Assembly: GCF_025398735.1 (NCBI RefSeq)
Contig: NZ_CP104694.1
Location: 1,885,001 to 1,949,000 of the forward strand
Reading direction: 5' to 3'
Origin: Tahibacter amnicola
GTDB taxonomy: Bacteria; Pseudomonadota; Gammaproteobacteria; Xanthomonadales; Rhodanobacteraceae
Length of the DNA: 64,000 nt
Shown here: positions 1-64,000 of the stretch, one piece after another
Layout of the letters: each line of letters starts with the position of its first letter
How positions within the stretch are numbered: position 1 is the stretch's first letter
Notes under the pieces: model-generated
Told to the model about the DNA's origin: nothing
Databases searched by the model: none
The model's input: only the letters and a program-made list of their open reading frames with translations
Position numbers and translations under genes: made by a program

Positions 1-442
1 CACAGTCCGCAACCGGTGCAATTGTCCGCCAGCACCGTGTGCATGACCTGTGGCGCGCCGATGATGGCGTCGACGGGGCACGCCTGGATGCACTTGGTGC
101 AGCCGATGCACAGCGCTTCGTCGATCAGCGCGACCACGCGCGGCGATTCCATGCCGTGCTCGGGATTGAGCGGCTTGGATTCGCGCCCGAGAAGCTGTGC
201 GAGTTTCCGGATTCCGTCAGCGCCACCGGGGGGCACTGGTTGATATCGGCCTCGCCGGTGGCAATAGCCTCCGCGTAGGGGCGGCAGCCGGCGTAGTGGC
301 ACTGCCGGCACTGCGTTTGTGGTAGCAGGGCATCGATGCGGTCGGCGAGCGGACGAGCGTCGGGCTCTGCGGGTGCCGGCAGCGTTCGCAGTGCGATCAC
401 CAGCACCGCCACGATCGCCAGCAGCACGAGAACCGTGGTCAT
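1..442 (-). CDS. rnfB: RnfB/RsxB electron transport complex subunit, partial and frameshifted
   Basis: Iron-sulfur subunit of the membrane Rnf/Rsx electron-transfer complex. An N-terminal membrane anchor (about residues 3-19) is followed by the Fe-S domain motif CRQCHYAGC and [18 protein letters not shown]. After residue 72 the frame is lost. Reading resumes one base back and gives a ferredoxin-like segment with [16 protein letters not shown] and CTGCG before the window edge, so the C-terminus is off-window. The break lies in the six-G run at 228-233; one extra G restores the conserved CPPGG junction. The start ATG overlaps the rnfA stop (ATGA), so the two genes are translationally coupled. 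Family identity is seen directly. Whether the break is biological is uncertain; a sequencing error is more likely. Confidence 0.85.
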
Positions 443-1011
443 CGAACGGCCAGGCCGGCAAAGCCGGCGAAGGCGAGCGCCAGCAGGCCTGCCGTCAGCA
501 ACGTGACCGGCAATCCCTTGAACGCCGCGGGTACCGCCGCCTCGGTCGTGCGATCGCGCAGTGCGGCAAGCAGCACGCACACGAGGGTGAATCCGACGCC
601 GGTGCCGAAGCCTGCCAGCAGTGCTTCTGCGAAACCGGTTGGCGCCGTCGCCGCAAGACCGGCGCTGAGCACCGCGGCATTGGTGGCGACAAGCCAGCCG
701 TCCGTACCGACTGCAGCGGCCAGCCGCGTGCTGCTTCCACGAAGCAGTGCGACCAGGGCGCTGACGACGGCGACGACGCTGATGAGTGCGATGGCCCGCA
801 CGGCGACCATGGCCATGGCATCGGGCAGCGCACGCTGCAAGGCCCACATAGCGGCCGCCACGGGCGTGGCGACCACGGTCGTCAGCACGCCGATGCGCCA
901 GGCGGCGTCGACGCGATCCTCGCTGCAAGCCCGGTCTACACCGGACAGTTGTGCGAGCACGACGTTATTGACCAGCGCCGCGCCGATGAATGTCATCCAC
1001 AGGGACTGCAT
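439..1011 (-). CDS. rnfA: RnfA/RsxA electron transport complex subunit
   Basis: Integral membrane subunit of the Rnf/Rsx complex (190 aa, the usual family length). It is almost entirely hydrophobic, with about six transmembrane segments, the typical N-terminal VNNVVLAQ motif, and a glycine-rich [19 protein letters not shown] segment near the C-terminus. In the family it works with RnfB, C, D, G and E to move electrons between a soluble donor and the quinone or ferredoxin pool. It lies 22 bases downstream of metG and overlaps rnfB by four bases, suggesting a metG-rnfA-rnfB transcript. The other rnf genes are not visible and may lie beyond the left edge. Confidence 0.88.
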
Positions 1012-1033
1012 CGCACGCGGCGCCGCTGAGGGC

Positions 1034-3112
1034 TTACTTCACCGGCATGCCGGCGGTGGCACCGGCGTCGACGTCGAGCAGGTGCAGGTCGCCGCCGCCG
1101 CTGCCGGCGGACAGGATCATTCCTTCGGAGATACCGAAACGCATCTTCCGCGGCGCGAGATTGGCGATGAACACCACGTTGCGGCCGACCAGCTTTTCCG
1201 GCTCCTGGTAGGCCGCACGGATTCCCGAGAAGATCTGGCGCTTGCCCAGATCACCGGCATCCAGCTCGAAGCGCAGCAGTTTGTCCGAGCCGTCGACGAA
1301 TTCGCACACGAGCACCTTGCCGATGCGCAGGTCGAGTCTGGCGAAATCCTCAATGCCGATGTTCGGCAGTGCGGCGCTGTCATTCGCCGCAGCGGGCGCG
1401 GGCGCGGCGACAGCTTTGGCAGGCGGCGCGGCGGCAGCGGTTTCCGGGGCGGATTTGAGATCTTCTTTGCTGGCTTCGGTCATGGCGGTGATCTGTGCAG
1501 GGTCGATGCGCGTCATCAACGGCTGGAATTCGCGCACGGTGTGGTCGAGAAGCGGATGCTCGATGTCGTCCCAGCGATGCACGGGGGCGACGAGGAAATC
1601 TTCGGCGCGGACGCAGGTCTGCGGCAGGATCGGCCGCAGGCAGGCCGCGAGCACGCGGAACAGGTTCAGGCCCTGGGTGCACACGGCGAGCAGTTCGGCC
1701 TCGGCGCCTTCCTGCTTGGCGATAACCCAGGGCTTCTTGTCGTCGATGTAGCGGTTGGCTTCGTCGGCGAGCGCCATGGTCTGGCGTACCGCGCGGCTGA
1801 ATTCGCCTTCGGCGTAGGATGCAGCCACTTCGCGCGCACCGGCGACGAATCGCCCGTACATGGTCGGATGGGGCAATGCGGCCGCGAGGCGGCCGCCGAA
1901 GCGCTTGGTGACGAAGCCGGCGCAGCGGCTGGCGATATTGACGAACTTGCCGACCAGGTCCGAGTTCACGCGCGCGACGAAATCGTCGAGATTCAGGTCG
2001 AGATCGTCGACGCCGGCGCCGGTCTTGGCCGCGAAGTAGTAACGCAGATATTCCGGGTTCAGCCCGCAATCAAGGTAGGTGCGCGCCTGCACGAAGGTGC
2101 CGCGTGACTTCGACATCTTCAGTCCGTTGACGGTGAGATAGCCGTTGACGTGCAGCGCCGTCGGCGGGCGCATGCCCGCTCCGAACAGCACCGACGGCCA
2201 GAACAGGCCGTGGAAATTGATGATGTCCTTGCCGATGAAGTGATGCAGCTCGGTGGTGCTGTCCTCGCGCAGGTAGGCCTCGAAATCCAGGCCCTTGGTG
2301 TCGCAGTAGGCCTTGAAGCTCGACAGGTAGCCGATCGGGGCATCGAGCCACACGTAGAAGTACTTGCCGGGCGCGTCGGGAATCTCGAAGCCGAAGTAGG
2401 GCGCGTCGCGCGAGATATCCCAGTCGCGCAGGCCGCCTTCGGCGTCCAGCCACTCCTGCAGCTTGGCCTTGACGCCCGCATGGGCCACCGGCCCCTGCAG
2501 CCATTGGCGCAGGAAATCGGTAAATTTCCCTAATTCAAAAAAGTAGTGTTCCGATTCGCGCAGTACGGGCGCGGCACCGGAAACGACCGAGCGCGGGTTT
2601 TTCAGGTCGGTCGGCTGGTACGTGGCACCGCAGTTCTCGCAGCTGTCGCCGTATTGGTCGGCGGTGCCGCAGTTGGGGCATTCGCCTTTGATGAAGCGGT
2701 CCGGCAGGAACATCTGCTTGACCGGGTCGAACAGCTGCTGGATGGAACGCTGTGCGATCACGCCGGCCTCGCGCAGGCGCCGGTAGATCAGTTCGGTGAC
2801 CTCGCGATTGGTGTCGCTGTGGGTCGAGTCGTAGTGGTCGAAGGCGACGCCGAAATCGGCGAAGTCGCGTTCGTGATCCTTCTGCATTTCCGCCACGAAG
2901 GCTTCCGCCGACACGCCTGCCTTCTCGGCGGCCAGCATGATCGGCGTGCCATGGGTGTCGTCGGCGCAGACGAAATGCACGGTCCGGCCCGCCATTCGCT
3001 GTGCGCGCACCCAGATGTCGCCTTGGGTATAGCCCACCAGGTGGCCCAGGTGCAGCTGGCCATTGGCGTAGGGCAGGGCGCAGGTCACGAGAATGGGGCT
3101 GGTGGATGTCAT
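1034..3112 (-). CDS. metG: Methionyl-tRNA synthetase
   Basis: Cytoplasmic class I aminoacyl-tRNA synthetase charging tRNA-Met (692 aa, full length for the long form). The HIGH-type signature is HLGH at residues 21-24 and the KMSKS loop is at 332-336. A zinc knuckle has Cys145, Cys148, Cys158 and Cys161. A linker rich in Ala/Pro (about 555-580) leads to a C-terminal tRNA-binding/dimerisation domain (about 585-692) containing DLRIGKVL. The gene diverges from apbC across 125 bases, so both promoters probably lie in that gap, and it heads the minus-strand metG-rnfA-rnfB group. Nothing is truncated or missing. Confidence 0.98.
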   Translation of the reverse strand: MTSTSPILVTCALPYANGQLHLGHLVGYTQGDIWVRAQRMAGRTVHFVCADDTHGTPIMLAAEKAGVSAEAFVAEMQKDHERDFADFGVAFDHYDSTHSDTNREVTELIYRRLREAGVIAQRSIQQLFDPVKQMFLPDRFIKGECPNCGTADQYGDSCENCGATYQPTDLKNPRSVVSGAAPVLRESEHYFFELGKFTDFLRQWLQGPVAHAGVKAKLQEWLDAEGGLRDWDISRDAPYFGFEIPDAPGKYFYVWLDAPIGYLSSFKAYCDTKGLDFEAYLREDSTTELHHFIGKDIINFHGLFWPSVLFGAGMRPPTALHVNGYLTVNGLKMSKSRGTFVQARTYLDCGLNPEYLRYYFAAKTGAGVDDLDLNLDDFVARVNSDLVGKFVNIASRCAGFVTKRFGGRLAAALPHPTMYGRFVAGAREVAASYAEGEFSRAVRQTMALADEANRYIDDKKPWVIAKQEGAEAELLAVCTQGLNLFRVLAACLRPILPQTCVRAEDFLVAPVHRWDDIEHPLLDHTVREFQPLMTRIDPAQITAMTEASKEDLKSAPETAAAAPPAKAVAAPAPAAANDSAALPNIGIEDFARLDLRIGKVLVCEFVDGSDKLLRFELDAGDLGKRQIFSGIRAAYQEPEKLVGRNVVFIANLAPRKMRFGISEGMILSAGSGGGDLHLLDVDAGATAGMPVK

Positions 3113-3202
3113 CCGATGGCTTCCGGTCTGAAACGGCCTGCGATTATGGCATGCCGCGCTGCGGCAGACCGTCGGTCCGGCCCCGTCGCCGCGTGTTGCG
3201 CT

Positions 3203-3208
3203 TACAAT
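3203..3208 (+). promoter_or_regulatory. Putative -10 element (TACAAT) for apbC
   Basis: TACAAT lies 30 bases before the apbC ATG, in the metG/apbC divergent gap, in the context TTACAATCCCGCG. A similar T-T-A-C-A-A-T box precedes rimO, and TACAAT precedes rpsP. No convincing -35 box is visible. The call is inferred from position and repeated context only. Confidence 0.4.
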
Positions 3209-3237
3209 CCCGCGGTTCCAGAACCCAGGATCATGTG

Positions 3238-4329
3238 ATGTCCCAGGAACTTGAAAGCGCGGTGCGGCAAAGACTGTCGCAAATCATCGACCCCCACACC
3301 GGATCGGACCTGGTCGCCAGCGGCGCCGTGCGCGCCATCGGCGTGGATGGCCGGAAGGTGCTGGTCGATATCCAGCTGGGTTACCCGGCGCTGTCGTGGC
3401 AGGCGGAGCTGGCCCGCCAGGTGAAGCAGGCCGTGGAAGGCGATGACCTGGCCGAGGCGGCCGCGGTCAATGTCGCCTGCCGCGTGCACGCGCACCAGGT
3501 GCAGAAGGACATGAGCCCCCTTCCGGGGGTGAAGAACATCGTCGCGATCGCCTCGGGCAAGGGCGGGGTGGGCAAGTCGACCACGGCCGTGAATCTTGCC
3601 CTGGCGCTCAAGGCCGAAGGCGCCAGCGTGGGCGTTCTTGACGCCGACGTGTACGGCCCCTCGCTGCCGATGCTGACCGGGACCGGCGGCAAGCCGGAAA
3701 GCCCGGACGGCCAGAATTTCCTGCCCAAGCGCAATCATGGCCTCCAGGTCATGAGCATCGGCTACATGATCGAGGAAGACACCCCGGTGATCTGGCGCGG
3801 TCCGATGGTCACGCAGGCCCTGATGCAGCTGGCGACCAATACGCTCTGGGAAGACCTGGACTATCTCGTCATCGATTTTCCGCCCGGCACCGGCGACATC
3901 GCCCTGACCCTGGCCCAGCGCATCCCCATGAGCGCCGCGGTAATTGTCACCACCCCCCAGGACATCGCCCTGATCGATGCCCGCAAGGCCTTGAAGATGT
4001 TTCAGAAAGTGGAAGTGCCCGTGCTGGGTATCGTCGAGAACATGGCGACCCACGTCTGTTCGAACTGCGGCCACGAGGAAGCCATCTTCGGCGCCGGTGG
4101 CGGCGAGCGCATGGCCGGCCAGTACGGTGTGCCATTGCTGGGATCGTTGCCGCTGGACATCCGGATCCGCAGCGAAGCCGATGCCGGTTCGCCCACCGTG
4201 GTCGCGGCGCCGGACTCGCCAATCGCGGCGCGGTACCGGGAAATCGCCCGGCGCGTGGCCGGCCGCCTCTCACTGCAGGCGCGCAACAAGGCGATCCAGT
4301 TCCCCAAGATCGTGATCCAGAACAGCTAG
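3238..4329 (+). CDS. apbC: Iron-sulfur cluster carrier protein ApbC (Mrp)
   Basis: P-loop NTPase of the Mrp/ApbC/NBP35 family (363 aa) that carries Fe-S clusters to apoproteins in the cytoplasm. An N-terminal MIP18-like (DUF59) domain spans about 1-90. The deviant Walker A GKGGVGKST starts at residue 107, and the cluster-binding CSNC pair is Cys274/Cys277. The longer upstream open frame is not used: the ATG at 3238 starts a canonical N-terminus (MSQELESAV) and sits after an AGGATC purine stretch. It is divergent from metG, as in related genomes. A strong GC hairpin lies just after the stop. Confidence 0.96.
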   Translation: MSQELESAVRQRLSQIIDPHTGSDLVASGAVRAIGVDGRKVLVDIQLGYPALSWQAELARQVKQAVEGDDLAEAAAVNVACRVHAHQVQKDMSPLPGVKNIVAIASGKGGVGKSTTAVNLALALKAEGASVGVLDADVYGPSLPMLTGTGGKPESPDGQNFLPKRNHGLQVMSIGYMIEEDTPVIWRGPMVTQALMQLATNTLWEDLDYLVIDFPPGTGDIALTLAQRIPMSAAVIVTTPQDIALIDARKALKMFQKVEVPVLGIVENMATHVCSNCGHEEAIFGAGGGERMAGQYGVPLLGSLPLDIRIRSEADAGSPTVVAAPDSPIAARYREIARRVAGRLSLQARNKAIQFPKIVIQNS

Positions 4330-4343
4330 TGGGCCGTGGCGCC

Positions 4344-4368
4344 GGCGGGCCCCCGGCGGGGGCCCGCC
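4344..4368 (+). terminator. Putative terminator after apbC
   Basis: A perfect 11-bp stem (GGCGGGCCCCC) with a 3-base GGC loop begins 14 bases after the apbC stop. Only a weak pyrimidine tail (TCCTTT) follows about nine bases later, so it may be an inefficient or Rho-assisted terminator. Confidence 0.6.
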
Positions 4369-4500
4369 AACGCATCCTTTACGGGCCGGGGACGGATTTG
4401 GTGTAGGCTTGCCGGCTTGTCGCCAGGGTACTGGCCGGGGAGGTCTGTGCCCGGCGGGCCATGGCCCATTCCCGCCGATTCGTCAGCGAACCGAGCCTCG

Positions 4501-5070
4501 ATGAGCATCAAATCCGACAAATGGATCCGCCGCATGGCTGAACGCCACGGCATGATCGATCCGTTCGAACCTGCCCAGGTCAAGCAGAATGCCTCTGGCG
4601 GCCGACTGATCTCCTACGGCACCTCCAGCTACGGCTACGACGTGCGCTGTGCCGACGAGTTCAAGGTCTTCACCAATATCAACTCCACCATCGTCGACCC
4701 GAAAGCCTTTGATCCGAAGAGCTTTGTCGACATCAAGAGCGAAGTCTGCATCATCCCGCCCAACTCCTTCGCGTTGGCGCGGACGGTGGAATTCTTCCGG
4801 ATTCCGCGCCAGGTGCTGACCGTCTGCCTGGGCAAGTCGACCTACGCGCGCTGCGGCATCATCGTGAACGTCACGCCGCTCGAGCCGGAGTGGGAAGGGC
4901 ACGTCACCCTGGAGTTTTCCAATACCACCCCCCTGCCGGCCAAGATTTACGCCAACGAGGGTGTTGCACAAATGCTGTTCTTCGAATCCGACGAGGAATG
5001 CGAGACCAGCTATGCGGACCGCGGCGGCAAGTACCAGGGCCAGCGCGGCGTTACGTTGCCGCGCACATGA
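4501..5070 (+). CDS. dcd: dCTP deaminase
   Basis: Deaminates dCTP to dUTP, feeding thymidylate synthesis in the cytoplasm (189 aa, normal length). The SSYGYDVR motif is near residues 42-49. The segment [16 protein letters not shown] carries the expected catalytic glutamate (Glu138 here, the same number as in E. coli Dcd), and the protein ends with QRGVTLPRT as in the trimeric family. An in-frame extension upstream lacks family similarity, so the ATG at 4501 ([11 protein letters not shown]) is chosen. It follows apbC after a hairpin, in the same order as in other Xanthomonadales. Confidence 0.97.
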
Positions 5071-5137
5071 AGCCACTTTCGCTGCCGCGCCGCGGCGGCG
5101 GTGATACCCTTTTGACCTGCAACCTACGGATATCCCG

Positions 5138-5542
5138 ATGCAACGTTTCGCGCTCTCCCGAATTCTGCGTGGTGTGATCCTGGCCTCGGCGGCGGCGCTG
5201 GCGCTGTCGGCCTGCAGTGGCCGTACCCGCCCGACCGATGTCGCCGCGCCGGATGTGCCGTCGACCTTCGACGTCGTGCTCAAGGCCGACAAGGACGGCC
5301 AGTACGACATGGACGGTGCCACGCTCTCGGAGGAAGACGTCAAGGGCAACCTGCGCTTCCGTCGCGACACGAACAACCCTGCCAAGACCGTGCTGCTCAA
5401 GCGCGCGGAGAAGCAGAAAGTCTCCGACCGGCACGTCGCGGGCCTGGCCCGCATCGGGTTCGAGTTGAAGGTCCGCACCTTCCTGCAGGAGAAGGAAGGC
5501 GAGGAGATCACCGAGGTCCGCACGCAGGCGGCAGCGCAGTAA
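5138..5542 (+). CDS. Putative lipoprotein of unknown function
   Basis: A 134-aa protein with a lipoprotein signal peptide: an N-terminal Arg-containing region, a hydrophobic core and lipobox LSAC with Cys26. Ser at +2 suggests sorting to the outer membrane. The mature part is small, charged and lacks membrane segments. Its second half (about 75-125) is strand-helix-like and vaguely resembles periplasmic ExbD/TolR-type domains, but this is only an impression. It starts 67 bases after dcd and is followed by two further exported proteins on the same strand. I do not recognise the family. Confidence 0.7.
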   Translation: MQRFALSRILRGVILASAAALALSACSGRTRPTDVAAPDVPSTFDVVLKADKDGQYDMDGATLSEEDVKGNLRFRRDTNNPAKTVLLKRAEKQKVSDRHVAGLARIGFELKVRTFLQEKEGEEITEVRTQAAAQ

Positions 5543-5579
5543 CCATCCAGAAGGCCCGAGGGGCTATGGGGAGTTCACC

Positions 5580-5903
5580 ATGAAACGCTTCATTTTTGCC
5601 TTGTTTACGAGTTTGTTGTTTTCCTTTTCGGCGTTTGCAGCAAAGGACATCAAGGACGGCAACGCCTATGTGAAGGCAGTGGAGCAGGATCAATTCCTGT
5701 TCGAGGGCAATCCGCTCGGCAAGAACATGCTGCTGGGTTCCCTGCAGGGCCTCAAGGATGAAGGCAAGATCACCGGCGTGGTGCTGCGCAACGCCGACAA
5801 GGCGACCGACAATCACAAGCACCTGCTCAAGGTGATTGCCGATTACCTCAAGATCGCCGCCTATACCGAAAGCAACAACCAGCTCACGCCGCTGGGCGAG
5901 TGA
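5580..5903 (+). CDS. Small exported protein of unknown function
   Basis: A 107-aa protein with a clear Sec signal peptide (MKRFIFALF followed by a Phe/Leu/Ser-rich core, predicted cleavage after SAFA near residue 20). The mature domain is about 87 aa, has no cysteine and is compact and hydrophilic (LKDEGKITGVVLRNADKA). The ATG follows GGGGAGTTCACC, an acceptable ribosome-binding site. The nucleotide composition near the start is more AT-rich than its neighbours. I do not recognise the family. Confidence 0.65.
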   Translation: MKRFIFALFTSLLFSFSAFAAKDIKDGNAYVKAVEQDQFLFEGNPLGKNMLLGSLQGLKDEGKITGVVLRNADKATDNHKHLLKVIADYLKIAAYTESNNQLTPLGE

Positions 5904-5974
5904 TACCGTTCCGCCCGCCGTCGTTGATCGACGCGCGGGCGGCAACTTTCACGCGTCGCTGCGGTCGGTTTCGC

Positions 5975-6682
5975 ATGACTTCGAAAACGCCCGCCATCCG
6001 TATCGTCGTCGGCGCCCTTGCTCTGGGCACCGCCACCGCCAGCGCAGGCCCCATCGACTGGGCGCGGCAGAAGCTGGGCGGAAAGTCCGAGCCCAGGCCG
6101 GGCGTCGTTGCCCACCAGGAAGCTGGTCCGCTCAACTTGCTGGTCGACCAGCCGACGCGCTTTCCCATCGATGCAGCGGCTCCCGAGGCGGAACTGCCCC
6201 GCGGCCGCAGCCATTTCCGTCGCGTCGAACTGGCCAGGCCGCTGCCGCAGGCCACCGTGGAAGTGCGCGTCATCGCGCAGGAAGCGGAGAAAGGACGCGG
6301 CCACACGGTGTTCAAACCAGTCCTCTATCTCCTCGACGGCGCCGGCAATATCCGCGAGACGGTCGCGGTCGAGCCGCTGAAGCTGGATATCCGCCCCTTT
6401 CGCCCGACCGAGCTGTTCGGCTGCGCACGCGTGAAGGACCTGCAGCGTTTCCTGGTCGCGACCACCGAAAAGGACATCGGCAGTGCGTTCGAATCTGGCG
6501 CGCGCGACCAGGTCAAGGCACCCACCAAGGGCGGTTTCTACTATTCGACCGATGCCGTGAAAGTGAAGCTGCCCTTCGTGGCCACCGGCGAGCTGGTGAT
6601 GACGGTCAGCGATGGTGCGAAACCCGGGCGGGGCTGCGAGGCGCCGGTCAGCGAGGCAAAGGTCGCTCAGACGAAGCCGTGA
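5975..6682 (+). CDS. Exported protein, possibly MalM-like
   Basis: A 235-aa periplasmic or envelope protein. The ATG at 5975 (MTSKTPAIRIV) gives a compact signal peptide ending near TASAG; an upstream in-frame ATG would add 25 poorly structured residues. Central segments (FKPVLYLLDGAGNIRETV, then LDIRPFRPTELFG, then RFLVATTEKD) are arranged like the C-terminal domain of MalM, the periplasmic protein of the E. coli maltose operon, and the tail KLPFVATGELVMTV fits the same pattern. This is family-level inference from memory, and no maltose genes are nearby. It ends 31 bases from the oppositely oriented pcp. Confidence 0.6.
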   Translation: MTSKTPAIRIVVGALALGTATASAGPIDWARQKLGGKSEPRPGVVAHQEAGPLNLLVDQPTRFPIDAAAPEAELPRGRSHFRRVELARPLPQATVEVRVIAQEAEKGRGHTVFKPVLYLLDGAGNIRETVAVEPLKLDIRPFRPTELFGCARVKDLQRFLVATTEKDIGSAFESGARDQVKAPTKGGFYYSTDAVKVKLPFVATGELVMTVSDGAKPGRGCEAPVSEAKVAQTKP

Positions 6683-6713
6683 ATCCGGAAAGGCTGCCTG
6701 TTCAGGCTATGCC

Positions 6714-7379
6714 CTAGTGCGTGGCCCCGGCCGCAATGCGCCGGTCCCGGCGGGTTGTCGCCGCGGTTTCGATCAGGATGCGCAGGCCGCGCTGCACGGT
6801 CTCCAGCGCCAGCCCGGGTGCGCCCGGGTGGCGAGCTGCCTGTTCCGGCAAATAGGGAATGTGCACGAAGCCGCCGCGACAGGTGCGCCGGGACGCCAGT
6901 GCGTGCATCAGCGCGAAGAACACGTGGTTGCACACGAATGTGCCTGCCGTCTGGGAGATCTCCGCGGGCACACCCGCGCCCTGCAGCGCTGTCAGCATCG
7001 ATTTGATGGGCAGTGTGGCGAAGTATGCCGCCGGGGCGTCCGCAATGATGGGGCGGTCGACCGGCTGGCGGCCGGCATTGTCGGGAATGCGGGCGTCGTC
7101 GACATTGATTGCCACCCGCTCGATGGACAGCGCGGCACGCCCGCCGGCCTGTCCCACGCACAGGACGATACCGGGTTCCGCACGAGCGATTGCGGCGCGC
7201 AATGCCCGGCGCGATCGGCCAAATTCGGTCGGCAGGCAAGTCGCCACAATGCGATGGCCAGCGATGTCTTCGCCGTCCAGCCCACGCACCGCCTCCCAGG
7301 ACGGGTTGATCGTCTCGCCACCGAAAGGGTCAAAGCCCGTCAGCAGCACTTTTCGCGCCGTAGCTGCCCGGCGGCTCAT
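6714..7379 (-). CDS. pcp: Pyroglutamyl-peptidase I (pyrrolidone-carboxylate peptidase)
   Basis: Cysteine peptidase of family C15 (221 aa) that removes N-terminal pyroglutamate (5-oxoproline) from peptides. N-terminal LLTGFDPFGG is diagnostic. The expected triad is visible as Glu87 (in LSIERVAIN), Cys150 (in GTFVCNHVFF) and His173 (in GFVHIPYLPEQ). It is the last gene of an eight-gene minus-strand operon. Its ATG overlaps the stop of the DUF979 gene by four bases. The context implies that released pyroglutamate is then opened to glutamate by PxpABC encoded upstream. Confidence 0.97.
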   Translation of the reverse strand: MSRRAATARKVLLTGFDPFGGETINPSWEAVRGLDGEDIAGHRIVATCLPTEFGRSRRALRAAIARAEPGIVLCVGQAGGRAALSIERVAINVDDARIPDNAGRQPVDRPIIADAPAAYFATLPIKSMLTALQGAGVPAEISQTAGTFVCNHVFFALMHALASRRTCRGGFVHIPYLPEQAARHPGAPGLALETVQRGLRILIETAATTRRDRRIAAGATH

Positions 7380-8356
7380 CGGAATGCCAGGAAATAGAGC
7401 AACGCAATGTTCACCACCGCCAGCACCACGGCGGTGGGCCACTGGGCGCGAATCACGCCGTAGGGGCTCTTCAGCTCCAGCAGGATCGCCGGCACCATAT
7501 TGAAGTTGGCTGCCATGGGCGTGAGCAGCGTGCCGCAGTAACCGGTCAGCATGCCGATCGCGCCGATAACGGCCGCGTTCGCGTTGTGCTGCTCGATCAG
7601 TAGCGGCAGCGCGATGCCCGCCGTGACCACCGGGAACGCGGCAAAGGCATTGCCCATGATGATCGTGAACAGCATCATGCCCAGGCCATACGCCAGCACG
7701 TAGCCGAACACGTTTCCGGCGGGAACAGCACGGGTCACCAGTGCCGCGATCACTTCGCCGACGCCGGTGGCCGTGAAGACATTGCCCAGTGCCGCCAGCA
7801 GCATCGGCAGCACGATGGCCCAGCTCAGGGCGTCCAGCAGGCGGGCTGATTCCACCACGGCCTGCGCCGGCCGGGAACCGGTCACGCGCAGGGCGGCGAC
7901 CAGGGCCACGGCGCAGGCAATGGCCAGGGCGACCAGGGTTGGTGAATCCTTGCCGAGCAGGAAGCTGCCGTCGACGCCGAAGTAGGACCCGAGCACCGAC
8001 GGCAACACCAGCACGGCGGTCACGGCGGGAATGAGCAGCGCCGGACCGAACAGGCGGTGACCCAGCCGGCGTGCCGTGGCTTCGCGCCGGGGGCGATCGG
8101 CGTCGACCGTGGCGGCGCGCGTCATCCTTCCGGATCCGGCCAGCAGCGCAATCACGATGACGCCGACACCGACCAGCTGTGTCGGCAGCCGGTTGCCCGA
8201 TTTGGTTTCGGCGATCACCCAGTCGCCGCCGGCAAACACCAGCGTCAGGATGAGCCAGAATGCCGCGTTCGCCCAGCGCCGCGCGCGCAGGTCCATCAAC
8301 GCCGCGGCGCCGAGGATCAAGGCGACCAGCCACCACACGAAGCTAGCGCTGAACAT
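7376..8356 (-). CDS. DUF979 family membrane protein (probable transporter subunit)
   Basis: A 326-aa polytopic membrane protein with about nine hydrophobic segments. The start at 8356 (MFSASFVWWLV) begins directly with the first helix. Conserved-looking stretches include GNAFAAFPVVTAGIALPLL and TGYCGTLLTPMAANFN. DUF979 proteins are typically encoded beside a DUF969 protein and a pyroglutamyl peptidase, and here all three overlap. The pair resembles two halves of an ion-transporter-type permease. The inferred role is uptake of pyroglutamate or pyroglutamyl peptides; this is not demonstrated. It overlaps DUF969 by 14 bases and pcp by 4. Confidence 0.85.
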   Translation of the reverse strand: MFSASFVWWLVALILGAAALMDLRARRWANAAFWLILTLVFAGGDWVIAETKSGNRLPTQLVGVGVIVIALLAGSGRMTRAATVDADRPRREATARRLGHRLFGPALLIPAVTAVLVLPSVLGSYFGVDGSFLLGKDSPTLVALAIACAVALVAALRVTGSRPAQAVVESARLLDALSWAIVLPMLLAALGNVFTATGVGEVIAALVTRAVPAGNVFGYVLAYGLGMMLFTIIMGNAFAAFPVVTAGIALPLLIEQHNANAAVIGAIGMLTGYCGTLLTPMAANFNMVPAILLELKSPYGVIRAQWPTAVVLAVVNIALLYFLAFR

Positions 8357-9047
8357 GCGTATTCCCCGTGACCGCCCGCGCTTTCTGCAGCCGGCGCTGG
8401 AAGAAGTGCAGCCGGATGGCGTGGATGATGAATGCGGCAATCGCCGTCGGAATGGCCCAGAGCGCGATCACGAGGGGCTCCATCGGCAATCCGTGGCTGG
8501 CGAAGAAGCTCTGGATGATCAGCACCGCGCCGATGGCGATAAAGACATCCTCGCCGAAGAACATGCCGATATTGTCGGTTGCCGAACACATGGCGCGGGT
8601 TGCATCGCGCTCCTCATCCGATAGCGGCGCATGCGCCTTCTCCGCGGCCGCTTCGGCCATCGGCGCGATCAGTGGGCGCACGGTCTGCGCGTGGCCGCAG
8701 GCCGATTGCAGGCCGACCATGCTGCTGACCTGGCGGATGCCCAGGTAGGTCACCAGCAGCCGCGTCAAGGTCATCCCCTGCAACCGGGCGATCCAGGTCT
8801 GCGCATGTTCGCGCAGGCCGGCGTGTTCCAGCAGGCCGATCACCGGCAGGGTCAGCGCGATCACCATTGGCGAGCGCGTCGTGACGAACGCATCGCCGAT
8901 CAGTGCCAGCAGATCGGGCAGCGATTTGCCGGCGGCAAATCCCGAGGTCAATCCGGCGCTGACCACCACGATCATCGGATTGAGGCGCAGGGCAAAACCG
9001 GCGACGACAACGGCAACGCCCAGTAGCGGCCAGTAATTCAGGTCCAT
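8343..9047 (-). CDS. DUF969 family membrane protein (probable transporter subunit)
   Basis: A 234-aa integral membrane protein, partner of DUF979. The ATG at 9047 (MDLNYWPLLGVAVVV) places the first helix at the N-terminus. It contains the family-like stretch GLQSACGHAQTVRPLIAP and the ATDNIGMFFGEDVFIAIGA region, followed by a final helix and a basic tail. It overlaps pxpA by 10 bases upstream and DUF979 by 14 downstream, implying tight stoichiometric expression. Being between pcp and pxpA suggests it supplies or exchanges the substrate shared by those enzymes; this is inference from context. Confidence 0.85.
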   Translation of the reverse strand: MDLNYWPLLGVAVVVAGFALRLNPMIVVVSAGLTSGFAAGKSLPDLLALIGDAFVTTRSPMVIALTLPVIGLLEHAGLREHAQTWIARLQGMTLTRLLVTYLGIRQVSSMVGLQSACGHAQTVRPLIAPMAEAAAEKAHAPLSDEERDATRAMCSATDNIGMFFGEDVFIAIGAVLIIQSFFASHGLPMEPLVIALWAIPTAIAAFIIHAIRLHFFQRRLQKARAVTGNTHVQR

Positions 9048-9811
9048 GTGTTCTCCGAGAGTGCGGCAACGCCGATGCCGGCGCCTTCCAGTGCGCCGCG
9101 CAACCGGCGGGCGAACTCCGCGGCGTCGGCTTTGTCGCCATGGATGCACAGGGTCTGAGCGGACAGCGTGATGACCTGGCCGTCGCGGGCGACGACTTCG
9201 CCCTGCGCGGCGATCCGCAGCGCCTGCGCTACGGCCTCGTCAATCGACGACAGCACGGCGTCGCTTTCGCGGCGCGGTACCAGGCTGCCATCAGTCTGGT
9301 AGCGCCGGTCGCAGAAAGCCTCGTGCGCCACGCGCAGGCCCGCACGCGTGCCGGCGCGTGTCAGCGCGCTGTCGGCCAGGCCGACCAGTACCAGGCGCGG
9401 ATCGAAATCACGCACGGCGGCTGCGATGGCGTCAGCCAAGGTGTCATCGCGGGCGGCCATGTTGTAGAGCGCCCCGTGGGGTTTGACATGAAACAGTGCG
9501 CGCCGGTGGGTACGCACAAAAGCGTCCAGCGCGCCGATCTGGTAGAGCACCAGTGCGTAGGCCTCATTCGGTGAGACGGCCATGTCGCGTCGGCCGAATC
9601 CGGCCAGATCCGGCAGCGACGGGTGTGCACCGATGGGGATGCCGTGGCGCGCGGCCGCTTCCACGGTCTGGCGCATCGTGTCCGGATCGCCGGCGTGGAA
9701 GCCGCAGGCGATATTGACGGAGCTGACGTGGGGCATCACGGCGATGTCCTGGCCCATCTTCCAGGCCCCGAAGGATTCGCCCATGTCGCAATTGAGGTCG
9801 ATGGTCCGCAT
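9038..9811 (-). CDS. pxpA: 5-oxoprolinase subunit A (LamB/YcsF family)
   Basis: Subunit A of the ATP-dependent prokaryotic 5-oxoprolinase, which opens 5-oxoproline to L-glutamate with PxpB and PxpC (257 aa, normal). The N-terminal signature DLNCDMGESFGAWKMG and the stretch VNIACGFHAGDP are diagnostic, as are FHVKPHGALYN and CIHGDKADA. The ATG at 9811 is chosen because MRTIDLNCD matches the family N-terminus. It is separated from pxpC by 95 bases, the only sizeable gap inside the operon, which could hold a secondary promoter. It overlaps the DUF969 gene by 10 bases. Confidence 0.97.
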   Translation of the reverse strand: MRTIDLNCDMGESFGAWKMGQDIAVMPHVSSVNIACGFHAGDPDTMRQTVEAAARHGIPIGAHPSLPDLAGFGRRDMAVSPNEAYALVLYQIGALDAFVRTHRRALFHVKPHGALYNMAARDDTLADAIAAAVRDFDPRLVLVGLADSALTRAGTRAGLRVAHEAFCDRRYQTDGSLVPRRESDAVLSSIDEAVAQALRIAAQGEVVARDGQVITLSAQTLCIHGDKADAAEFARRLRGALEGAGIGVAALSENTWT

Positions 9812-9906
9812 GGCATTCCTTTCCGGCAGGAGAAGCGCGGTTTCCGCAGCGCGCGTTCCAGGTGGTTGCCGCGCGCAAGGCGTGATGGTAGCGAGGCGGG
9901 GCTTGC

Positions 9907-10899
9907 CTAGGACAGTGCAAGCGCGTGCAAGTCGAGCGCCGCCAGACGTGCGTCGATCTCCGCCTCCAGTCTTCCCAGCGCACCGGCGACACGATAGCCG
10001 GCCCGTACGGCATCGTCGGGTGTGACCAGGGTAAATACCGCCTCGTCGCCCGGCCGTTGTTGAGCAATGCGGGGAAGGTCTGCCTCGATGACGTGCGCGA
10101 TGCGCGGGTAGCCGCCGGTCGTCGGATGCTCGGCGCCCAGCACGATGGGCAGGCCCGCGGGCGGCAGCTGCACGGTGCCGCGGCAGACGCATTCGGAGAT
10201 CAGTTCCAATGGCTGCGTCAGTTGCAGCGCCGGGCCGTCCAGGCGCAGACCGACGCGATTGGAGTCGGGCTGGATGCGATAGGGGTGACTGGTCAGCGCC
10301 ACGCGCGACGCGCCGTCAAGCCATTCGTAGTGGGTGCCCGGCGTCAATCGGATCGGTGCCCGCACATTGGCCGTGAACCAGGGGCTGGGACTGCACGACC
10401 AGCGCGGCGCGGTGCGGTGGCCGATCCGATCCGGCAGCGCGGCGACCGCCAGGGTGTCACCCGACTGCAGCGGACGTCCACCCAGCGGACCAATTGCGGC
10501 ATTCACGTCGGTACTGCGGCTGCCGAGCACCGGTTTGACGGCAATGCCACCGCGCACTGCAAGATAGGTACGTGCACCCTGGCGCATGCCGTGACATTCG
10601 AGCGTGGTGCCCGCCGACAATGGAACGGGGCGCCAGGTTGGTACCGGCTGCCCATTGATGGAGGCCTCCAGCGGTGCACCGGCAAGCGCGATCCAGGCGT
10701 CGCTGGAAAACCGCAAGGTCGGACCCGTCAGCGTGATCTCCAGCAGCGCAGCGGTGATGTCATTGCCCACCAGCCGATTGGCGAGCCGGGCGCAAACGGG
10801 ATCGGCGCTGCCCGCGCTGCCGATGCCGGCGCCGGCATAGCCATTGCGGCCGCTGTCCTGCACGGTCGTCTGCATGCCTGGCCTGAGCACGGTGATCAT
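9907..10899 (-). CDS. pxpC: 5-oxoprolinase subunit C (biotin-dependent carboxyltransferase-like, KipA family)
   Basis: 330-aa subunit of 5-oxoprolinase (PxpC/KipA, domain CT_A_B). The N-terminus MITVLRPGMQTTVQDSGR is characteristic, followed by GSADPVCARLANRLVGN and later ILGAEHPTTGGYPRIA-like sequence (VLGAEHPTTGGYPRIAHV). It forms the catalytic complex with PxpB and PxpA. Its ATG overlaps the pxpB stop by four bases, so B and C are translationally coupled. Confidence 0.96.
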   Translation of the reverse strand: MITVLRPGMQTTVQDSGRNGYAGAGIGSAGSADPVCARLANRLVGNDITAALLEITLTGPTLRFSSDAWIALAGAPLEASINGQPVPTWRPVPLSAGTTLECHGMRQGARTYLAVRGGIAVKPVLGSRSTDVNAAIGPLGGRPLQSGDTLAVAALPDRIGHRTAPRWSCSPSPWFTANVRAPIRLTPGTHYEWLDGASRVALTSHPYRIQPDSNRVGLRLDGPALQLTQPLELISECVCRGTVQLPPAGLPIVLGAEHPTTGGYPRIAHVIEADLPRIAQQRPGDEAVFTLVTPDDAVRAGYRVAGALGRLEAEIDARLAALDLHALALS

Positions 10900-11612
10900 G
10901 GCGCGTGGCTCTGCGAGCGTAAGTCAAACGCCGCCTGGCTGATGGGCACGAAGCGCACAATATCGCCCGGGGCGAGCCGGTTCGGCGGATCGCGGTCCGC
11001 GTGAAACAGCACCTCCGGAGTGCGTCCGATCAATTGCCAGCCGCCCGGCAGGACACACGGATAGATGCCGGTCTGTGCGCCGCCGATCGCGACGGACCCG
11101 GCCGGCACGCGCGTCCGCGGTGTGGGGCGTCGCGGCGTGTGCAGTTGCGAATCAAGGCCCAGCAGGTAGGGAAAGCCCGGCGCAAAACCCAGCATGGCGA
11201 CGGTATAGATCGCGCCCGCATGGCGTTCGATCGCCGCCTCGACAGACATTCCCGCGTGGCGCGCGACGTCGGCCAGGTCGGGGCCATGGTCGCCGCCGTA
11301 GCACACCGGGATCTCGATCGTTCGTGCCGATTCCCGGGAAGTGGCATCGATATCGCCCATCGCCTGGATAACGACGGCGGCAACCGCGGTGGCCGGATCG
11401 CTGCCGATGCTATCGCGGTAGTAGCTGGGGTCGTACCGGACACCAAGGCTGGCGTAGGCGGGGATCAGGTCCAGTACGCCGGGAATGGCGGCGGCGCGTA
11501 TCCTGGCCGCCATTGCATGTACGCGGCGGTTGGTGGCCGCGTCAATGCCCGTGCCCAGTTCCACAAGGAGCGTATCAGCACCCAGGAACGTCACGCGCGG
11601 CGACGCGTTCAT
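10896..11612 (-). CDS. pxpB: 5-oxoprolinase subunit B (KipI family)
   Basis: 238-aa PxpB/KipI (CT_C_D domain) subunit of 5-oxoprolinase. Family hallmarks include IPVCYGGDHGPDL, then LGFAPGFPYLLGLD and PAGSVAIGGAQTGIYP. It overlaps pxpC and the HIT gene by four bases each. In Bacillus a homologous pair (KipI/KipA) was first described as a sporulation kinase regulator. Here the presence of pxpA, pxpC and pcp in the same operon makes the oxoprolinase role far more likely. Confidence 0.96.
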   Translation of the reverse strand: MNASPRVTFLGADTLLVELGTGIDAATNRRVHAMAARIRAAAIPGVLDLIPAYASLGVRYDPSYYRDSIGSDPATAVAAVVIQAMGDIDATSRESARTIEIPVCYGGDHGPDLADVARHAGMSVEAAIERHAGAIYTVAMLGFAPGFPYLLGLDSQLHTPRRPTPRTRVPAGSVAIGGAQTGIYPCVLPGGWQLIGRTPEVLFHADRDPPNRLAPGDIVRFVPISQAAFDLRSQSHAP

Positions 11613-12046
11613 GTCTCCGGCGAGAGCGACAGGCCGGCACGCAGCAGGCCGAGGACACGGCTGCTCTCCGCAGCCGTGTAGGGATCAGCGACGCCAACGC
11701 CCCAGACCGGCCGCGGCCAGGCTGCATCGCCCACATAGCGGGCGATCACGTGCAGGTGCAGTTGCGGCACCACGTTGCCTAATGCGGCAATGTTCATTTT
11801 GTCGGGCTTGGCGATGGCGTGCAGGACATGGGCTGCCTGGTTGACCTCGTCGAGCAACTGGCGCTGCTCCTCGCGCGACAGTTCGGTCAGCTCGCGCAGA
11901 CCCGGCCGCCGCGGCACCAGGATCAGCCAGGGGAAGCGCATGTCGTTCATCAGCAACACGCGGGAAAGCGCCAGTTCGCCGACCACGTGGCTGTCATTGG
12001 CCAGACGCGGATCGAGCACGAACGCCGTATCGAGCGATGGGGTCAT
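11609..12046 (-). CDS. HIT family protein
   Basis: 145-aa histidine-triad protein, probably a small nucleotide hydrolase or transferase in the cytoplasm. The triad motif is QLHLHVIAR (H-x-H-x-hydrophobic near residues 97-101, with Gln at the first position instead of His, a common variant). It opens with an acidic/hydrophobic N-terminus containing VGELALSRVLLMND. It overlaps both neighbours by four bases, so it is cotranscribed with pxpB downstream and the dienelactone-hydrolase gene upstream. The nucleotide substrate cannot be predicted, nor any specific link to 5-oxoproline metabolism. Confidence 0.9.
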   Translation of the reverse strand: MTPSLDTAFVLDPRLANDSHVVGELALSRVLLMNDMRFPWLILVPRRPGLRELTELSREEQRQLLDEVNQAAHVLHAIAKPDKMNIAALGNVVPQLHLHVIARYVGDAAWPRPVWGVGVADPYTAAESSRVLGLLRAGLSLSPET

Positions 12047-12720
12047 GACTGCCTCGCAGGGACCAGTTCGCGTGCAAAGAAAGCCAGTGTCCGTTCCAGC
12101 GCCAGGGCGGCGGATGCCGGATCAAAGTCGGCGCGCTGGTCGCAGTTGAAGCCGTGACCGGCGGGATACAGGTGGAACTCGGCCTGTGGCTGAGCGGCGC
12201 GGTGGCGGGCAACATCCTCCGGGGGAATCAGCGGGTCTTTCTCGCCGAAATGAAAGAGCAGGGGCGCTTTCGCCGGTTCTGCCAGGAACGGAACGCTACG
12301 TCCGCCGTAGTACACCACCGCCGGCAGTGCCAGCCGCGTGGCGCTGAGAAAACTGACTGTGCCACCCCAGCAGAATCCCGTAACGCCGACTTTGCCCGAG
12401 GATGCGATGGCCTCGGCGGCACTGCCCACCGCGGCGACGGCGCGGTCGAATCCGACCTCGGCCGCCAGGGTGCGACCGCGCGCGACGCCGGCTTCGTCGT
12501 AGCCGAGCTCGACCCCGGTTTCGATGTGGTCGAAAACGGCCGGGGCGATAGCGGTGTAGCCTGCCGCGGCGAAGCGGTCGACCACGCTGCGGATGTGCGC
12601 GTTGACGCCGAAGATTTCCTGCACGACGACAATGCCGCCGCGCGGCGCTCCTGCCGGATCGGCACGGTACGCGCCGATGCAGTGCATGCCATCGGTGGCG
12701 ATCTGGATGGTCTGGCCCAT
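12043..12720 (-). CDS. Dienelactone hydrolase family protein
   Basis: 225-aa alpha/beta hydrolase of the DLH family. The nucleophile is the Cys in GFCWGG, an Asp lies in the FGEKDPLIP segment, and the His is in PAGHGFNCD, giving the Cys-Asp-His triad expected for the family. The N-terminus MGQTIQIATDGMHCIGAY and RGGIVVVQEIFGVN are typical. It appears to be the first gene of the eight-gene operon ending with pcp. The natural substrate is unknown, and nothing here suggests aromatic catabolism. A 73-base gap separates it from the diguanylate cyclase gene on the same strand. Confidence 0.92.
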   Translation of the reverse strand: MGQTIQIATDGMHCIGAYRADPAGAPRGGIVVVQEIFGVNAHIRSVVDRFAAAGYTAIAPAVFDHIETGVELGYDEAGVARGRTLAAEVGFDRAVAAVGSAAEAIASSGKVGVTGFCWGGTVSFLSATRLALPAVVYYGGRSVPFLAEPAKAPLLFHFGEKDPLIPPEDVARHRAAQPQAEFHLYPAGHGFNCDQRADFDPASAALALERTLAFFARELVPARQS

Positions 12721-12793
12721 GGCGTGCTCCCTGCCAAAGCCCTGAGCCTATGCGCCGCGCTGCGGATGTCAACGCATGCGCAGCGGCGCGCAA

Positions 12794-14902
12794 TCAGGCG
12801 GCGTAGGGAACCACGCGGTTTCGCCCTTGCGCCTTGGCCCGGTAGACGGCTACATCGGCCGCCCCCAGCAGCGCTTCGAGGTTGGCTGCCCGCGCCAGCT
12901 GCACGGTGGCAAGGCCAATGCTGATCGTCAGTGGATTGGGTGCGTGCAGAAGCGGGGTGAGCCCGCTGGCGACCTTGTCGCGCAGGCGTTCGGCGATCTC
13001 GGCGGCAACGGTGAGATCCTTTCCGGGCAGCACGACGACAAATTCCTCGCCGCCGTAGCGTCCCACCAGGTCGCCCGGTTCCAGCCACTGGCGAATGATC
13101 TGCACGCCACTGGCGAGCACGCGGTCGCCAAAGAGATGGCCGTGCTCGTCGTTGATGCGTTTGAAATGGTCGAAGTCGATCAGCAGCACCGAGAGCTCCT
13201 GGCCTTCGCGCAGGGCATGACGCAGGTGGTCTTCGAGCTGGCGCAGCAGGTGGCCGCGGTTGTAGGCGCCGGTCAGCGGATCGGTGATCGCGGCCTGGTA
13301 GAGCTCTGCCGCGTGCGTACTGAGCTTGGCATTCGCGTCTTCCAGTGCGCGCTCGTGGGCACTGATCTCTTCGTTTTTTGCTTCGAGCGCGCGGTTGAGC
13401 CGGCGTGTCGTGCGGTAGCGGCTGAACAGGACGGCCGAAATCAATCCGAGGGTGATCACAAGGCCAATGCCGATGCGACGCGCCAGCGCCTGTTCGCGCA
13501 GGCGCAGCCCCTGCACTTCGTTGGTGAGGCTGAGCATCTGGATGCGCTGGTCGGCTTCGGCGCGCTCGTAGCGGGCCTTGAGGGCTGCCAGCTGGCGGCC
13601 CGAGCGCGTGCCGAGCAGTTCTTCGCGCAGCGCCAGGCGCTTGCTGGCGAGGTCCAGTGCGATCGCTGTTTCGCCGGCGGAGCGGGCCAGCTCCTGGCGT
13701 GCGGCCATGGCGTCGGCCAGTTTCGCCTTGATATTGGCTTCACGCAGGGCGGCGATTGATTCGTCGAGCAGGCGCCGGGCCTGGTCGGTGTCATTGCGCC
13801 GCATCGCTGCACGGCCGAGGTAGAGCAACGCGCCGCCGATGATTTCGCGGTGACGCAGCTCGCGGCCGATCGCCAGGGCCTCGCGCAGCGCCGCCTGGGC
13901 TTCGTCGATCTGGCCCAGGCTGAGCTGGGCCCGGCCGATTTCCAGTTTCTCCAGCCCGATGTATGGCCGGTTGCCCAGGCTCGCGTCGATCGCCAGTGCC
14001 TGGCGCGCCATGGTCAGGGCGCGCGTGGCGTCCCCCTGGTCGTTGCTGAAGCTGGCATAGCTGCCCAGGGCGCTGGCCAGCGACTGGACGTCATGCCGCT
14101 CCTGCGAGGCCCGGACGGCGGCCTCGAAATTGGCCTTGGCCTGTTCGGCGTCTTCGATTTCGCGATACAGCAGGGCGATATTGCGGTACGACAGGTCCAC
14201 GCGCTCGAGCGGCCCGAGCCGGGTGCGGATGTCCAGGGCCTTGAGCTGCAGTTCGAGGGCGCGGGCGAAGTCGCCCAGGTCGCGATGGACAGTTCCCAGG
14301 TTCATCAGGACCTGGGCTTCGCCGGAGGCATCCTGGATCGCCCGGCGCAGGGCGAGGGCGGATTCCTGGTGCTCGCGGGCGCGGTCGAGCTGGCCACGAC
14401 GGCGCGCGATCACACCCAGGTAGCCTTCCGCGGCTGCCTGGGCGCGCAGGTCGACCAGGCGTCGGCCCTGCAGCAGGAGCTGGTCGGTCAGCCGCTCGGC
14501 CAGGTCATAGTCGCCATGGCTGATCGCCACCGAGGCCACATTGTCCAGCGCTTCGAGCAGCCGTTCGGGCGGGCCGTAGCGGCTGGCCAGGTCGCCGACC
14601 AGCTGCCACGCCGGCGCAGCCTGCTGGGCCCCCAGCGAAACCTGGAGGGTCCCGACGAACCGGGCCAGGTGGATGCGGCCGTGCGGTCCCAGGAGCGGAC
14701 CGAGCAGACGGTCTCCGCTGCGCCAGGCGGTGTCGATGGCGGCAGAGGTGGTGCCGGCGGCGGTCGCCAGAGGCCCGGCGGCGGCGGGTGACAGATTTTC
14801 GGCGTTGAGCGGATCCACCAGGCCGAAGCCGCAGACGGCCAGCGCCGTCATCAACACGACCAGCGCACGGGCGCGGCGGGGCAGGGGCGGTCCGCTCGGC
14901 AT
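12794..14902 (-). CDS. TPR-GGDEF diguanylate cyclase
   Basis: Large sensor-type diguanylate cyclase. Several tetratricopeptide repeats (about residues 90-390) follow an N-terminal signal segment. Then come a coiled coil, one transmembrane helix (GIGLVITLGLISAVLF), a second coiled coil and a GGDEF domain carrying an intact RYGGEEF active site, so c-di-GMP synthesis is likely. The repeats probably face the periplasm. Start choice is uncertain: the ATG at 14902 (MPSGPPLPRR) gives a neat signal peptide and has AGGAA upstream, whereas the ATG at 14968 has AAGGTG upstream and a TTG at 14989 is also open. The gene diverges from rimO. No EAL domain is present. Confidence 0.92.
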   Translation of the reverse strand: MPSGPPLPRRARALVVLMTALAVCGFGLVDPLNAENLSPAAAGPLATAAGTTSAAIDTAWRSGDRLLGPLLGPHGRIHLARFVGTLQVSLGAQQAAPAWQLVGDLASRYGPPERLLEALDNVASVAISHGDYDLAERLTDQLLLQGRRLVDLRAQAAAEGYLGVIARRRGQLDRAREHQESALALRRAIQDASGEAQVLMNLGTVHRDLGDFARALELQLKALDIRTRLGPLERVDLSYRNIALLYREIEDAEQAKANFEAAVRASQERHDVQSLASALGSYASFSNDQGDATRALTMARQALAIDASLGNRPYIGLEKLEIGRAQLSLGQIDEAQAALREALAIGRELRHREIIGGALLYLGRAAMRRNDTDQARRLLDESIAALREANIKAKLADAMAARQELARSAGETAIALDLASKRLALREELLGTRSGRQLAALKARYERAEADQRIQMLSLTNEVQGLRLREQALARRIGIGLVITLGLISAVLFSRYRTTRRLNRALEAKNEEISAHERALEDANAKLSTHAAELYQAAITDPLTGAYNRGHLLRQLEDHLRHALREGQELSVLLIDFDHFKRINDEHGHLFGDRVLASGVQIIRQWLEPGDLVGRYGGEEFVVVLPGKDLTVAAEIAERLRDKVASGLTPLLHAPNPLTISIGLATVQLARAANLEALLGAADVAVYRAKAQGRNRVVPYAA

Positions 14903-15035
14903 GGGAAACCGGTTCCTGGTGGAGTCGGGCAAGCTTTGCAGGATTTGCGCCGTGGCGTAAGGCGCCATGGAAGACACCTTGGTAAACAAAGTTCACGTCG
15001 GCAAAGGGCATTCGACGCGATGCCGGCCGCCTCGT

Positions 15036-15041
15036 TACAAT
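15036..15041 (+). promoter_or_regulatory. Putative -10 element (TACAAT) for rimO
   Basis: TACAAT in the context GTTACAATCGCCGG lies 27 bases before the chosen rimO start. A loose TTCGAC sits 19 bases upstream. The context closely resembles the box before apbC. Positional inference only. Confidence 0.4.
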
Positions 15042-15068
15042 CGCCGGCTTGCCTCAATGAGTTCCGCC

Positions 15069-16388
15069 ATGTCCCGCCAGAATCCCAAGGTCGGCTTTGT
15101 CAGCCTCGGCTGCCCCAAGGCACTGGTCGATTCCGAACGTATTCTCACGCAGCTGCGGGTCGAGGGGTACGACATCGTGCAGACCTACGACAACGCGGAC
15201 GTGGTCGTGGTCAACACCTGCGGATTCATTGACGCCGCGGTCGAGGAATCGCTCGACGCCATTGGCGAGGCCATGGCCGAGAACGGCAAGGTGATCGTGA
15301 CCGGCTGCCTGGGCGCCAAGGCCGATGTGATCCGCGAGGCGCATCCGGACGTGCTGTCGATTTCCGGCCCGCAGGACTACACCAGCGTCATGAACGCCGT
15401 GCACGCCCAGGTGCCGCCCAAGCATGATCCCTTCCTGGACCTGGTCCCGCCGCAGGGGCTCAAGCTCACGCCCAAGCACTACGCCTATCTGAAAATCTCC
15501 GAAGGCTGCAATCACCGCTGTTCGTTCTGCATCATCCCCTCGATGCGTGGCGACCTGCGTTCGCGCCCGGTCGATGAAGTGCTGGTGGAGGCGGAGAAGC
15601 TCGCCAAGGGCGGCGTGAAGGAGCTGCTGGTCATCTCGCAGGACACCAGCGCCTACGGCGTGGATCTGAAGTACGCCGAGCGCCAGTGGCGCGGCAAGGC
15701 CTACCGTACCCGCATGACCGAACTGTGCGACGGTCTTGCGGAATTGGGTATCTGGACACGTCTCCACTATGTATACCCGTACCCTCACGTGGACGAAGTC
15801 GTCCCGCTGATGGCGCAGGGGCGCCTGCTGCCGTACCTGGACATCCCGTTCCAGCACGCCAGCCCGCGTATCCTGAAGCTGATGAAGCGGCCTGGAGCAG
15901 TGGACAAAGTGCTGGCCCGGGTGCGCAACTGGCGCGAGATTTGTCCGGATCTGACCATCCGCTCCACGTTTATCGTCGGCTTTCCGGGAGAGACCGAGGC
16001 CGAATTCGAGGAACTGCTCGACTTCCTGCGCGAAGCGCAGCTCGACCGCGTCGGTGCCTTCGCCTACTCGCCGGTTGATGGCGCTGCGGCCAACGACCTG
16101 CCCGATCCGGTGCCGGACGATATCAAGGAAGAACGCCTGGAACGCTTCATGGAAGTTCAGGCCGAGATCAGCGGCATCCGCCTGGGCGAGAAGATCGGTC
16201 GCCGCATCACGGTGCTGGTCGACCATGCCGACGGCGAGGGTGCAGTGGCGCGATCGTCTGCCGACGCGCCGGAAATCGACGGCGTTGTACACATTGAGGA
16301 CGGCCAGAAACTCAAGCCCGGGCAGTTCGTCGAGGTCGAGGTGATCAACGCCGACAACCACGACCTGTTCGCGCGCGTGGCGGTCTGA
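15069..16388 (+). CDS. rimO: Ribosomal protein S12 methylthiotransferase
   Basis: Radical-SAM methylthiotransferase that modifies an aspartate of ribosomal protein S12 (439 aa). The N-terminal UPF0004 domain has cluster cysteines Cys15, Cys51 and Cys80. The radical-SAM motif CNHRCSFC gives Cys147, Cys151 and Cys154. A TRAM domain occupies the end (about 375-439). The start at 15069 ([15 protein letters not shown]) is preceded by a GAG at good spacing; an ATG 12 bases upstream is possible but lacks a ribosome-binding site. It is divergent from the diguanylate cyclase gene and followed after 18 bases by the DUF3025 gene. Confidence 0.97.
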
Positions 16389-16406
16389 TCGGTTGGCGCC
16401 GCGCCG

Positions 16407-17237
16407 ATGCGATTTGTCGCCCCGGCGCGCGGTAGGGTGGATCCGCGGGCGTTCGCCACGCCCCCGCTGGCGCAATGGGCTGCGTTCGAAGACTGGCTGG
16501 CGGCGCACGAGTGGCCGGATGTCGATGCGCTCAATCGGCGCCTGAGCCCGGGCACCGGCATTCATTTCGTGGCGCAGACGCCCGAGCTCGTTGCCGATGA
16601 CCTGCACTACGAACTGCGTATCCACCGCGATCGGCTGGTGCCGACGCGGCCGGACAACTGGCATGACTTCTTCAACGCCCTGATCTGGCACCGGTTCGCG
16701 CCGATAAAGGCCGCACTCAACGCGCGCCAGGTGGACGAAATCGCCCGGATGGGTCCGAAGGCGCGCAGCCGTCCGCAGTGCGCGCTGACTCACTTCGACG
16801 AGGGCGGCGTGATCGTCGTCCTGCGGGATTGCGCATTGCTGAGTCTGTGGGATGCGCATGACTGGGGCGCGCTGTTCTGGCGCGAACGTGCGGCCTGGCA
16901 GGACGGCCGTGCCCGCGCGCTGGTCTTCGGCCATGCGTTGCTGGAAATGGCCCTGGTCCACGACAAGGTCATCACCGGCAAGGCGATTGCGGTGATCGAT
17001 TCCGGCAGCGACGACCAGCAGGTCATCTCGGTGGTGGCGGCGGCGATCGCGCGGGGCTTGCTCCTGCAGGATCCCCAGGAGCTGCGGCCATTGCCGATCT
17101 CGGGAATTCCCGGCTGGCATTCGGCGACATCCGACGAGGCGTTCTACCGGGACGGACCATGTTTCCGCCCTCTGCGCCCGGGCCGCACCTATCCGCTGCC
17201 GCTGCGCGTGACCCCCGGCGCCGACTCGGCGTCGTAA
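16407..17237 (+). CDS. DUF3025 domain-containing protein
   Basis: 276-aa cytoplasmic protein of family DUF3025. The diagnostic stretch is [20 protein letters not shown] (about residues 89-108), followed by [19 protein letters not shown] and an HALLEMALV segment. No signal peptide or membrane helix. Function is unknown in the family. It follows rimO closely (18 bases) and probably shares its transcript. Its 3' end overlaps the 3' end of the oppositely oriented greB by 49 bases, so the two C-terminal coding regions share DNA on both strands. Confidence 0.85.
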
Positions 17238-17724
17238 CGCACATCCACGATGACGAAGGTGCAGCGTCCGCCGGGCAGCTCGGCGACGAATTCATCGTCG
17301 ACGCGCTTCTTGAGCGCCGCGCGCGCCAGCGGGGAATCAATGCTGATCCAGCCTTTCTGGGCATCGGTTTCATCCGGCCCGACGATGCGGTAATGCTGGC
17401 TGCTGCCGTTTTCGTCCTCCAGCGCGATCCAGGCCCCGAAATACACGGCGCTGCGATCGGTGGGCGCGCCGTCGGCCACCTTCAGGGTCTCCAGCCGCTT
17501 GCCCAGATAGCGGACACGACGGTCGATCTCGCCGAGTTGTTTCTTGCGATAGATGTATTCGGCGTTCTCCGAGCGATCGCCCTCAGCCGCTGCGGCCGAC
17601 AGGGCAGCGACGACCTCTGGCCGCAGCGTGCGCCAGAGGTAGTCGAACTCGGCCTTGAGCTTTGCATGGCCTTCGCGCGTGATGATCGCGGTCGAAGCGG
17701 CTTGCGGGGGCGCCAGCGTCCCAT
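17189..17724 (-). CDS. greB: Transcription elongation factor GreB, frameshifted near the start
   Basis: Transcript-cleavage factor that rescues backtracked RNA polymerase. The coiled-coil tip [20 protein letters not shown] carries the acidic pair, and the C-terminal domain has [19 protein letters not shown]. The body is open from about 17706 down to 17189. The conserved N-terminus MGRWRP begins at 17724 but in a different frame; one additional G in the five-G run at 17706-17710 joins MGRWRPP to [13 protein letters not shown] and yields a normal 178-aa GreB. As written, the frame would have to use an upstream non-homologous start. A sequencing deletion is the likeliest explanation. Confidence 0.85.
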
Positions 17725-17798
17725 GGATGCGATTCGGCAGTGGTCGGGGCGCTATCTTGCCACCGCGCCGCGCCACTGCGGAGCCCGCTGCTCGGCCG

Positions 17799-18194
17799 TC
17801 AGCGGCTGAACTGCGCGAACACGACGTGGTGGCCGCCTGGCTCGTCGAATCCGATTTCGGTGGCGCCGTAACCGGTCTTCCGCCGCGCAAGGCAGACCGG
17901 ATGACCAGTCAATGCAGCCTCGATCGCCTCGATGTCGTCCACTTCGATGAAAAGCCAGGTCTTGTCGCCGCGATAGGCGTCCGCAAGGGTGGGAGCGTCG
18001 TGGCGGAGCGAGGCGATGGTCTGCAACATGATTTCCAGCCCGTCCTTCTCCAGGGCGGCAAAGCCCAGGCCGTCGCCGTGCGGAACCTGGATCGTCAGTG
18101 AGAACCCCAGCGCGTCACGCCAGAACGGCAGGGACGGTTCGATTGTGTCGACGTATAGCAGGGGCGTGATGCGTTGAAGTGCGGCGGTGGTCAT
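17799..18194 (-). CDS. VOC (glyoxalase/bleomycin-resistance) family protein
   Basis: 131-aa protein with a single vicinal-oxygen-chelate fold: [20 protein letters not shown] at the start, a [14 protein letters not shown] strand-turn, and the C-terminal [20 protein letters not shown]. It may bind a metal through the His/Glu set, but the substrate cannot be assigned. The start at 18194 is chosen because GGAG lies 6 bases upstream; a second ATG 30 bases further upstream is less well placed. It is divergent from the CDF transporter gene and upstream of greB on the same strand. Confidence 0.85.
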
Positions 18195-18271
18195 GCGGAC
18201 TCCAGGTCTGGGCAGATGGGTCATGAATGCTAGACTTCGGTGTTGCCAACGTGGTGTCAGCAGGATGAGAC

Positions 18272-19180
18272 ATGGCCGGTAAAGCCGATTCGGTAAAGAC
18301 GATCCTTTACGCCCTCGGGGCGAACTTTGCGATTTTCGTGGCCAAGCTGGTGGCATCGATCCTGACCGGGTCGGGCTCGATGCTCGCCGAAGCGGTGCAC
18401 TCCCTGGCCGACTGCGGTAACCAGGGCCTGCTGCTGCTCGGACTCAAGCGCTCAAAGAAGCCACCCTCGGACGATTTTCCGCTGGGCTATGGCAAGACGA
18501 TCTATTTCTGGTCCTTCCTCGTCGCGCTGATGCTCTTCAGCGTCGGCGGCATCTTCTCGATCTACGAGGGCATCCATAAGCTGCAGCATCCCGAAGCCCT
18601 GCGCTGGCCCTGGCTGGCGGTCGGCGTCCTGACCTTCGGCATCATCGCCGAGGCGTTTTCGATGTGGGGTTGCGTGGTCGAGGTGAACAAGGCGCGTGGC
18701 GACCAGAGCCTGTGGCGCTGGTTCCGCGACAGCCGCCAGAGCGAGCTCATCGTCATTTTTGGCGAAGATCTGGCCGCGCTCCTGGGCCTGGTGTTCGCCC
18801 TGATCGCCGTTCTCCTGACCATGGTGACCGGCAACCCGATGTACGACGCGGGCGGCTCGATCATGATCGGCGTGCTGCTGATCGTGGTGGCGGTCTTCAT
18901 CGCCATCGAGGTGAAGGCGCTCCTCATCGGCCAGGGCGTCGAACCGCGTCAGAAGAAGGAAATGCTCGAGTTCCTGCACGCGCAGCCGGAGATCAAGCGC
19001 GTGTTCAATCTGCTCACGCTGCAGATGGGGACCGACATCATGGTTGCGATCAAGGCGGAAATGAGCCGCTACCTGTCGCCCAAGGACATGATCGCGGACA
19101 TCAATCGCGTCGAAGCGGCGTTCCGTCAGAAATTCCCGGATGTCCGCTGGTGCTTCTTCGAGCCCGACTCGGCCGACTGA
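18272..19180 (+). CDS. Cation diffusion facilitator family transporter (SLC30A9-like)
   Basis: 302-aa divalent-metal antiporter of the inner membrane with six predicted helices and a cytoplasmic C-terminal domain (about 215-302). Helix 2 carries the metal-binding HSLADCGNQ (H-x-x-x-D). In the helix-5 region the usual His is replaced: the sequence is GEDLAALLG, with Glu-Asp, a variation I associate with the SLC30A9/ZnT9 branch. Substrate selectivity (Zn, Co, Fe or other) cannot be read from this. It is preceded by a 77-base divergent gap shared with the VOC gene. Confidence 0.92.
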   Translation: MAGKADSVKTILYALGANFAIFVAKLVASILTGSGSMLAEAVHSLADCGNQGLLLLGLKRSKKPPSDDFPLGYGKTIYFWSFLVALMLFSVGGIFSIYEGIHKLQHPEALRWPWLAVGVLTFGIIAEAFSMWGCVVEVNKARGDQSLWRWFRDSRQSELIVIFGEDLAALLGLVFALIAVLLTMVTGNPMYDAGGSIMIGVLLIVVAVFIAIEVKALLIGQGVEPRQKKEMLEFLHAQPEIKRVFNLLTLQMGTDIMVAIKAEMSRYLSPKDMIADINRVEAAFRQKFPDVRWCFFEPDSAD

Positions 19181-19201
19181 TCGCGTTTCACGGCGTCGGG
19201 G

Positions 19202-19708
19202 TCAACGCACGTTGACGCCGACGCCGATGCCGATGTGCCACTGCGGATGGTCAAACTGGAAGCCCGGGGGCCAGCGGTGCACGTGTTCGGGCGTGACCAG
19301 CGGAAACACATACGGGCGTTCCTGGATGCGACCGACGCGGGTGCCTTCCAGGCGGCCGGTGAGGCTGACGAACAGGCCGTCCGGGTAGTCATGGCGGTCC
19401 GCGTACCCGGGGATGAGGATGATGAAGCGTCCCTGGGTCGGCGCGCCGGGGACCGGGCGCTGGGCGCGATCCAGTGGATACGCCAGCACCGTGACCTCGG
19501 TGCGGTTTTCGCGGTTGTCCAGGGCCAGGATCATTCCGCCCCAGAGCACGGGGGCGTCAGCGTAGCGTTCGGGCTCCGCCGCCACTTCGTACGGTTGCGC
19601 CGCGATCGGTGCTGCCGTGGGATGGAGCACCGGCTGCGCCACACAACCGGCCAGCAATGCCGCAGCGGCGGCGACGGTGCAGTGCGACAATCGAAAGGCG
19701 TCCGGCAT
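19202..19708 (-). CDS. slp: Slp family outer membrane lipoprotein
   Basis: 168-aa lipoprotein of the Slp family, which in E. coli is a starvation- and stationary-phase-inducible outer membrane lipoprotein. The signal peptide ends in lipobox LAGC (Cys22). Family hallmarks are VLWGGMILALDNRENRTEV, the AYPLDRAQRP segment and RGYADRHDYPDGLFVSLTGR-like sequence (PGYADRHDYPDGLFVSLTG). The ATG at 19708 begins the signal peptide. It is convergent with the CDF gene, 21 bases apart. Confidence 0.9.
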   Translation of the reverse strand: MPDAFRLSHCTVAAAAALLAGCVAQPVLHPTAAPIAAQPYEVAAEPERYADAPVLWGGMILALDNRENRTEVTVLAYPLDRAQRPVPGAPTQGRFIILIPGYADRHDYPDGLFVSLTGRLEGTRVGRIQERPYVFPLVTPEHVHRWPPGFQFDHPQWHIGIGVGVNVR

Positions 19709-19827
19709 GGGGTATCTGGTCTGCGTGGCCGATGTCGGCAGTGTCCGACAATGAATGTTGCGGGGATGTCGACCGATCCACGGCCGGAGCGCGAAACCGT
19801 TCGCGTTTCGCGCCGCGTGCGCCGGAC

Positions 19828-20678
19828 TCAATCACCCACCAGCCATTCCAGGCTGTGCTGTCCAAAGCGGCCCTGTGCGAGATGATGCGCCAGCACGGGC
19901 AGGATTTCCTCGAGCAGACGGTCGAATTTCCAGGGCGTGTTGAGAATCACCATGCCTGTCCCGTTCAGGCGCAGCGATGAGTTGTCCGGGTGGATCAGAA
20001 GCTGCGCCGCCAGGACCTTGCGCCAGCCGCTTTCCTTCAGCCAGCGGTGAAAGGGCACGATGCTCTGGCGCAACTTGATCGGATACCAGATCGCGTAAAC
20101 GCCGGTCGGCCAGCGGGCCTGGGCGACGGTGAGTGCCTCTTCAATGGCGCGGAACTCGCCCTCCTGGGCTTCGAAGGGGGGATCGATCAGCACCAGTCCC
20201 CGCTTCTCCCTGGGCGGCAGCAGGCCCTTGAGCGCCTCGTAACCGTCGCGCTGGTGCACGGCCATGCGCGAGTCGCCGCGAAAGACCTCGCGCAGCCGGC
20301 TCGCTTCATCGGGCTGCAATTCGCACAGCTGGGCGCGGTCACTGTCGCGCATCAGCAGGCTGGCCAGCAGGGGGAACCGGGATAGACCGCCAGGTCGTGC
20401 GCCGGGCGGTGCGAATTCATCGCGCGGACGAGGTTGAGATAGACATGCAGCGCACTCGGCAGGCGCGCGGCGTCGAGCAGGCGCAGGATGCCGTCGGCGT
20501 GTTCGCGGGTCTTGAGGGCGTCTTCGCCGTGGAGGTCGTAGCGTCCGCTGCCGGCGTGGGTGTCGATGTAGCAGAACGGCGCCTGCTTCTGCTTGAGCGA
20601 TTCGAGCAGGGCGACGAGGACGCAATGCTTGAGCACATCGGCGAAGTTGCCGGCGTGAAAGGCGTGCCGATAGTTCAT
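19828..20678 (-). CDS. rlmJ: 23S rRNA (adenine(2030)-N(6))-methyltransferase RlmJ, frameshifted
   Basis: SAM-dependent methyltransferase of 23S rRNA A2030. The N-terminal part reads MNYRHAFHAGNFADVLKH and CYIDTHAGSGRYDL (SAM site) up to VYPGSP, then terminates at 20352. Its continuation, LLASLLMRDSDRAQLCEL and the catalytic LVLIDPPFE, lies in the next frame and runs to 19828. One extra G in the five-G run at 20370-20374 fuses them into a 283-aa protein, the normal RlmJ length. It ends 120 bases before slp on the same strand and diverges from the DUF885 peptidase. Confidence 0.9.
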
Positions 20679-20877
20679 CCTTGCTCTCCCTGGCGACCTT
20701 GCTACCGCGCCAGTATATGCGGCCGGCAATCGGTTGCCAGGGACGCGTGTCTCCGGGGGGCAGGGCAGGCCGGGTGCCGAAGACGCCGCCTCTTCCGGGC
20801 CCGGTGTGACTTTCGGCACCTCCGGTATGCGCCAGACGTGCGACAGTTCGCCTTTCGTGAGCGTTGCCGGGGGTCGC

Positions 20878-22698
20878 ATGAAGCGGTTGCTGAAAGTGTT
20901 GTTGTGGACATTCGTGGTGTTCGTCGTCGCCATCGGCGGCCTGTTCGTGCATGTCTGGTACTTCAAACCGGCGCGCATTGACTGGTTCTACGGCCGGGTG
21001 TTCGCGAAGTTCGCGGTGCGCAATCCGGAAATGCTCTCCAGCATGCGCGTGCTGCCACCCTGGGCGGACTTCTACAGCGACGACTTCGCCGACGCCTCCC
21101 TGGCGGAAGAAAAGCGCGCGATGGATCTGCTCAAGGAAAGCCTCGCCACGCTCAAGAGCTACGACCGCGAGAGCCTGACGTCGGACGGCAAGCTTTCCTA
21201 CGACGTGCTGGAATATTTCCTGCGCATCCAGGTCGAGGGCGAGGCGTTCGCCGGTTATGAGTTCCCGGTAAACCAGATGCAGGGCATCCAGAGCGCCCTG
21301 GCTGACTTCATGACCGACCAGCACCCCGTCGCGAGCGAATCCGAGGCCAGGGACTACGTCACGCGCCTCACCAAGTTCCCCCTGAAGTTCGACCAGGTGA
21401 TTGAAGGGCTGGCGCTGCGCGAGCAGAAGGCCGTGATCCCGCCGCGCTTCACCGTCGAGAAAGTGTTGACCCAGATGCGCGGCTTCATCGAGAAGCCGGC
21501 GAAGGAAAACACCCTCTACACGACGTTCAAGGACAAGCTGGACAAGATTCCCGCCGAAGCCATGTCCACGGCGACGCGTGAAGAACTGCTGGGCCAGGTG
21601 GAAAAGGCCATCCAGGACAGCGTCTTCCCGGCCTACCGCAAGATGATCGCCCACTACGAAGGCGTGCTGCCCAAGGCCGAGGGCAACTACGGCGCCTGGC
21701 ACCTTCCCAATGGCGAGGCCTATTACGCCTGGTGCGTCCGCCAGCACACCACGACCACGATGACCCCGGACGAGATCCACCAGATTGGCCTGTCGGAAGT
21801 GGCGCGCATCAGCGGCGAGATGAATGCGATCCTGGTGGACCGTGGCATGTCGGAGGGCACCATCGGTGATCGCGTGCGGATGCTGACCAACGCGCCCGAA
21901 CAGCTGTTCCCGAATACGCCCGAAGGCAAGCAGGAACTGCTGGCCCACTTCCAGGCCATCATCGACGATATCAACGGCAAGCTGGACAGCGCTTTCGATG
22001 TGCGTCCGAAGCTGGGTGTGGAGGTCAAGCCGGTTCCCGAGTACGCCCAGGCCACCGCGCCGGGTGCGTACTACCAGCCGGGCTCGTTTGATGGCTCGCG
22101 TCCGGGCCAGTTCTACGCCAATCTGCGCAATGTGGCGGAAATGCCAAAGTTTACGATGCGCACACTGGCGTACCACGAAGCCATCCCGGGGCATCACTTC
22201 CAGATCGCCATCGCGCAGGAACTGCAGGGCGTTCCCTTCTTCCGTCGCGTGCTGCCCTTTACGGCGTACTCGGAAGGCTGGGCGCTGTACACCGAACGCC
22301 TTGCCTACGAGATGGGCTTCCACAAAGACCCACTGGACAACCTCGGCCGCCTGCGCGACGAGATGATGCGCGCGGTGCGCCTGGTGGTCGACACGGGTAT
22401 CCACTCCAAGCAGTGGACGCGTGAACAGGCGATTGCCTACATGCTGGAGAACACCGGCATGGTCGAGACCGACGTCGTTGCTGAAATCGAGCGCTACTTC
22501 GTCATGCCGGGCCAGGCGCTGGGTTACAAGGTCGGCATGATCAAGATGCTCGACCTGCGCGAGAAGGCCAGGAAGGAGCTGGGCGAGAAGTTCGACATCA
22601 AGCAGTTCCACAACCAGGTGCTGACGCACGGGGCATTGCCGATGGTCCTGCTCGAGCGCGTGATCGACGACTGGATCGCCGCCACCAAGAAGGCCTGA
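20878..22698 (+). CDS. DUF885 family putative metallopeptidase
   Basis: 606-aa protein with an N-terminal signal anchor (MKRLLKVLLWTFVVFVVAIG), so probably periplasmic or membrane-attached. The DUF885 region contains YHEAIPGHHFQIAIA, an HExxxGHH zinc-site motif typical of this gluzincin-like family, and SEGWALYTERLAYEMG downstream, providing a further glutamate. The C-terminus FDIKQFHNQVLTHGALPMVLLERVI is characteristic. It is annotated in many proteobacteria as a lipoprotein or peptidase of unknown substrate. An upstream in-frame start would add 48 non-homologous residues and is rejected. Confidence 0.9.
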   Translation: MKRLLKVLLWTFVVFVVAIGGLFVHVWYFKPARIDWFYGRVFAKFAVRNPEMLSSMRVLPPWADFYSDDFADASLAEEKRAMDLLKESLATLKSYDRESLTSDGKLSYDVLEYFLRIQVEGEAFAGYEFPVNQMQGIQSALADFMTDQHPVASESEARDYVTRLTKFPLKFDQVIEGLALREQKAVIPPRFTVEKVLTQMRGFIEKPAKENTLYTTFKDKLDKIPAEAMSTATREELLGQVEKAIQDSVFPAYRKMIAHYEGVLPKAEGNYGAWHLPNGEAYYAWCVRQHTTTTMTPDEIHQIGLSEVARISGEMNAILVDRGMSEGTIGDRVRMLTNAPEQLFPNTPEGKQELLAHFQAIIDDINGKLDSAFDVRPKLGVEVKPVPEYAQATAPGAYYQPGSFDGSRPGQFYANLRNVAEMPKFTMRTLAYHEAIPGHHFQIAIAQELQGVPFFRRVLPFTAYSEGWALYTERLAYEMGFHKDPLDNLGRLRDEMMRAVRLVVDTGIHSKQWTREQAIAYMLENTGMVETDVVAEIERYFVMPGQALGYKVGMIKMLDLREKARKELGEKFDIKQFHNQVLTHGALPMVLLERVIDDWIAATKKA

Positions 22699-22829
22699 CG
22701 GACTGCGCAAGGGCGATATCGCCGCTTTTGCCACACCAGGACCGCCAAACGCTGGCTGCGCCAGCGTCTGGCGGCCGCGGCCGGGAGCGTGACCTCCTGT
22801 CGCGGCATGCAGACCGCTATCATCCGCGC

Positions 22830-23426
22830 ATGCAGATCCAGACCTTTACCGGCAACGCGGTTGCCCGGCATCTTGATGCGGTCGCGGCCATGCGCATCGC
22901 CGTCTTCCGCGATTGGCCCTACTGCTACGACGGCGATGTCGCCTACGAAGCCCAGTATCTGGCCACCTATGCGCAATCGCCCGAAAGCCTGTTCGTTCTC
23001 GTTTTCGACGGCGATGCCGTCGTGGGTGCGTCCACCGCCCTGCCACTGGCGGACGAAACCGAGACATTCCAGCGACCATTCCGCGAGAAGGGCATCGCAC
23101 CGGGCGATGTTTTCTATTTCGGGGAATCGGTACTGCTGCCGGCATACCGGGGGCGTGGGCTGGGCCACACGTTTTTCGACCGCCGCGAAGGATGGGCGCA
23201 CGAGCTGGGCCGCTTCCGCCAGTCCGCTTTCTGCGCGGTTGAACGGCGTCCCGACGACCCGCGCCGTCCGCCCGACTATCGTGGCAATGAACTGTTCTGG
23301 CGCAAGCGCGGCTATGTTCCCCAGGACGACCTGTTCTGCGAGCTGGAGTGGCGCGAAGTTGGCCAGCCGGAGCCTATGCCGCACGCGCTGCGCTTCTGGC
23401 TGCACGATCTGCGGAGCGAGCGCTGA
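22830..23426 (+). CDS. GNAT family N-acetyltransferase
   Basis: 198-aa acetyltransferase. The acetyl-CoA site is GESVLLPAYRGRGLGHTFFD (R/Q-x-x-G-x-G/A type), preceded by beta strands FVLVFDGDAVVGASTALPL. Its TGA overlaps the ATG of the next gene (TGATG), so the two are translationally coupled. In many bacteria an acetyltransferase domain is fused to a carbon-nitrogen hydrolase domain of the same kind; here they remain separate but adjacent, which supports a joint role. The substrate is unknown. Confidence 0.88.
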   Translation: MQIQTFTGNAVARHLDAVAAMRIAVFRDWPYCYDGDVAYEAQYLATYAQSPESLFVLVFDGDAVVGASTALPLADETETFQRPFREKGIAPGDVFYFGESVLLPAYRGRGLGHTFFDRREGWAHELGRFRQSAFCAVERRPDDPRRPPDYRGNELFWRKRGYVPQDDLFCELEWREVGQPEPMPHALRFWLHDLRSER

Positions 23427-24352
23427 TGCTGCGCCTGGCCCTGGCGCAATGGCCGGTCGGCCAGCCCGCCTCGCTGGACGACTTTGCCAGTCGCCTGCGC
23501 GGCGCCCTGGGCGAGGCGGCGCAGGCGGGTGCTCACATGGCAGTGTTTCCCGAATATCTTTCGCTGGAACTGGCGGCGATTTTCGAGCCGGCGGTCCGGG
23601 CGGATTTTGTGCGCTCGATCGAGGCGCTGCAGGCGTATCACGGCGCGTGGCTCGCCTTGTTCGATACGCTGGCCCGGGAATACGCAATGACCGTTCTGTC
23701 GGGAACGTTTCTGCTTCGCCAGGGCAACGGCCGCTACCGCAATCGCGCCTGCCTGCACCTGCCGGATGGGCAGCGTTTCACGCAGGACAAACTCACCTTG
23801 ACCGGCTTCGAGCGTGCCTGCGGCGTGATCGAGGCGGGAGACGCCTTGCACGTGTTCGATACGGCGCATGGCCGTATCGGCGTTGCCATCTGCTACGACA
23901 GCGAGTTTCCCTTGTATGCCCGGGCCCTGCGTGAAGCCGGCGTGCGGCTGTTGCTGGTGCCCAGCTGCACCGACACCCCGGCGGGCGCGACGCGCGTGCG
24001 CGTCGGCTGCCAGGCGCGCGCGCTGGAAAACCAGTTTTTCGTGGCGCAGTCGGTAACAGCGGGCGCGGCGGACTGGAGTCCGGCGCTGGATACCAACACG
24101 GGGTATGCCGCCTTGTATGCGCCAAGCGACCGCGGGCTGCCCGCGGACGGCGTCGTGGCGCGGGGTGATGGTGGCACAACCTGGGCGATGGCCGACGTCG
24201 ATTTCGCGGCACTGGACGAGACGCTGAAAAATGGACAAGTAGCCAATGTCGCTGACTGGGATTTCCAGTGCCGGCCGTGCGTCACGGTCGCGCGCGTGGC
24301 GTGCGTGGCCCCGTCGTCAGGCGAACAGGCTGACGCCGGGAATCAGCCATAG
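23426..24352 (+). CDS. Carbon-nitrogen hydrolase (nitrilase/omega-amidase superfamily)
   Basis: 308-aa cytoplasmic amidase-like enzyme. The Glu-Lys-Cys triad is visible: Glu in MAVFPEYLSLE, Lys in FTQDKLTLTGFE and Cys in VAICYDSEFPLYAR. A second glutamate and the ARALENQFFVAQS stretch fit the superfamily. It is coupled to the preceding acetyltransferase by a TGATG overlap, so the pair may act on the same amide or amine substrate; the reaction is not identifiable. The last 36 bases overlap the 3' end of the opposing PAP2 gene. Confidence 0.9.
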   Translation: MLRLALAQWPVGQPASLDDFASRLRGALGEAAQAGAHMAVFPEYLSLELAAIFEPAVRADFVRSIEALQAYHGAWLALFDTLAREYAMTVLSGTFLLRQGNGRYRNRACLHLPDGQRFTQDKLTLTGFERACGVIEAGDALHVFDTAHGRIGVAICYDSEFPLYARALREAGVRLLLVPSCTDTPAGATRVRVGCQARALENQFFVAQSVTAGAADWSPALDTNTGYAALYAPSDRGLPADGVVARGDGGTTWAMADVDFAALDETLKNGQVANVADWDFQCRPCVTVARVACVAPSSGEQADAGNQP

Positions 24353-24874
24353 CGACAGACTGGCCAGCACGGTGCCGATGATCGCCGCCGCGAGCACGTC
24401 ACTGGGAAAGTGCAGTCCCAGCACCACGCGCGAGGTGGCCACCAGCAGGGTGAAGGGCAGCAGGACGCCGGCGGTGCCGGGGAAGTAGGCGCAGGCGATC
24501 AGCGTGAACGTCACGGCGTGCAAGGTGTGGCCGGATGGGAAGCTGAATTCGTCCAGCGGCGGCACGCGCGCGATGATGCCTTCGTGGGCGCGGAACGGGC
24601 GAGGGCGACGGGTCTTGCGCTTGAGCGTACGGTACAGCAGTAGCGCGGCAAGGCTCGTTGCCGCCATGTGCAGCGCCGCCTGGAGGCCGCGTGATCCGCC
24701 GAACGCAGCGAACAGTGCCATCGTCACGTACCAGATGGCGCCGTCACCGGCACGGCTGATGAGGCCGAAGAAGCGCGCAATGGAGTCACGCGAGCCCCAG
24801 CGATTGGCGGCCAGGCACAGTCGCCATTCGCCGCTGCGTATTTCCAGGTGGTTCCAGCGCTCCAGAGCGTTCAT
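24317..24874 (-). CDS. PAP2 family phosphatase
   Basis: 185-aa membrane phosphatase of the PAP2 (type 2 phosphatidic acid phosphatase) superfamily. The three-part active site is intact: KRKTRRPRPF, then FPSGHTLHAV, then SRVVLGLHFPSDV. About five transmembrane helices surround it. Typical substrates are undecaprenyl pyrophosphate or lipid phosphates. Its ATG overlaps the stop of the upstream glycosyltransferase by four bases (ATGA), suggesting a joint role in envelope lipid or glycolipid metabolism. Confidence 0.92.
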   Translation of the reverse strand: MNALERWNHLEIRSGEWRLCLAANRWGSRDSIARFFGLISRAGDGAIWYVTMALFAAFGGSRGLQAALHMAATSLAALLLYRTLKRKTRRPRPFRAHEGIIARVPPLDEFSFPSGHTLHAVTFTLIACAYFPGTAGVLLPFTLLVATSRVVLGLHFPSDVLAAAIIGTVLASLSLWLIPGVSLFA

Positions 24875-25997
24875 GCGGATCTCCCCAGGGAGGCAAGCGT
24901 GCGGGCGAAGTGGTCGGTGACGGATTGGGGATTGAGCGGAAGCATTGCCCGGCGCGCGGCGCTGGCGACCCGGTGCCGAAGCGGCGCATCGTCGGCCAGC
25001 TGTGCGACCGCATCGATAAACGCCGCCTCATCACCGCGCGCGATGCGAAAACCATTCTCGCCGTGGAGAATGTGTTCGCGGGCGGCGCCGTAGTCGAAGG
25101 CGACGGTCGACACGCCGCTGGCCATTGCCTCCAGCGTCACGTTGCCAAAGGTTTCGCTCAAGCTGGCGAACGGGAAAATGTCGCCGATGGAGAAGTAGCG
25201 CGCCAGCTCGTCGCCGCGCCGCGCGCCGACGAAGACGAAGTCGGGATTCGCCGTGGCCACTGCATCCCGCGCGGGCCCGTCGCCTACCCAGACGTAGCGC
25301 GCCCTGGGATGGCGTTGCTGGATCTGGCGGAAGGCGCGAATGCCCAGCGCCAGGTTTTTCTCCGGTGCAATCCGCCCGACATAGATCACACACAGATCGG
25401 CGGGGTCCAGCCCCAGCTCACGGCGCAGTGATTCCTCACGCCGGGCCGGCGCGAAAAGGCGGGTATCCACGGCGCGGCGCAGCAGGCGCACGTCGCCGAA
25501 ACCCTGCGCCTGCAGGTAGTCGCGCAGTTCGACGGTCGGCACCAGAGTCGTCGCGGCGTGCCGGTGAAAATGACGCAGCCAGGCGAATACCAGTGGCGTG
25601 AGAAAGCCAATGCCGTAGTACCGCGCAAAGTCGTCGAAACGGGTGTGAAAACCCGTGCTGGCGGCAATGCCCAGGCGCCGTGCCGCGCGCAATGCCGAAT
25701 GACCCAGCGGGCCTTCGGTGGCCACGTAGATGGCATCCGGGCGCTGGAGGGACCATAGCCTCTCCAACCGCCGGCGGGCGGGCAAGCCGAAGCGCAGGCC
25801 GGGATAGCGGGGGATGCCGGCGCCACGGACCTGGACGTCCTCGGAAACGCCCGTGGCGACGCCGGCGTCTTTCTGGCGGGGACGAATCAACTGCACCGGA
25901 TGCCCGCTGCCGTCCAGACCCTGGGCCAGGGCCTGCACGGTCAGCGCGACGCCGTTGATCTCGGGGGGTAGGTTTCCGTGACGATCGCGATTCGCAT
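24871..25997 (-). CDS. Glycosyltransferase family 4-type protein, frameshifted at the N-terminus
   Basis: GT-B glycosyltransferase resembling GDP-mannose-dependent alpha-mannosyltransferases. The start MRIAIVTETYPP lies at 25997. The continuation PPEINGVALTVQALAQGL is in another frame; one additional G in the six-G run at 25963-25968 joins them to give a 375-aa protein with TETYPPEINGV, the family N-terminal motif. Downstream are YVGRIAPEKNLALGI (donor-binding domain) and ASLSETFGNVTLEAMASG with the conserved acidic residues. It overlaps the PAP2 gene by four bases. The role (glycolipid or polysaccharide) is inferred only from family and partner. Confidence 0.85.
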
Positions 25998-26100
25998 GCG
26001 TCGGCTCCTCGCCCGACATGCTGGCGACGGCAGGTTGCGGCGCGGTTGCCCGGCGATGAAGGGGCGATGACAGCCGTACAGGGCACATCGGCCCGGAGGG

Positions 26101-26118
26101 CTGTAATAGGATTGTCAC
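26101..26118 (+). promoter_or_regulatory. Putative Pho box upstream of pstC
   Basis: Two heptamers, CTGTAAT at 26101 and TTGTCAC at 26112, start exactly 11 bases apart, the arrangement bound by PhoB (consensus CTGTCAT, 4-base spacer). A TAGCTT -10-like box follows at 26128-26133, ten bases downstream, the usual Pho promoter geometry. It sits right before pstC, which makes phosphate control likely. Confidence 0.6.
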
Positions 26119-26139
26119 AATTCCCCCTAGCTTGCGCCG

Positions 26140-27225
26140 ATGCCCGTACCTGCCGTTGAATCTGCAGCGCCTTCGCCTGGCCAGGTCTTCCGGGCACAGC
26201 TGGCACGGCGCCTGCGGCGGGAGCGCTGGACCAACGGCGTGATCCGTTGCGCCGCGGTGGCTGTGCTGGCAGCCGTGGCCGGGATTCCGACCTTCCTGCT
26301 GGTGGATGCCGGTGTGTCGTCGGCTTCGTGGGCCGCCCTGCGTCCCGTGTTCGTCGGCAGTCTCAAGGCGGCGTTTGCCGCGATGGTGGTCGCCCTGCCA
26401 CTGGGTTTGTTCGCGGCGGCCTGGTGCGCGCGGTTCGCGTCACCTGCCACACGTGCCTGGCTCAAGCCCGTATTTGAACTGATTGAAGCCGTCCCCGCGG
26501 TGGTGCTCGGCCTGGTTGCCAGCGTCACCGTAGCGCCGTGGCTGGCGCGCCATGTCGTGTCGGTGGCCGCATTCGCCGCTCTGCTGCCCGTCGCGCTCGG
26601 CGCCGTGGGGCTGGCCTGGCCATCGGCGCCGGCCGGCTGGCGACGAAGAGCGACCGGGTACGAACCGTGGCTGTGCGTACCGGTCATCGCCGGCGTGGCC
26701 CTGGCGGCGTGGCTCATTGGCAGTGGTATTACACATGCACTGGGCGTTGGTGAGCCGGCGACGCCGTGGAATCTGTTGCTGGTGGGCATCGTTCTGGGAC
26801 TGGCGGTGATGCCGATGCTCTTCACGCTGGCGGAAGATGCCCTTTTTGCCGTTCCGGCACACCTCACGGACGGTGCGCTCGCCCTGGGGGCTTCGCGCTG
26901 GCAGGCCCTGGTGCGCCTGGTAGTGCCGGCGGCGGCTCCCGGCCTGTTCGCGGCGGTGTTGTTGTGCCTGAGCCGCGCGCTCGGTGAAACCATGATTGTA
27001 CTGATGGCCAGCGGCAATACGCCGGACGCCACCGGCAATCCGTTTGTCGGCTTGCGCGCCATCTCGGCAAACCTGGCCCTGGAGGCGCCCGAGGCGGTGC
27101 CTGGCAGCGCGCACTATCGCCTGCTTCTGACGTCCGCGTTGCTGCTTTTTGTACTGTGCTTCATTCTCAATTCCGTTGCAGATGCCGTGCGTGTCCGTCT
27201 GCGCCGACGGCTGGCGGGCCTGTGA
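26140..27225 (+). CDS. pstC: Phosphate ABC transporter permease PstC
   Basis: Inner-membrane permease of the high-affinity phosphate transporter (361 aa). The permease loop is DGALALGASRWQALVRLVVPAA, near residues 246-267, followed by LSRALGETMIVLMASGNTP, the usual PstC C-terminal helix motif. About six helices are visible. No Shine-Dalgarno sequence precedes the ATG and the predicted -10 box is only 6 bases upstream of the start, so the message may be leaderless. The next gene overlaps by four bases. The binding-protein gene pstS is not next to it. Confidence 0.93.
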   Translation: MPVPAVESAAPSPGQVFRAQLARRLRRERWTNGVIRCAAVAVLAAVAGIPTFLLVDAGVSSASWAALRPVFVGSLKAAFAAMVVALPLGLFAAAWCARFASPATRAWLKPVFELIEAVPAVVLGLVASVTVAPWLARHVVSVAAFAALLPVALGAVGLAWPSAPAGWRRRATGYEPWLCVPVIAGVALAAWLIGSGITHALGVGEPATPWNLLLVGIVLGLAVMPMLFTLAEDALFAVPAHLTDGALALGASRWQALVRLVVPAAAPGLFAAVLLCLSRALGETMIVLMASGNTPDATGNPFVGLRAISANLALEAPEAVPGSAHYRLLLTSALLLFVLCFILNSVADAVRVRLRRRLAGL

Positions 27226-28565
27226 GCGGAACGGAGCGGCCCGTTCAACGGTTGCGGACACGCTGGCGCGACGCGGCAGGTGAGTGGTGGCTCGCTGGTG
27301 CGACAGCCATGGCGTTCGTCCTGCTGGCGCTGCTGCTGGTGATTCTTTGCCGCCAGGCTTTCGGCGGTTTTCGGGTGCTGCCGATCACCGAGCTGGCCTA
27401 TCAGGTGGACGGCGTGCGTGACACCCGGCTTTTCGTGATCGTGGCGGAGTCGGCCGACTACCTGGTCGTGCGCGGCAGCGAGGTCCATCGCCGGGGCGGT
27501 GCGTACCAGCGTATTGCCGTCCGCAATGTCCTCAGCCGCACTGAGCCGGCGAATGCGATCAGCATCCTGCTGCGCGATGGTCGCGAGCTGGTCGGCCGCG
27601 GCGACGATGCGGCCATCCGCGCGTTACCGGAAACCCGGTCCCTGCGTATCGACGATGGCGGGACGGCGTTCGACATTGCCGGCCGGGATATTGTCGAAGT
27701 GCTGGCGCCAAACCGGCTCGGCGTCGTGGCGCGCTGGCGCGTCAGCCTCGGGCGCATCGCCGCATTCCTGTCCGGCAGTGGCATGGCGATGCACACCGAC
27801 AGCCTGTTTCCGGCGCTTATCGGCACGGTCGTGCTGGTGATTCTGATGAGCATCATCGTCATGCCGCTGGGCGTACTGGTCGCCGTGTGGCTCAACGAAC
27901 ATTCGGGAACGGGGCTCGTGGTGCGACTGCTGCGCTCGGCGGTGGCCAACCTGGCCGGCATTCCGGCCGTGGTCTACGGGCTGTTCGGGCTCGCCCTCTT
28001 CGTGCACACGTTGGGCAGTGGCATTGACCGGCTCCTGTTCGCCGACGCGCTGCCGCGCGCCACCTTTGGTACCGGCGGATTGTTGTGGTCGGCGGTGACC
28101 CTGGCGCTGCTGACGCTGCCAGTGGTCATCATCGCCACCGAGGAAGGCTTGTCGCGCGTGCCGCGTCGGCTCTACCTGGGGGCGCTGGCATTGGGTGCGA
28201 CCCGCAGCGAAGCGCTCTGGCGCGTCGTCCTCCCGGTAGCGCGGCCCGCCTTGTTGACGGGGTTCGTCCTTGCCGTCGCGCGGGCGGCGGGCGAAGTGGC
28301 GCCGCTGATGCTCGTGGGCGTGGTCAAATATGCGCCCTCGCTGCCGATCGACGGCGAGTTTCCTTACCTGCATCCGGCACGGCAATTCATGCACCTTGGG
28401 TATACCGTCTACGATCGCGCAATGGCCGGGAGTGACCCGATCCGCTCGCCGGGGCAGGCCTATGCCGCGGCACTGCTGCTGGTGATCGTCGTTATCGGCT
28501 TGAACCTCACGGCCATCCTGGTGCGCAACCGCCTGCGCGAGCGCGGCCGGCGGTTGTCCTCATGA
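27222..28565 (+). CDS. pstA: Phosphate ABC transporter permease PstA (long form)
   Basis: Second permease (447 aa), starting with the GTG at 27222 that overlaps the pstC stop (GTGA). After a first helix (about residues 28-48) an extra-long hydrophilic segment of roughly 130 residues, containing [15 protein letters not shown], precedes the permease core; PstA of E. coli is under 300 aa. The loop [19 protein letters not shown] and [16 protein letters not shown] identify the family. Long PstA forms occur in other proteobacteria, so this is a subtype rather than damage. Confidence 0.92.
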
Positions 28566-29389
28566 ACGTCGCCGCGCTGCCGGTTGCGCCGATGACGACC
28601 GATGCCATGCCGGGCGGCCTGCTCGATGCGATCGAATGTGCCATCCAGACACGGGGGCTGCGCCTGCACTATGGTGATGTGCCCGCGCTCGACGGCGTCG
28701 ACCTGGACGTTCCGCGGCATCGCGTGACGGCGCTGATCGGGCCGTCCGGCTGCGGCAAGTCCAGCTTGCTGCGCTGCTTCAACCGGCTCAACGACGAGAT
28801 TGCCGAGTGCCGTGTCGAGGGCCAGGTGCGCGTACTGGACGTGGACGCCTACGCCCCGGACGTCGTCCTGCCGGACCTGCGCCGACGCGTCGGCATGGTG
28901 TTCCAGCGGCCCAATCCGTTCCCCATGCCGGTGCTCGAAAACGTCGCCTTTGGCCTGCGCCTGGCGGGAATTCGTTCGCGTTCGGAGATCGAGGCACGGG
29001 TGGAGGCGGCATTGCGCGCCGCGGCCCTCTGGGAAGAAGTGCGCGACCGCCTGGAGCGCAGCGCGCTGGAGCTTTCCGCCGGGCAGCAGCAGCGCCTGGT
29101 CATCGCCCGGGCGATTGCGGTCGAGCCGGAAGTCCTCTTGATGGACGAGCCGGCGTCGATGCTCGATCCGATCTCCACGCTCAAGTTCGAGGAGCTGCTG
29201 GTCACGCTGCGTGCGCATTACACCGTGCTGCTGGTTACGCACAACATGCAGCAGGCAGCGCGCGTGGCCGACTACACGGCCTACATGCACGGCGGGCGTA
29301 TACTGGAGTTCGATGCCACCGAGCGGCTGTTCACCAATCCGCGCCTGCGCCAGACCGAGGACTACATCACCGGCAAGTTCCTCGCCTGA
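28562..29389 (+). CDS. pstB: Phosphate ABC transporter ATP-binding protein PstB
   Basis: 275-aa ATPase of the Pst transporter. Walker A is GPSGCGKSS and the PstB hallmark [19 protein letters not shown] is intact. The signature loop reads LSAGQQQRL instead of LSGGQQQRL, and Walker B/D-loop is [12 protein letters not shown] instead of the usual DEPTSALDP. Both changes are in usually invariant loops but keep the key Ser, Gly-Gln and acidic residues. It overlaps pstA by four bases. The N-terminal 35 residues are extended relative to E. coli. Confidence 0.95.
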
Positions 29390-29491
29390 CGCCCGGTACG
29401 GCCGACCGCCACTTTCCTTCGCTCGGTTTCGAAAAGTCGAAATCTGGACGAAGTACTCTTCCGCGAATCCCGACACCTCTACCTGCACACC

Positions 29492-30208
29492 ATGGATCGC
29501 CTTCACCTGAGCCAGCACATATCCCAGCAATTCAATGCCGAGCTGGCGGCGTTGACCCGCCAGGTGCTGGCCATGGGCGGACTGGTGGAATCGCAGCTTG
29601 CCACGGCGCTGGAAGCCCTGGCCGAGCGCGACGCGCGGCGCACCGCCGACGTGATTGCGCGGGAAGAGGCAGTCAATGCCTCGGAACTGGAAATCGACGC
29701 GCGTTGCACGCAGATCCTCGCGCGGCGCCAGCCGGCTGCATCGGATTTGCGCCTGGTCCTTGCCTGCGTGCGCATGGTGACCAACCTCGAACGCATCGGG
29801 GACGAGGCCGAGCGCATCGCCAAACTGTCGGAGAAGCTCGGCAGCATCGATCTGGGCGAACGCTACACGATGAAACTGGCCGAGATGGGCAGCCTGGTCC
29901 GCGACCAGCTGCGCGGCACACTCGACACCTTCGCCCGCATGGATGAAGACCGTGCGCTGGAACGCCTGCGTCGCGACCGCGAAGTGGACGTGCTCTACAA
30001 GGAAGTCTCCGCGATGCTGGTCGATCTGATGCAACGCCAGTCCGACCGTGTTCCCGCCGCGCTGGATCTGCTGTGGTGTGCCCGCGCCCTCGAGCGCATC
30101 GGCGACCGCTGCAAGAACCTGTGCGAGCAGGTGATCTATCTGGTGCGCGGCAAGGACGTGCGCCATACCGGGCTTTCGAGGACGAGCGGAGATGCTGGCA
30201 AGGGCTAG
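29492..30208 (+). CDS. phoU: Phosphate signalling regulator PhoU
   Basis: 238-aa helical PhoU protein with two tandem three-helix repeats. Each contains the metal-binding-type motif: RMVTNLERIGDEAERIA in repeat 1 and CARALERIGDRCKNLCE in repeat 2. It links the Pst transporter to the PhoR kinase and represses the Pho response when phosphate is plentiful. It lies 102 bases after pstB, in the same direction, completing pstC-A-B-phoU. phoB/phoR are not in the window. Confidence 0.96.
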   Translation: MDRLHLSQHISQQFNAELAALTRQVLAMGGLVESQLATALEALAERDARRTADVIAREEAVNASELEIDARCTQILARRQPAASDLRLVLACVRMVTNLERIGDEAERIAKLSEKLGSIDLGERYTMKLAEMGSLVRDQLRGTLDTFARMDEDRALERLRRDREVDVLYKEVSAMLVDLMQRQSDRVPAALDLLWCARALERIGDRCKNLCEQVIYLVRGKDVRHTGLSRTSGDAGKG

Positions 30209-30547
30209 ATGTTCCGCGAGTGCGGGATATCCATGGCTACAAGTATATCTGTGAATTTGTGCGATCCGCCGATGGCCTGATATCGCCAATTCCTGCGGCT
30301 TATCCTGTCAATTCGTGTGCCGCGGTCTTTTGGACTGGATTTCGAGATTCCTCCTGCTGCCGTGCGCGCCCCGTCCACGCGATGTTGCGTCCACTGCGTA
30401 CCGACCGGATGTGCCATAAATCCGTTCGAGTTGGCACGGCGACCCCACTATTCTCCGCGCCCTTTGCCGATTCGCCCTGTCTGTGCGCGTGCGACACCGT
30501 ACGTGCGTACTGACCTTGTGCGTGCGAACGGATGGTGATCATCGGGC

Positions 30548-30754
30548 GTGACCATCAGGTTCAAGGATCCCTATGCCTATACCTTCAATGCTGGGCAGTC
30601 GTTCGCTTCTTGCAGATACGAGCAGCAGGGCGCGATCACGGAGCACTACTCGTATGCGCGCTTAGCGGGTGCATTGATGGTGAGGGGCGTTCCTATCCAG
30701 AGCTACGAGAACATGATCTTCAACGCGATCACGAACATTTGCCGGAGTCCGTGA
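30548..30754 (+). CDS. Hypothetical small ORF
   Basis: 68 codons starting with GTG (MTIRFKDPYAYTFNAG...). The composition looks protein-like (a run of aromatic and small residues, two cysteines, MIFNAITNIC near the end), but I recognise no family and no convincing ribosome-binding site. It ends one base before another short ORF (30756, starting MESRPAVALVP, with a possible hydrophobic export segment) that reads into the IS end. It may be a remnant. Low confidence. Confidence 0.25.
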   Translation: MTIRFKDPYAYTFNAGQSFASCRYEQQGAITEHYSYARLAGALMVRGVPIQSYENMIFNAITNICRSP

Positions 30755-30930
30755 CATGGAAAGCAGACCCGCAGTTGCACTGGTACCGGCGTTGACAGCG
30801 CTGGTTCTTGCCGCGGCCGCAGATGGGAATTCCATTCGGATGCCGCTTAGCGCCGTTATGGGCGCTCCATGCCGGGACGAAAGAGCCTCAGCCAGTGAGC
30901 TGCTTTGGATACGGCGAGGAGGCTGGCGAG

Positions 30931-30934
30931 TTAG
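30931..30934. repeat. Target-site duplication (left copy, TTAG)
   Basis: TTAG directly flanks the left inverted repeat and matches TTAG at 32112-32115 on the right. IS5-family elements commonly duplicate 4 bases of the YTAR type. Confidence 0.8.
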
Positions 30935-30950
30935 GGAAAGTCTGAACAAG
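30935..30950 (+). repeat. IS5-family left terminal inverted repeat
   Basis: GGAAAGTCTGAACAAG matches the reverse complement of the right end at 32096-32111 (GGAAGGTCTGAACAAG) at 15 of 16 positions. Confidence 0.85.
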
Positions 30951-31031
30951 CCTCGAAAACTGCTTGTCTGAAGACTCGGTCGCATGCCGGTGGTGATGAA
31001 AATCGGTTCAGAGCGAACGAGATTGCTTTGC

Positions 31032-31056
31032 AAAGGCTGCAAATAGCAGCCTTTTT
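31032..31056 (+). terminator. Terminator-like hairpin inside the IS left end
   Basis: A 9-bp stem AAAGGCTGC/GCAGCCTTT with a 5-base AAATA loop, followed by further T residues on the plus strand. It lies just downstream of the transposase stop and could block plus-strand read-through from outside, protecting the transposase gene from antisense transcription. Confidence 0.65.
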
Positions 31057-31062
31057 AACGCG

Positions 31063-32046
31063 CTATGCCACCTTCGGACGCAACTCGCCCGTCATCGCCA
31101 GCAATCGCTTTCGCGCCATCCACAGATTCGATAGCGCGAACAGCGTCAGGATCTGCGCCGTGTTCTTCGCCAGTCCCTTGAAGCGCACCTTCACGTAGCC
31201 GAACTGACGCTTCACGACACGGAACGGGTGCTCCACGCGCGCGCGAATACTCGCCTTGCGCTTCTCCGCTTTCTCGATCGCACGCTTCTGGCGTCCTTCC
31301 GGCATTGCCTTCACGCTGCTGCGTCGACGAGCAATCTGCCAGTCCAATCCTCGGCGCGACGAATGCTTGTCCGCGCCCGTGTAACCGGCATCGGCATAGA
31401 CCACGCTTTCCTTGCCGTGCAGCAGATACTCCGCTTCATTCACATCCGCTTCGTTCGCTGCGGTTGTCGTCACCGTGTGCACCAGTCCGGAGTCGACATC
31501 CACGCCAATGTGCGCCTTCATGCCGAAGAACCACTCATTCCCCTTCTTCGTCTGATGCATCTCCGGATCTCGTTCACCTCCGGCGTTCTTCGTCGAGCTC
31601 GGTGCTGCGATGATCGTGGCGTCCACCATCGTTCCGCGCTTGAGCATCAGCCCTTTGCGCGACAGATAGCCGTTCACTCGAGCCAGAATCTCGGCACCCA
31701 GCTCGTAGGTTTCCAGCAACCTCCGGAAATTGAGAATCGTCGTCTCGTCCGGGATCGGCTTCGTCAACGATAGGCTCGCGAACTGGCGCATCGACGCGAT
31801 CTCGTACAGCGCTTCTTCCATCGCCGGGTCGCTCAGCCCGAACCAGTTCTGCATCAGATGAATCTTCAGCATCACCTTCAGCGGATACGGTCGCCGCCCA
31901 TTGCCAGCCTTCGGATACACCGGCTCGATCAAGTTCAGCAGGATCGTCCAGGGAATAACCTGCTCCATCTCTGCCAGAAACACCTCGCGGCGGGTCCGTT
32001 TGCGCTTGCTCGCATACTCGGAGTCGCCGAAGCTCATCTGGTCCAT
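31063..32046 (-). CDS. IS5-family transposase
   Basis: 327-aa DDE transposase. The N-terminal DUF772-type domain contains PYPLKVMLKIHLMQNWFGLS. The catalytic Asp residues are in GTMVDATIIAAPSS and VYADAGYTGADKH, and the third acidic residue is in RARVEHPFRVVKRQFGY, which fits the R-x3-E-x6-K signature. The gene is full length and unbroken, so the element is likely functional. It is transcribed opposite to the pst-phoU operon. Confidence 0.95.
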   Translation of the reverse strand: MDQMSFGDSEYASKRKRTRREVFLAEMEQVIPWTILLNLIEPVYPKAGNGRRPYPLKVMLKIHLMQNWFGLSDPAMEEALYEIASMRQFASLSLTKPIPDETTILNFRRLLETYELGAEILARVNGYLSRKGLMLKRGTMVDATIIAAPSSTKNAGGERDPEMHQTKKGNEWFFGMKAHIGVDVDSGLVHTVTTTAANEADVNEAEYLLHGKESVVYADAGYTGADKHSSRRGLDWQIARRRSSVKAMPEGRQKRAIEKAEKRKASIRARVEHPFRVVKRQFGYVKVRFKGLAKNTAQILTLFALSNLWMARKRLLAMTGELRPKVA

Positions 32047-32095
32047 GCGCGTGCCTTTGTGTGGGAGGGTACTATCTCAACACAATCGGGTCGGA

Positions 32096-32111
32096 CTTGT
32101 TCAGACCTTCC
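32096..32111 (-). repeat. IS5-family right terminal inverted repeat
   Basis: CTTGTTCAGACCTTCC on the plus strand pairs with the left end at 30935-30950 with one mismatch. It lies outside the transposase start at 32046 and is followed directly by the TTAG duplication. Confidence 0.85.
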
Positions 32112-32115
32112 TTAG
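32112..32115. repeat. Target-site duplication (right copy, TTAG)
   Basis: Right-hand copy of the 4-base duplication, identical to 30931-30934. Confidence 0.8.
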
Positions 32116-32304
32116 ATGTCACGACCGAGCCGGCAGATCTTGAAGTGGGGCCCATCTACCGCCTCGCTGTGATGGCTTCTGGAAAACGCAATAGTTAGAA
32201 AAGTTGCAAAGTGCGGTGACGCTGAAGGGTCGGTGCAATAGCGGTAACAATGTCGGGCGTGCCAGGTGGCGCGCTCGACAACTCAGGATGTTTTGCACTA
32301 TCCA

Positions 32305-33399
32305 TTACCGCCCGAACGGGTTCCTCAACCGCGCTACCCCACCCTTTATGGCATCGACTTCACCCGGCTTGGCCCGGTCGTGGTCGACAAAGCCGACGGC
32401 GTAGTAGGCGTTGACGTAGTCGATGACGTCCGGGAGCGGGGCGCCGCTGCCGTCGGAGATTTCCTCCAGCGTGGCGAAATCTTTCAGCATGAAGGTGCCG
32501 ATGCGGAAATGCTTGGTGAACTCGCGTTCGCTCTGCGGATAGCGCGTGAGTTTGTAGCGCGCGCCGCGTTCCAGCGAGGGCAGCAGTTCGCCCTTGGAGC
32601 GAACGACCGTGTAGTACCAGAGCAGGCGCGTGTACGGCTGCGCCGTGGCGGAGCCCTTGGCGGACTGGAATTCGCCGGGGCTGAGCTCTTGCCAGTCGCC
32701 CGGCTTCAAGGCGCGCGAACAGTGGGGTAGCAGGGCGCGCAGCGTGGTCGCACTGCTGTACCAGGTCTGGCTGGCGGGGTCGAGGATCAGGTCCGGTGCG
32801 TCCGGGCTGGTGATGCGCGTGGGGCCGTTGATCAGGGCTCCGGTGATCAGGTCGACCAGGGTGACCTCACGCGAGGGAGCAGGCGCAGGCGCGGGTGCTG
32901 CCACCGGCGCCGGTGCAGGACGCGCAGCCGGCGGGGGCGGTGTCGGACGCGGTTCCGCAGCGACAGGGCGGGGCGGCTGGCGGTCGAAGCGGGCGCGCCC
33001 GTTGTCACCGTCCGACGGCGGCGAGTATTCACTGGCATATTGGTGCTCGGCCGGTGCCGGTACCGGCGCAGCGGGCTCGGCCGCTCCGGGCACCCCGTGC
33101 GTGTAGTGCATCAACAGCTGGGTGACGCCTTCCAGTGTGAGCGGGCGCGGCAGGATCAGATCCGATTCCCGCGCGGACTCCCGTTCGGTGTAGGCGGCGG
33201 TACGCTTGCCGGCGCCGCTGGCCTTGAGCCACGCCATGTGGCCGAAAACCGAGTCCACCTCGACGACGACCAGTTCGGCGTCCGTCTCCGAGACCATGTC
33301 CCAGCGTTGGCGCAGGCGGGTAGCCGCCGTGCCGAGCAGGTTGCGGAACTCGATCTCTTCTGCCTGGCTGGCACCGACGAGGGCAATTTTGTTCGCCAT
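32305..33399 (-). CDS. Hypothetical protein with pseudo-receiver-like N-terminus and Pro/Ala linker
   Basis: 364-aa protein of unknown function. Residues about 1-105 alternate strands and helices like a response-regulator receiver (MANKIALVGASQAEEIEF, VVVEVDSVFGHMAWLKASG), but no clear phosphorylated-Asp pocket is visible. A Pro/Ala-rich linker (about 107-180) follows. The C-terminal domain (VTLVDLITGALINGPTRI onward, to about 350) resembles small regulatory domains of the DUF4388/winged-helix kind, an impression that needs a profile search. No signal peptide or membrane helix. It stands alone on the minus strand, next to the IS-containing patch. Confidence 0.6.
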   Translation of the reverse strand: MANKIALVGASQAEEIEFRNLLGTAATRLRQRWDMVSETDAELVVVEVDSVFGHMAWLKASGAGKRTAAYTERESARESDLILPRPLTLEGVTQLLMHYTHGVPGAAEPAAPVPAPAEHQYASEYSPPSDGDNGRARFDRQPPRPVAAEPRPTPPPPAARPAPAPVAAPAPAPAPSREVTLVDLITGALINGPTRITSPDAPDLILDPASQTWYSSATTLRALLPHCSRALKPGDWQELSPGEFQSAKGSATAQPYTRLLWYYTVVRSKGELLPSLERGARYKLTRYPQSEREFTKHFRIGTFMLKDFATLEEISDGSGAPLPDVIDYVNAYYAVGFVDHDRAKPGEVDAIKGGVARLRNPFGR

Positions 33400-33592
33400 G
33401 CTGGGTCCCCTAAGCTGGCCCGCAAGAATCGGGCCGCACTAATGGCGTTGATGTTGCACGCATTGTCGCGAACGCTGCCGGTGCGTCAACAGCCCAAAGG
33501 CCCGGTCGTTTGTTACGACGCGTGGCAAAGGCCGGATGGGCGCCCGGCTTTCGCCGGAATTTCCCGAGGTGGTGTGCACGCGCGCAGCGGTC

Positions 33593-35359
33593 TCAGCTGC
33601 CCGCTTCCCGTTGCTGCATCGCCCAGAGCGCCGCGTAGCGGCCGCCAGCCTCGAGCAGGCGGGCATGCGTACCGCGCTCGACGACCTTGCCTTGTTCCAG
33701 TACGAGGATCTCGTCGGCCTCGACGATGGTCGATAGCCGGTGGGCGATGACGAGGGTGGTGCGATGCCGCGCGATATCCGCCAGTTCAGCCTGGATGATC
33801 TTCTCGGTGCGGGTGTCCAGCGCGCTGGTGGCCTCGTCGAACACCAGCAGGTGCGGATCCTTGAGCAAGGTGCGTGCGATGGCCACTCGCTGTTTCTCGC
33901 CGCCCGAGAGCTTCAGGCCCCGTTCGCCGACCATGCTGTCGTAACCCTGCGGCAGGGACACGATGAAATCATGGATATGCGCCGAACGGGCAGCCGCGAT
34001 CACGGCTTCGCGGTCGGCATCCGGGCGGCCATAGGCGATGTTGTAGTAGATCGTGTCGTTGAATAGCACCGTGTCCTGCGGAACGATGCCGATTGCCGCG
34101 CGCAGCGAATCCTGGGTGACTTCGCGGATGTCCTGGCCGTCGATCGTGATGCGGCCGCCGGTGACATCGTAGAAGCGGTAGAGCAGGCGTGCCAGCGTCG
34201 ACTTGCCGGCGCCGGTGGTGCCGACCACGGCAAGGGTCTTGCCCGCCGGGATGGTGAAGTCGACATCGCGCAGGATGGGCCGCGCCGCGTCGTAGTGGAA
34301 ATCAACGTGCTCGAAGCGCAGGGTTGCGCCATCGACGCGCAGTGCCGGTGCGTCGGGCGCATCGCGTACTTCCTGGGGTTCGTCGAGCAGGGCGTACATG
34401 CGCTGGATATTGGTCAACGCCTGCTTGACCTCGCGATACACCATGCCGAGGTAGTTGAGGGGAATCGAGAGCTGGATCAGGAACGCATTGACCAGGACCA
34501 GGTCTCCCAGTGCCATGCGCCCTTCGGTGACGCCGACCGCGGCGCGCCACAGCAGCAGGGTCAGTCCGATCGCCACGATGCCGGCCTGGCCCACGTTGAG
34601 CACGGCGAGGGTCTTGAGGCTCTTGACTGTGGCATTTTCCAGTTTTATCAGGCTGGCATCGAAGCGGTGCTGCTCGTGCGTCTCGTTGTTGAAGTACTTG
34701 ACCGTCTCGTAGTTGAGCAGCGAGTCGACATTGCGCGCATTGGCCTCGGTGTCCGCCTCGTTGGCAGCCCGGTAGTAACGCAGGCGCCACTCGGTCACGG
34801 TGAACGTGAAAGCGACATACGCCACCAGCGTACCCAGCGTGATCACGGTAAAGCTGGAGTCGTAGCGGAAGATCAGGATAAAGCTGACGACCACGATCTC
34901 GAACAGCGTGGGCAGGATGGTGTAGAGGGTCCAGTCGAGCAGGTCTGCGATCGCCGACATGCCGCGTTCCAGATCGCGCGCCACGCCACCCGTCTTGCGA
35001 TCGAGATGGAAGCGCAGACTGAGGGCGTGGAGATGGCGGAAGACCTGCAATGTGATCATGCGCGAGGTGCGCGCCATCACCCGCGCGAAGATGATCTGGC
35101 GCAGCTCCTGGAACAGCGATGACGACAGGCGCAGGGCGCCGTAAGCCACCAGGGGTACCAGCGGCAACAGCAACAGCGAGGGCGCGACATCCAGCCGGTC
35201 GATCAGCTCTTTCAGGGTGAGCGGTACGGCGATCGTCGCGAGTTTTGCCGTGACCAGGAAGGCCACGGCCAGCAGCACCCGGCCGCGGTAGTGCCACACC
35301 TGGGGGAGCATCAGCCGGAGGGTGGCGATGATGGAGCGGTCTTCGCGGGGCGCGTTCAT
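33593..35359 (-). CDS. ABC transporter ATP-binding/permease protein, Atm1/HMT1-like
   Basis: 588-aa half-size ABC exporter with an N-terminal six-helix domain and a C-terminal ATPase. Walker A is GTTGAGKST, the signature is LKLSGGEKQR and Walker B is LLVFDEATSALD. NVDSLLNYETVKYFNNETHE at the membrane-domain/coupling region is the hallmark of the Atm1/HMT1/ABCB7 branch, which exports glutathione-linked sulfur or metal conjugates. The start at 35359 (MNAPREDRS) is chosen; an in-frame upstream extension is poorly conserved. It diverges from the DUF4399 gene. Confidence 0.93.
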   Translation of the reverse strand: MNAPREDRSIIATLRLMLPQVWHYRGRVLLAVAFLVTAKLATIAVPLTLKELIDRLDVAPSLLLLPLVPLVAYGALRLSSSLFQELRQIIFARVMARTSRMITLQVFRHLHALSLRFHLDRKTGGVARDLERGMSAIADLLDWTLYTILPTLFEIVVVSFILIFRYDSSFTVITLGTLVAYVAFTFTVTEWRLRYYRAANEADTEANARNVDSLLNYETVKYFNNETHEQHRFDASLIKLENATVKSLKTLAVLNVGQAGIVAIGLTLLLWRAAVGVTEGRMALGDLVLVNAFLIQLSIPLNYLGMVYREVKQALTNIQRMYALLDEPQEVRDAPDAPALRVDGATLRFEHVDFHYDAARPILRDVDFTIPAGKTLAVVGTTGAGKSTLARLLYRFYDVTGGRITIDGQDIREVTQDSLRAAIGIVPQDTVLFNDTIYYNIAYGRPDADREAVIAAARSAHIHDFIVSLPQGYDSMVGERGLKLSGGEKQRVAIARTLLKDPHLLVFDEATSALDTRTEKIIQAELADIARHRTTLVIAHRLSTIVEADEILVLEQGKVVERGTHARLLEAGGRYAALWAMQQREAGS

Positions 35360-35498
35360 GGGGGGATCGTAGCGGGCAAAGCGGGCACATGGGGGCAGAT
35401 ATGCGGCGGACAAGAAATCCGCCGCACCCGACTTTCGTCAAAGCCCATCCGACGGCAAAGGCGTATGATCCGGTCATTTCGTCACGGAGGAACGCCCC

Positions 35499-35942
35499 AT
35501 GCTACGTGCAATGATCCTGGCTGCCGGCCTCGCCACCGGCGGCCTCGCGCTGGCCGAAGACGCCACTGCGCCGGGCCTGCCGCCGCGCACCAAGGCGCCG
35601 GCCAATGTGGAGCTTTACATCATTTCACCCAAGGATGGCGAAGTTGTCGGCAAGGAATTCACCGTCCGCTTCGGTCTGAAAGGCATGGGCGTCGCGCCGG
35701 CCGGCGTCGCCAAGGAAAACACGGGACACCATCATCTGCTCATCGACGTGGCGACGTCGCCACCGATGAACCTCCCGCTGCCGAACGATGACCATCATCG
35801 CCATTTCGGCGGCGGGCAGACCGAAACCACCGTGACCTTGCCGCCCGGCAAGCACACGTTGCAACTGATGCTGGGTGACGCCTTGCACATCCCGTTTGAT
35901 CCGCCGATCCAGTCGCCGAAGATTACGGTCGAGGTCAAATAG
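35499..35942 (+). CDS. DUF4399 domain exported protein
   Basis: 147-aa exported protein with a Sec signal peptide (cleavage near ALA-EDATA). The mature part matches DUF4399: ELYIISPKDGEVVGKEFTV, then NTGHHHLLIDV with a His cluster, then HHRHFGGGQTETTVTLPPG and HTLQLMLGDALHIPF. The His-rich motifs suggest metal binding, but the function is unknown. It has a GGAGGAAC-like ribosome-binding site. Its stop overlaps by eight bases the end of the opposing HEACH-type protease-like gene. Confidence 0.88.
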   Translation: MLRAMILAAGLATGGLALAEDATAPGLPPRTKAPANVELYIISPKDGEVVGKEFTVRFGLKGMGVAPAGVAKENTGHHHLLIDVATSPPMNLPLPNDDHHRHFGGGQTETTVTLPPGKHTLQLMLGDALHIPFDPPIQSPKITVEVK

Positions 35943-36444
35943 TCGCGCGGCCGTTGGCGTCGAGGAGGCCGCGTTGCAGCAGCCAGGCCCGCGCGTCCTC
36001 GGCGTCCTGCTCGAACCAGGCGCGAGTGGAGCCGAGGCGATAGGTATAGCCCCAGGCATCCATGTCGTGCATCAGCTGCAGGCTGCCGACCCCGGGTATG
36101 GCCTCGGCCAGCACGATCTGCAGGTAGCAGGTAGCGTCCTCCTCGGCGACCGAATCGGTGGCGTCGGTATGGACAAGGGCGCGCCGTTCCGGCGGCAGGA
36201 CGAGCAGGTGACAGGCTTCATGCAGCAAGGAATGCACGGGCGTATCAGCGCGGGCATAGACATCGGTGCCGATGATGCCGGCTTCCGGTTCACCCCAGAA
36301 GGATCCGGGAATCGCCGCCCCGTCCGCGACGGCGTGCAGGCGCAGTCCGCCGCGGTCGAGCAGTTGGCGTAGCGCGTCGAAGCAGACGTCGCCGACCCGG
36401 GTGACGACCGGCTCGGCGATGACGGTGGCAGCGGTGGAATTCAT
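35935..36444 (-). CDS. Putative zinc-binding protein with HExxH motif
   Basis: 169-aa protein with SLLHEACHLLVLPPERR, an HExxH zinc-peptidase motif (H-E-A-C-H), and a further acidic cluster ATDSVAEEDATCYLQIVL some 25 residues later that could provide the third ligand. The DUF family is not recognised. The start at 36444 (MNSTAATVIAEPV) is the first plausible ATG. It is the first gene of a minus-strand stretch lying just 57 bases downstream of minE. It may be a small minimal peptidase or only a metal-binding scaffold. Confidence 0.6.
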   Translation of the reverse strand: MNSTAATVIAEPVVTRVGDVCFDALRQLLDRGGLRLHAVADGAAIPGSFWGEPEAGIIGTDVYARADTPVHSLLHEACHLLVLPPERRALVHTDATDSVAEEDATCYLQIVLAEAIPGVGSLQLMHDMDAWGYTYRLGSTRAWFEQDAEDARAWLLQRGLLDANGRATI

Positions 36445-36501
36445 GGAAGTGGCGGTCCTCCGGAGGACCATCAGGCCCTCCGGAGGCAGCAGTGCGCGGA
36501 A

Positions 36502-36789
36502 TCAGGCTTCGCTGGGCGCCGGCGCCGCGGCGGCGCCACCCTTTTCGGGCAGCGTCACGGTCAGTTCCAGCACTTCGTGGTCGCCCTCACGCTCGACGTG
36601 GATGTCGACGGCGTCCTGGTCGACATTCACGTACTTGCGGATGACTTCCAGCAGCTCGCGACGCAACAGCGGCAGATAGTCAGGGCTGCCACGGGCGCTG
36701 CGTTCCTGCGCCACGATGATGCGAAGCCGTTCCTTGGCGATGGTGGCGGTCTGCTTGGGCCGGGCGCGAAGGAAATCGAACAGGCCCAT
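36502..36789 (-). CDS. minE: Cell division topological specificity factor MinE
   Basis: 95-aa MinE, the ATPase-activating partner of MinD that drives the pole-to-pole oscillation placing the division site at midcell. The N-terminus [20 protein letters not shown] contains the amphipathic membrane-binding helix and the MinD-binding region. [19 protein letters not shown] is the topological-specificity domain. An Ala/Pro-rich tail (about 86-95) is an addition. It lies two bases after minD. Confidence 0.96.
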
Positions 36790-36791
36790 GC

Positions 36792-37604
36792 TCAGCTCCC
36801 GAACAGTCGCGACAGAATGCCTTTCTTGGGCGCGTCGAGGAATCGCATCGGCCGGTTCTCGCCGAGCAGGCGCATGACGGCATCGTCGTAGGCCAGCCCT
36901 GCGGTGGACGATTCATCCAGGATGACCGGCACGCCCGCGTTCGATGCGGCCAGCACGCCTTCGGATTCCGGGATCACGCCGAGCACTTCGATGCCGAGGA
37001 TTTCTTTTACGTCATCGATGCTCATCATGTCGCCGCTGACGACACGCGCCGGGTTGTAGCGCGTCAGCAGCAGGTGCTGTACGACCGGCGTGCCGCCGCT
37101 CTCGGCGCGGCGCGTCTTGGATGACAGTAACCCCAGGATGCGGTCGGAGTCGCGTACCGACGACACTTCCGGATTGACCACGACGATGGCCCGGTCGGCG
37201 AAATACATGGCGAGAAAGGCGCCTTTCTCGATGCCTGCGGGTGAATCGCAGAGGACAAAGTCGAAACCGTCCTCCTTGAGTTCGTTGAGGACTCGTTCGA
37301 CACCTTCCTTGGTCAGCGCGTCCTTGTCGCGAGTCTGCGAGGCCGCCAGGACGTGTAGGTTCTCATAGCGCTTGTCCTTGATCAGCGCCTGCTTGAGGGT
37401 GCATTCCTGGTGGATGACGTTGACGAAGTCGTACACGACACGCCGCTCGCAACCCATGATGAGATCGAGGTTGCGCAGGCCTACGTCGAAGTCGATGACC
37501 GCGACCTTCTTGCCGTGTTTGGCCAGGCCGACGGCGACCGATGCGCTCGACGTGGTCTTGCCGACTCCGCCCTTGCCGGAGGTGACGACGATGAATTCAG
37601 TCAA
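36792..37604 (-). CDS. minD: Septum site-determining ATPase MinD
   Basis: 270-aa ParA-type ATPase that recruits MinC to the membrane. The deviant Walker A is [11 protein letters not shown] near residue 10-20, with [10 protein letters not shown] (switch I) and the C-terminal amphipathic membrane-targeting helix [12 protein letters not shown]. It sits between minC and minE, the canonical order, spaced by 36 and 2 bases. Confidence 0.98.
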
Positions 37605-37640
37605 GATAACTCTCCACTTGGCTCTTTATAACTTCGTCCA

Positions 37641-38411
37641 CTATTGGCCGAGCCTGGCCAGTAGCAGCTTCTCCCCCTCCAGCCAGGCCTGCACGGGTTT
37701 GCCGCGCAGATCGGCCGGAATGTCTTCGAATACACGGTAATGGCCGGCGATGGAAATCAGCTCGGCCTGGAAATCCTGGCAGAAGATCCGTGCGGACGTA
37801 TCGCCCTGGGCACCGGCCAGCGCCTTGCCGCGCAGCGCGGAATACACATGCACGGAACCGTCGGCAATGACCTCGGCGCCGTTGCCGACCACGGCGTTGA
37901 TGACGAGGTCGGTGCCGCGCGCGTAGATCTGCTGGCCCGAACGCACCGGCAGCGCCTGGTAGAGGCTGGCCGGGCCGCGCTGGGGCGCGGGCGCTGGTGT
38001 AGCGGCAGGGGCGGGCGCCGGGCGCGGCGCCTCTACGGCTGGCGCGCGGTCTCGTGGGGCCTCGACCGGCTCATAGGCGGCGCGGAACTTGGCAAAGAGT
38101 GGAAGATCCAGCGTGCGCGCGAGCGCTTCGTTTTCGCTGGTTCCGTAGGCCAGGCCTACCGGGAGCATGCCGCTCGCACGGATCGTACCGAGCGTTTCGC
38201 GGACCGTGGCCGGATCGGGCAGGGTGGCCAGGTGGCTGAGGTCCAGCACGACGGGTGCGCGCGCAAACAGCTGCGGCGCGCTGCTCACCTTCTGGGCGAG
38301 CTCCTGCGCCAGGGTATCCAGGTCCAGCGATTTCAATCGAAGATTGGCGATGCCGACCTGGCCGAATTTCAGTTCGCCGACCGGCTCGAGGTTTTGCATC
38401 ACGCGCGCCAT
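37641..38411 (-). CDS. minC: Septum site-determining protein MinC
   Basis: 256-aa inhibitor of FtsZ polymerisation. The N-terminal FtsZ-inhibiting domain (about 1-115) has LKSLDLDTLAQELAQKVSSA. A Pro/Ala-rich linker (about 117-150, APAPAATPAPAPQ) leads to the beta-helical C-terminal domain (RSGQQIYARGTDLVINAVVGNGAEVIADG) that dimerises and binds MinD. The linker is longer and more Pro-rich than in E. coli. The gene starts 5 bases after the acetyltransferase stop, so they are probably cotranscribed. Confidence 0.95.
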   Translation of the reverse strand: MARVMQNLEPVGELKFGQVGIANLRLKSLDLDTLAQELAQKVSSAPQLFARAPVVLDLSHLATLPDPATVRETLGTIRASGMLPVGLAYGTSENEALARTLDLPLFAKFRAAYEPVEAPRDRAPAVEAPRPAPAPAATPAPAPQRGPASLYQALPVRSGQQIYARGTDLVINAVVGNGAEVIADGSVHVYSALRGKALAGAQGDTSARIFCQDFQAELISIAGHYRVFEDIPADLRGKPVQAWLEGEKLLLARLGQ

Positions 38412-38416
38412 CCAGG

Positions 38417-39031
38417 TCAGTGCCCGCTGGCGGCGCGAAGGGACGTGCGGCTGCCGTTGCGGACGCGCTCGACCAGCCAGGGTTGATTGGGAAGCTGCCC
38501 CATGGGGCCCAGTAGATAGGTATCGCGCACGAATGTGAAGCTCGGGAGGTCCTTGGCCAACAGGCTGACGCGCTTGCCGAGGCCGGGCATGATCTGCTGC
38601 CCGACTTCGTGGAAGCCGTAGGTACCGTGGAACAATACCGAGACATCGTCACGCGGTTCGAGGAACACTTCGCAGGCCAGCACCGGAACGCGCACTTCGG
38701 CGTAGCTCGTGGCGTCGGAATAGAAGATGCGACCCAGGCCAAGCCCGCGGTAGGGTTTGGCGATGACGATACGGTCGATGTACAGGAACGCCGGATAGCG
38801 CTCGCGGAACCACAGATAGTTCGGGCTCTCGTAATCGGCATTGCCCCGCAGCGCGATCAGGAAGCCGGCGATGTGGCCGTCCACCTCGGCGACACGGAAG
38901 TAATCCGCATTGTCAAAAAACCAGCGGACTTTCGTGGAGTCCAGCGGAAGGATCGTCGGGCCGGCGGCGTTGTTCAATGCAAGGACGGAATCCAGCTCGT
39001 GCTCACGCACGTCGCGGATGGCGATGGCCAT
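38417..39031 (-). CDS. GNAT family N-acetyltransferase
   Basis: 204-aa acetyltransferase with the acetyl-CoA binding segment IDRIVIAKPYRGLGLGRIFY. The C-terminal part, including YGFHEVGQQIMPGLGKRVSL, resembles the YfiP/RimI-like Gcn5 family. The target is unknown. It is the first gene of the apparent acetyltransferase-minC-minD-minE operon, only 5 bases before minC. This coupling to cell division genes is recorded as a finding. Confidence 0.82.
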   Translation of the reverse strand: MAIAIRDVREHELDSVLALNNAAGPTILPLDSTKVRWFFDNADYFRVAEVDGHIAGFLIALRGNADYESPNYLWFRERYPAFLYIDRIVIAKPYRGLGLGRIFYSDATSYAEVRVPVLACEVFLEPRDDVSVLFHGTYGFHEVGQQIMPGLGKRVSLLAKDLPSFTFVRDTYLLGPMGQLPNQPWLVERVRNGSRTSLRAASGH

Positions 39032-39354
39032 TCGGTGCTCCAGCGTTTGGGCGGGCCGACCCGTCGGCGGCCCACGATTGATGGATTATCGCATGCATGC
39101 ATACCCGAGGCCATGACGCGGCGCGGCAGCCGGCGGGCGAAACACGGGCGGCGGGCGGATCGCAGGGGCTGCGGCGTCATGGCCGAATGGCCGGTGTGGA
39201 CGTGGCTCGTCATCTAATGCTTAAAAAAAGTTATCCGGGGGCATGGGGCGTGCCTGCGGCAGTCACTGCCGCCGGGTGCCGCAGGCCCGGCCTGTGCGCC
39301 CGGCCGCACCCGCCAATTACTAACTGCAGGGTTGCCGCCACGGCCGTGCGGCCT
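39032..39354. other. Intergenic region between the min operon and the sensor kinase
   Basis: A 323-base divergent gap. It holds a perfect palindrome GCATGCATGC (39091-39100), an ATTATC (39085-39090) that reads GATAAT on the minus strand, an AAAAAAA tract near 39225, and a nested pair of inverted repeats around 39252-39286. No small ORF or RNA gene was recognised. It probably carries promoters for both directions. Confidence 0.5.
39256..39272. promoter_or_regulatory. Operator-like palindrome upstream of the sensor kinase gene
   Basis: GCGGCAGT-C-ACTGCCGC is an 8-bp perfect inverted repeat around one central base, nested within a larger 10-bp inverted repeat (GCCTGCGGCA at 39252, TGCCGCAGGC at 39277). 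The two would be mutually exclusive hairpins in RNA, or the inner one could be a dimer-binding operator. It lies 83 bases before the kinase ATG. Confidence 0.35.
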
Positions 39355-40533
39355 ATGATCTCTCTCATGCCTATCGCCCAGATCAACCACATCCGTCTGC
39401 TGCGTTACGCCGGATTGTTCACCTACCTCTGCGTCGGCATTCCGTGGTTGAGCTACGGGTCGCTCCTGGCCGAGATGGAACAGCAGCAGCGCTCGCCAGC
39501 CTATCTGTACGCGTGGCTGGGCTGCTATTTGCTGTTCGGGGTTGTCTTCTGGGTGCTGACTCATCGACTGGGCAGCGGCCGGTTCTCGCGCCTGAAAGCC
39601 TTTCTCCTCGCGGTCCTGGTCGCATCGGCGGTCAGCATCGGCTGGTTCAGCCAGACGGGTCTGGTGGCCTTGCTGCTGGTCGTGGTGGCGGTCCTGCTGC
39701 CCTGGCTGCTGCCGCTCAAGGTGGCGATGGTGTGGATGGTCTTGCAGAACTACTCCCTGGTGCCGGTGTTTGCCAGCTTTCCCGGCTGGACGCTCGGCCA
39801 GGCCATTCTTCAGTCAAGCATGTACCTGGGGCTGTCGGTACTGACGTTTTTCACCTCCGTCATCGCCAAGCAGCAGGCGGAGGCCCGCGACGAACAGCGC
39901 CGGCTCAATTCGGAACTGCGTGCCACCCGGGCCCTCCTGGCGGAATCGAGCCGGATCTCGGAGCGCCTGCGGATCGCACGCGAGTTGCATGACCTGGTCG
40001 GTCACCATCTCACGGCGTTGAGCCTCAACCTGGAGGTGGCCAGCCACCTGGTGCAGCAGCCGGCGCAGGAGCATGTGCGCAAGGCGCAGTCCGTCGCGAA
40101 ACTGCTGCTCAGCGACGTGCGCGAAGTCGTCAGCCAGATGCGCGACGACGACAGCATCGATCTGACCCAGGCTCTGCAGACCCTGATCGAAGGCGTGCCG
40201 CAGCTGGAAATCAAACTCGAATTGCCACCGCGATTCAGTGTCGAAGATCCGCACCGCGCCCATGTGCTGCTGCGCTGTGCACAGGAGATCATCACCAATA
40301 CCGTTCGCCATGCCGGCGCCCGCACGCTATGGTTGCGCTTTGAGCACGGCAACGGGGAAGTCGTCATTCACGCCAGCGATGACGGTCGCGGCAGCGATGG
40401 CCTCAAGCAAGGGAACGGCCTGACCGGCATGCGCGAACGCCTCGCGCAGTTCGGTGGCCGGCTGGATATTAGAACCGCCAAGGATCGCGGATTCGCCCTC
40501 GATGCCTGGCTGCCACTGGAGACGACGACATGA
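39355..40533 (+). CDS. DesK/NarX-type sensor histidine kinase
   Basis: 392-aa membrane kinase of the HisKA_3 class. About five transmembrane helices (residues 12-165) serve as the sensor, followed by a coiled coil. The phospho-acceptor is His212 in IARELHDLVGHHL, and the ATPase domain has DDGRGSDGLKQGNGLTGMRERL. It overlaps the response-regulator gene by four bases. An ATG 12 bases downstream (39367) is an alternative start; neither has a strong ribosome-binding site. The signal is unknown; the DesK fold suggests sensing of membrane state, which is inference only. Confidence 0.92.
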   Translation: MISLMPIAQINHIRLLRYAGLFTYLCVGIPWLSYGSLLAEMEQQQRSPAYLYAWLGCYLLFGVVFWVLTHRLGSGRFSRLKAFLLAVLVASAVSIGWFSQTGLVALLLVVVAVLLPWLLPLKVAMVWMVLQNYSLVPVFASFPGWTLGQAILQSSMYLGLSVLTFFTSVIAKQQAEARDEQRRLNSELRATRALLAESSRISERLRIARELHDLVGHHLTALSLNLEVASHLVQQPAQEHVRKAQSVAKLLLSDVREVVSQMRDDDSIDLTQALQTLIEGVPQLEIKLELPPRFSVEDPHRAHVLLRCAQEIITNTVRHAGARTLWLRFEHGNGEVVIHASDDGRGSDGLKQGNGLTGMRERLAQFGGRLDIRTAKDRGFALDAWLPLETTT

Positions 40534-41171
40534 TTTCCGTACTGCTGGTGGACGATCAGACACTGGTGCGCCAGGGCATCCGAAGCCTGCTGGAGCTCTC
40601 TGACGACATCCGCGTGATTGCCGAGGCATCTGACGGTGCGCAGGCCGTCGAACTGATTCCGCAGAAGAAGCCCGACGTGGTGTTGCTGGACCTGCGCATG
40701 CCGGGCATGAGCGGGATTGACGTCCTCAACACGCTGTCGCAATCAAACCTGTTGCCGCCAACGATCATCCTCACCACTTTTGACGATGACCAGCTTGTCC
40801 TGGCAGGCCTGAAGGCGGGGGCGCGTGGTTACCTTCTCAAGGATGTCTCCCTCGACCAGCTGGTGGATGCCGTCAAGACGGTGGCCGGCGGCGGCTCGCT
40901 GGTTGCACCGGTGGTAACCCAGCGCCTGCTGACGGGCCTGGAACGCATGCACAACGAATTCGTCAGCCTGGACCGCCCGGATCCACTGACCGAACGCGAA
41001 ACCGAGATCCTGCGCCTGATGGCAGGCGGCTACAGCAACAAGGAAATCGCCAACTCCCTGGGGGTTGCCGAAGGCACGGTGAAAAATCACGTGTCGAACA
41101 TCCTGTCCAAGCTCGGCGTCCGGGACCGCACGCGCGCCGTCCTGAAGGCCTTCGAACTGGGCATCGTCTGA
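40530..41171 (+). CDS. NarL/FixJ-type response regulator
   Basis: 213-aa response regulator with an N-terminal receiver (Asp54 in VLLDLRMPGMSG, Thr in LTTFDDDQ, Lys in GYLLKDVS) and a LuxR-type HTH (LTERETEILRLMAGGYSNKE followed by EIANSLGVAEGTVKNHVS). It overlaps the sensor kinase gene (ATGA), so the two form a translationally coupled pair. Target genes are not evident: the nearest downstream gene is 380 bases away. Confidence 0.95.
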   Translation: MISVLLVDDQTLVRQGIRSLLELSDDIRVIAEASDGAQAVELIPQKKPDVVLLDLRMPGMSGIDVLNTLSQSNLLPPTIILTTFDDDQLVLAGLKAGARGYLLKDVSLDQLVDAVKTVAGGGSLVAPVVTQRLLTGLERMHNEFVSLDRPDPLTERETEILRLMAGGYSNKEIANSLGVAEGTVKNHVSNILSKLGVRDRTRAVLKAFELGIV

Positions 41172-41551
41172 CACGTGCCATACCGGGGCGACAAGCTCCG
41201 GATCGGGGCCGCGCGACCAAAGTCGGCGTTGCCGGTCTTGCGCAACCGCGTGCACTCCCGGGAGACCGGTTTCGTTCCGTTGCAGCTGCGTCGGCAATAA
41301 CCGTTTCCCGGTCAATGCCTTGGCGGAAATTCCCGATTTTTTTGCTGCGACTGCAGCACGGATATTCCGCCTTGTTCTGCCTCCCTTCAGGTGATAGCCA
41401 TCGCAAGCGGGAGCGGATACCATGCGCGACTCGGCGTCGTCCTACCCGCCGCGCTGGCGTGCGCGTGCAGGGCTCCGCCTCATTCTTTTAAGCCCTTGGC
41501 GGCAGCGGCCTTGTGGCCGGTATAGCGGAAGTAGTCCTGGAGACATCTGGA
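41172..41551. other. Intergenic region before the SRPBCC gene
   Basis: A 380-base plus-strand gap. It contains a TTTTTTT tract near 41337, but no stable hairpin clearly precedes it, and no ORF with family similarity is visible. Promoters for the downstream gene presumably lie here. Nothing else was recognised. Confidence 0.5.
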
Positions 41552-42772
41552 ATGACGCGTATTCTTGAGTTCATCGTCGCCGCGGTCATCGTGTTTGTTG
41601 CGGCGGTCGTTTTTGGCCTGACGCTGCCGTCTCACGGCTATATCGAGCGGTCGATCGACGTCAGCCACAACATCCGCCACATCAATGATGTGCTGAGCAA
41701 CTTCCGCAAATTCCCGGAGTGGGGCTCGCTGCGACTGTTCGATCCGAAGACGCAGTTCACACTGGAAGGCCCGGATTTCGGCGTCGGCGCCAAACTGGCG
41801 TTCAAGAGCAGCGAGCCGAGCGTCGGTGACGGTTCCTATGAAGTGGCCGAGATCGAACAGGACTCCAAGATCGTCTGGACGGTGAACAACCGCTGGAAGG
41901 GCGAGAACAAGAAGTTCACCATCCGGCTCGAGCCGGCCAAGAGTGGCCGCCTGACGAAGATCGTCTGGTCGTTCGACGTCGACTACGGCATGGACCTGGT
42001 CGCGCGTTACTCGGGCCTCTACCTGCACGGCGAGCCGGCGACGCAGATCCAGGCCAACCTGGTGAGCCTGCAGTCGCAGCTGGCGGCCATTCCGAACGTC
42101 GACTACACGCAGACCGAAATCTTCATCGCCGACGTGCCGGCGCAGCCGGCGCTCGTGGTCGCCACCCAGGCGCCGCGTTCGCTGGACGAAGTCGCCGCCG
42201 CCACCGGCAAGGCGCTCGAAGAAATCCGCGCCTTCATGAAGAAGAACAACATCAATGCGGCCGGCCCGTACTCGATCATCACGACCGAGTGGGGTGAAGA
42301 GAACTATGTCTTTGAAGTGTCCCAGCCGATCGACAAGTCCGAGCTGGTACTCGAAGGTGCGCCGCGTCCGATCGTACCGGCCGTCGTGCAGCCGTCCGCC
42401 ACGGATGACGAAGCCGCGCCGGCCGAACTCAAGCCGGGCATGCTCGACCGCAAGGGTAACCTGGTGGTCACGCCGACCCTGCGCGCCCGCCAGACCTACG
42501 GCGGCAAGGCCCTGGTGACGACCTGGATCGGCAGCCCCGCCGGCCTGCCGCTGATGCGCCTTGCCCTCAAGGCCTACGGCATGTCGCGTGGCTATCACTT
42601 CAATGATTCGATCAACCGCTACTACGACACGATGATCACCGACCCGGCAACCGTCGCCGACGACGAGCAGCAGTTCAAGGTCTACCTGCCGATCTCCGAC
42701 CAGGTCATGGCCAACGAACCGGCTGCGGCTCCGGCGGCGCCCGCCGCCGAGCCGGCTGCTGCCGGCGGTTGA
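41552..42772 (+). CDS. SRPBCC/polyketide-cyclase-like protein with C-terminal effector-type domain
   Basis: 406-aa protein with one N-terminal transmembrane helix (MTRILEFIVAAVIVFVAAVV). An SRPBCC hydrophobic-ligand-binding domain follows (SIDVSHNIRHINDVLSNFRK, then LEPAKSGRLTKIVWSFDVDYG). The C-terminal half (about 200-385) resembles a GyrI/AraC-effector-binding fold (IITTEWGEENYVFEVSQPID, YHFNDSINRYYDTMI). A short Ala/Pro-rich tail closes the protein. GGAG upstream supports the ATG. The role is unknown. It is followed by a strong rho-independent terminator. Confidence 0.8.
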   Translation: MTRILEFIVAAVIVFVAAVVFGLTLPSHGYIERSIDVSHNIRHINDVLSNFRKFPEWGSLRLFDPKTQFTLEGPDFGVGAKLAFKSSEPSVGDGSYEVAEIEQDSKIVWTVNNRWKGENKKFTIRLEPAKSGRLTKIVWSFDVDYGMDLVARYSGLYLHGEPATQIQANLVSLQSQLAAIPNVDYTQTEIFIADVPAQPALVVATQAPRSLDEVAAATGKALEEIRAFMKKNNINAAGPYSIITTEWGEENYVFEVSQPIDKSELVLEGAPRPIVPAVVQPSATDDEAAPAELKPGMLDRKGNLVVTPTLRARQTYGGKALVTTWIGSPAGLPLMRLALKAYGMSRGYHFNDSINRYYDTMITDPATVADDEQQFKVYLPISDQVMANEPAAAPAAPAAEPAAAGG

Positions 42773-42802
42773 CACTGACCACGGACGACCTGTCCGCGAT
42801 TG

Positions 42803-42838
42803 CGACAAACCCCCGCCCCGCGGGGGTTTGTCGTTTTT
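42803..42838 (+). terminator. Rho-independent terminator after the SRPBCC gene
   Basis: A 13-bp perfect stem, CGACAAACCCCCG/CGGGGGTTTGTCG, with a 5-base CCCCG loop, followed directly by TTTTT. It begins 31 bases after the stop codon. A textbook intrinsic terminator. Confidence 0.92.
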
Positions 42839-43156
42839 GGCGACGGACAATTGCAGCGCCGTCTGGCCATCGGCAGCCCTGGGCAGGTCCCGTGCGCGGG
42901 TCGGCGGCGCGGACGTGTCCGGTATGCGCAAATCCGTTGCCGCGTGCGGGAACTTTTCCACGCCTTTGCGGTACATTCCGACGCGCTTGCATCAGCGAGC
43001 GGTGACGGCCCAGGGCCCGCCGCGTACGCCCAGCGATGCAGCGCGCGCCAGCGGGAACGGGGTGCGACTTGCTGGCCAGCCATCGTCGTTCTGCTCGAAG
43101 TGCCGGTCGTCCGGCGCTGTCGGGGAGCGGCTGCACTAGGAACAGGTGACCTGACG
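42839..43156. other. Intergenic region upstream of the ABC cassette
   Basis: 318 bases with no recognisable ORF. It presumably holds the promoter of the ABC operon. The ribosome-binding sequence AGGTGAC is just before the ATG at 43157. No repeat or RNA gene was recognised. Confidence 0.5.
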
Positions 43157-44095
43157 ATGATTGAAACCATTCAACTGACGAAACGCTACGGCGACCTCAC
43201 CGCCGTGGACGGCATTTCGTTCAAGGTCGAGCCGGGGCAGGTACTCGGTTTTCTCGGTCCGAACGGAGCCGGCAAATCCACCACGATGAAAATGATCGCG
43301 GGCTTTCTCGCTCCCACAGCCGGGAGCGTGAAGGTGTGCGGCTTTGACGTGGAAGAACAGCCCATCGAAGCGAAGCGGGCGCTGGGATACCTTCCGGAAG
43401 GCGCTCCCAGCTACGGCGAGATGACGCCGCTGGGCTTCCTGCAATTCGTGGCCGATGTGCGCGGACTGACGGGCGATGCACGTCGCCGCCGCCTGGACGA
43501 CGTGATCGGACGCCTGCAGTTGAGCAGCGTGCTCGGCAAGCCCATCGACACGCTCTCCAAGGGCTTCAAGCGCCGCGTAGGGCTCGCCCAGGCGATCCTG
43601 CACGATCCGCCGGCGCTGATCCTCGACGAACCCACGGACGGCCTGGACCCGAACCAGAAACACGAAGTCCGCGCGCTGATCAATGCGATGGCCGCGGACA
43701 AGATCATCATCATCTCTACGCACATCCTCGAGGAAGTGCACGCCGTCTGTTCGCGCGCGGTGATCATCGCGCACGGCAAGTTGCTCGCCGATGCCACGCC
43801 GGCTGAACTTGAAGCGCAGTCGCGCTATCACGGCGCGGTGTCGTTGACCGCGCTCAATGTCGGTGCGGCCAAGGAAGCGCTGCTGCGCGTCAGCCACGTG
43901 GAAGAAGTGGAGGTGGATCCGCAGGATCACCGCATCACCGTCTTCCCGAAGCAGGGGCATTCCATCTTCAACGCGGTCAGCGAAACGCTCAAGGCTCAGA
44001 ACATCGGTTTTACCGAGTTGCAGCTGGAAGCCGGCCGCCTGGACGAGGTGTTCCGCACGATCACCCAGCGCCCCGCCAAGGAGGCACGCGCATGA
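43157..44095 (+). CDS. ABC transporter ATP-binding protein, GldA-like
   Basis: 312-aa ATPase. Walker A is GPNGAGKST, the signature reads LSKGFKRRVGLAQA (SKG variant of the usual SGG), and Walker B is ALILDEPTDGLDPNQ. The C-terminal region (about 230-312) is an accessory domain typical of the GldA/Nod-type ABC-2 ATPases. It overlaps the permease gene by four bases. In Bacteroidetes GldA, GldF and GldG support gliding; in proteobacteria the same set is of unknown substrate. Confidence 0.92.
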   Translation: MIETIQLTKRYGDLTAVDGISFKVEPGQVLGFLGPNGAGKSTTMKMIAGFLAPTAGSVKVCGFDVEEQPIEAKRALGYLPEGAPSYGEMTPLGFLQFVADVRGLTGDARRRRLDDVIGRLQLSSVLGKPIDTLSKGFKRRVGLAQAILHDPPALILDEPTDGLDPNQKHEVRALINAMAADKIIIISTHILEEVHAVCSRAVIIAHGKLLADATPAELEAQSRYHGAVSLTALNVGAAKEALLRVSHVEEVEVDPQDHRITVFPKQGHSIFNAVSETLKAQNIGFTELQLEAGRLDEVFRTITQRPAKEARA

Positions 44096-44826
44096 ATCCG
44101 ATCGCAACGGTCTTCCGGCGCGAGCTGCGCAGCTATTTCTCGACGCCGGTCGCATACGTCTTCATCGTCATATTCCTGCTGCTGTCGGGCGCGCTCACCT
44201 TCTACATGGGCGGCCTGTTCGAGCGTGGCCAGGCCGACCTGCAGGCGTTCTTCTCATTCCATCCGGTGCTTTACCTGTTCCTGGTTCCGGCAGTGGCGAT
44301 GCGCCTTTGGGCGGAAGAGCGCAAGAGCGGCACGATCGAGCTGCTGCTGACCCTGCCGATCACCATGTGGCAAGCCGTCCTGGCCAAGTTCCTCGCCGCG
44401 TGGGCGTTCATCGGTATCGCGCTCGCGCTCACCTTCCCGGTATGGATAACGGTCAACTATCTTGGTGATCCGGACAACGGCGTCATCGTCGCCAGCTACC
44501 TCGGCAGCCTGCTCATGGCCGGTGGCTTCCTGGCGATCGGTTCCTGCCTGTCGGCGGCGACGCGCAACCAGGTGGTCGCCTTCATCCTGACGGTGGTCGT
44601 GTGCTTCCTGTTCATGGTCGCCGGATACCCGCTCGTGCTCGACGCCGTTGGCGCCGTGCTGCCACAGGGGGCTGTGGATGCCGTGTCCGGTCTGAGCTTC
44701 CTGACGCACTTCTCGGCGATTTCCAAGGGCGTGATCGATCTGCGCGACCTGATCTATTTCGTGCTGACCATCGGCTTCTGGCTGTACGCCAATGCCGTCG
44801 TCATCGATCTGAAGAAGGCCGATTAA
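44092..44826 (+). CDS. ABC-2 type permease, GldF-like
   Basis: 244-aa integral membrane permease with six predicted helices. RRELRSYFSTPVAYVFIVIF opens the protein and RLWAEERKSGTIELLLTLPI is the ABC-2 hallmark (amphipathic coupling segment). It is coupled to the ATPase gene by a 4-base overlap and separated from the next gene by 12 bases. The substrate is unknown. Confidence 0.92.
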   Translation: MNPIATVFRRELRSYFSTPVAYVFIVIFLLLSGALTFYMGGLFERGQADLQAFFSFHPVLYLFLVPAVAMRLWAEERKSGTIELLLTLPITMWQAVLAKFLAAWAFIGIALALTFPVWITVNYLGDPDNGVIVASYLGSLLMAGGFLAIGSCLSAATRNQVVAFILTVVVCFLFMVAGYPLVLDAVGAVLPQGAVDAVSGLSFLTHFSAISKGVIDLRDLIYFVLTIGFWLYANAVVIDLKKAD

Positions 44827-44838
44827 GGAGATATCGCC

Positions 44839-46698
44839 ATGGCCATTCAACGCAGAACTCTCACGGGAAGCACGCTCGTGATTCTCGGTGTGCTGTTTGT
44901 CGCCGTCGTGCTGCTGAGCAACGTGCTGCTTCGCGGTGCACGCGTCGATCTGACACAAAACAACCTGTATACCTTGTCGGATGGTACCCGCAATGTGCTG
45001 ACCAAGCTCGACGAGCCGATACATCTGTACCTGTACTACTCGGACAAGGCCACGCAGAACCTGCCGATGCTGCGTACCTACTACCAGCGGGTGCGCGAAC
45101 TGCTGGAAGAGATGGCCGCCCGGGCCGACGGCAAGTTGCAGCTGACGGTGATTGATCCGCTGCCGTTCTCGGAGGACGAGGACACCGCCGCCAGCTATGG
45201 CCTCCAGGCCGTACCGATCAGCCAGGCGGGCGAAAAGGCCTACTTCGGCCTGGCCGGGACCAATTCCACCGACGGCGTGGCGATCATTCCGTTCTTCAAT
45301 CCGGACAAGGAAACGTTCCTGGAATACGACGTCGCAAAGCTGATCCATGACCTGACGACGACGAAGAAACCAGCCGTGGGTTTCATCTCCAGCCTGTCGA
45401 TGGCCGCCGGATTCAATCCCGAGACGCGCCAGATGAAGGAACCCTGGGCTGCCTACCAGGAACTGTCGCAGCTGTTCGACGTGCGCCAGCTCAATGCGGC
45501 CGCGCTCAAGAGCATTGACAAGGACATCAACGTCGTCGTGCTGGTGCACCCGAAGGACCTGCCCGAGGATGCGCTCTATGCCCTGGACCAGTTCGTCCTG
45601 CGCGGCGGCCACCTCATGGTGTTCGTCGATCCGCACGCCGAGCAGGATGAATCGGGCGCCGATCCGCAAAATCCGCAGTCGGCGATGCTGGCCGACAAGT
45701 CGTCCGATCTTGGCACGCTGTTCAAGGCCTGGGGCGTGGAGTACGCACCGGACAAGGTGCTGCTGGACCGCACCCACGCGCTCCAGGTGTCCTTCGCGCC
45801 GAACACGCCGCCGACGCGGCATCCGGCGATGCTGGGGTTCACCAAGCAGAATCTGAGCCCGGATGACGTCATCACGGCCAACCTGGATACGGTGAACATT
45901 TCGACCGCGGGCTATTTCGAGCTGAGCAAGGATGCGACGGCCAAGCTGGTGCCCATCATCCAGTCGAGCAACCAGTCGATGAGCACGCCGGTCGACCAGA
46001 TCAAGTTCATGGCCGATCCTTCCGCCCTGATGAGCAATTTCAAGCCGACCGGGTCGCTGTTCGTGGTGGCCGGGCGCCTGGAAGGCACCTTCAAGACCGC
46101 TTTCCCGGACCGCAAGGAGGAAGGTCATCTGGCGCAGTCCAAGGACAGCAACGCCATTCTGCTGTTCGCCGACACGGACGTGCTCAGTGACCGCCTGTGG
46201 GCGCAGGTGAACAACTTCTTCGGCCAGAAGATGGTGAATGCCTTCGCCAACAACGGCGACCTGTTCATCAACGCCGTGGACAATCTCTCGGGCGATTCGG
46301 ACCTGATCTCCATCCGCGGCCGGGCGACGTCGCGTCGGCCGTTCACCAAGGTCGAAGAGATCAAGCGCTCCGCCGATGACCGATTCCGCAGCAAGGAACA
46401 GGAGCTGCAGCAGGAACTGTCCGAAACCGAGCGCAAGCTGACCCAGTTGCAGACGGCCAAGGGCCAGGACCAGGCGATGGTGCTGTCCAGTGAGCAAAAA
46501 ATAGAACTGGATAAATTCCTCAAGCGCAAGGTCGAGGTCCGCAAGGAGCTGCGCGAGGTGCGGCGAAAGCTCGACGAGGACATCGAGAAGCTCGGCACGC
46601 GTCTGAAGGTGTTCAACATCCTCCTGATCCCCATCGTGCTGACGATCGGTGCGCTCGCGTTCGCCGCGTGGCGCCGAAAGCGGCCGCAGGTCGCCTGA
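44839..46698 (+). CDS. GldG-like ABC transporter auxiliary protein
   Basis: 619-aa protein with an N-terminal helix (about 10-30), a large extracytoplasmic region (about 35-480) resembling the ABC_transp_aux/GldG domain (RVDLTQNNLYTLSDGTRNVL near the start), a coiled coil (about 505-590; SKEQELQQELSETERKLTQL) and a C-terminal helix (about 598-616). It is a type of scaffold linking ABC-2 permeases to the envelope. The strong ribosome-binding site AAGGAGATATC precedes it. Same operon as the GldA- and GldF-like genes. Confidence 0.88.
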   Translation: MAIQRRTLTGSTLVILGVLFVAVVLLSNVLLRGARVDLTQNNLYTLSDGTRNVLTKLDEPIHLYLYYSDKATQNLPMLRTYYQRVRELLEEMAARADGKLQLTVIDPLPFSEDEDTAASYGLQAVPISQAGEKAYFGLAGTNSTDGVAIIPFFNPDKETFLEYDVAKLIHDLTTTKKPAVGFISSLSMAAGFNPETRQMKEPWAAYQELSQLFDVRQLNAAALKSIDKDINVVVLVHPKDLPEDALYALDQFVLRGGHLMVFVDPHAEQDESGADPQNPQSAMLADKSSDLGTLFKAWGVEYAPDKVLLDRTHALQVSFAPNTPPTRHPAMLGFTKQNLSPDDVITANLDTVNISTAGYFELSKDATAKLVPIIQSSNQSMSTPVDQIKFMADPSALMSNFKPTGSLFVVAGRLEGTFKTAFPDRKEEGHLAQSKDSNAILLFADTDVLSDRLWAQVNNFFGQKMVNAFANNGDLFINAVDNLSGDSDLISIRGRATSRRPFTKVEEIKRSADDRFRSKEQELQQELSETERKLTQLQTAKGQDQAMVLSSEQKIELDKFLKRKVEVRKELREVRRKLDEDIEKLGTRLKVFNILLIPIVLTIGALAFAAWRRKRPQVA

Positions 46699-46717
46699 TC
46701 GCCCAGGGAGCCATTGC

Positions 46718-47965
46718 ATGAATCATGTGACACAGAAAAACGTACTGGGCCTGGGGGTCGCCACGGTGCTGGCGATCGGCATCGGGGTGGCGATCACGAC
46801 ATCGCGCCAGCCGCAGAGCGAGGGCAGCCAGGCGGAAACCTATGCTCTGCCTGAGTTGCGCGATCACCTGAACGAGGTGAAGTCGCTCACGCTGAGCGGT
46901 GCGGGACAGAAGGTCATTGCGACGATCGAGCGCGGCGATAAAGGCTGGACCCTGAAGGAAAAGGGCGGCTATCCCGTCGATGTGGCCAAGTTGCGCAAGT
47001 ACCTGATGGACCTGTCGGAAGCCCGTCTGCTCGAACCGAAAACCAGCAACGAGCAGCGCTACGCGGACCTTGGCGTCAGCGACATCGGTGCGGCGGACGC
47101 AAAGGGCGTGCTGGTGGCAATCGACGGCCTGGGAAAGCCCGCGCAACTGATCATCGGTAATCCCCACACCCGTGGCGAAGCCACGTTCGTACGCCGCGCG
47201 GGCGAAAAACAGAGCTGGCTTGCCAAGGGCAGCCTTGTCGCAGACAAGACGCCGGCAAACTGGCTCGACAAGTCGCTGATGGATATCTCATCCAATCGCA
47301 TCAAGGATGTTCGGATCCAGCGTCCGGACGGCAAGTCCCTGCACGTGTTCAAAGAGCTGCCGACCGACACGCACTTCAAGGTGGCCGATATCCCGAAGGG
47401 GCGCGAACTCAGTTCAGAATTCGCCGCCAACGCGATCGGCACGACTCTGACCGCGCTGACGTTTGAAGATGTCCTGCCTGCCGCCGAAGCGGCACCGCCC
47501 GCCGACGGCAAAGTCCACAAGGCGACCTTCACCACATTCGACGGGCTGACGTTGACGCTCAACGGCTGGAAGAAGGACGAGAAAGCCTATGCGCGTATCG
47601 AGGCAGCGCTGGACGAGGCCGCTGTCGAAGCGGCAGTCGTCGCGGACCAGGCCAAGGCCAAGGCGGAGTGGGAGGCGAAGTCGGCCAGCGCGCCTGCGGC
47701 GGGCGGTGCCGACGCGAAGCCGGCTGCGGAAACGGCTCCGCTCGCCGTGACGGATGCGGCCAAGGACAAGGCCCAGCGATCGGAGGCGATCAAGAACGAG
47801 TTCGCCCAGATCCGGCAACGGCTGGACGGCTGGACCTTCGTGCTGTCGACCTACAAGTTCAGCGGCGTCGAGAAATCGATGGAGGACTTGCTCAAGCCCG
47901 TGGAAGACAAAAAGGCCGGTGCCAAGGCAGCCGCGAAGCCCGTACTTCCCGGAACCACACCGTAG
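46718..47965 (+). CDS. DUF4340 domain protein
   Basis: 415-aa protein with one N-terminal membrane helix (NVLGLGVATVLAIGIGVAITT), so mostly periplasmic. DUF4340 repeats follow: LTLSGAGQKVIATIERGDKG, GGYPVDVAKLRKYLMDLSEARLLEPK-like sequence, then FTTFDGLTLTLNGWKKD. An Ala/Lys-rich segment (about 300-355) and QIRQRLDGWTFVLSTYKF lead to a Lys/Ala-rich tail. DUF4340 proteins are usually encoded next to a GldG-like ABC auxiliary protein, exactly as here. The ATG at 46718 is 19 bases after the upstream stop. Confidence 0.87.
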   Translation: MNHVTQKNVLGLGVATVLAIGIGVAITTSRQPQSEGSQAETYALPELRDHLNEVKSLTLSGAGQKVIATIERGDKGWTLKEKGGYPVDVAKLRKYLMDLSEARLLEPKTSNEQRYADLGVSDIGAADAKGVLVAIDGLGKPAQLIIGNPHTRGEATFVRRAGEKQSWLAKGSLVADKTPANWLDKSLMDISSNRIKDVRIQRPDGKSLHVFKELPTDTHFKVADIPKGRELSSEFAANAIGTTLTALTFEDVLPAAEAAPPADGKVHKATFTTFDGLTLTLNGWKKDEKAYARIEAALDEAAVEAAVVADQAKAKAEWEAKSASAPAAGGADAKPAAETAPLAVTDAAKDKAQRSEAIKNEFAQIRQRLDGWTFVLSTYKFSGVEKSMEDLLKPVEDKKAGAKAAAKPVLPGTTP

Positions 47966-47970
47966 TCAGC

Positions 47971-48011
47971 GCGCGGCAGGCGAATCGTCGCTGACGATTC
48001 GCCTGCCGCGC
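47971..48011. terminator. Long perfect hairpin after the ABC operon
   Basis: A 19-bp perfect stem GCGCGGCAGGCGAATCGTC with a 3-base GCT loop begins 5 bases after the stop of the DUF4340 gene. There is no T-tract on either strand, so it may act as a 3'-end-stabilising structure or with Rho rather than as an intrinsic terminator. Confidence 0.6.
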
Positions 48012-48421
48012 TCAGGTACACCGCACGTAGCACCTCGGCGTCCACGGCCCGTGCCCGCCCGCGCCAGTCCCATTACCGACGCACGATGTTGCGATTCTTG
48101 CCTTGTCCCCCGCGCTGACGCCCTCTTTGCTTTCTTGTGAAGAAAAGTGTCACGCCTCGTGTTGTGCGTTGCAACACGGTTCCGTTAGAATTTCTCTGTC
48201 GCGTACACAGGGTGCGCGGCATATCGGTTGATCCCCCCGCGACATTCACGATTCGCTCCCGCGTCAGCGAACGGGCGGGTGTGTCCGTCGAAAGGTCGAC
48301 CGATTTCTTGGGCCATCAACAAGCCGCTCCATGAAGGGGCGCCAGCCAATTGATCGCCGCATGGCGCGTCCATGCTCGCGAAGGACTGATTGGCTGTCAT
48401 CGGTTCATTAACGGAGGAACC
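48012..48421. other. Long intergenic leader before the exported BsuPI-domain gene
   Basis: 410 bases without a recognisable ORF. A promoter-like pair TTGTGC (48162-48167) and TAGAAT (48186-48191), spaced 18 bases, would give a leader of more than 200 bases before the ATG at 48422. I looked for a known riboswitch and did not find one. GGAGGAAC is the ribosome-binding site. Confidence 0.5.
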
Positions 48422-49405
48422 ATGAGGAAGCATCTTTTCGTCGCCATCGTTCTCGCCTACGCCGGCAGCGCCGCTGCGCAGTCGGCGTCCAGCTACTTCC
48501 CCCTCAACCAGGGCGACAAGGCCACGTTCGTCGGTGACAACAACGTCACCCGCGAATTCGCCGTCAACGCCGCTATCAACGACTGGCGCCAGGTCAGCGA
48601 CCTGATGGGCGCCGGCCCCACGGGCCTGTCGGTCGGCCTCAACGGTCAGATCTCGCTGCGTGCGACCCCGTCGAGCCCGTCGCGCGTGTTCATCGACTTC
48701 TCGCGTTCGGTCAACACGACCTTCAACGCCCAGCTCGGCCCGTGCACCAAGTCGGCCACCATCGTTGCCAAGAACCAGCAGCTGACCGTTCCGGCCGGCC
48801 GCTTCAGCAACGTGGTGCAGGTCGACTTCGCCCGCAACTGCGCCGACGGCGGCCTGCTCAGCGCGTGGTTCGCGCCGGGTGCGGGTCTCGTGAAGTGGGC
48901 GGAAACCAGCATCGCCGGTCCGCGCCAGTACTCGCTGCAGAGCGCGCGCATCGGTGAAACCTACTTCGGTACGCCGGCCATCCGCGTCAGCGCCGAACTG
49001 CCGGGACCGAAGGTGCTGGTGAACGTGACGCCGAAGATCACGGCGCGCCTGAAGATCGAGAACCTGTCGAACCAGGACCAGACCTTCGAGTGCCCGAGCA
49101 CCCAGCAGTTCGACATCGTCATCAACGATGCGCAGGGCCAGTTCGTCACCTCGTGGGCCGCCAAGCGCATGTTCCCGCAGGTCATCACGCAGTTCGTCGT
49201 TCCGGCAGGTGGCACCCACACCGTCGGCGGCGACGTCGAGCTGAAGACCCTCGACACGAACCTGCCGCTGGATATCGGCAGCTACACCGTCGAAGCCCTG
49301 CTGCGTTGCCACATCCGCCAGGAAGCCAGCGCGTTCGCGCCGGTGCCGTCGTACTCGGCCAAGGGCCCGCTGTTCATCGACCAGCGCGTGTCGATCGGCT
49401 TCTAA
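48422..49405 (+). CDS. Exported BsuPI-domain protein
   Basis: 327-aa exported protein with signal peptide MRKHLFVAIVLAYAGSAAAQ. The first part (about 20-185) looks like a novel beta-rich domain (SYFPLNQGDKATFVGDN, CADGGLLSAWFAPGAGLVKWAE). The second (about 195-327) is a BsuPI-type domain (VTPKITARLKIENLSNQDQT, VINDAQGQFVTSWAA), a fold named after a Bacillus intracellular proteinase inhibitor. Probably periplasmic or secreted; no catalytic motif is visible. An excellent ribosome-binding site (GGAGGAAC) and a following intrinsic terminator indicate a well-expressed monocistronic gene. Confidence 0.83.
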   Translation: MRKHLFVAIVLAYAGSAAAQSASSYFPLNQGDKATFVGDNNVTREFAVNAAINDWRQVSDLMGAGPTGLSVGLNGQISLRATPSSPSRVFIDFSRSVNTTFNAQLGPCTKSATIVAKNQQLTVPAGRFSNVVQVDFARNCADGGLLSAWFAPGAGLVKWAETSIAGPRQYSLQSARIGETYFGTPAIRVSAELPGPKVLVNVTPKITARLKIENLSNQDQTFECPSTQQFDIVINDAQGQFVTSWAAKRMFPQVITQFVVPAGGTHTVGGDVELKTLDTNLPLDIGSYTVEALLRCHIRQEASAFAPVPSYSAKGPLFIDQRVSIGF

Positions 49406-49463
49406 GCTGAAAGTGGACTGCCATAGGATGGCTGGTCCGATCCTTCGGCTGTACTGACGGAAC

Positions 49464-49495
49464 AAGCCGCGACACTCCGGTGTCGCGGCTTTTCT
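49464..49495 (+). terminator. Rho-independent terminator after the BsuPI-domain gene
   Basis: A 12-bp stem AAGCCGCGACAC/GTGTCGCGGCTT with TCCG loop, directly followed by T-rich TTCTATTCT. Located about 60 bases after the stop. Confidence 0.85.
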
Positions 49496-49578
49496 ATTCT
49501 TGCGCCCGGCGACAGTCGCTAGACTGCGCATTTCCCGGTGATGGACGCGATGATGCGCGCATCAGCTTCTTCCTGCAG

Positions 49579-49935
49579 ATGGTCGCGGCATTTGTCGGGG
49601 CCGTGGGTGTTGCCCTCGGCGCCTTCGGCGCGCACGCGCTGAAGAATGTCTTCGACACGGCGCAACTGGCGACCTGGCAGACCGCAGTCAGCTACCTGTT
49701 CTGGCATGTGCTGGCGGCGATGTTCGCGGCGCAACGGATGCGTGGTGAAGCAGCGCCACTTGCCGGGTGGAGTGCGCGGATCTTTCTCGCGGGCATCTTT
49801 CTCTTCAGTGGCAGCCTGTTTGCGCTGGCATCCGGTGCGCCGCGGGCAGTCGGCATGATCACGCCCCTGGGCGGCGTGTGCTTCATCGTGGGCTGGATCC
49901 TGCTGGCGCTGGATGCGCGTCGCAGCGTTGCGTGA
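49579..49935 (+). CDS. DUF423 family membrane protein
   Basis: 118-aa protein with four transmembrane helices. The DUF423 hallmark GALGAFGAHALK-type sequence appears as VALGAFGAHALKNVFDTAQL, with WQTAVSYLFWHVLAAM and MITPLGGVCFIVGWILLA. The ATG at 49579 is the first in-frame start, but family members usually begin a few residues further upstream, matching ISFFLQ just before it, where no in-frame start codon exists. This hints that another small error may have removed the true start. Function unknown. Confidence 0.82.
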   Translation: MVAAFVGAVGVALGAFGAHALKNVFDTAQLATWQTAVSYLFWHVLAAMFAAQRMRGEAAPLAGWSARIFLAGIFLFSGSLFALASGAPRAVGMITPLGGVCFIVGWILLALDARRSVA

Positions 49936-49936
49936 A

Positions 49937-50521
49937 TCAACGTGCGTCGCCGCTGCGAAACCATGCGATCACGGTCAGGCGTTCACCGTGGGTGACGGGC
50001 AGCACTTCGTGCGTGGTTTCGGCCCGGAATGCCACGACAGTGCCTGCCGACGGCGCGAGGGCACAATGGCCGGTCGTACCAGTGCGGTTGTGCAGCACGA
50101 GTTCACCACCGCCGTAACCGGGGGAGCCAGGGGTCGGCGCCGGTCCATTGAGGAACAGCACGATCGAGATCCGACGATGCCGTGTCTCATCGCGTATCAG
50201 CGGTGTGTTGCCGTCCTGGTGCGCCACGAAGAAATCGCCGGTGCGGTAGCGCAGGAACTGCAGCGGTTCCAGCCTGCCGAGCGGCACATCAAAATGCGCT
50301 TCCAGGGACGGACGCAGGCGCAGGAAGCACTGCTCCACCTGTTGTATTGCCGTTGCCGGCGCATCCAGTCGCGTCACGCGCCGCATCAGTGGAAGCACGG
50401 CGGTATAGGCGCTTGCGCCGCTAACCGTCGCCGGCTCGCCGTCGAGCGCCTGGAGCGCGGCGCACAACGCCGACAACTCGGTACCAGCGACGCAATTGGC
50501 GAGCGTCAGGTGGTCCGTCAT
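49937..50521 (-). CDS. 2OG-Fe(II) oxygenase
   Basis: 194-aa prolyl-4-hydroxylase-like oxygenase. The iron-binding motif H-x-D is in FLRYRTGDFFVAHQDGNT, the distal His in AETTHEVLPVTHGERLTV, and an Arg near the end could bind 2-oxoglutarate. YGGGELVLHNRT is the typical cofactor-side loop. The substrate is unknown. It is convergent with the DUF423 gene and follows a DUF3574 gene directly (no gap). Confidence 0.88.
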   Translation of the reverse strand: MTDHLTLANCVAGTELSALCAALQALDGEPATVSGASAYTAVLPLMRRVTRLDAPATAIQQVEQCFLRLRPSLEAHFDVPLGRLEPLQFLRYRTGDFFVAHQDGNTPLIRDETRHRRISIVLFLNGPAPTPGSPGYGGGELVLHNRTGTTGHCALAPSAGTVVAFRAETTHEVLPVTHGERLTVIAWFRSGDAR

Positions 50522-50974
50522 CTAGAAACGCACGCAGACGGCCGACTGCTCGCGCAGCACCGCCTCCTGCTGGAACTGCACGCGATAGCGGGCAATCACG
50601 TCATCCACCGCTGCGCCGGACGCTTCCCCGGGCGGGTGCAGCAGGATGACGAGCCGCGAGCCTTCGCGTACGAGCGAGCCGGCCTCTGAACGCCAGTAGC
50701 CTTCGCCGTCAATCACGGTCAAGCCTTCAGGGAACGCGGACGTGAGCACATCGTGCTGGAATTTTTCCCATTGTTCCGGGGTGACGGCACTGCCATCCGG
50801 ACGCGATTGCCCAAAGTACAGGACGTCGCGAATGTGAGGCTGCAGTCCCGGTGCGCACGACGTTGCAGGGCGGGGCGTTATCGCGCAGCCGCAAAGGCTC
50901 ACGAGCAGCAGGCCATGCAGCACCGGCCGTGGCCACGACGTTGGACTGACATGCCGTGCGCCGCATCGCGTCAT
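50522..50974 (-). CDS. DUF3574 family lipoprotein
   Basis: 150-aa protein with a lipoprotein signal (lipobox SLCGC, Cys about residue 30). The DUF3574 hallmark is DVLYFGQSRPDGSAVTPEQW, followed by EKFQHDVLTSAFPEGLTVIDGEGYW-like sequence and the C-terminal IARYRVQFQQEAVL. Function unknown. The ATG overlaps the upstream cupin gene stop by four bases, and its stop abuts the oxygenase gene start, so cupin-DUF3574-oxygenase form one compact minus-strand unit. Confidence 0.85.
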   Translation of the reverse strand: MTRCGARHVSPTSWPRPVLHGLLLVSLCGCAITPRPATSCAPGLQPHIRDVLYFGQSRPDGSAVTPEQWEKFQHDVLTSAFPEGLTVIDGEGYWRSEAGSLVREGSRLVILLHPPGEASGAAVDDVIARYRVQFQQEAVLREQSAVCVRF

Positions 50975-51453
50975 GCCAGGTCCATCAGGTCCGGGTTGAG
51001 TTCCTCGATCTGGCGCGCCACCTCGGGAGCCTGGTCGAGCAGCGAAAAGCCGCGGTACTCGTATCCGGGTGCGACCGTACAGCCAACCAGGGTGTAGGCG
51101 CCACGCGGGCGCGCCGCCTGCCACATGCCGGCGGGGACCACGAAAACAGGCGCGGATTCGCGCGAAGCGGGGCCCAGCGTGTGTGTCGTGAGGGTGTTCT
51201 CGGCTGGATCGTAGCGCAGCAGCTCCAGCGGCTGGCCTTCGTAGAAGTGCCACACTTCGTCGGCATCCACGCGGTGCCAGCGACTGAGTTCACCGTCGGC
51301 CAGCAAAAAATAGATCGATGTCGCAGCAGCACGCTGTTCGTTGCCGGTGTAGCCGACTCGACTGGCGGATTCGTAGATGCGCCGGTAGTGGCCGCCCTCG
51401 ATGTGCGGTTCCAGCCGGAGCGTGCGGATGAGTTCTTGGGCTCGGGTATGCAT
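50971..51453 (-). CDS. Cupin (DUF985) family protein
   Basis: 160-aa single-cupin protein of the DUF985 type. LRLEPHIEGGHYRRIYES opens the domain, AAATSIYFLLADGELSRWHRV and DEVWHFYEGQPLELL give the metal-site strands, and VPAGMWQAARPRGAYTLVGCTVAPGYEY closes it. No signal peptide. Function unknown; related proteins have been linked to sugar or epimerase-like folds without proven activity. It is the first gene of the compact minus-strand unit ending with the 2OG oxygenase. Confidence 0.88.
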   Translation of the reverse strand: MHTRAQELIRTLRLEPHIEGGHYRRIYESASRVGYTGNEQRAAATSIYFLLADGELSRWHRVDADEVWHFYEGQPLELLRYDPAENTLTTHTLGPASRESAPVFVVPAGMWQAARPRGAYTLVGCTVAPGYEYRGFSLLDQAPEVARQIEELNPDLMDLA

Positions 51454-51499
51454 CGGGAAAGCGTAACCGATGCGGGCGCCCACCGCACCCGCACACGGG

Positions 51500-54400
51500 C
51501 TAGGCCGCTTTGCGTTGCGCCAGCGTGGCGAGCAGGTCACTGGCCGAGCGCAGGCGTTCGGCGGTGCCGGGCAGTTCCATGCGGATCTTGAGCTTGTCCT
51601 GTCCGTCGAGCGTGAACACGCGCGGCTGGCTCTGGATCAGCTTGATCACGGTCAGTGGTTCCACATTGGGATTCTTCCCAAAAACAGCGCGTCCACCCTG
51701 GGCGCCGAGTTCGAGGCGACGGATGCCCAGCGCCGTGGCGCGCAGCTTCAGCTCAGTGACGGCGAAAAGGTTCTTGACGGCATCGGGCAACAGACCGAAG
51801 CGATCGACCATTTCGATTTGCAGTTCGCGCAGTTGGTCCGAGTCGCGCGCACTGGCAATGCGCTTGTAGAGCGTCAGGCGGGCATGCACATCGGGCAGGT
51901 AGTCATCCGGGATCAGGGCGGGCAGGTGCAGTTCGACTTCGGCTTCGTGTTCGTTGACCAGTTCGAAATCAGGCACCTTCCCGCTCTTGAGTGCGCGGAC
52001 CGCACGTTCGAGCAGGTCCGTGTACAGCGAGAAGCCAACCTCCTGGATCTGTCCGCTCTGCTCGTCGCCGAGCAATTCACCGGCGCCGCGGATCTCAAGA
52101 TCGTGAGTGGCCAGCGTGAAGCCGGCGCCAAGTTCCTCCATCGACGCCAGCGCCTCCAGGCGTTTCTCCGCATCGGCGGTGATCGACTTGCGGTCGGGCA
52201 GGATCAGATAGGCGTAGGCGCGATGGTGCGACCGGCCGACGCGGCCGCGCAGCTGGTGCAGCTGCGCCAGTCCGAACCGGTCGGCGCGGTTGACGATGAT
52301 GGTGTTGGCGGTCGGAATGTCGATGCCCGACTCGATGATCGTCGTGCACAGCAGCACGTTGAACCGCTGGCGGTGGAAGTCCAGCATGACCTGCTCGAGT
52401 TCCTTTTCCGGCATCTGGCCGTGGGCGATCCGGATGCGCGCATCCGGGATCAGCGCCTGCAGGTCGCGCTCGGTCTTCTCGATGGTGTCGACTTCGTTGT
52501 GCAGGAAATACACCTGGCCGCCGCGCTGCAATTCGCGCTGGAATGCCTCCCGCAGCAAGGCCGGATCCCACTGGGAAATGAAGGTCTTTACCGCCAGGCG
52601 ATGCGCCGGCGGCGTGGCAATGATGGACAGGTCGCGCATGCCCGACATGGCCATGTTCAAGGTTCGCGGAATCGGCGTCGCGGTCAGCGTGAGGAGATCG
52701 ACCTCGGCGCGCAGCTTCTTGAGCTGCTCTTTCTGGCGCACGCCGAAGCGCTGTTCCTCATCGACGATGACCAGCCCCAGGTCCTTGAACTTCACGTCCT
52801 GCTGCAGCAGCCGGTGCGTGCCGATCATCACGTCGATCTGGCCTTCGGCCAGCTTCTTCATGGCCTCGTCGACTTCCTTCTTGGATTTGAAGCGCGACAG
52901 GACATCGACACGGATCGGCCAGTCCGCATAGCGATCGCGGAAATTCTGGTAGTGCTGCTGCGCCAGGAGTGTCGTCGGCACCAGCACGGCCACCTGTTTT
53001 CCGGCCACCGCGGTAACGAAGGCCGCACGCAGCGCCACTTCCGTCTTGCCGAAGCCGACGTCGCCGCAGACGACGCGATCCATCGGCTTGCCGGAAGCCA
53101 GGTCCGCGACAACCGCATCGATGGCGTTGAGCTGGTCGGGCGTTTCCTCAAATGGAAACGCGGCGGCGAACTGTTCGTACATGACCCGGTCGACGGGCAG
53201 GGCGACGCCCTGGCGCGCCTCGCGCTGGGCGTAGATGGCGAGCAGTTCGGCCGCGACGTCGCGGACCTTCTCCGCCGCCTTGCGCTTGGCACGTTCCCAG
53301 GCGTCGCCGCCGAGGGAATGCAGCGGAGCCAGCTCCGGCGACGACCCCGAATAGCGCGAAACCAGGTGCAACTGCGCGACCGGTACGTAGAGCTTGTCGC
53401 TCTTGGCGTATTCGATGGCGAGGAATTCATTGGCGCTGCCGCCGACATCGAGCTTGATCAGTCCCTGGTAGCGGCCGACGCCATGATCGACGTGCACGAT
53501 GGGCGCACCGATGGCCAGCTCGGTGAGATCACGGATGATGGTTTCCGGATCGCGCGCCGCACGTTTGCGGCGGCGCTGCTGTGCGACGCGCTCGCCCAGC
53601 AGCTCGCGTTCGGTCAGCACCGTGACAGGCGTGGTGGTCAGGGCGAAGCCGGTATTGAGCGCGGCGACGCCGATCGCCAGCCGCATGGGCATCGACAGGA
53701 ACTCCTGCCACGATGCCACAGTATCCGGACGGATCTGCGCTGCCGCCAGCTGTTCAATCAATGCTTCGCGCCGGCCGGCCGAATCGGCGGCAATAAAGAC
53801 GCGGCCCGGATAGGCCGCCAGAAAATGCGACAACTCGGCGGCCGGGGCGTCGCTCTTGCGATTGATCGGCAGCATTGGCGCCGGTTGCGTGCCGAGGCTG
53901 ACGACGTGCTCGTTGGCGCCTTTCGCGACAATGTCGACACGCAACTGCCGGTTGAGCTGCTCGCGCAGCAGGTCCGGTGACAGGTACAGCTCGGCCGGCG
54001 GCAGGATCGGGCGCTCGATGTCGTGCGCGCGCTGGTCGTAGCGGTCGGCAGTCTGTTTCCAGAACTGCTCGGCCGCATCGAGCACACCCTCGCACAGCAC
54101 GAAAAGCGATTCGCCGGCGAGATAATCGAACAGGGTGGCGGTGGTTTCGAAGAACAGCGGCAGGTAGTACTCGATGCCGGCCGGCGTCGCGCCTTCTTTC
54201 AGATCCTGGTACAGCGGGCAACGACGGATGTCGATCGGAAATCGTTCGCGCAGACGCGTGCGGAATTGTTTCGTCGATTCATCCGTCAGCGGAAACTCGC
54301 GCGCCGGCAGCAGGCGCACTTCTTCGACTTTCTGAGCCGAGCGCTGCGTTTCCGGATCGAAGCTGCGGATCGATTCGATCTCCTCGTCGAACAGTTCGAT

Positions 54401-54952
54401 GCGATAGGGCTCGGCCGCGCCCATGGGGAAAATGTCGATCAGGGCGCCGCGTACGGCAAAATCGCCGGGCTCGAGCACCTGCGGCACGTGGCGGTATCCG
54501 GCCGATTCGAGTCGACGCTGCTCGATCGATAGCTGCAGTGTCTGGCCCACGCGCATTGCCAGGCCGGTTCCGCCGATATAGCTCGTTGGCGGCAGGCGTT
54601 GCATCAGGGTTGCCGCCGGCACTACCAGGATGCCGCGACGGACGGTCGGCAGCCGGAACAGGGTGGCGACGCGCTGGGAGACGATCTCCGGATGCGGCGC
54701 GAAAAGGTCGTACGGCAGTGTTTCCCAATCGGGAAAATGCAGCACTTCGAGCGAGCCGCCGGCGAATACCGCCAGTTCCGACTCCAGTGCGTGGGCGCTC
54801 TGTGTGTCGCGCGTCACGGCGACAACCAGCCCGGCGTGCTGGCGCGCCACTTCGGCAAACGCGAGCGCGGCCGAGGAGCCTTGCGGTGTTTCCCAGTAGC
54901 GACGGACTTTGGCGGCGGTCGGGAGCGGTGGAAGCGGCAGGATCGAGGTCAT
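51500..54952 (-). CDS. mfd: Transcription-repair coupling factor Mfd
   Basis: 1150-aa ATP-dependent translocase that removes RNA polymerase stalled at DNA damage and recruits UvrA. The UvrB-like module is at the N-terminus (FPDWETLPYDLFAPHPEIVS), the CarD-like RNA polymerase interaction domain around residue 480-550 (PIVHVDHGVGRYQGL), then the RecG-like motor with Walker A CGDVGFGKTEVALRAAF and DEEQRFGVRQKE. GRVGRSHHRAYAYLI is the helicase motif VI. Full length and intact, on the minus strand. Confidence 0.98.
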   Translation of the reverse strand: MTSILPLPPLPTAAKVRRYWETPQGSSAALAFAEVARQHAGLVVAVTRDTQSAHALESELAVFAGGSLEVLHFPDWETLPYDLFAPHPEIVSQRVATLFRLPTVRRGILVVPAATLMQRLPPTSYIGGTGLAMRVGQTLQLSIEQRRLESAGYRHVPQVLEPGDFAVRGALIDIFPMGAAEPYRIELFDEEIESIRSFDPETQRSAQKVEEVRLLPAREFPLTDESTKQFRTRLRERFPIDIRRCPLYQDLKEGATPAGIEYYLPLFFETTATLFDYLAGESLFVLCEGVLDAAEQFWKQTADRYDQRAHDIERPILPPAELYLSPDLLREQLNRQLRVDIVAKGANEHVVSLGTQPAPMLPINRKSDAPAAELSHFLAAYPGRVFIAADSAGRREALIEQLAAAQIRPDTVASWQEFLSMPMRLAIGVAALNTGFALTTTPVTVLTERELLGERVAQQRRRKRAARDPETIIRDLTELAIGAPIVHVDHGVGRYQGLIKLDVGGSANEFLAIEYAKSDKLYVPVAQLHLVSRYSGSSPELAPLHSLGGDAWERAKRKAAEKVRDVAAELLAIYAQREARQGVALPVDRVMYEQFAAAFPFEETPDQLNAIDAVVADLASGKPMDRVVCGDVGFGKTEVALRAAFVTAVAGKQVAVLVPTTLLAQQHYQNFRDRYADWPIRVDVLSRFKSKKEVDEAMKKLAEGQIDVMIGTHRLLQQDVKFKDLGLVIVDEEQRFGVRQKEQLKKLRAEVDLLTLTATPIPRTLNMAMSGMRDLSIIATPPAHRLAVKTFISQWDPALLREAFQRELQRGGQVYFLHNEVDTIEKTERDLQALIPDARIRIAHGQMPEKELEQVMLDFHRQRFNVLLCTTIIESGIDIPTANTIIVNRADRFGLAQLHQLRGRVGRSHHRAYAYLILPDRKSITADAEKRLEALASMEELGAGFTLATHDLEIRGAGELLGDEQSGQIQEVGFSLYTDLLERAVRALKSGKVPDFELVNEHEAEVELHLPALIPDDYLPDVHARLTLYKRIASARDSDQLRELQIEMVDRFGLLPDAVKNLFAVTELKLRATALGIRRLELGAQGGRAVFGKNPNVEPLTVIKLIQSQPRVFTLDGQDKLKIRMELPGTAERLRSASDLLATLAQRKAA

Positions 54953-55144
54953 CGCGGCACGAATCGAAGTAGACGCGCCAGGGCCACGCCCCGGCGGGGG
55001 TCGACAAGTCTACCCGGTTTGGGGGACCCGCCGGCCGATTCCGGGCATTGCAGCGGTGGCGGCCGCGACCGCCCGTTCAGCCCGGGATGTCCTGCCGGCT
55101 GTCGATCGCGCGGGGCTGCCTGCGATGCGCTGGCGGCGCGAGCG

Positions 55145-55756
55145 TCAGATTGCGAGACGGACGCGTGTAAGGCCCGTGCCGTGGAATACCGGTTCGCGAC
55201 GGAATCCGAGACTGTCGCACAGGGTGAGCATGCGGCCGTTCTCGACCAGTACGTCGCCCCAGATTTCGCGCACGCCGCGCGCGCGGCACGCCGCGATCAC
55301 GCGCTGCATCAGCAGGCGTCCGAAGCCTTGCCCATTCAGGGCTTTCTGCACGATCACGGCGAACTCGGCGCTGTCTGTGGTGGGGTCGATGTAGGCGCGG
55401 GCTACGCCGTGGATCTCAGGTTCCGGCACTTCCGGTCCGTCGACCAGCACCAGCGCGATTTCCCGGTCTGGGTCGATCTGGCACAGGCGCGTGGCCAGGG
55501 CATCCGGCAGCTCCGTCAGCGCGTGCAGGAAGCGCATGCGTATTTCTTCGGCGCTCAGGTGCGAGAAGCCACGTTGCAGCGCGACGACATCATCGGGATG
55601 AATGGGGCGCAGGCGGAGGGAGCGGCCGTCCCGGCATTTGACCCATTCACCGTCGGAGCGGGGCGCGTCGTTGGCGGCGCGGAATCGCAGACGTTCGGGC
55701 GGGCGCACCCGGGAACGGTAATTGCTCATCGCGACGAGGCTGGCTGACGTTTTCAT
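55145..55756 (-). CDS. GNAT family N-acetyltransferase
   Basis: 203-aa acetyltransferase with LRPIHPDDVVALQRGFSHLS at the start and NGQGFGRLLMQRVIAACRARG as acetyl-CoA site. It resembles the acetyltransferase domain attached to Pat-type protein acetylases and to RimI-like proteins. The ATG at 55756 is chosen because the segment upstream lacks similarity; the ATG at 55729 (MSNYRSRVR) is an alternative. The substrate is unknown. Confidence 0.85.
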   Translation of the reverse strand: MKTSASLVAMSNYRSRVRPPERLRFRAANDAPRSDGEWVKCRDGRSLRLRPIHPDDVVALQRGFSHLSAEEIRMRFLHALTELPDALATRLCQIDPDREIALVLVDGPEVPEPEIHGVARAYIDPTTDSAEFAVIVQKALNGQGFGRLLMQRVIAACRARGVREIWGDVLVENGRMLTLCDSLGFRREPVFHGTGLTRVRLAI

Positions 55757-55906
55757 GCACTGCACCATGCCCAAAGGCAGTGGAGCAGGACATCTAATCG
55801 GCCGCTCGCCGCGACGCCTGATGCCAGCATGTTGCAGTTTGTAACCATGATGGTGCCGGGCGCGACCTGGTACGCACCTTGCTTTTCTTTCAGTAGCGCA
55901 GGTGGA

Positions 55907-56275
55907 TCAGCCCAGGGCGGACAGTTCCCGGTTGAGCAGGCTGGGGTCGCCCAGGTTGAGCTCAATGAGCCGTTTGAGCTGGCTGAAACTGTCCAGGTCG
56001 ATTTTCTCCCAGCGGCAGCCGAGGCGATGCGGCATGACGTGGGCAATCGACACGCCCATGCTGATGATCACGCTGCCATTGATGCGCAGGTCCAGGCGGT
56101 GGCCGCCGCCCAGCTTCCCCTGCCATTCCACCGGCCGTTCAATCAGCACGCCCTTCAGGGAGACGTCGACAAGCTTTGTCTCCCACATGGCGCTGCCCGA
56201 ATACAGGCGCACGGTGCCTTCGAAGTTGAATCGTTGGAATCGGCGACGCTCGGCGCTGGAGGTTGGGGAGTTCAT
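55907..56275 (-). CDS. PilZ domain protein
   Basis: 122-aa single PilZ domain. The c-di-GMP-binding signature is the RRRFQRFNFEG motif near the N-terminus (R-x-x-x-R) and LVDVSLKGVLIE (D/N-x-S-x-x-G). Both elements are intact, so c-di-GMP binding is expected; the nearest c-di-GMP-making gene in the window is the TPR-GGDEF protein at 12794-14902. Likely a small effector protein. The gene diverges from nothing obvious; it lies upstream of an acetyltransferase on the same strand. Confidence 0.9.
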   Translation of the reverse strand: MNSPTSSAERRRFQRFNFEGTVRLYSGSAMWETKLVDVSLKGVLIERPVEWQGKLGGGHRLDLRINGSVIISMGVSIAHVMPHRLGCRWEKIDLDSFSQLKRLIELNLGDPSLLNRELSALG

Positions 56276-56396
56276 GTTCGCGACACTGCTGGAAGAAACG
56301 ACGGCAAATCCCCTGTTGCTGAAGGATTCTGACGCCCGCGGCAGGCAGGGGCAAGCACTGTGCCCCCGACTTTCGTCGCGGCATTTGCCGCGTTGG

Positions 56397-57200
56397 TCAG
56401 TTCGCGCGCTGTAGCACGAGTTCCAGCACGAACTTGCTGCCGAAAAAGCCGAGCAGCAACACGCCCATGCCGGTGAGCACGAGCCGTACGGCGCGACGGC
56501 CGCGCCAGCCGAAACGCCAGCGTCCGAACAGCAGGACGCCGAACACGACCCATGCCACCAGCGACAGCACGGTCTTGTGCACCAGGTGCTGTGCGAAAAG
56601 GTTCTCCACGAAAAGTACACCGCTCAGGAGGGTGAGCGTCAGCAGTGCAAAGCCGGCTCCGACCAGGCGGAACATGAGGGCTTCGGTGAGCGTCAAGGGT
56701 GGCAGCACGCGGACGAGCCCGCCGGACAATCGATGATTGCGCAGCGCACGTTCCTGGCCGAGCAGCAGGATGGCCAGCACGGCGGCCAGGCTCAGCACGG
56801 CGTAGGCGAGCAGGGCAACGGCCACGTGCAGCTGGATCTGCCAGCCGAGCGACAGGGGTTGCGAGGATGGCTGGACGAGAATGTCCAGGGTCACCAGCGA
56901 CGCCGCCAGAGGGAAGACGATCACGCCGAGCCCGGCCACTGGTCTTGCGATGTTGACGGCCAGGGTCAGGGCGGCGACCAGCAGGACCACCACGGACAGG
57001 GCGGTAAAGAAATGCAGGTCTATTCCGCCGCCGTGGCGGAGCAGTTCGGCCGCCGCATGAGCCGCGACGCCGCCGCCGGCCAGGGCGAGCCCGACAGAGC
57101 GCGATACGAGGGCCGGCCGGTTCAGCAGCGGCTGGGCGATGGCCAGCGCGCCGGCGAGGTACAGGACGGTGGCGATGATAGCCAGGACAAGGGGCAGCAT
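56397..57200 (-). CDS. CcsA/HemX-like cytochrome c assembly family protein
   Basis: 267-aa inner membrane protein with about eight helices. GWQIQLHVAVALLAYAVLSLAA and HKTVLSLVAWVVFGVLLFGRWRFGWRG match the cytochrome C assembly (CcmC/CcsA) domain found in YpjD/HemX-like proteins, including the His residues expected on the periplasmic side (LHVAVA, QHLVHKT). Its function in proteobacteria is unproven; possibly heme-related. It diverges from ffh, an arrangement common in gammaproteobacteria. Confidence 0.88.
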   Translation of the reverse strand: MLPLVLAIIATVLYLAGALAIAQPLLNRPALVSRSVGLALAGGGVAAHAAAELLRHGGGIDLHFFTALSVVVLLVAALTLAVNIARPVAGLGVIVFPLAASLVTLDILVQPSSQPLSLGWQIQLHVAVALLAYAVLSLAAVLAILLLGQERALRNHRLSGGLVRVLPPLTLTEALMFRLVGAGFALLTLTLLSGVLFVENLFAQHLVHKTVLSLVAWVVFGVLLFGRWRFGWRGRRAVRLVLTGMGVLLLGFFGSKFVLELVLQRAN

Positions 57201-57276
57201 CCGCCGAGTGTGGCATAGCGGCGCGGCTGCACGACAGGGATCGTGCGGGGGCGGCGATCCCCCGGGCGGGTGCTGC

Positions 57277-57282
57277 TATACT
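57277..57282 (+). promoter_or_regulatory. Putative extended -10 promoter for ffh
   Basis: TATACT preceded by TGC (TGCTATACT) is a good extended -10 element, 33 bases before the ffh ATG. In the ffh/ccsA divergent gap. No matching -35 box was found, as expected for extended -10 promoters. Confidence 0.5.
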
Positions 57283-57314
57283 CCCGCTCCTTCAAGCGGC
57301 CTACCTTTGCGTCC

Positions 57315-58703
57315 ATGTTCGAGTCCCTGAGCCAGCGGCTGTCTGCCACCATTGAGCGTCTGCGCGGTCGTGCGCGCCTGACCGAAGAAAACATCCGGGA
57401 GTCGCTGCGCGAAGTCCGCATTGCGCTGCTGGAGGCCGACGTGGCCCTGCCGGTGGTGCAGGCGCTGATCGAACGCGTCAAGGTACGCGCCGTCGGCCAG
57501 GATGTGCTCAAGAGCCTCACTCCGGGCCAGGCCCTGGTCCGCGTGGTGCGTGACGAGCTCACCTCGGTCATGGGAACGGTCAACAGCGACCTCAACCTGG
57601 CGACGCAGCCGCCGGCCGTGGTCCTGATGGCTGGCCTGCAGGGCGCCGGCAAGACCACCACGACCGCCAAGCTGGCCCGCTTCCTCAAGGAGCGGAAGAA
57701 AAAGAAGGTCATGGTCGTCAGCTGTGACGTCTACCGTCCAGCCGCTATCGAGCAATTGCGGGTGCTGGCCGAGCAGGTCGAGGTGCTGTTTCATCCCAGC
57801 GCCGGCGACCAGGATCCCGTCGCCATCGCGCGCGCCGCCCTGGACGCGGCCCGAAAGAATTTCGCCGACGTGCTGTTGGTCGATACCGCCGGCCGCCTGC
57901 ATGTCGATCAGGACATGATGGTCGAGATCAAGGCGCTGCACGCGGCCCTGAACCCGATCGAAACCCTGTTCGTGGTCGATTCGATGACCGGCCAGGACGC
58001 CGCCAATACGGCCAAGGCCTTCGCCGAGGCGCTGCCGCTGAGTGGCGTGATCCTCACCAAGACGGACGGCGACGCCCGTGGCGGCGCGGCGCTGTCGGTG
58101 CGCTACATCACTGGCCGGCCGATCAAGTTCATCGGCGCCGGTGAGAAGACCGAGGCGCTGGACCCGTTCCACCCCGACCGCATCGCCCAGCGCATCCTGG
58201 GCATGGGCGACGTGCTGTCGCTGGTCGAGCAGGTCGAGCAGAAGGTCGACCAGGAAAAGGCCCAGAAGCTGGCCGAAAAGGTCATGAAGGGCAAGCGTTT
58301 CGACCTCAATGACATGCGCGACCAGCTGCAGCAGATGCTGAGCATGGGCGGACTGGGGTCCTTGATGGAGAAATTGCCGGGCGTGAACAGTTTGCCGGAG
58401 AACGTCAAATCCAAGGTCAACGATCGCGAAGTGCACCGCATGATCGCGATCATCAATTCGATGACCAAGAAGGAGCGCCGTCATCCGGATCTCCTGAATG
58501 GTTCGCGCAAGGCACGCGTGGCGCGCGGTTCGGGTACGTTGCCCGCCGACGTGAACAAGTTGCTCAAGCAGTACCAGCAGATGGAAAAGATGATGTCCAA
58601 GCTCGCGGGCGGCGGCCTCAAGGGCCTGATGCGCTCCATGTCCGGCGCCATGCGTGGCATGGGCGGCGGCGGCTTTCCGGGCGGCGGCGGGATGATGCGC
58701 TGA
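57315..58703 (+). CDS. ffh: Signal recognition particle protein Ffh
   Basis: 462-aa SRP GTPase that binds signal sequences at the ribosome and delivers nascent inner membrane proteins to FtsY. The N domain (about 1-90) precedes the G domain with GLQGAGKTTTTAKLARFL (P-loop), VDTAGRLHVDQ and TKTDGDARGGAALS. The C-terminal M domain is methionine-rich (SMGGLGSLMEKLPG, then GLMRSMSGAMRGMG), ending in a Gly-rich tail. Full length, preceding rpsP after a 168-base gap. Confidence 0.98.
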   Translation: MFESLSQRLSATIERLRGRARLTEENIRESLREVRIALLEADVALPVVQALIERVKVRAVGQDVLKSLTPGQALVRVVRDELTSVMGTVNSDLNLATQPPAVVLMAGLQGAGKTTTTAKLARFLKERKKKKVMVVSCDVYRPAAIEQLRVLAEQVEVLFHPSAGDQDPVAIARAALDAARKNFADVLLVDTAGRLHVDQDMMVEIKALHAALNPIETLFVVDSMTGQDAANTAKAFAEALPLSGVILTKTDGDARGGAALSVRYITGRPIKFIGAGEKTEALDPFHPDRIAQRILGMGDVLSLVEQVEQKVDQEKAQKLAEKVMKGKRFDLNDMRDQLQQMLSMGGLGSLMEKLPGVNSLPENVKSKVNDREVHRMIAIINSMTKKERRHPDLLNGSRKARVARGSGTLPADVNKLLKQYQQMEKMMSKLAGGGLKGLMRSMSGAMRGMGGGGFPGGGGMMR

Positions 58704-58801
58704 GGCGTCCTGGCGGGCGTTTCGGAAGGTTTTCAGGGCGGTCCCGGCGGGTTTGTCCGCCCCAAAATACGTGCCGGGCTTTATTTTTCGAATTATTCGG
58801 C

Positions 58802-58807
58802 TACAAT
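58802..58807 (+). promoter_or_regulatory. Putative -10 element (TACAAT) for the rpsP operon
   Basis: TACAAT follows a TTATTTTTCGAATTATTC AT-rich stretch that would suit an UP-element/-35 region of a strong ribosomal promoter. It lies 65 bases before the rpsP ATG. Confidence 0.5.
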
Positions 58808-58871
58808 GCCGCGTTTCCCGGGGCTCGTTGCGCCTGCGACCGGCCCGACTACCTATAGAGAAAATCGACCA

Positions 58872-59129
58872 ATGGTCAAGATTCGCCTGTCCCGCGGTGG
58901 CGCCAAAGGGCGTCCGTTCTACCACATCGTCGTTGCTGACGAGCGCTATGCCCGTGACGGCCGCAGCATTGAACGTCTCGGCTTCTTCAACCCGATCGCC
59001 GCCGGCAAGGAAGTTCCGCTGGAACTGAACGTTGCCCGCGCGAACGAGTGGATCGCCAAGGGTGCCCAGCCGACCGAGAAGGTCCGGGCCCTGCTGAAGA
59101 AGGCCTCGAAGCAGGCCGCAGCCGCCTAA
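58872..59129 (+). CDS. rpsP: 30S ribosomal protein S16
   Basis: 85-aa S16 ([20 protein letters not shown] is the invariant start). It binds 16S rRNA during 30S assembly. An Ala-rich C-terminus ([10 protein letters not shown]) is typical for high-GC gammaproteobacteria. First gene of the conserved rpsP-rimM-trmD-rplS operon; rimM follows after 11 bases. Confidence 0.98.
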
Positions 59130-59140
59130 GCGGTCCGCGC

Positions 59141-59656
59141 TTGAGCGAGAGCGTCGAACGACGGATCCTGGTTGGAAGGATCGTCGGCGTATCAGGCGTC
59201 CAGGGGGCGATCAAGCTCGAGTCCTGGACGAACCCGCGAATGCAGATTTTCAAGTACCAACCCTGGATCTTGAAATCGGCGTCGGGGGAGAAGGAGATTC
59301 AAGGCTGTCGTGGTCGCGAGCAGGGCAAGGGCATGATTGCCGAATTGCCCGGCGTCTGTGAACGCGAACAGGCAGCCGCCCTGATCGGCACGGAAATCTG
59401 GGTCTTGCGGTCGGCTTTGCCGCCGCCCAAGCCCGGCGAGTACTACTGGGCCGATCTGGAAGGGCTGGATGTGGTGACGACAGAGGGAATTCCACTCGGT
59501 CGCGTTTCGCACCTGTTCTCGACCGGCGCCAACGACGTCCTGGTTGCGAAGGACGCCGAACGTGAACGGATGGTTCCCTTCGTAGTCGGCCAGTACGTTG
59601 CCGAGATCGATTTCGATGCCCGGCGCATCGTGGTCGACTGGGATCCGGAGTTCTAG
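59141..59656 (+). CDS. rimM: Ribosome maturation factor RimM
   Basis: 171-aa RimM, needed for late 30S assembly around S19 and the 16S 3' domain. The N-terminal RimM domain reads [20 protein letters not shown]; the PRC-barrel C-terminus contains [16 protein letters not shown] and [19 protein letters not shown]. The best start is a TTG at 59141 ([12 protein letters not shown]). No ATG is available at a suitable position, so TTG is required to include the conserved N-terminus. Cotranscribed with rpsP and trmD. Confidence 0.95.
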
Positions 59657-59673
59657 AAGTCGAGGACGGCGCG

Positions 59674-60453
59674 GTGCGCATCGACGTCATCACGCTGTTT
59701 CCCGAGTTCATCCGCCAATGTGCTTCGGTCGGAGTGGTTGGCCGGGCGCAGGAACGGAACCTGCTGACGGTGGAATCGTGGAATCCACGCGATTTCGCGA
59801 CTGACAACTACCGTACGGTCGATGGCCGCACCTGCGGCGGCGGGCCGGGCATGGTGATGCTGATCCAGCCGCTCCGGGCGGCACTGGCGGCGGCCCGGGC
59901 TGCGGCTCCGTCGGCGGCAAGAACGATTTACCTGAGTCCGCAGGGAGCGCGGCTGACACAGGCCAGGGTGGCCGGGCTCGCGCGGGAGGAGCGATTGATC
60001 CTCCTTTGCGGACGATATGAAGGTGTGGACGAACGCCTGATCGAGCGGGAAGTCGACGAGGAACTCTCCATCGGCGACTACGTTTTGTCAGGTGGCGAGC
60101 TGGGCGCGGCCGTGGTGATCGACGCGATCGGTCGCCTGCAGGACGGGGCATTGAACGATGCCGCGTCGGCCGAGCAAGACTCGTTCTCCAACGGATTGTT
60201 GGATTGCCCGCACTATGCGAGACCCATGCAGGATGCGCTTGGCGCTGTACCGGATGTGTTGCAGTCGGGAAACCATGCGATGATCCGTCGCTGGCGCCTG
60301 AAGCAATCGCTGGGCCGTACCTGGTTGCGACGCCCCGATCTGCTCGCACGCGCGGACCTGGACGGCGAAGCGCGACAGTTGTTGGAAGAATTCCGCCGCG
60401 AATGGCTCGCGGCACAATGTAGCCAAAGGGCCGGCAACGCGCCGGAACCATAA
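59674..60453 (+). CDS. trmD: tRNA (guanine-N1)-methyltransferase TrmD
   Basis: 259-aa SPOUT methyltransferase that forms m1G37 in tRNAs reading CNN codons. It starts with GTG ([12 protein letters not shown]). [18 protein letters not shown] is the substrate/active-site loop, and [15 protein letters not shown] and [16 protein letters not shown] form the knotted SAM site. It sits between rimM (17 bases) and rplS (20 bases). Confidence 0.97.
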
Positions 60454-60473
60454 ACAGACGAGTGGTGAGTGTC

Positions 60474-60839
60474 ATGAGCAACCTCCTTCAGCAATTCGAA
60501 GCCGCACAGATCAAGCGCACGCTGCCGGACTTCGGCCCGGGCGACACGGTGGTCGTCAACGTCAAGGTCAAGGAAGGCAATCGCGAGCGCGTGCAGGCTT
60601 ACGAAGGGGTGTGCATTGCCCGCAAGAACGCCGGCCTGAACTCCGCCTTCACCGTGCGCAAGATCTCGCACGGCACGGGCGTCGAGCGCGTCTTCCAGAC
60701 GCACAGCCCGGTCATCGAGTCGGTCTCGGTGAAGCGTCGCGGCAAGGTGCGTGGCGCCAAGCTGTACTACCTGCGTGGTCTGGAAGGCAAAGCCGCCCGC
60801 ATTCAGGAAGATCTGTCCAAGAGCGCGAAGTCGGAATAA
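60474..60839 (+). CDS. rplS: 50S ribosomal protein L19
   Basis: 121-aa L19 ([20 protein letters not shown] start, [13 protein letters not shown] core, [19 protein letters not shown] end). It lies at the 30S-50S interface. The longer frame upstream is not used because the ATG at 60474 matches the family N-terminus. Last gene of the rpsP operon, followed by a hairpin. Confidence 0.98.
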
Positions 60840-60861
60840 TCGACTTCCCGGATCTGCCGCA

Positions 60862-60886
60862 ACGGCCGCCCTCGGGCGGCCGTTTG
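60862..60886 (+). terminator. Terminator after rplS
   Basis: ACGGCCGCC pairs with GGCGGCCGT around a CTCG loop, followed by TTT in GCATTTCT. It begins 22 bases after the rplS stop. It is short of T-residues but well placed. Confidence 0.65.
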
Positions 60887-61005
60887 CATTTCTGCCCTGC
60901 GACGGTGCCGCAGACCGCCGCCCGGCCCGGCGCTGGCGTGAATGCCCGCTTGCCAGCCGCAACATGCGGCACCGTTCCGGGACGCACTTCGAAGGCACTG
61001 CCCCC

Positions 61006-61034
61006 GTTGAATCTGACCCGGACGCCCCTATGAT
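61006..61034 (+). promoter_or_regulatory. Putative heat-shock (sigma-32-like) promoter for htpG
   Basis: GTTGAAT at 61006-61012 resembles the heat-shock -35 box (CTTGAAA) and CCCCTATGA at 61025-61033 resembles the -10 box (CCCCATNT), with 12 bases between. The same sequence also reads as a passable sigma-70 pair TTGAAT-16-TATGAT. It lies about 35 bases upstream of htpG, a well-known heat-shock gene. Confidence 0.5.
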
Positions 61035-61067
61035 CCGCGCGTCCATCCACCTTTGAGGTCCTCGCCA

Positions 61068-62951
61068 ATGACCGATACCGTTGCCCCACAGACGCGCAAG
61101 TTCGAGGCCGAAGTCGCCCAGGTCCTGCACCTGGTGACCCATTCGCTCTATTCGCACAAGGAAATCTTCCTGCGCGAGCTTATCTCCAATGCCTCCGATG
61201 CCTGCGACAAGCTGCGCTTTGAAGCCATTGCGAATCCGTCGCTCAGCGAAGGCGACGCAGACCTCCACGTCGACATCACCTTCGATGCCGATGCGCGCAC
61301 GCTGACCCTGCGCGACAACGGCATCGGCATGAGCCGCGACGAGGTGATCGAGAACATCGGCACCATCGCCCGTTCCGGCACGCGCAAATTTCTCGAGTCG
61401 CTGTCCGGCGATTCGCGCAAGGACACCCAGCTGATCGGCCAGTTCGGCGTCGGCTTCTACTCGGCGTTCATCGTGGCCGACAAGGTCACCCTGGTCACGC
61501 GTCGCGCCGGTGCCGATGCCAGCGAAGGCGTGAAATGGGAGTCCGACGGCACCGGCGAGTACACCATCAGTGCCGTCGCCGACGCGCCGCGTGGCACCAG
61601 CGTCACCCTGCACCTCAAGGAAGACGAGTCCGAATTCCTCAACCGCTGGACGCTGCGTTCGCTGGTTTCGAAGTACTCCGACCACATCGCCTTCCCGATC
61701 CGCCTGCCCAAGGAAGAAGAAGGCAAGCTGACGGACGAGTTCGAAACCGTCAATCACGTGGCCGCGCTGTGGACGCGCCCGAAGTCGGAACTCAAGGACG
61801 AGGATTACCAGAGCTTCTACAAGGCCCTGTCGCACGACTTCAACGACGCCGCGAGCTGGACCCACAATCGCGTTGAAGGCAACCAGAGCTACACGGTGCT
61901 GCTGTACCTGCCGTCCAAGCCGCCGTTCGACGCCATGTTCAGCGGCCGCGACGAACGCAAGGGGCTCAAGCTCTACATCCGCCGCGTCTTCATCATGGAC
62001 GCCAGCGAACAGCTGCTGCCGGCCTACCTCCGCTTCATGCGCGGTGTCGTCGACTCGGATGATCTGCCCCTCAACGTCAGCCGCGAGATCCTGCAGGACA
62101 ACCGCCTCGTCGCGCAGATCCGCAGCGCGTGCATCAAGCGCAGCCTCGACCTGCTCGAGAAACTGGCCAACGACGACGCGGAAAAATTCCAGGCCTTCAT
62201 CGACAGCTTCGGCAACGTGCTCAAGGAAGGTATCGCCGAAGATGCCGCCAATCGCGAACGCATCGCCAAGCTGCTGCGGTTTGCCTCGACCCGATCGGAA
62301 GGCCAGACGCGCACGGTTTCGCTCGACGACTACATCGGCCGCATGGTGGCCGGCCAGGAAGCCATCTACTACGTCAGCGCGGACAGCTTTGCCGCCGCCA
62401 AGGGCAGTCCGCAGATCGAGGCGCTGCGGTCGCGTGGCATTGAAGTGCTGCTGATGATCGATCGCATCGACGAATGGATGCTTGGCTACCTCAACGAATA
62501 CAACGGCAAGCGCCTGCGCAACGCCGCCAAGGGTGATATCGACCTGACCGCCATCGCCGGTGGCGACGACAAGGACGCCCGGGAAGCCGCGGCCAAGGCC
62601 GCCGAGCCTGTCGTCGCACGACTCAAGGAATTGCTGGGCGAGCGTGTGAAGGACGTGCGCATCAGCCAGCGCCTGACGGATTCGCCGTCCTGCCTGGTGC
62701 TCGACGAGTACGACATGGCGCTGCACCTGCAGCGGCTGATGCGCGAGGCCGGTCATGAGGTGCCGCCGAGCAAGCCGATCCTGGAGATCAATCCGCAACA
62801 CGCGCTGGTGCAGCGGATCGAGAAGGATACCGACACCGCCCGTGCGACCGACCTGGCTGTACTGCTGTTCGAACAGGCCCAGATCATGGAAGGGGCGCAC
62901 CTGGATGACCCCGCGGCGTTCGTGCGTCGCGTCAACGCGTTGCTGGCCTGA
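61068..62951 (+). CDS. htpG: Molecular chaperone HtpG (Hsp90)
   Basis: 627-aa bacterial Hsp90. The GHKL ATP-binding domain has LISNASDACDKLRFEA, DNGIGMSRDEV and GQFGVGFYSAFIV. The middle domain has LPLNVSREILQDN and the dimerisation domain ends in VALRRVNALLA-like sequence (VRRVNALLA). The ATG at 61068 (MTDTVAPQTRK) is preferred over an upstream alternative at 61053. It is followed by a hairpin and the heat-shock gene hslR. Confidence 0.98.
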   Translation: MTDTVAPQTRKFEAEVAQVLHLVTHSLYSHKEIFLRELISNASDACDKLRFEAIANPSLSEGDADLHVDITFDADARTLTLRDNGIGMSRDEVIENIGTIARSGTRKFLESLSGDSRKDTQLIGQFGVGFYSAFIVADKVTLVTRRAGADASEGVKWESDGTGEYTISAVADAPRGTSVTLHLKEDESEFLNRWTLRSLVSKYSDHIAFPIRLPKEEEGKLTDEFETVNHVAALWTRPKSELKDEDYQSFYKALSHDFNDAASWTHNRVEGNQSYTVLLYLPSKPPFDAMFSGRDERKGLKLYIRRVFIMDASEQLLPAYLRFMRGVVDSDDLPLNVSREILQDNRLVAQIRSACIKRSLDLLEKLANDDAEKFQAFIDSFGNVLKEGIAEDAANRERIAKLLRFASTRSEGQTRTVSLDDYIGRMVAGQEAIYYVSADSFAAAKGSPQIEALRSRGIEVLLMIDRIDEWMLGYLNEYNGKRLRNAAKGDIDLTAIAGGDDKDAREAAAKAAEPVVARLKELLGERVKDVRISQRLTDSPSCLVLDEYDMALHLQRLMREAGHEVPPSKPILEINPQHALVQRIEKDTDTARATDLAVLLFEQAQIMEGAHLDDPAAFVRRVNALLA

Positions 62952-62959
62952 TTCCAGCA

Positions 62960-62988
62960 CGGCCGCCCGGCATGTCCGGGCGGCCGTC
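62960..62988 (+). terminator. Hairpin between htpG and hslR
   Basis: ACGGCCGCCCGG pairs with CCGGGCGGCCGT over 12 bp with a 5-base CATGT loop, but no T-tract follows. It may attenuate read-through from htpG into hslR. Confidence 0.55.
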
Positions 62989-63024
62989 ATGGTCACTCGC
63001 CACATCCGGTGCGATCATAGGTCC

Positions 63025-63426
63025 ATGGAACCTGCTGCTCCCGAAACTGTCCGGGCCGATCTGTGGCTTTGGGCCGCCCGGTTCTTCAAGACACGCTCGC
63101 TTGCCAAGCAGGCGATCGAGGGCGGGAAGGTCGAGGCCAACGCACAACCGTGCAAGCCGAGCAAGGCGATCCGCGCCGGCGACCGCTTGCGTATCACGCG
63201 CGGTGAAGAACGCTTCGATGTGGAAGTGCTCGGCCTGAGCGAGCAGCGAGGCCCTGCTTCCGTCGCCCAGGCGTTGTACCGCGAAACTGACGAAAGCCGA
63301 GCCGCGCGGGCGGCAGAGCAGGAACGCCGGCGTCTGGAGGCAACCGGCTATGCAAAGCCTGCGACCAAGCCCGACAAGCGGGCGCGCCGTCTCATTCGCG
63401 CGCTGGGTGATATCGATTCACTCTAG
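63025..63426 (+). CDS. hslR: Heat shock protein 15 (ribosome-associated HslR)
   Basis: 133-aa S4-domain protein that binds free 50S subunits carrying nascent chains. The S4 RNA-binding region is VRADLWLWAARFFKTRSLAK followed by QAIEGGKVEANAQPCKPS. The C-terminal tail is rich in Arg/Lys and Ala (KPATKPDKRARRLI), typical for Hsp15. Downstream of htpG, so the two heat-shock genes are linked. Convergent with mutS. Confidence 0.92.
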   Translation: MEPAAPETVRADLWLWAARFFKTRSLAKQAIEGGKVEANAQPCKPSKAIRAGDRLRITRGEERFDVEVLGLSEQRGPASVAQALYRETDESRAARAAEQERRRLEATGYAKPATKPDKRARRLIRALGDIDSL

Positions 63427-63455
63427 GCGATGACTGCTCGCGGCGAACGCACCCG

Positions 63456-64000
63456 CTACAGCAACGCTCGCAACCGGTAAAGCGCCTCCAGCGCTGCTTT
63501 TGGAGTCAGCTCGTCCGGGTCGATCTCGCGCAACGCGCGTTCGGCGGCCGACGGCGCGGCGAACAGGTTCATCTGCTGCGGCGATTCCAGCGCGATAGAC
63601 GTCGTCGCCGGCGCCGCATTCGCGGCTGGCTGTTGTTCCAGCGCGGCCAGATAGCGCCGGGCGGCCGTGATCACCGGTTTTGGCAGACCGGCCAGCGCAG
63701 CCACCTGCAGGCCGAAGCTGCGGTTGGCCGGTCCTTCCTTCACCGCATGCATGAACACGAGACTGTCGCCGTACTCGATCGCGTCCAGGTGCACGTTGGC
63801 GATGCCCGGATACTGGCTGCCCAGCTCCGTCAGTTCGAAGTAGTGCGTGGCGAACAAGGTGTAGGCCTTGTTCGCGGTTGCCAGCTGCACGGCGCAGGCC
63901 TTGGCCAGCGCGAGTCCATCGTAGGTCGAGGTGCCGCGTCCCACCTCGTCCATCAGCACCAGGCTGTCGGGTGTGGCATTGTGGAGAATGTTGGCGGTCT
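63456..64000 (-). CDS. mutS: DNA mismatch repair protein MutS, 3' part
   Basis: Only the C-terminal part of MutS is in the window; the 5' end is beyond 64000. The Walker B/ATPase signature [20 protein letters not shown], the THYFELTEL motif and [19 protein letters not shown] are visible, followed by the variable Gln/Ala-rich linker and the C-terminal dimerisation end ([18 protein letters not shown]). It recognises mispaired bases and coordinates MutL. Convergent with hslR, 29 bases apart. Confidence 0.97.

Follow-up and report, generated by a model that had tools for sequence, protein, structure and literature searches.

A six-gene cassette of Tahibacter amnicola probably serving pyroglutamate uptake and salvage

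The membrane proteins DUF969 and DUF979 were proposed as a 5-oxoproline (pyroglutamate) transporter that accompanies the 5-oxoprolinase PxpABC (Niehaus et al. 2017, as cited). A complex of the two proteins was modelled in 2024 and reported for C. difficile proteins, and a relation of DUF979 to the ion-transporter superfamily has already been proposed (PMC11467057). A preliminary Campylobacter report from 2026 describes a C. jejuni cj0552-4 mutant showing no growth on 5-oxoproline. The transporter idea is thus already published, pyroglutamate gene sets of such kind were known before, and the "undescribed" module of a sequence-only reading of the present locus is not supported.

Here we analysed a window of 64,000 nucleotides from the T. 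amnicola chromosome (NZ_CP104694.1, positions 1,885,001 to 1,949,000), in which six adjacent genes probably form a cassette for the uptake of pyroglutamate and its conversion to glutamate.

Gene content and conservation of the cassette

Eight minus-strand genes follow each other almost continuously, and their order and coordinates were confirmed as first read, with the expected Pfam family in all eight, above the respective cut-off in every case. Genes for a dienelactone-hydrolase-like protein (DLH, 12043-12720) and a HIT-domain protein (11609-12046), both above the Pfam cut-off, overlap by four bases; HIT and pxpB (10896-11612) overlap by four bases, as do pxpB and pxpC (9907-10899). The sole gap of the run, 95 bases, separates pxpC from pxpA (9038-9811). 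From there pxpA overlaps the DUF969 gene (8343-9047) by 10 bases, DUF969 overlaps the adjacent, same-strand DUF979 gene (7376-8356) by 14, and DUF979 overlaps pcp (6714-7379) by four. The start of pxpA was taken as the ATG at 9811, behind GGAAAGGA, while the mechanical open reading frame list places it further upstream.

The enzyme genes were identified with profile models. PxpB matched CT_C_D (E 1.6e-73) and passed TIGR00370 with 213.2 bits (cut-off 145.55). PxpC matched CT_A_B (E 3.5e-89) and passed the broader TIGR00724; its match to the equivalog NF045499, over residues 1-311, reached 250.5 bits, below the cut-off of 500. PxpA belongs to the LamB/YcsF family (PF03746, E 7.1e-101; NF003814 also passed), and the conserved residues are kept across 62 aligned sequences. 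The triad of pyroglutamyl-peptidase I (C15) is Glu/Cys/His. Pcp contains the Peptidase_C15 domain (E 2.4e-77), lies above the cut-offs of NF009676 and TIGR00504, and has E87, C150 and H173 present in 55 of 55 aligned sequences. The membrane proteins DUF969 (E 1.3e-80) and DUF979 (E 1e-99) are each the single match of their Pfam family in the genome and are unmatched by NCBIfam models. Two plasmid records that we inspected name such genes by DUF number alone.

For comparison we used 70 stretches from 63 other genomes, selected for holding DUF979 or pxpA. The six genes from pxpB to pcp lie on one strand in 50 of these stretches and in identical order in all 50; all eight genes occur in 35 of the 70, always in the order of the window. 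This is more than chance association, and pxpB-pxpC-pxpA-DUF969-DUF979-pcp is one conserved six-gene cassette. Among 147 genomes the presence of DUF979 disagrees with that of pcp in one and with that of pxpA in eight. The six genes are present together at different sites. The site changed at least twice, most simply by the six genes moving jointly; the changes on the tree could include a return, and separate moves were taken as the simpler course. Promoter-like and terminator-like sites were counted no more often than in shuffled sequences.

The proposed transporter and its alternatives

The likely explanation is a 5-oxoproline salvage cassette with import through DUF969 and DUF979, release from peptides by Pcp and conversion to glutamate by PxpABC. 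Partly from the work of others, we infer that DUF969 and DUF979 would jointly form, as a heterodimer, an inner-membrane importer of free 5-oxoproline, each contributing half of an ion-transporter-superfamily fold. Pcp would release further 5-oxoproline inside the cell from the N-termini of pyroglutamyl peptides, and PxpABC would open the ring with ATP to give glutamate. The earlier suggestion that the pair is the likely transporter of this operon is supported by co-occurrence, by adjacency in other groups and by the published mutant.

It is unlikely that the pair instead imports pyroglutamyl di- or oligopeptides to be cleaved inside by Pcp, free 5-oxoproline being at most a secondary substrate. 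Pcp is the most faithful companion of DUF979, present in 86 of 86 DUF979 genomes of the host's family and without DUF979 in one. In the Bacillus-phylum sample the trio DUF969-DUF979-pcp was found in 11 of the 12 loci that were fetched, or in 11 of 13 if L172 is counted, with pxpA in the stretch in 4 of the 12. In addition, in those members of genus g118 with a split operon (G117, G143, G212), DUF969-DUF979-pcp remain one group and pxpBCA lie elsewhere, but this split may reflect a single rearrangement. Against peptide import, the C. jejuni phenotype concerns free 5-oxoproline, and at four loci of Herbaspirillum and one of Citrobacter the pair lies with pxp genes and DUF2891, pcp being absent from the stretch.

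Export by the pair of surplus 5-oxoproline, arising from Pcp or from spontaneous cyclisation, is very improbable. It would suit L178, where DUF969-DUF979-pcp occurs without nearby pxpA, and the Bacillus-phylum sample, in which 8 of 13 loci have no pxpA in the stretch; the pxpA counts of this sample cover fetched stretches, and export is less firmly disfavoured there. However, of eight loci outside the host's order without nearby pxpA, seven belong to genomes with pxpA elsewhere and the eighth to a genome with a fused hydantoinase/oxoprolinase, and the C. jejuni mutant loses growth on external 5-oxoproline.

We looked for replacement transporters beside pxp where DUF969 and DUF979 are missing. 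An ABC permease pair with an ATPase was found in L085, and none was seen in L090, L092 and L111 with a crude open reading frame caller and few Pfam checks; the pxpA-only genomes G150 and G190 were left out of this search.

At 9 of 30 loci outside the host's order, DUF2891 occupies the position of pcp after DUF979, and the two never share a stretch among these 30. DUF979 occurs without PxpA in four genomes. In the two of them that are not truncated at a contig end, a fused hydantoinase/oxoprolinase is encoded, and our survey links DUF969/DUF979 to 5-oxoproline use even there; G216 and G254, both incomplete, gave no HydA match. Assignment of the fused HydA-HydB as a 5-oxoproline enzyme was tried and failed: both proteins match caprolactamase models far below the cut-off, and the best solved match of that in L235 is an "N-methylhydantoinase", with "5-oxoprolinase" behind.

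We tentatively speculate that DUF969/DUF979 may be a general 5-oxoproline import core with an interchangeable third partner, either Pcp or DUF2891, the latter perhaps an unrecognised enzyme supplying 5-oxoproline or a precursor by a route of its own, and with a downstream oxoprolinase that is interchangeable too (PxpABC or fused HydA-HydB). The most interesting lead is that DUF2891 could be a further 5-oxoproline source; this family, which has a solved structure (8ieu) and no known function, becomes a testable candidate for 5-oxoproline metabolism.

HIT and DLH as backbone neighbours

We compared 20 genomes whose HIT site does not carry the six-gene cassette: all six genes are absent from the site in every one, DLH adjoins HIT in 19, and the arrangement rimO-DLH-HIT-dcd is found in 16. 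The Tahibacter cassette lies between the chromosomal backbone genes HIT and dcd. The names of rimO and dcd were confirmed; synteny was rejected as proof of function, because these two genes, which are in opposite orientation, are conserved at the same site.

That HIT and DLH belong with the six genes to one scavenging unit, as first read, could draw on the four-base overlaps DLH/HIT/pxpB and on the same upstream order in 35 of 50 six-gene sets, but it is already contradicted by distribution and is the least probable explanation: 143 of the 147 genomes of the family have a HIT match, irrespective of pxp, both genes sit between rimO and dcd where the cassette is missing, neither accompanies 15 of the 50 six-gene sets, and neither is in the stretch at any of 30 loci outside the host's order.

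We therefore judge HIT and DLH to be co-directional backbone neighbours outside the module; the empty-site comparison defines the genes of the salvage unit and removes these two as false leads. HIT hydrolases have the triad His-x-His-x-His. The HIT protein has Gln-x-His-x-His in 41 of 41 aligned sequences, keeping the middle and last His and not the full triad. A TPR-GGDEF gene on the same strand (12794-14989), not mentioned in the first reading, ends 73 bases upstream of DLH.

Comparison with known systems

The predicted single-chain model of DUF979 aligns to part of VcINDY, NaDC3, YdaH and TRAP SiaQM. Known members of the ion-transporter superfamily have two repeats, whereas DUF979 has a single one (PMC11467057). 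The single-chain model of DUF969 gave no clear fold match, profile comparison found no similarity between DUF979 and DUF969, and sequence search for solved relatives gave none for DUF979 and one weak, meaningless row for DUF969.

PxpT/YcsG of C. glutamicum and B. subtilis is likewise encoded beside pxp and required for growth on 5-oxoproline, but it is an NRAMP-related single-chain transporter of the APC superfamily, unrelated to DUF969/DUF979. The C. jejuni genes cj0552-4 encode DUF969, DUF979 and DUF2891; the DUF pair is common to the Tahibacter cassette, in which the third gene is pcp instead of DUF2891. Closest are the PxpABC clusters of Niehaus et al. 2017, as far as that work is represented in citations, with the enzyme, the DUF pair and its proposed role all as here; relative to them, the HIT-dcd chromosomal site appears peculiar to the host's family.

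Gene set in the window and its backbone neighbours

The eight minus-strand genes were confirmed on the sequence at 6714..12720, and their families were confirmed by Pfam; the genome of the window is one contig of 6.46 Mb. The set is flanked by rimO (14967-16388) on one side and dcd (within 4336-5070) on the other, both on the opposite strand to the cassette. A TPR-GGDEF gene on the same strand (12794-14989, minus) ends 73 bases ahead of DLH, and because a related gene is at the equivalent position in part of the relatives and absent in the rest, it is a variable neighbour.

The sequence-only reading had suggested that all eight genes could be one module. We found instead a six-gene cassette, pxpB-pxpC-pxpA-DUF969-DUF979-pcp, beside two backbone genes, HIT and DLH. 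Of the 147 genomes surveyed in the family (Rhodanobacteraceae), 143 matched the HIT protein, four of them with a second, weak match, and 26 of 26 genera were represented. The HIT site was examined in 20 genomes (ten without any of DUF979, pxpA and pcp, three with pxpA only and seven with the cassette elsewhere), and none of the six cassette genes was present there. These sites carried rimO in 20, DLH in 19 and dcd in 17 genomes, and 16 of the 20 kept rimO, DLH, HIT and dcd together. In the DUF979 tree, copies away from the HIT site require three changes, two of which are forced by well-supported branches. The simplest account is that the cassette was relocated as a whole on at least two occasions, with DLH and HIT staying in place. 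Neither HIT nor DLH was found in the stretches of 30 loci outside the order (Xanthomonadales), taken from the best 80 of at least 588 DUF979 relatives. We judge HIT and DLH to be neighbours and not part of the cassette. The HIT protein (11609-12046, minus strand) carries Gln-x-His-x-His, with Gln replacing the first His, in 41/41 aligned sequences.

Association and order of the cassette genes in the family

DUF979, pxpA and pcp were surveyed in the 147 family genomes, drawn from a larger group. DUF979 and pxpA were both present in 84 genomes, DUF979 only in 2, pxpA only in 6 and neither in 55; for DUF979 and pcp the numbers were 86, 0, 1 (pcp only) and 60, and for pxpA and pcp 84, 6 (pxpA only), 3 (pcp only) and 54. 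Fisher p was very small for each pair, at 7e-31 (DUF979/pxpA), 6e-41 (DUF979/pcp) and 2e-29 (pxpA/pcp), values which ignore kinship and take every genome as independent. At genus level, DUF979 and pcp were each present in 15 of 26 and pxpA in 17 of 26. All six pxpA-only genomes likewise lacked pcp. The two DUF979-only genomes (G216, G254) are probably not real exceptions, because they are incomplete and their contigs stop at or just past DUF969.

For gene order, the genes of the window were mapped on 70 stretches taken from 63 further genomes, namely G013, G040 and 61 of the 91 remaining family genomes that carry DUF979 or pxpA. The six genes from pxpB to pcp were on a single strand in 50 of 70 stretches, all 50 in the same order; 35 of them also had DLH and HIT in the order of the window and 15 had neither. 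Among the other 20 stretches, two reached contig ends (L068, L071), two (L123, L124) came from genomes in which pcp lies on another contig, and six from three genomes of genus g118 showed split operons, with DLH-HIT-pxpBCA at one place and DUF969-DUF979-pcp at another. The rest came from four pxpA-only genomes, G013, G040 and second DUF979 copies. In a genome of the same genus as the window (G163), the operon is split, with pxpB separated from pxpC by some 5 kb (L067:1693-6806). G119, a pxpA-only genome, has genes for two ABC permeases and an ATPase after pxpA and a short-chain dehydrogenase gene (L085:5063-7269, minus strand), and they are a possible replacement transporter.

DUF979 loci beyond the family and DUF2891

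A scan of the genome collection gave at least 588 DUF979 relatives, of which the best 80, ranked by their similarity to the window, were analysed. They were divided by record title, or by similarity where the title was vague, into 50 of the order and 30 others. DUF969 adjoined DUF979 in 30/30 of these others, which had pxpC in 24, pxpA in 22, pxpB in 20 and one or more of the pxp genes in 25. The gene directly after DUF979 was pcp in 15, DUF2891 in nine, pxpB in two, pxpA in one and none of these in three; pcp and DUF2891 were in 15 and nine loci overall. In two Pelosinus loci (L194, L208), one pxpA is flanked by two pxpB-pxpC sets beside DUF969-DUF979. In a sample of 299 genomes from the phylum of L172, a locus titled Bacillus sp., 14 had DUF979, 13 of them with a score above the cut-off. 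Twelve loci fetched wider had DUF969-DUF979-pcp in 11 and pxpA within the stretch in 4; the thirteenth, L172, had pxpABC and no pcp in its stretch. Among 114 sampled genomes of the class (Gammaproteobacteria), DUF979 was present in 3 and pxpA in 11.

Eight of the 30 loci (from the same best 80) had no pxpA in the stretch; seven of these genomes have it elsewhere, and the L192 genome, also searched, has it nearby. The eighth, Undibacterium hunanense, gave no PxpA match and carries DUF969-DUF979-pcp together with a HydA-HydB (fused hydantoinase/oxoprolinase) open frame of 1245 residues. G013 carries DUF969-DUF979-DUF2891, no PxpA match and a HydA-HydB frame of 1200 residues, and Caulobacter, one of the control genomes, matched DUF979, DUF2891 and HydA and gave nothing for PxpA. 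No HydA match was found in the incomplete genomes G216 and G254; among the six pxpA-only genomes, G136 had one (703-residue frame) and the other five none. In PMC10040529, a hydantoinase B/oxoprolinase, DUF969, DUF979 and DUF2891 have near-consecutive cluster numbers and equal score. This fits with DUF969/DUF979 being linked with 5-oxoproline use generally, on small numbers and with a putative substrate for the fused protein.

DUF2891 took the position that is pcp's in other loci, right after DUF979, in L177, L179, L184, L186, L189, L203, L206, L212 and L214, and none of the 80 stretches (best 80 of at least 588) had both pcp and DUF2891. Whole genomes can have both: G126, G162 and G191 combine the pcp cassette with a separate DUF969-DUF979-DUF2891 set. 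Three genomes of genus g127 (L094, L097, L100) have, in addition to a complete pcp cassette, another DUF969-DUF979 set with DUF2891 behind it; in L100 the DUF979 frame is broken. DUF2891, for which a solved structure exists (8ieu), was in 6 of 147 family genomes. The genome of the window has a DUF2891 gene far from DUF969/DUF979 (C1:3358461-3359429; L215:7435-8622, minus strand), with an apparent signal peptide, judged by eye, and an EamA-family transporter gene alongside. DUF979 matches were in 69 of 72,556 plasmid records (39 of the 69 Klebsiella), and DUF969-DUF979-DUF2891 was plasmid-borne near toxin-antitoxin genes in Klebsiella pneumoniae (L269) and Niveispirillum (L270). The consulted portions of the literature on DUF969/DUF979, 5-oxoproline transporters, DUF2891 and Cj0554 held no recognised proposal of a DUF2891-for-pcp exchange, and DUF2891 is only listed in the excerpts of PMC10040529 and PMC10434189. 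DUF2891 is the lead worth following.

Predicted transporter and known systems

The Pcp triad was retained in 55/55 aligned sequences. The DUF979 model had mean pLDDT 87.9 and pTM 0.74, and 18 of the 20 top rows of the structure comparison were ion-transporter-superfamily proteins by our own classification; most rows span residues ~90-326 or 180-326 and only part of the target chain, with ArsB, YdaH and LaINDY among the few covering most of it. The DUF969 model (mean pLDDT 85.3, pTM 0.70) gave no clear structural match. The models agree with, rather than prove, the published view that DUF969 and DUF979 would be halves of one transporter.

Pyroglutamate salvage with a DUF969/DUF979 transporter is probably the correct reading of the cassette, but it is already in print and the set cannot be called undescribed. 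According to PMC12795558, the DUF969/DUF979 link with 5-oxoproline was proposed earlier from co-occurrence, and a mutant of cj0552-4, which includes DUF2891, could no longer grow with 5-oxoproline as its source of nitrogen. PMC11467057 places DUF979 in the ion-transporter clan, models the C. difficile DUF979 and DUF969 proteins confidently as a complex and makes a case for shared ancestry, and PMC6904757 has a metabolic model with the pair as pyroglutamate transporter. PxpT, the transporter described in PMC13274462, is unrelated to the DUF969/DUF979 pair.
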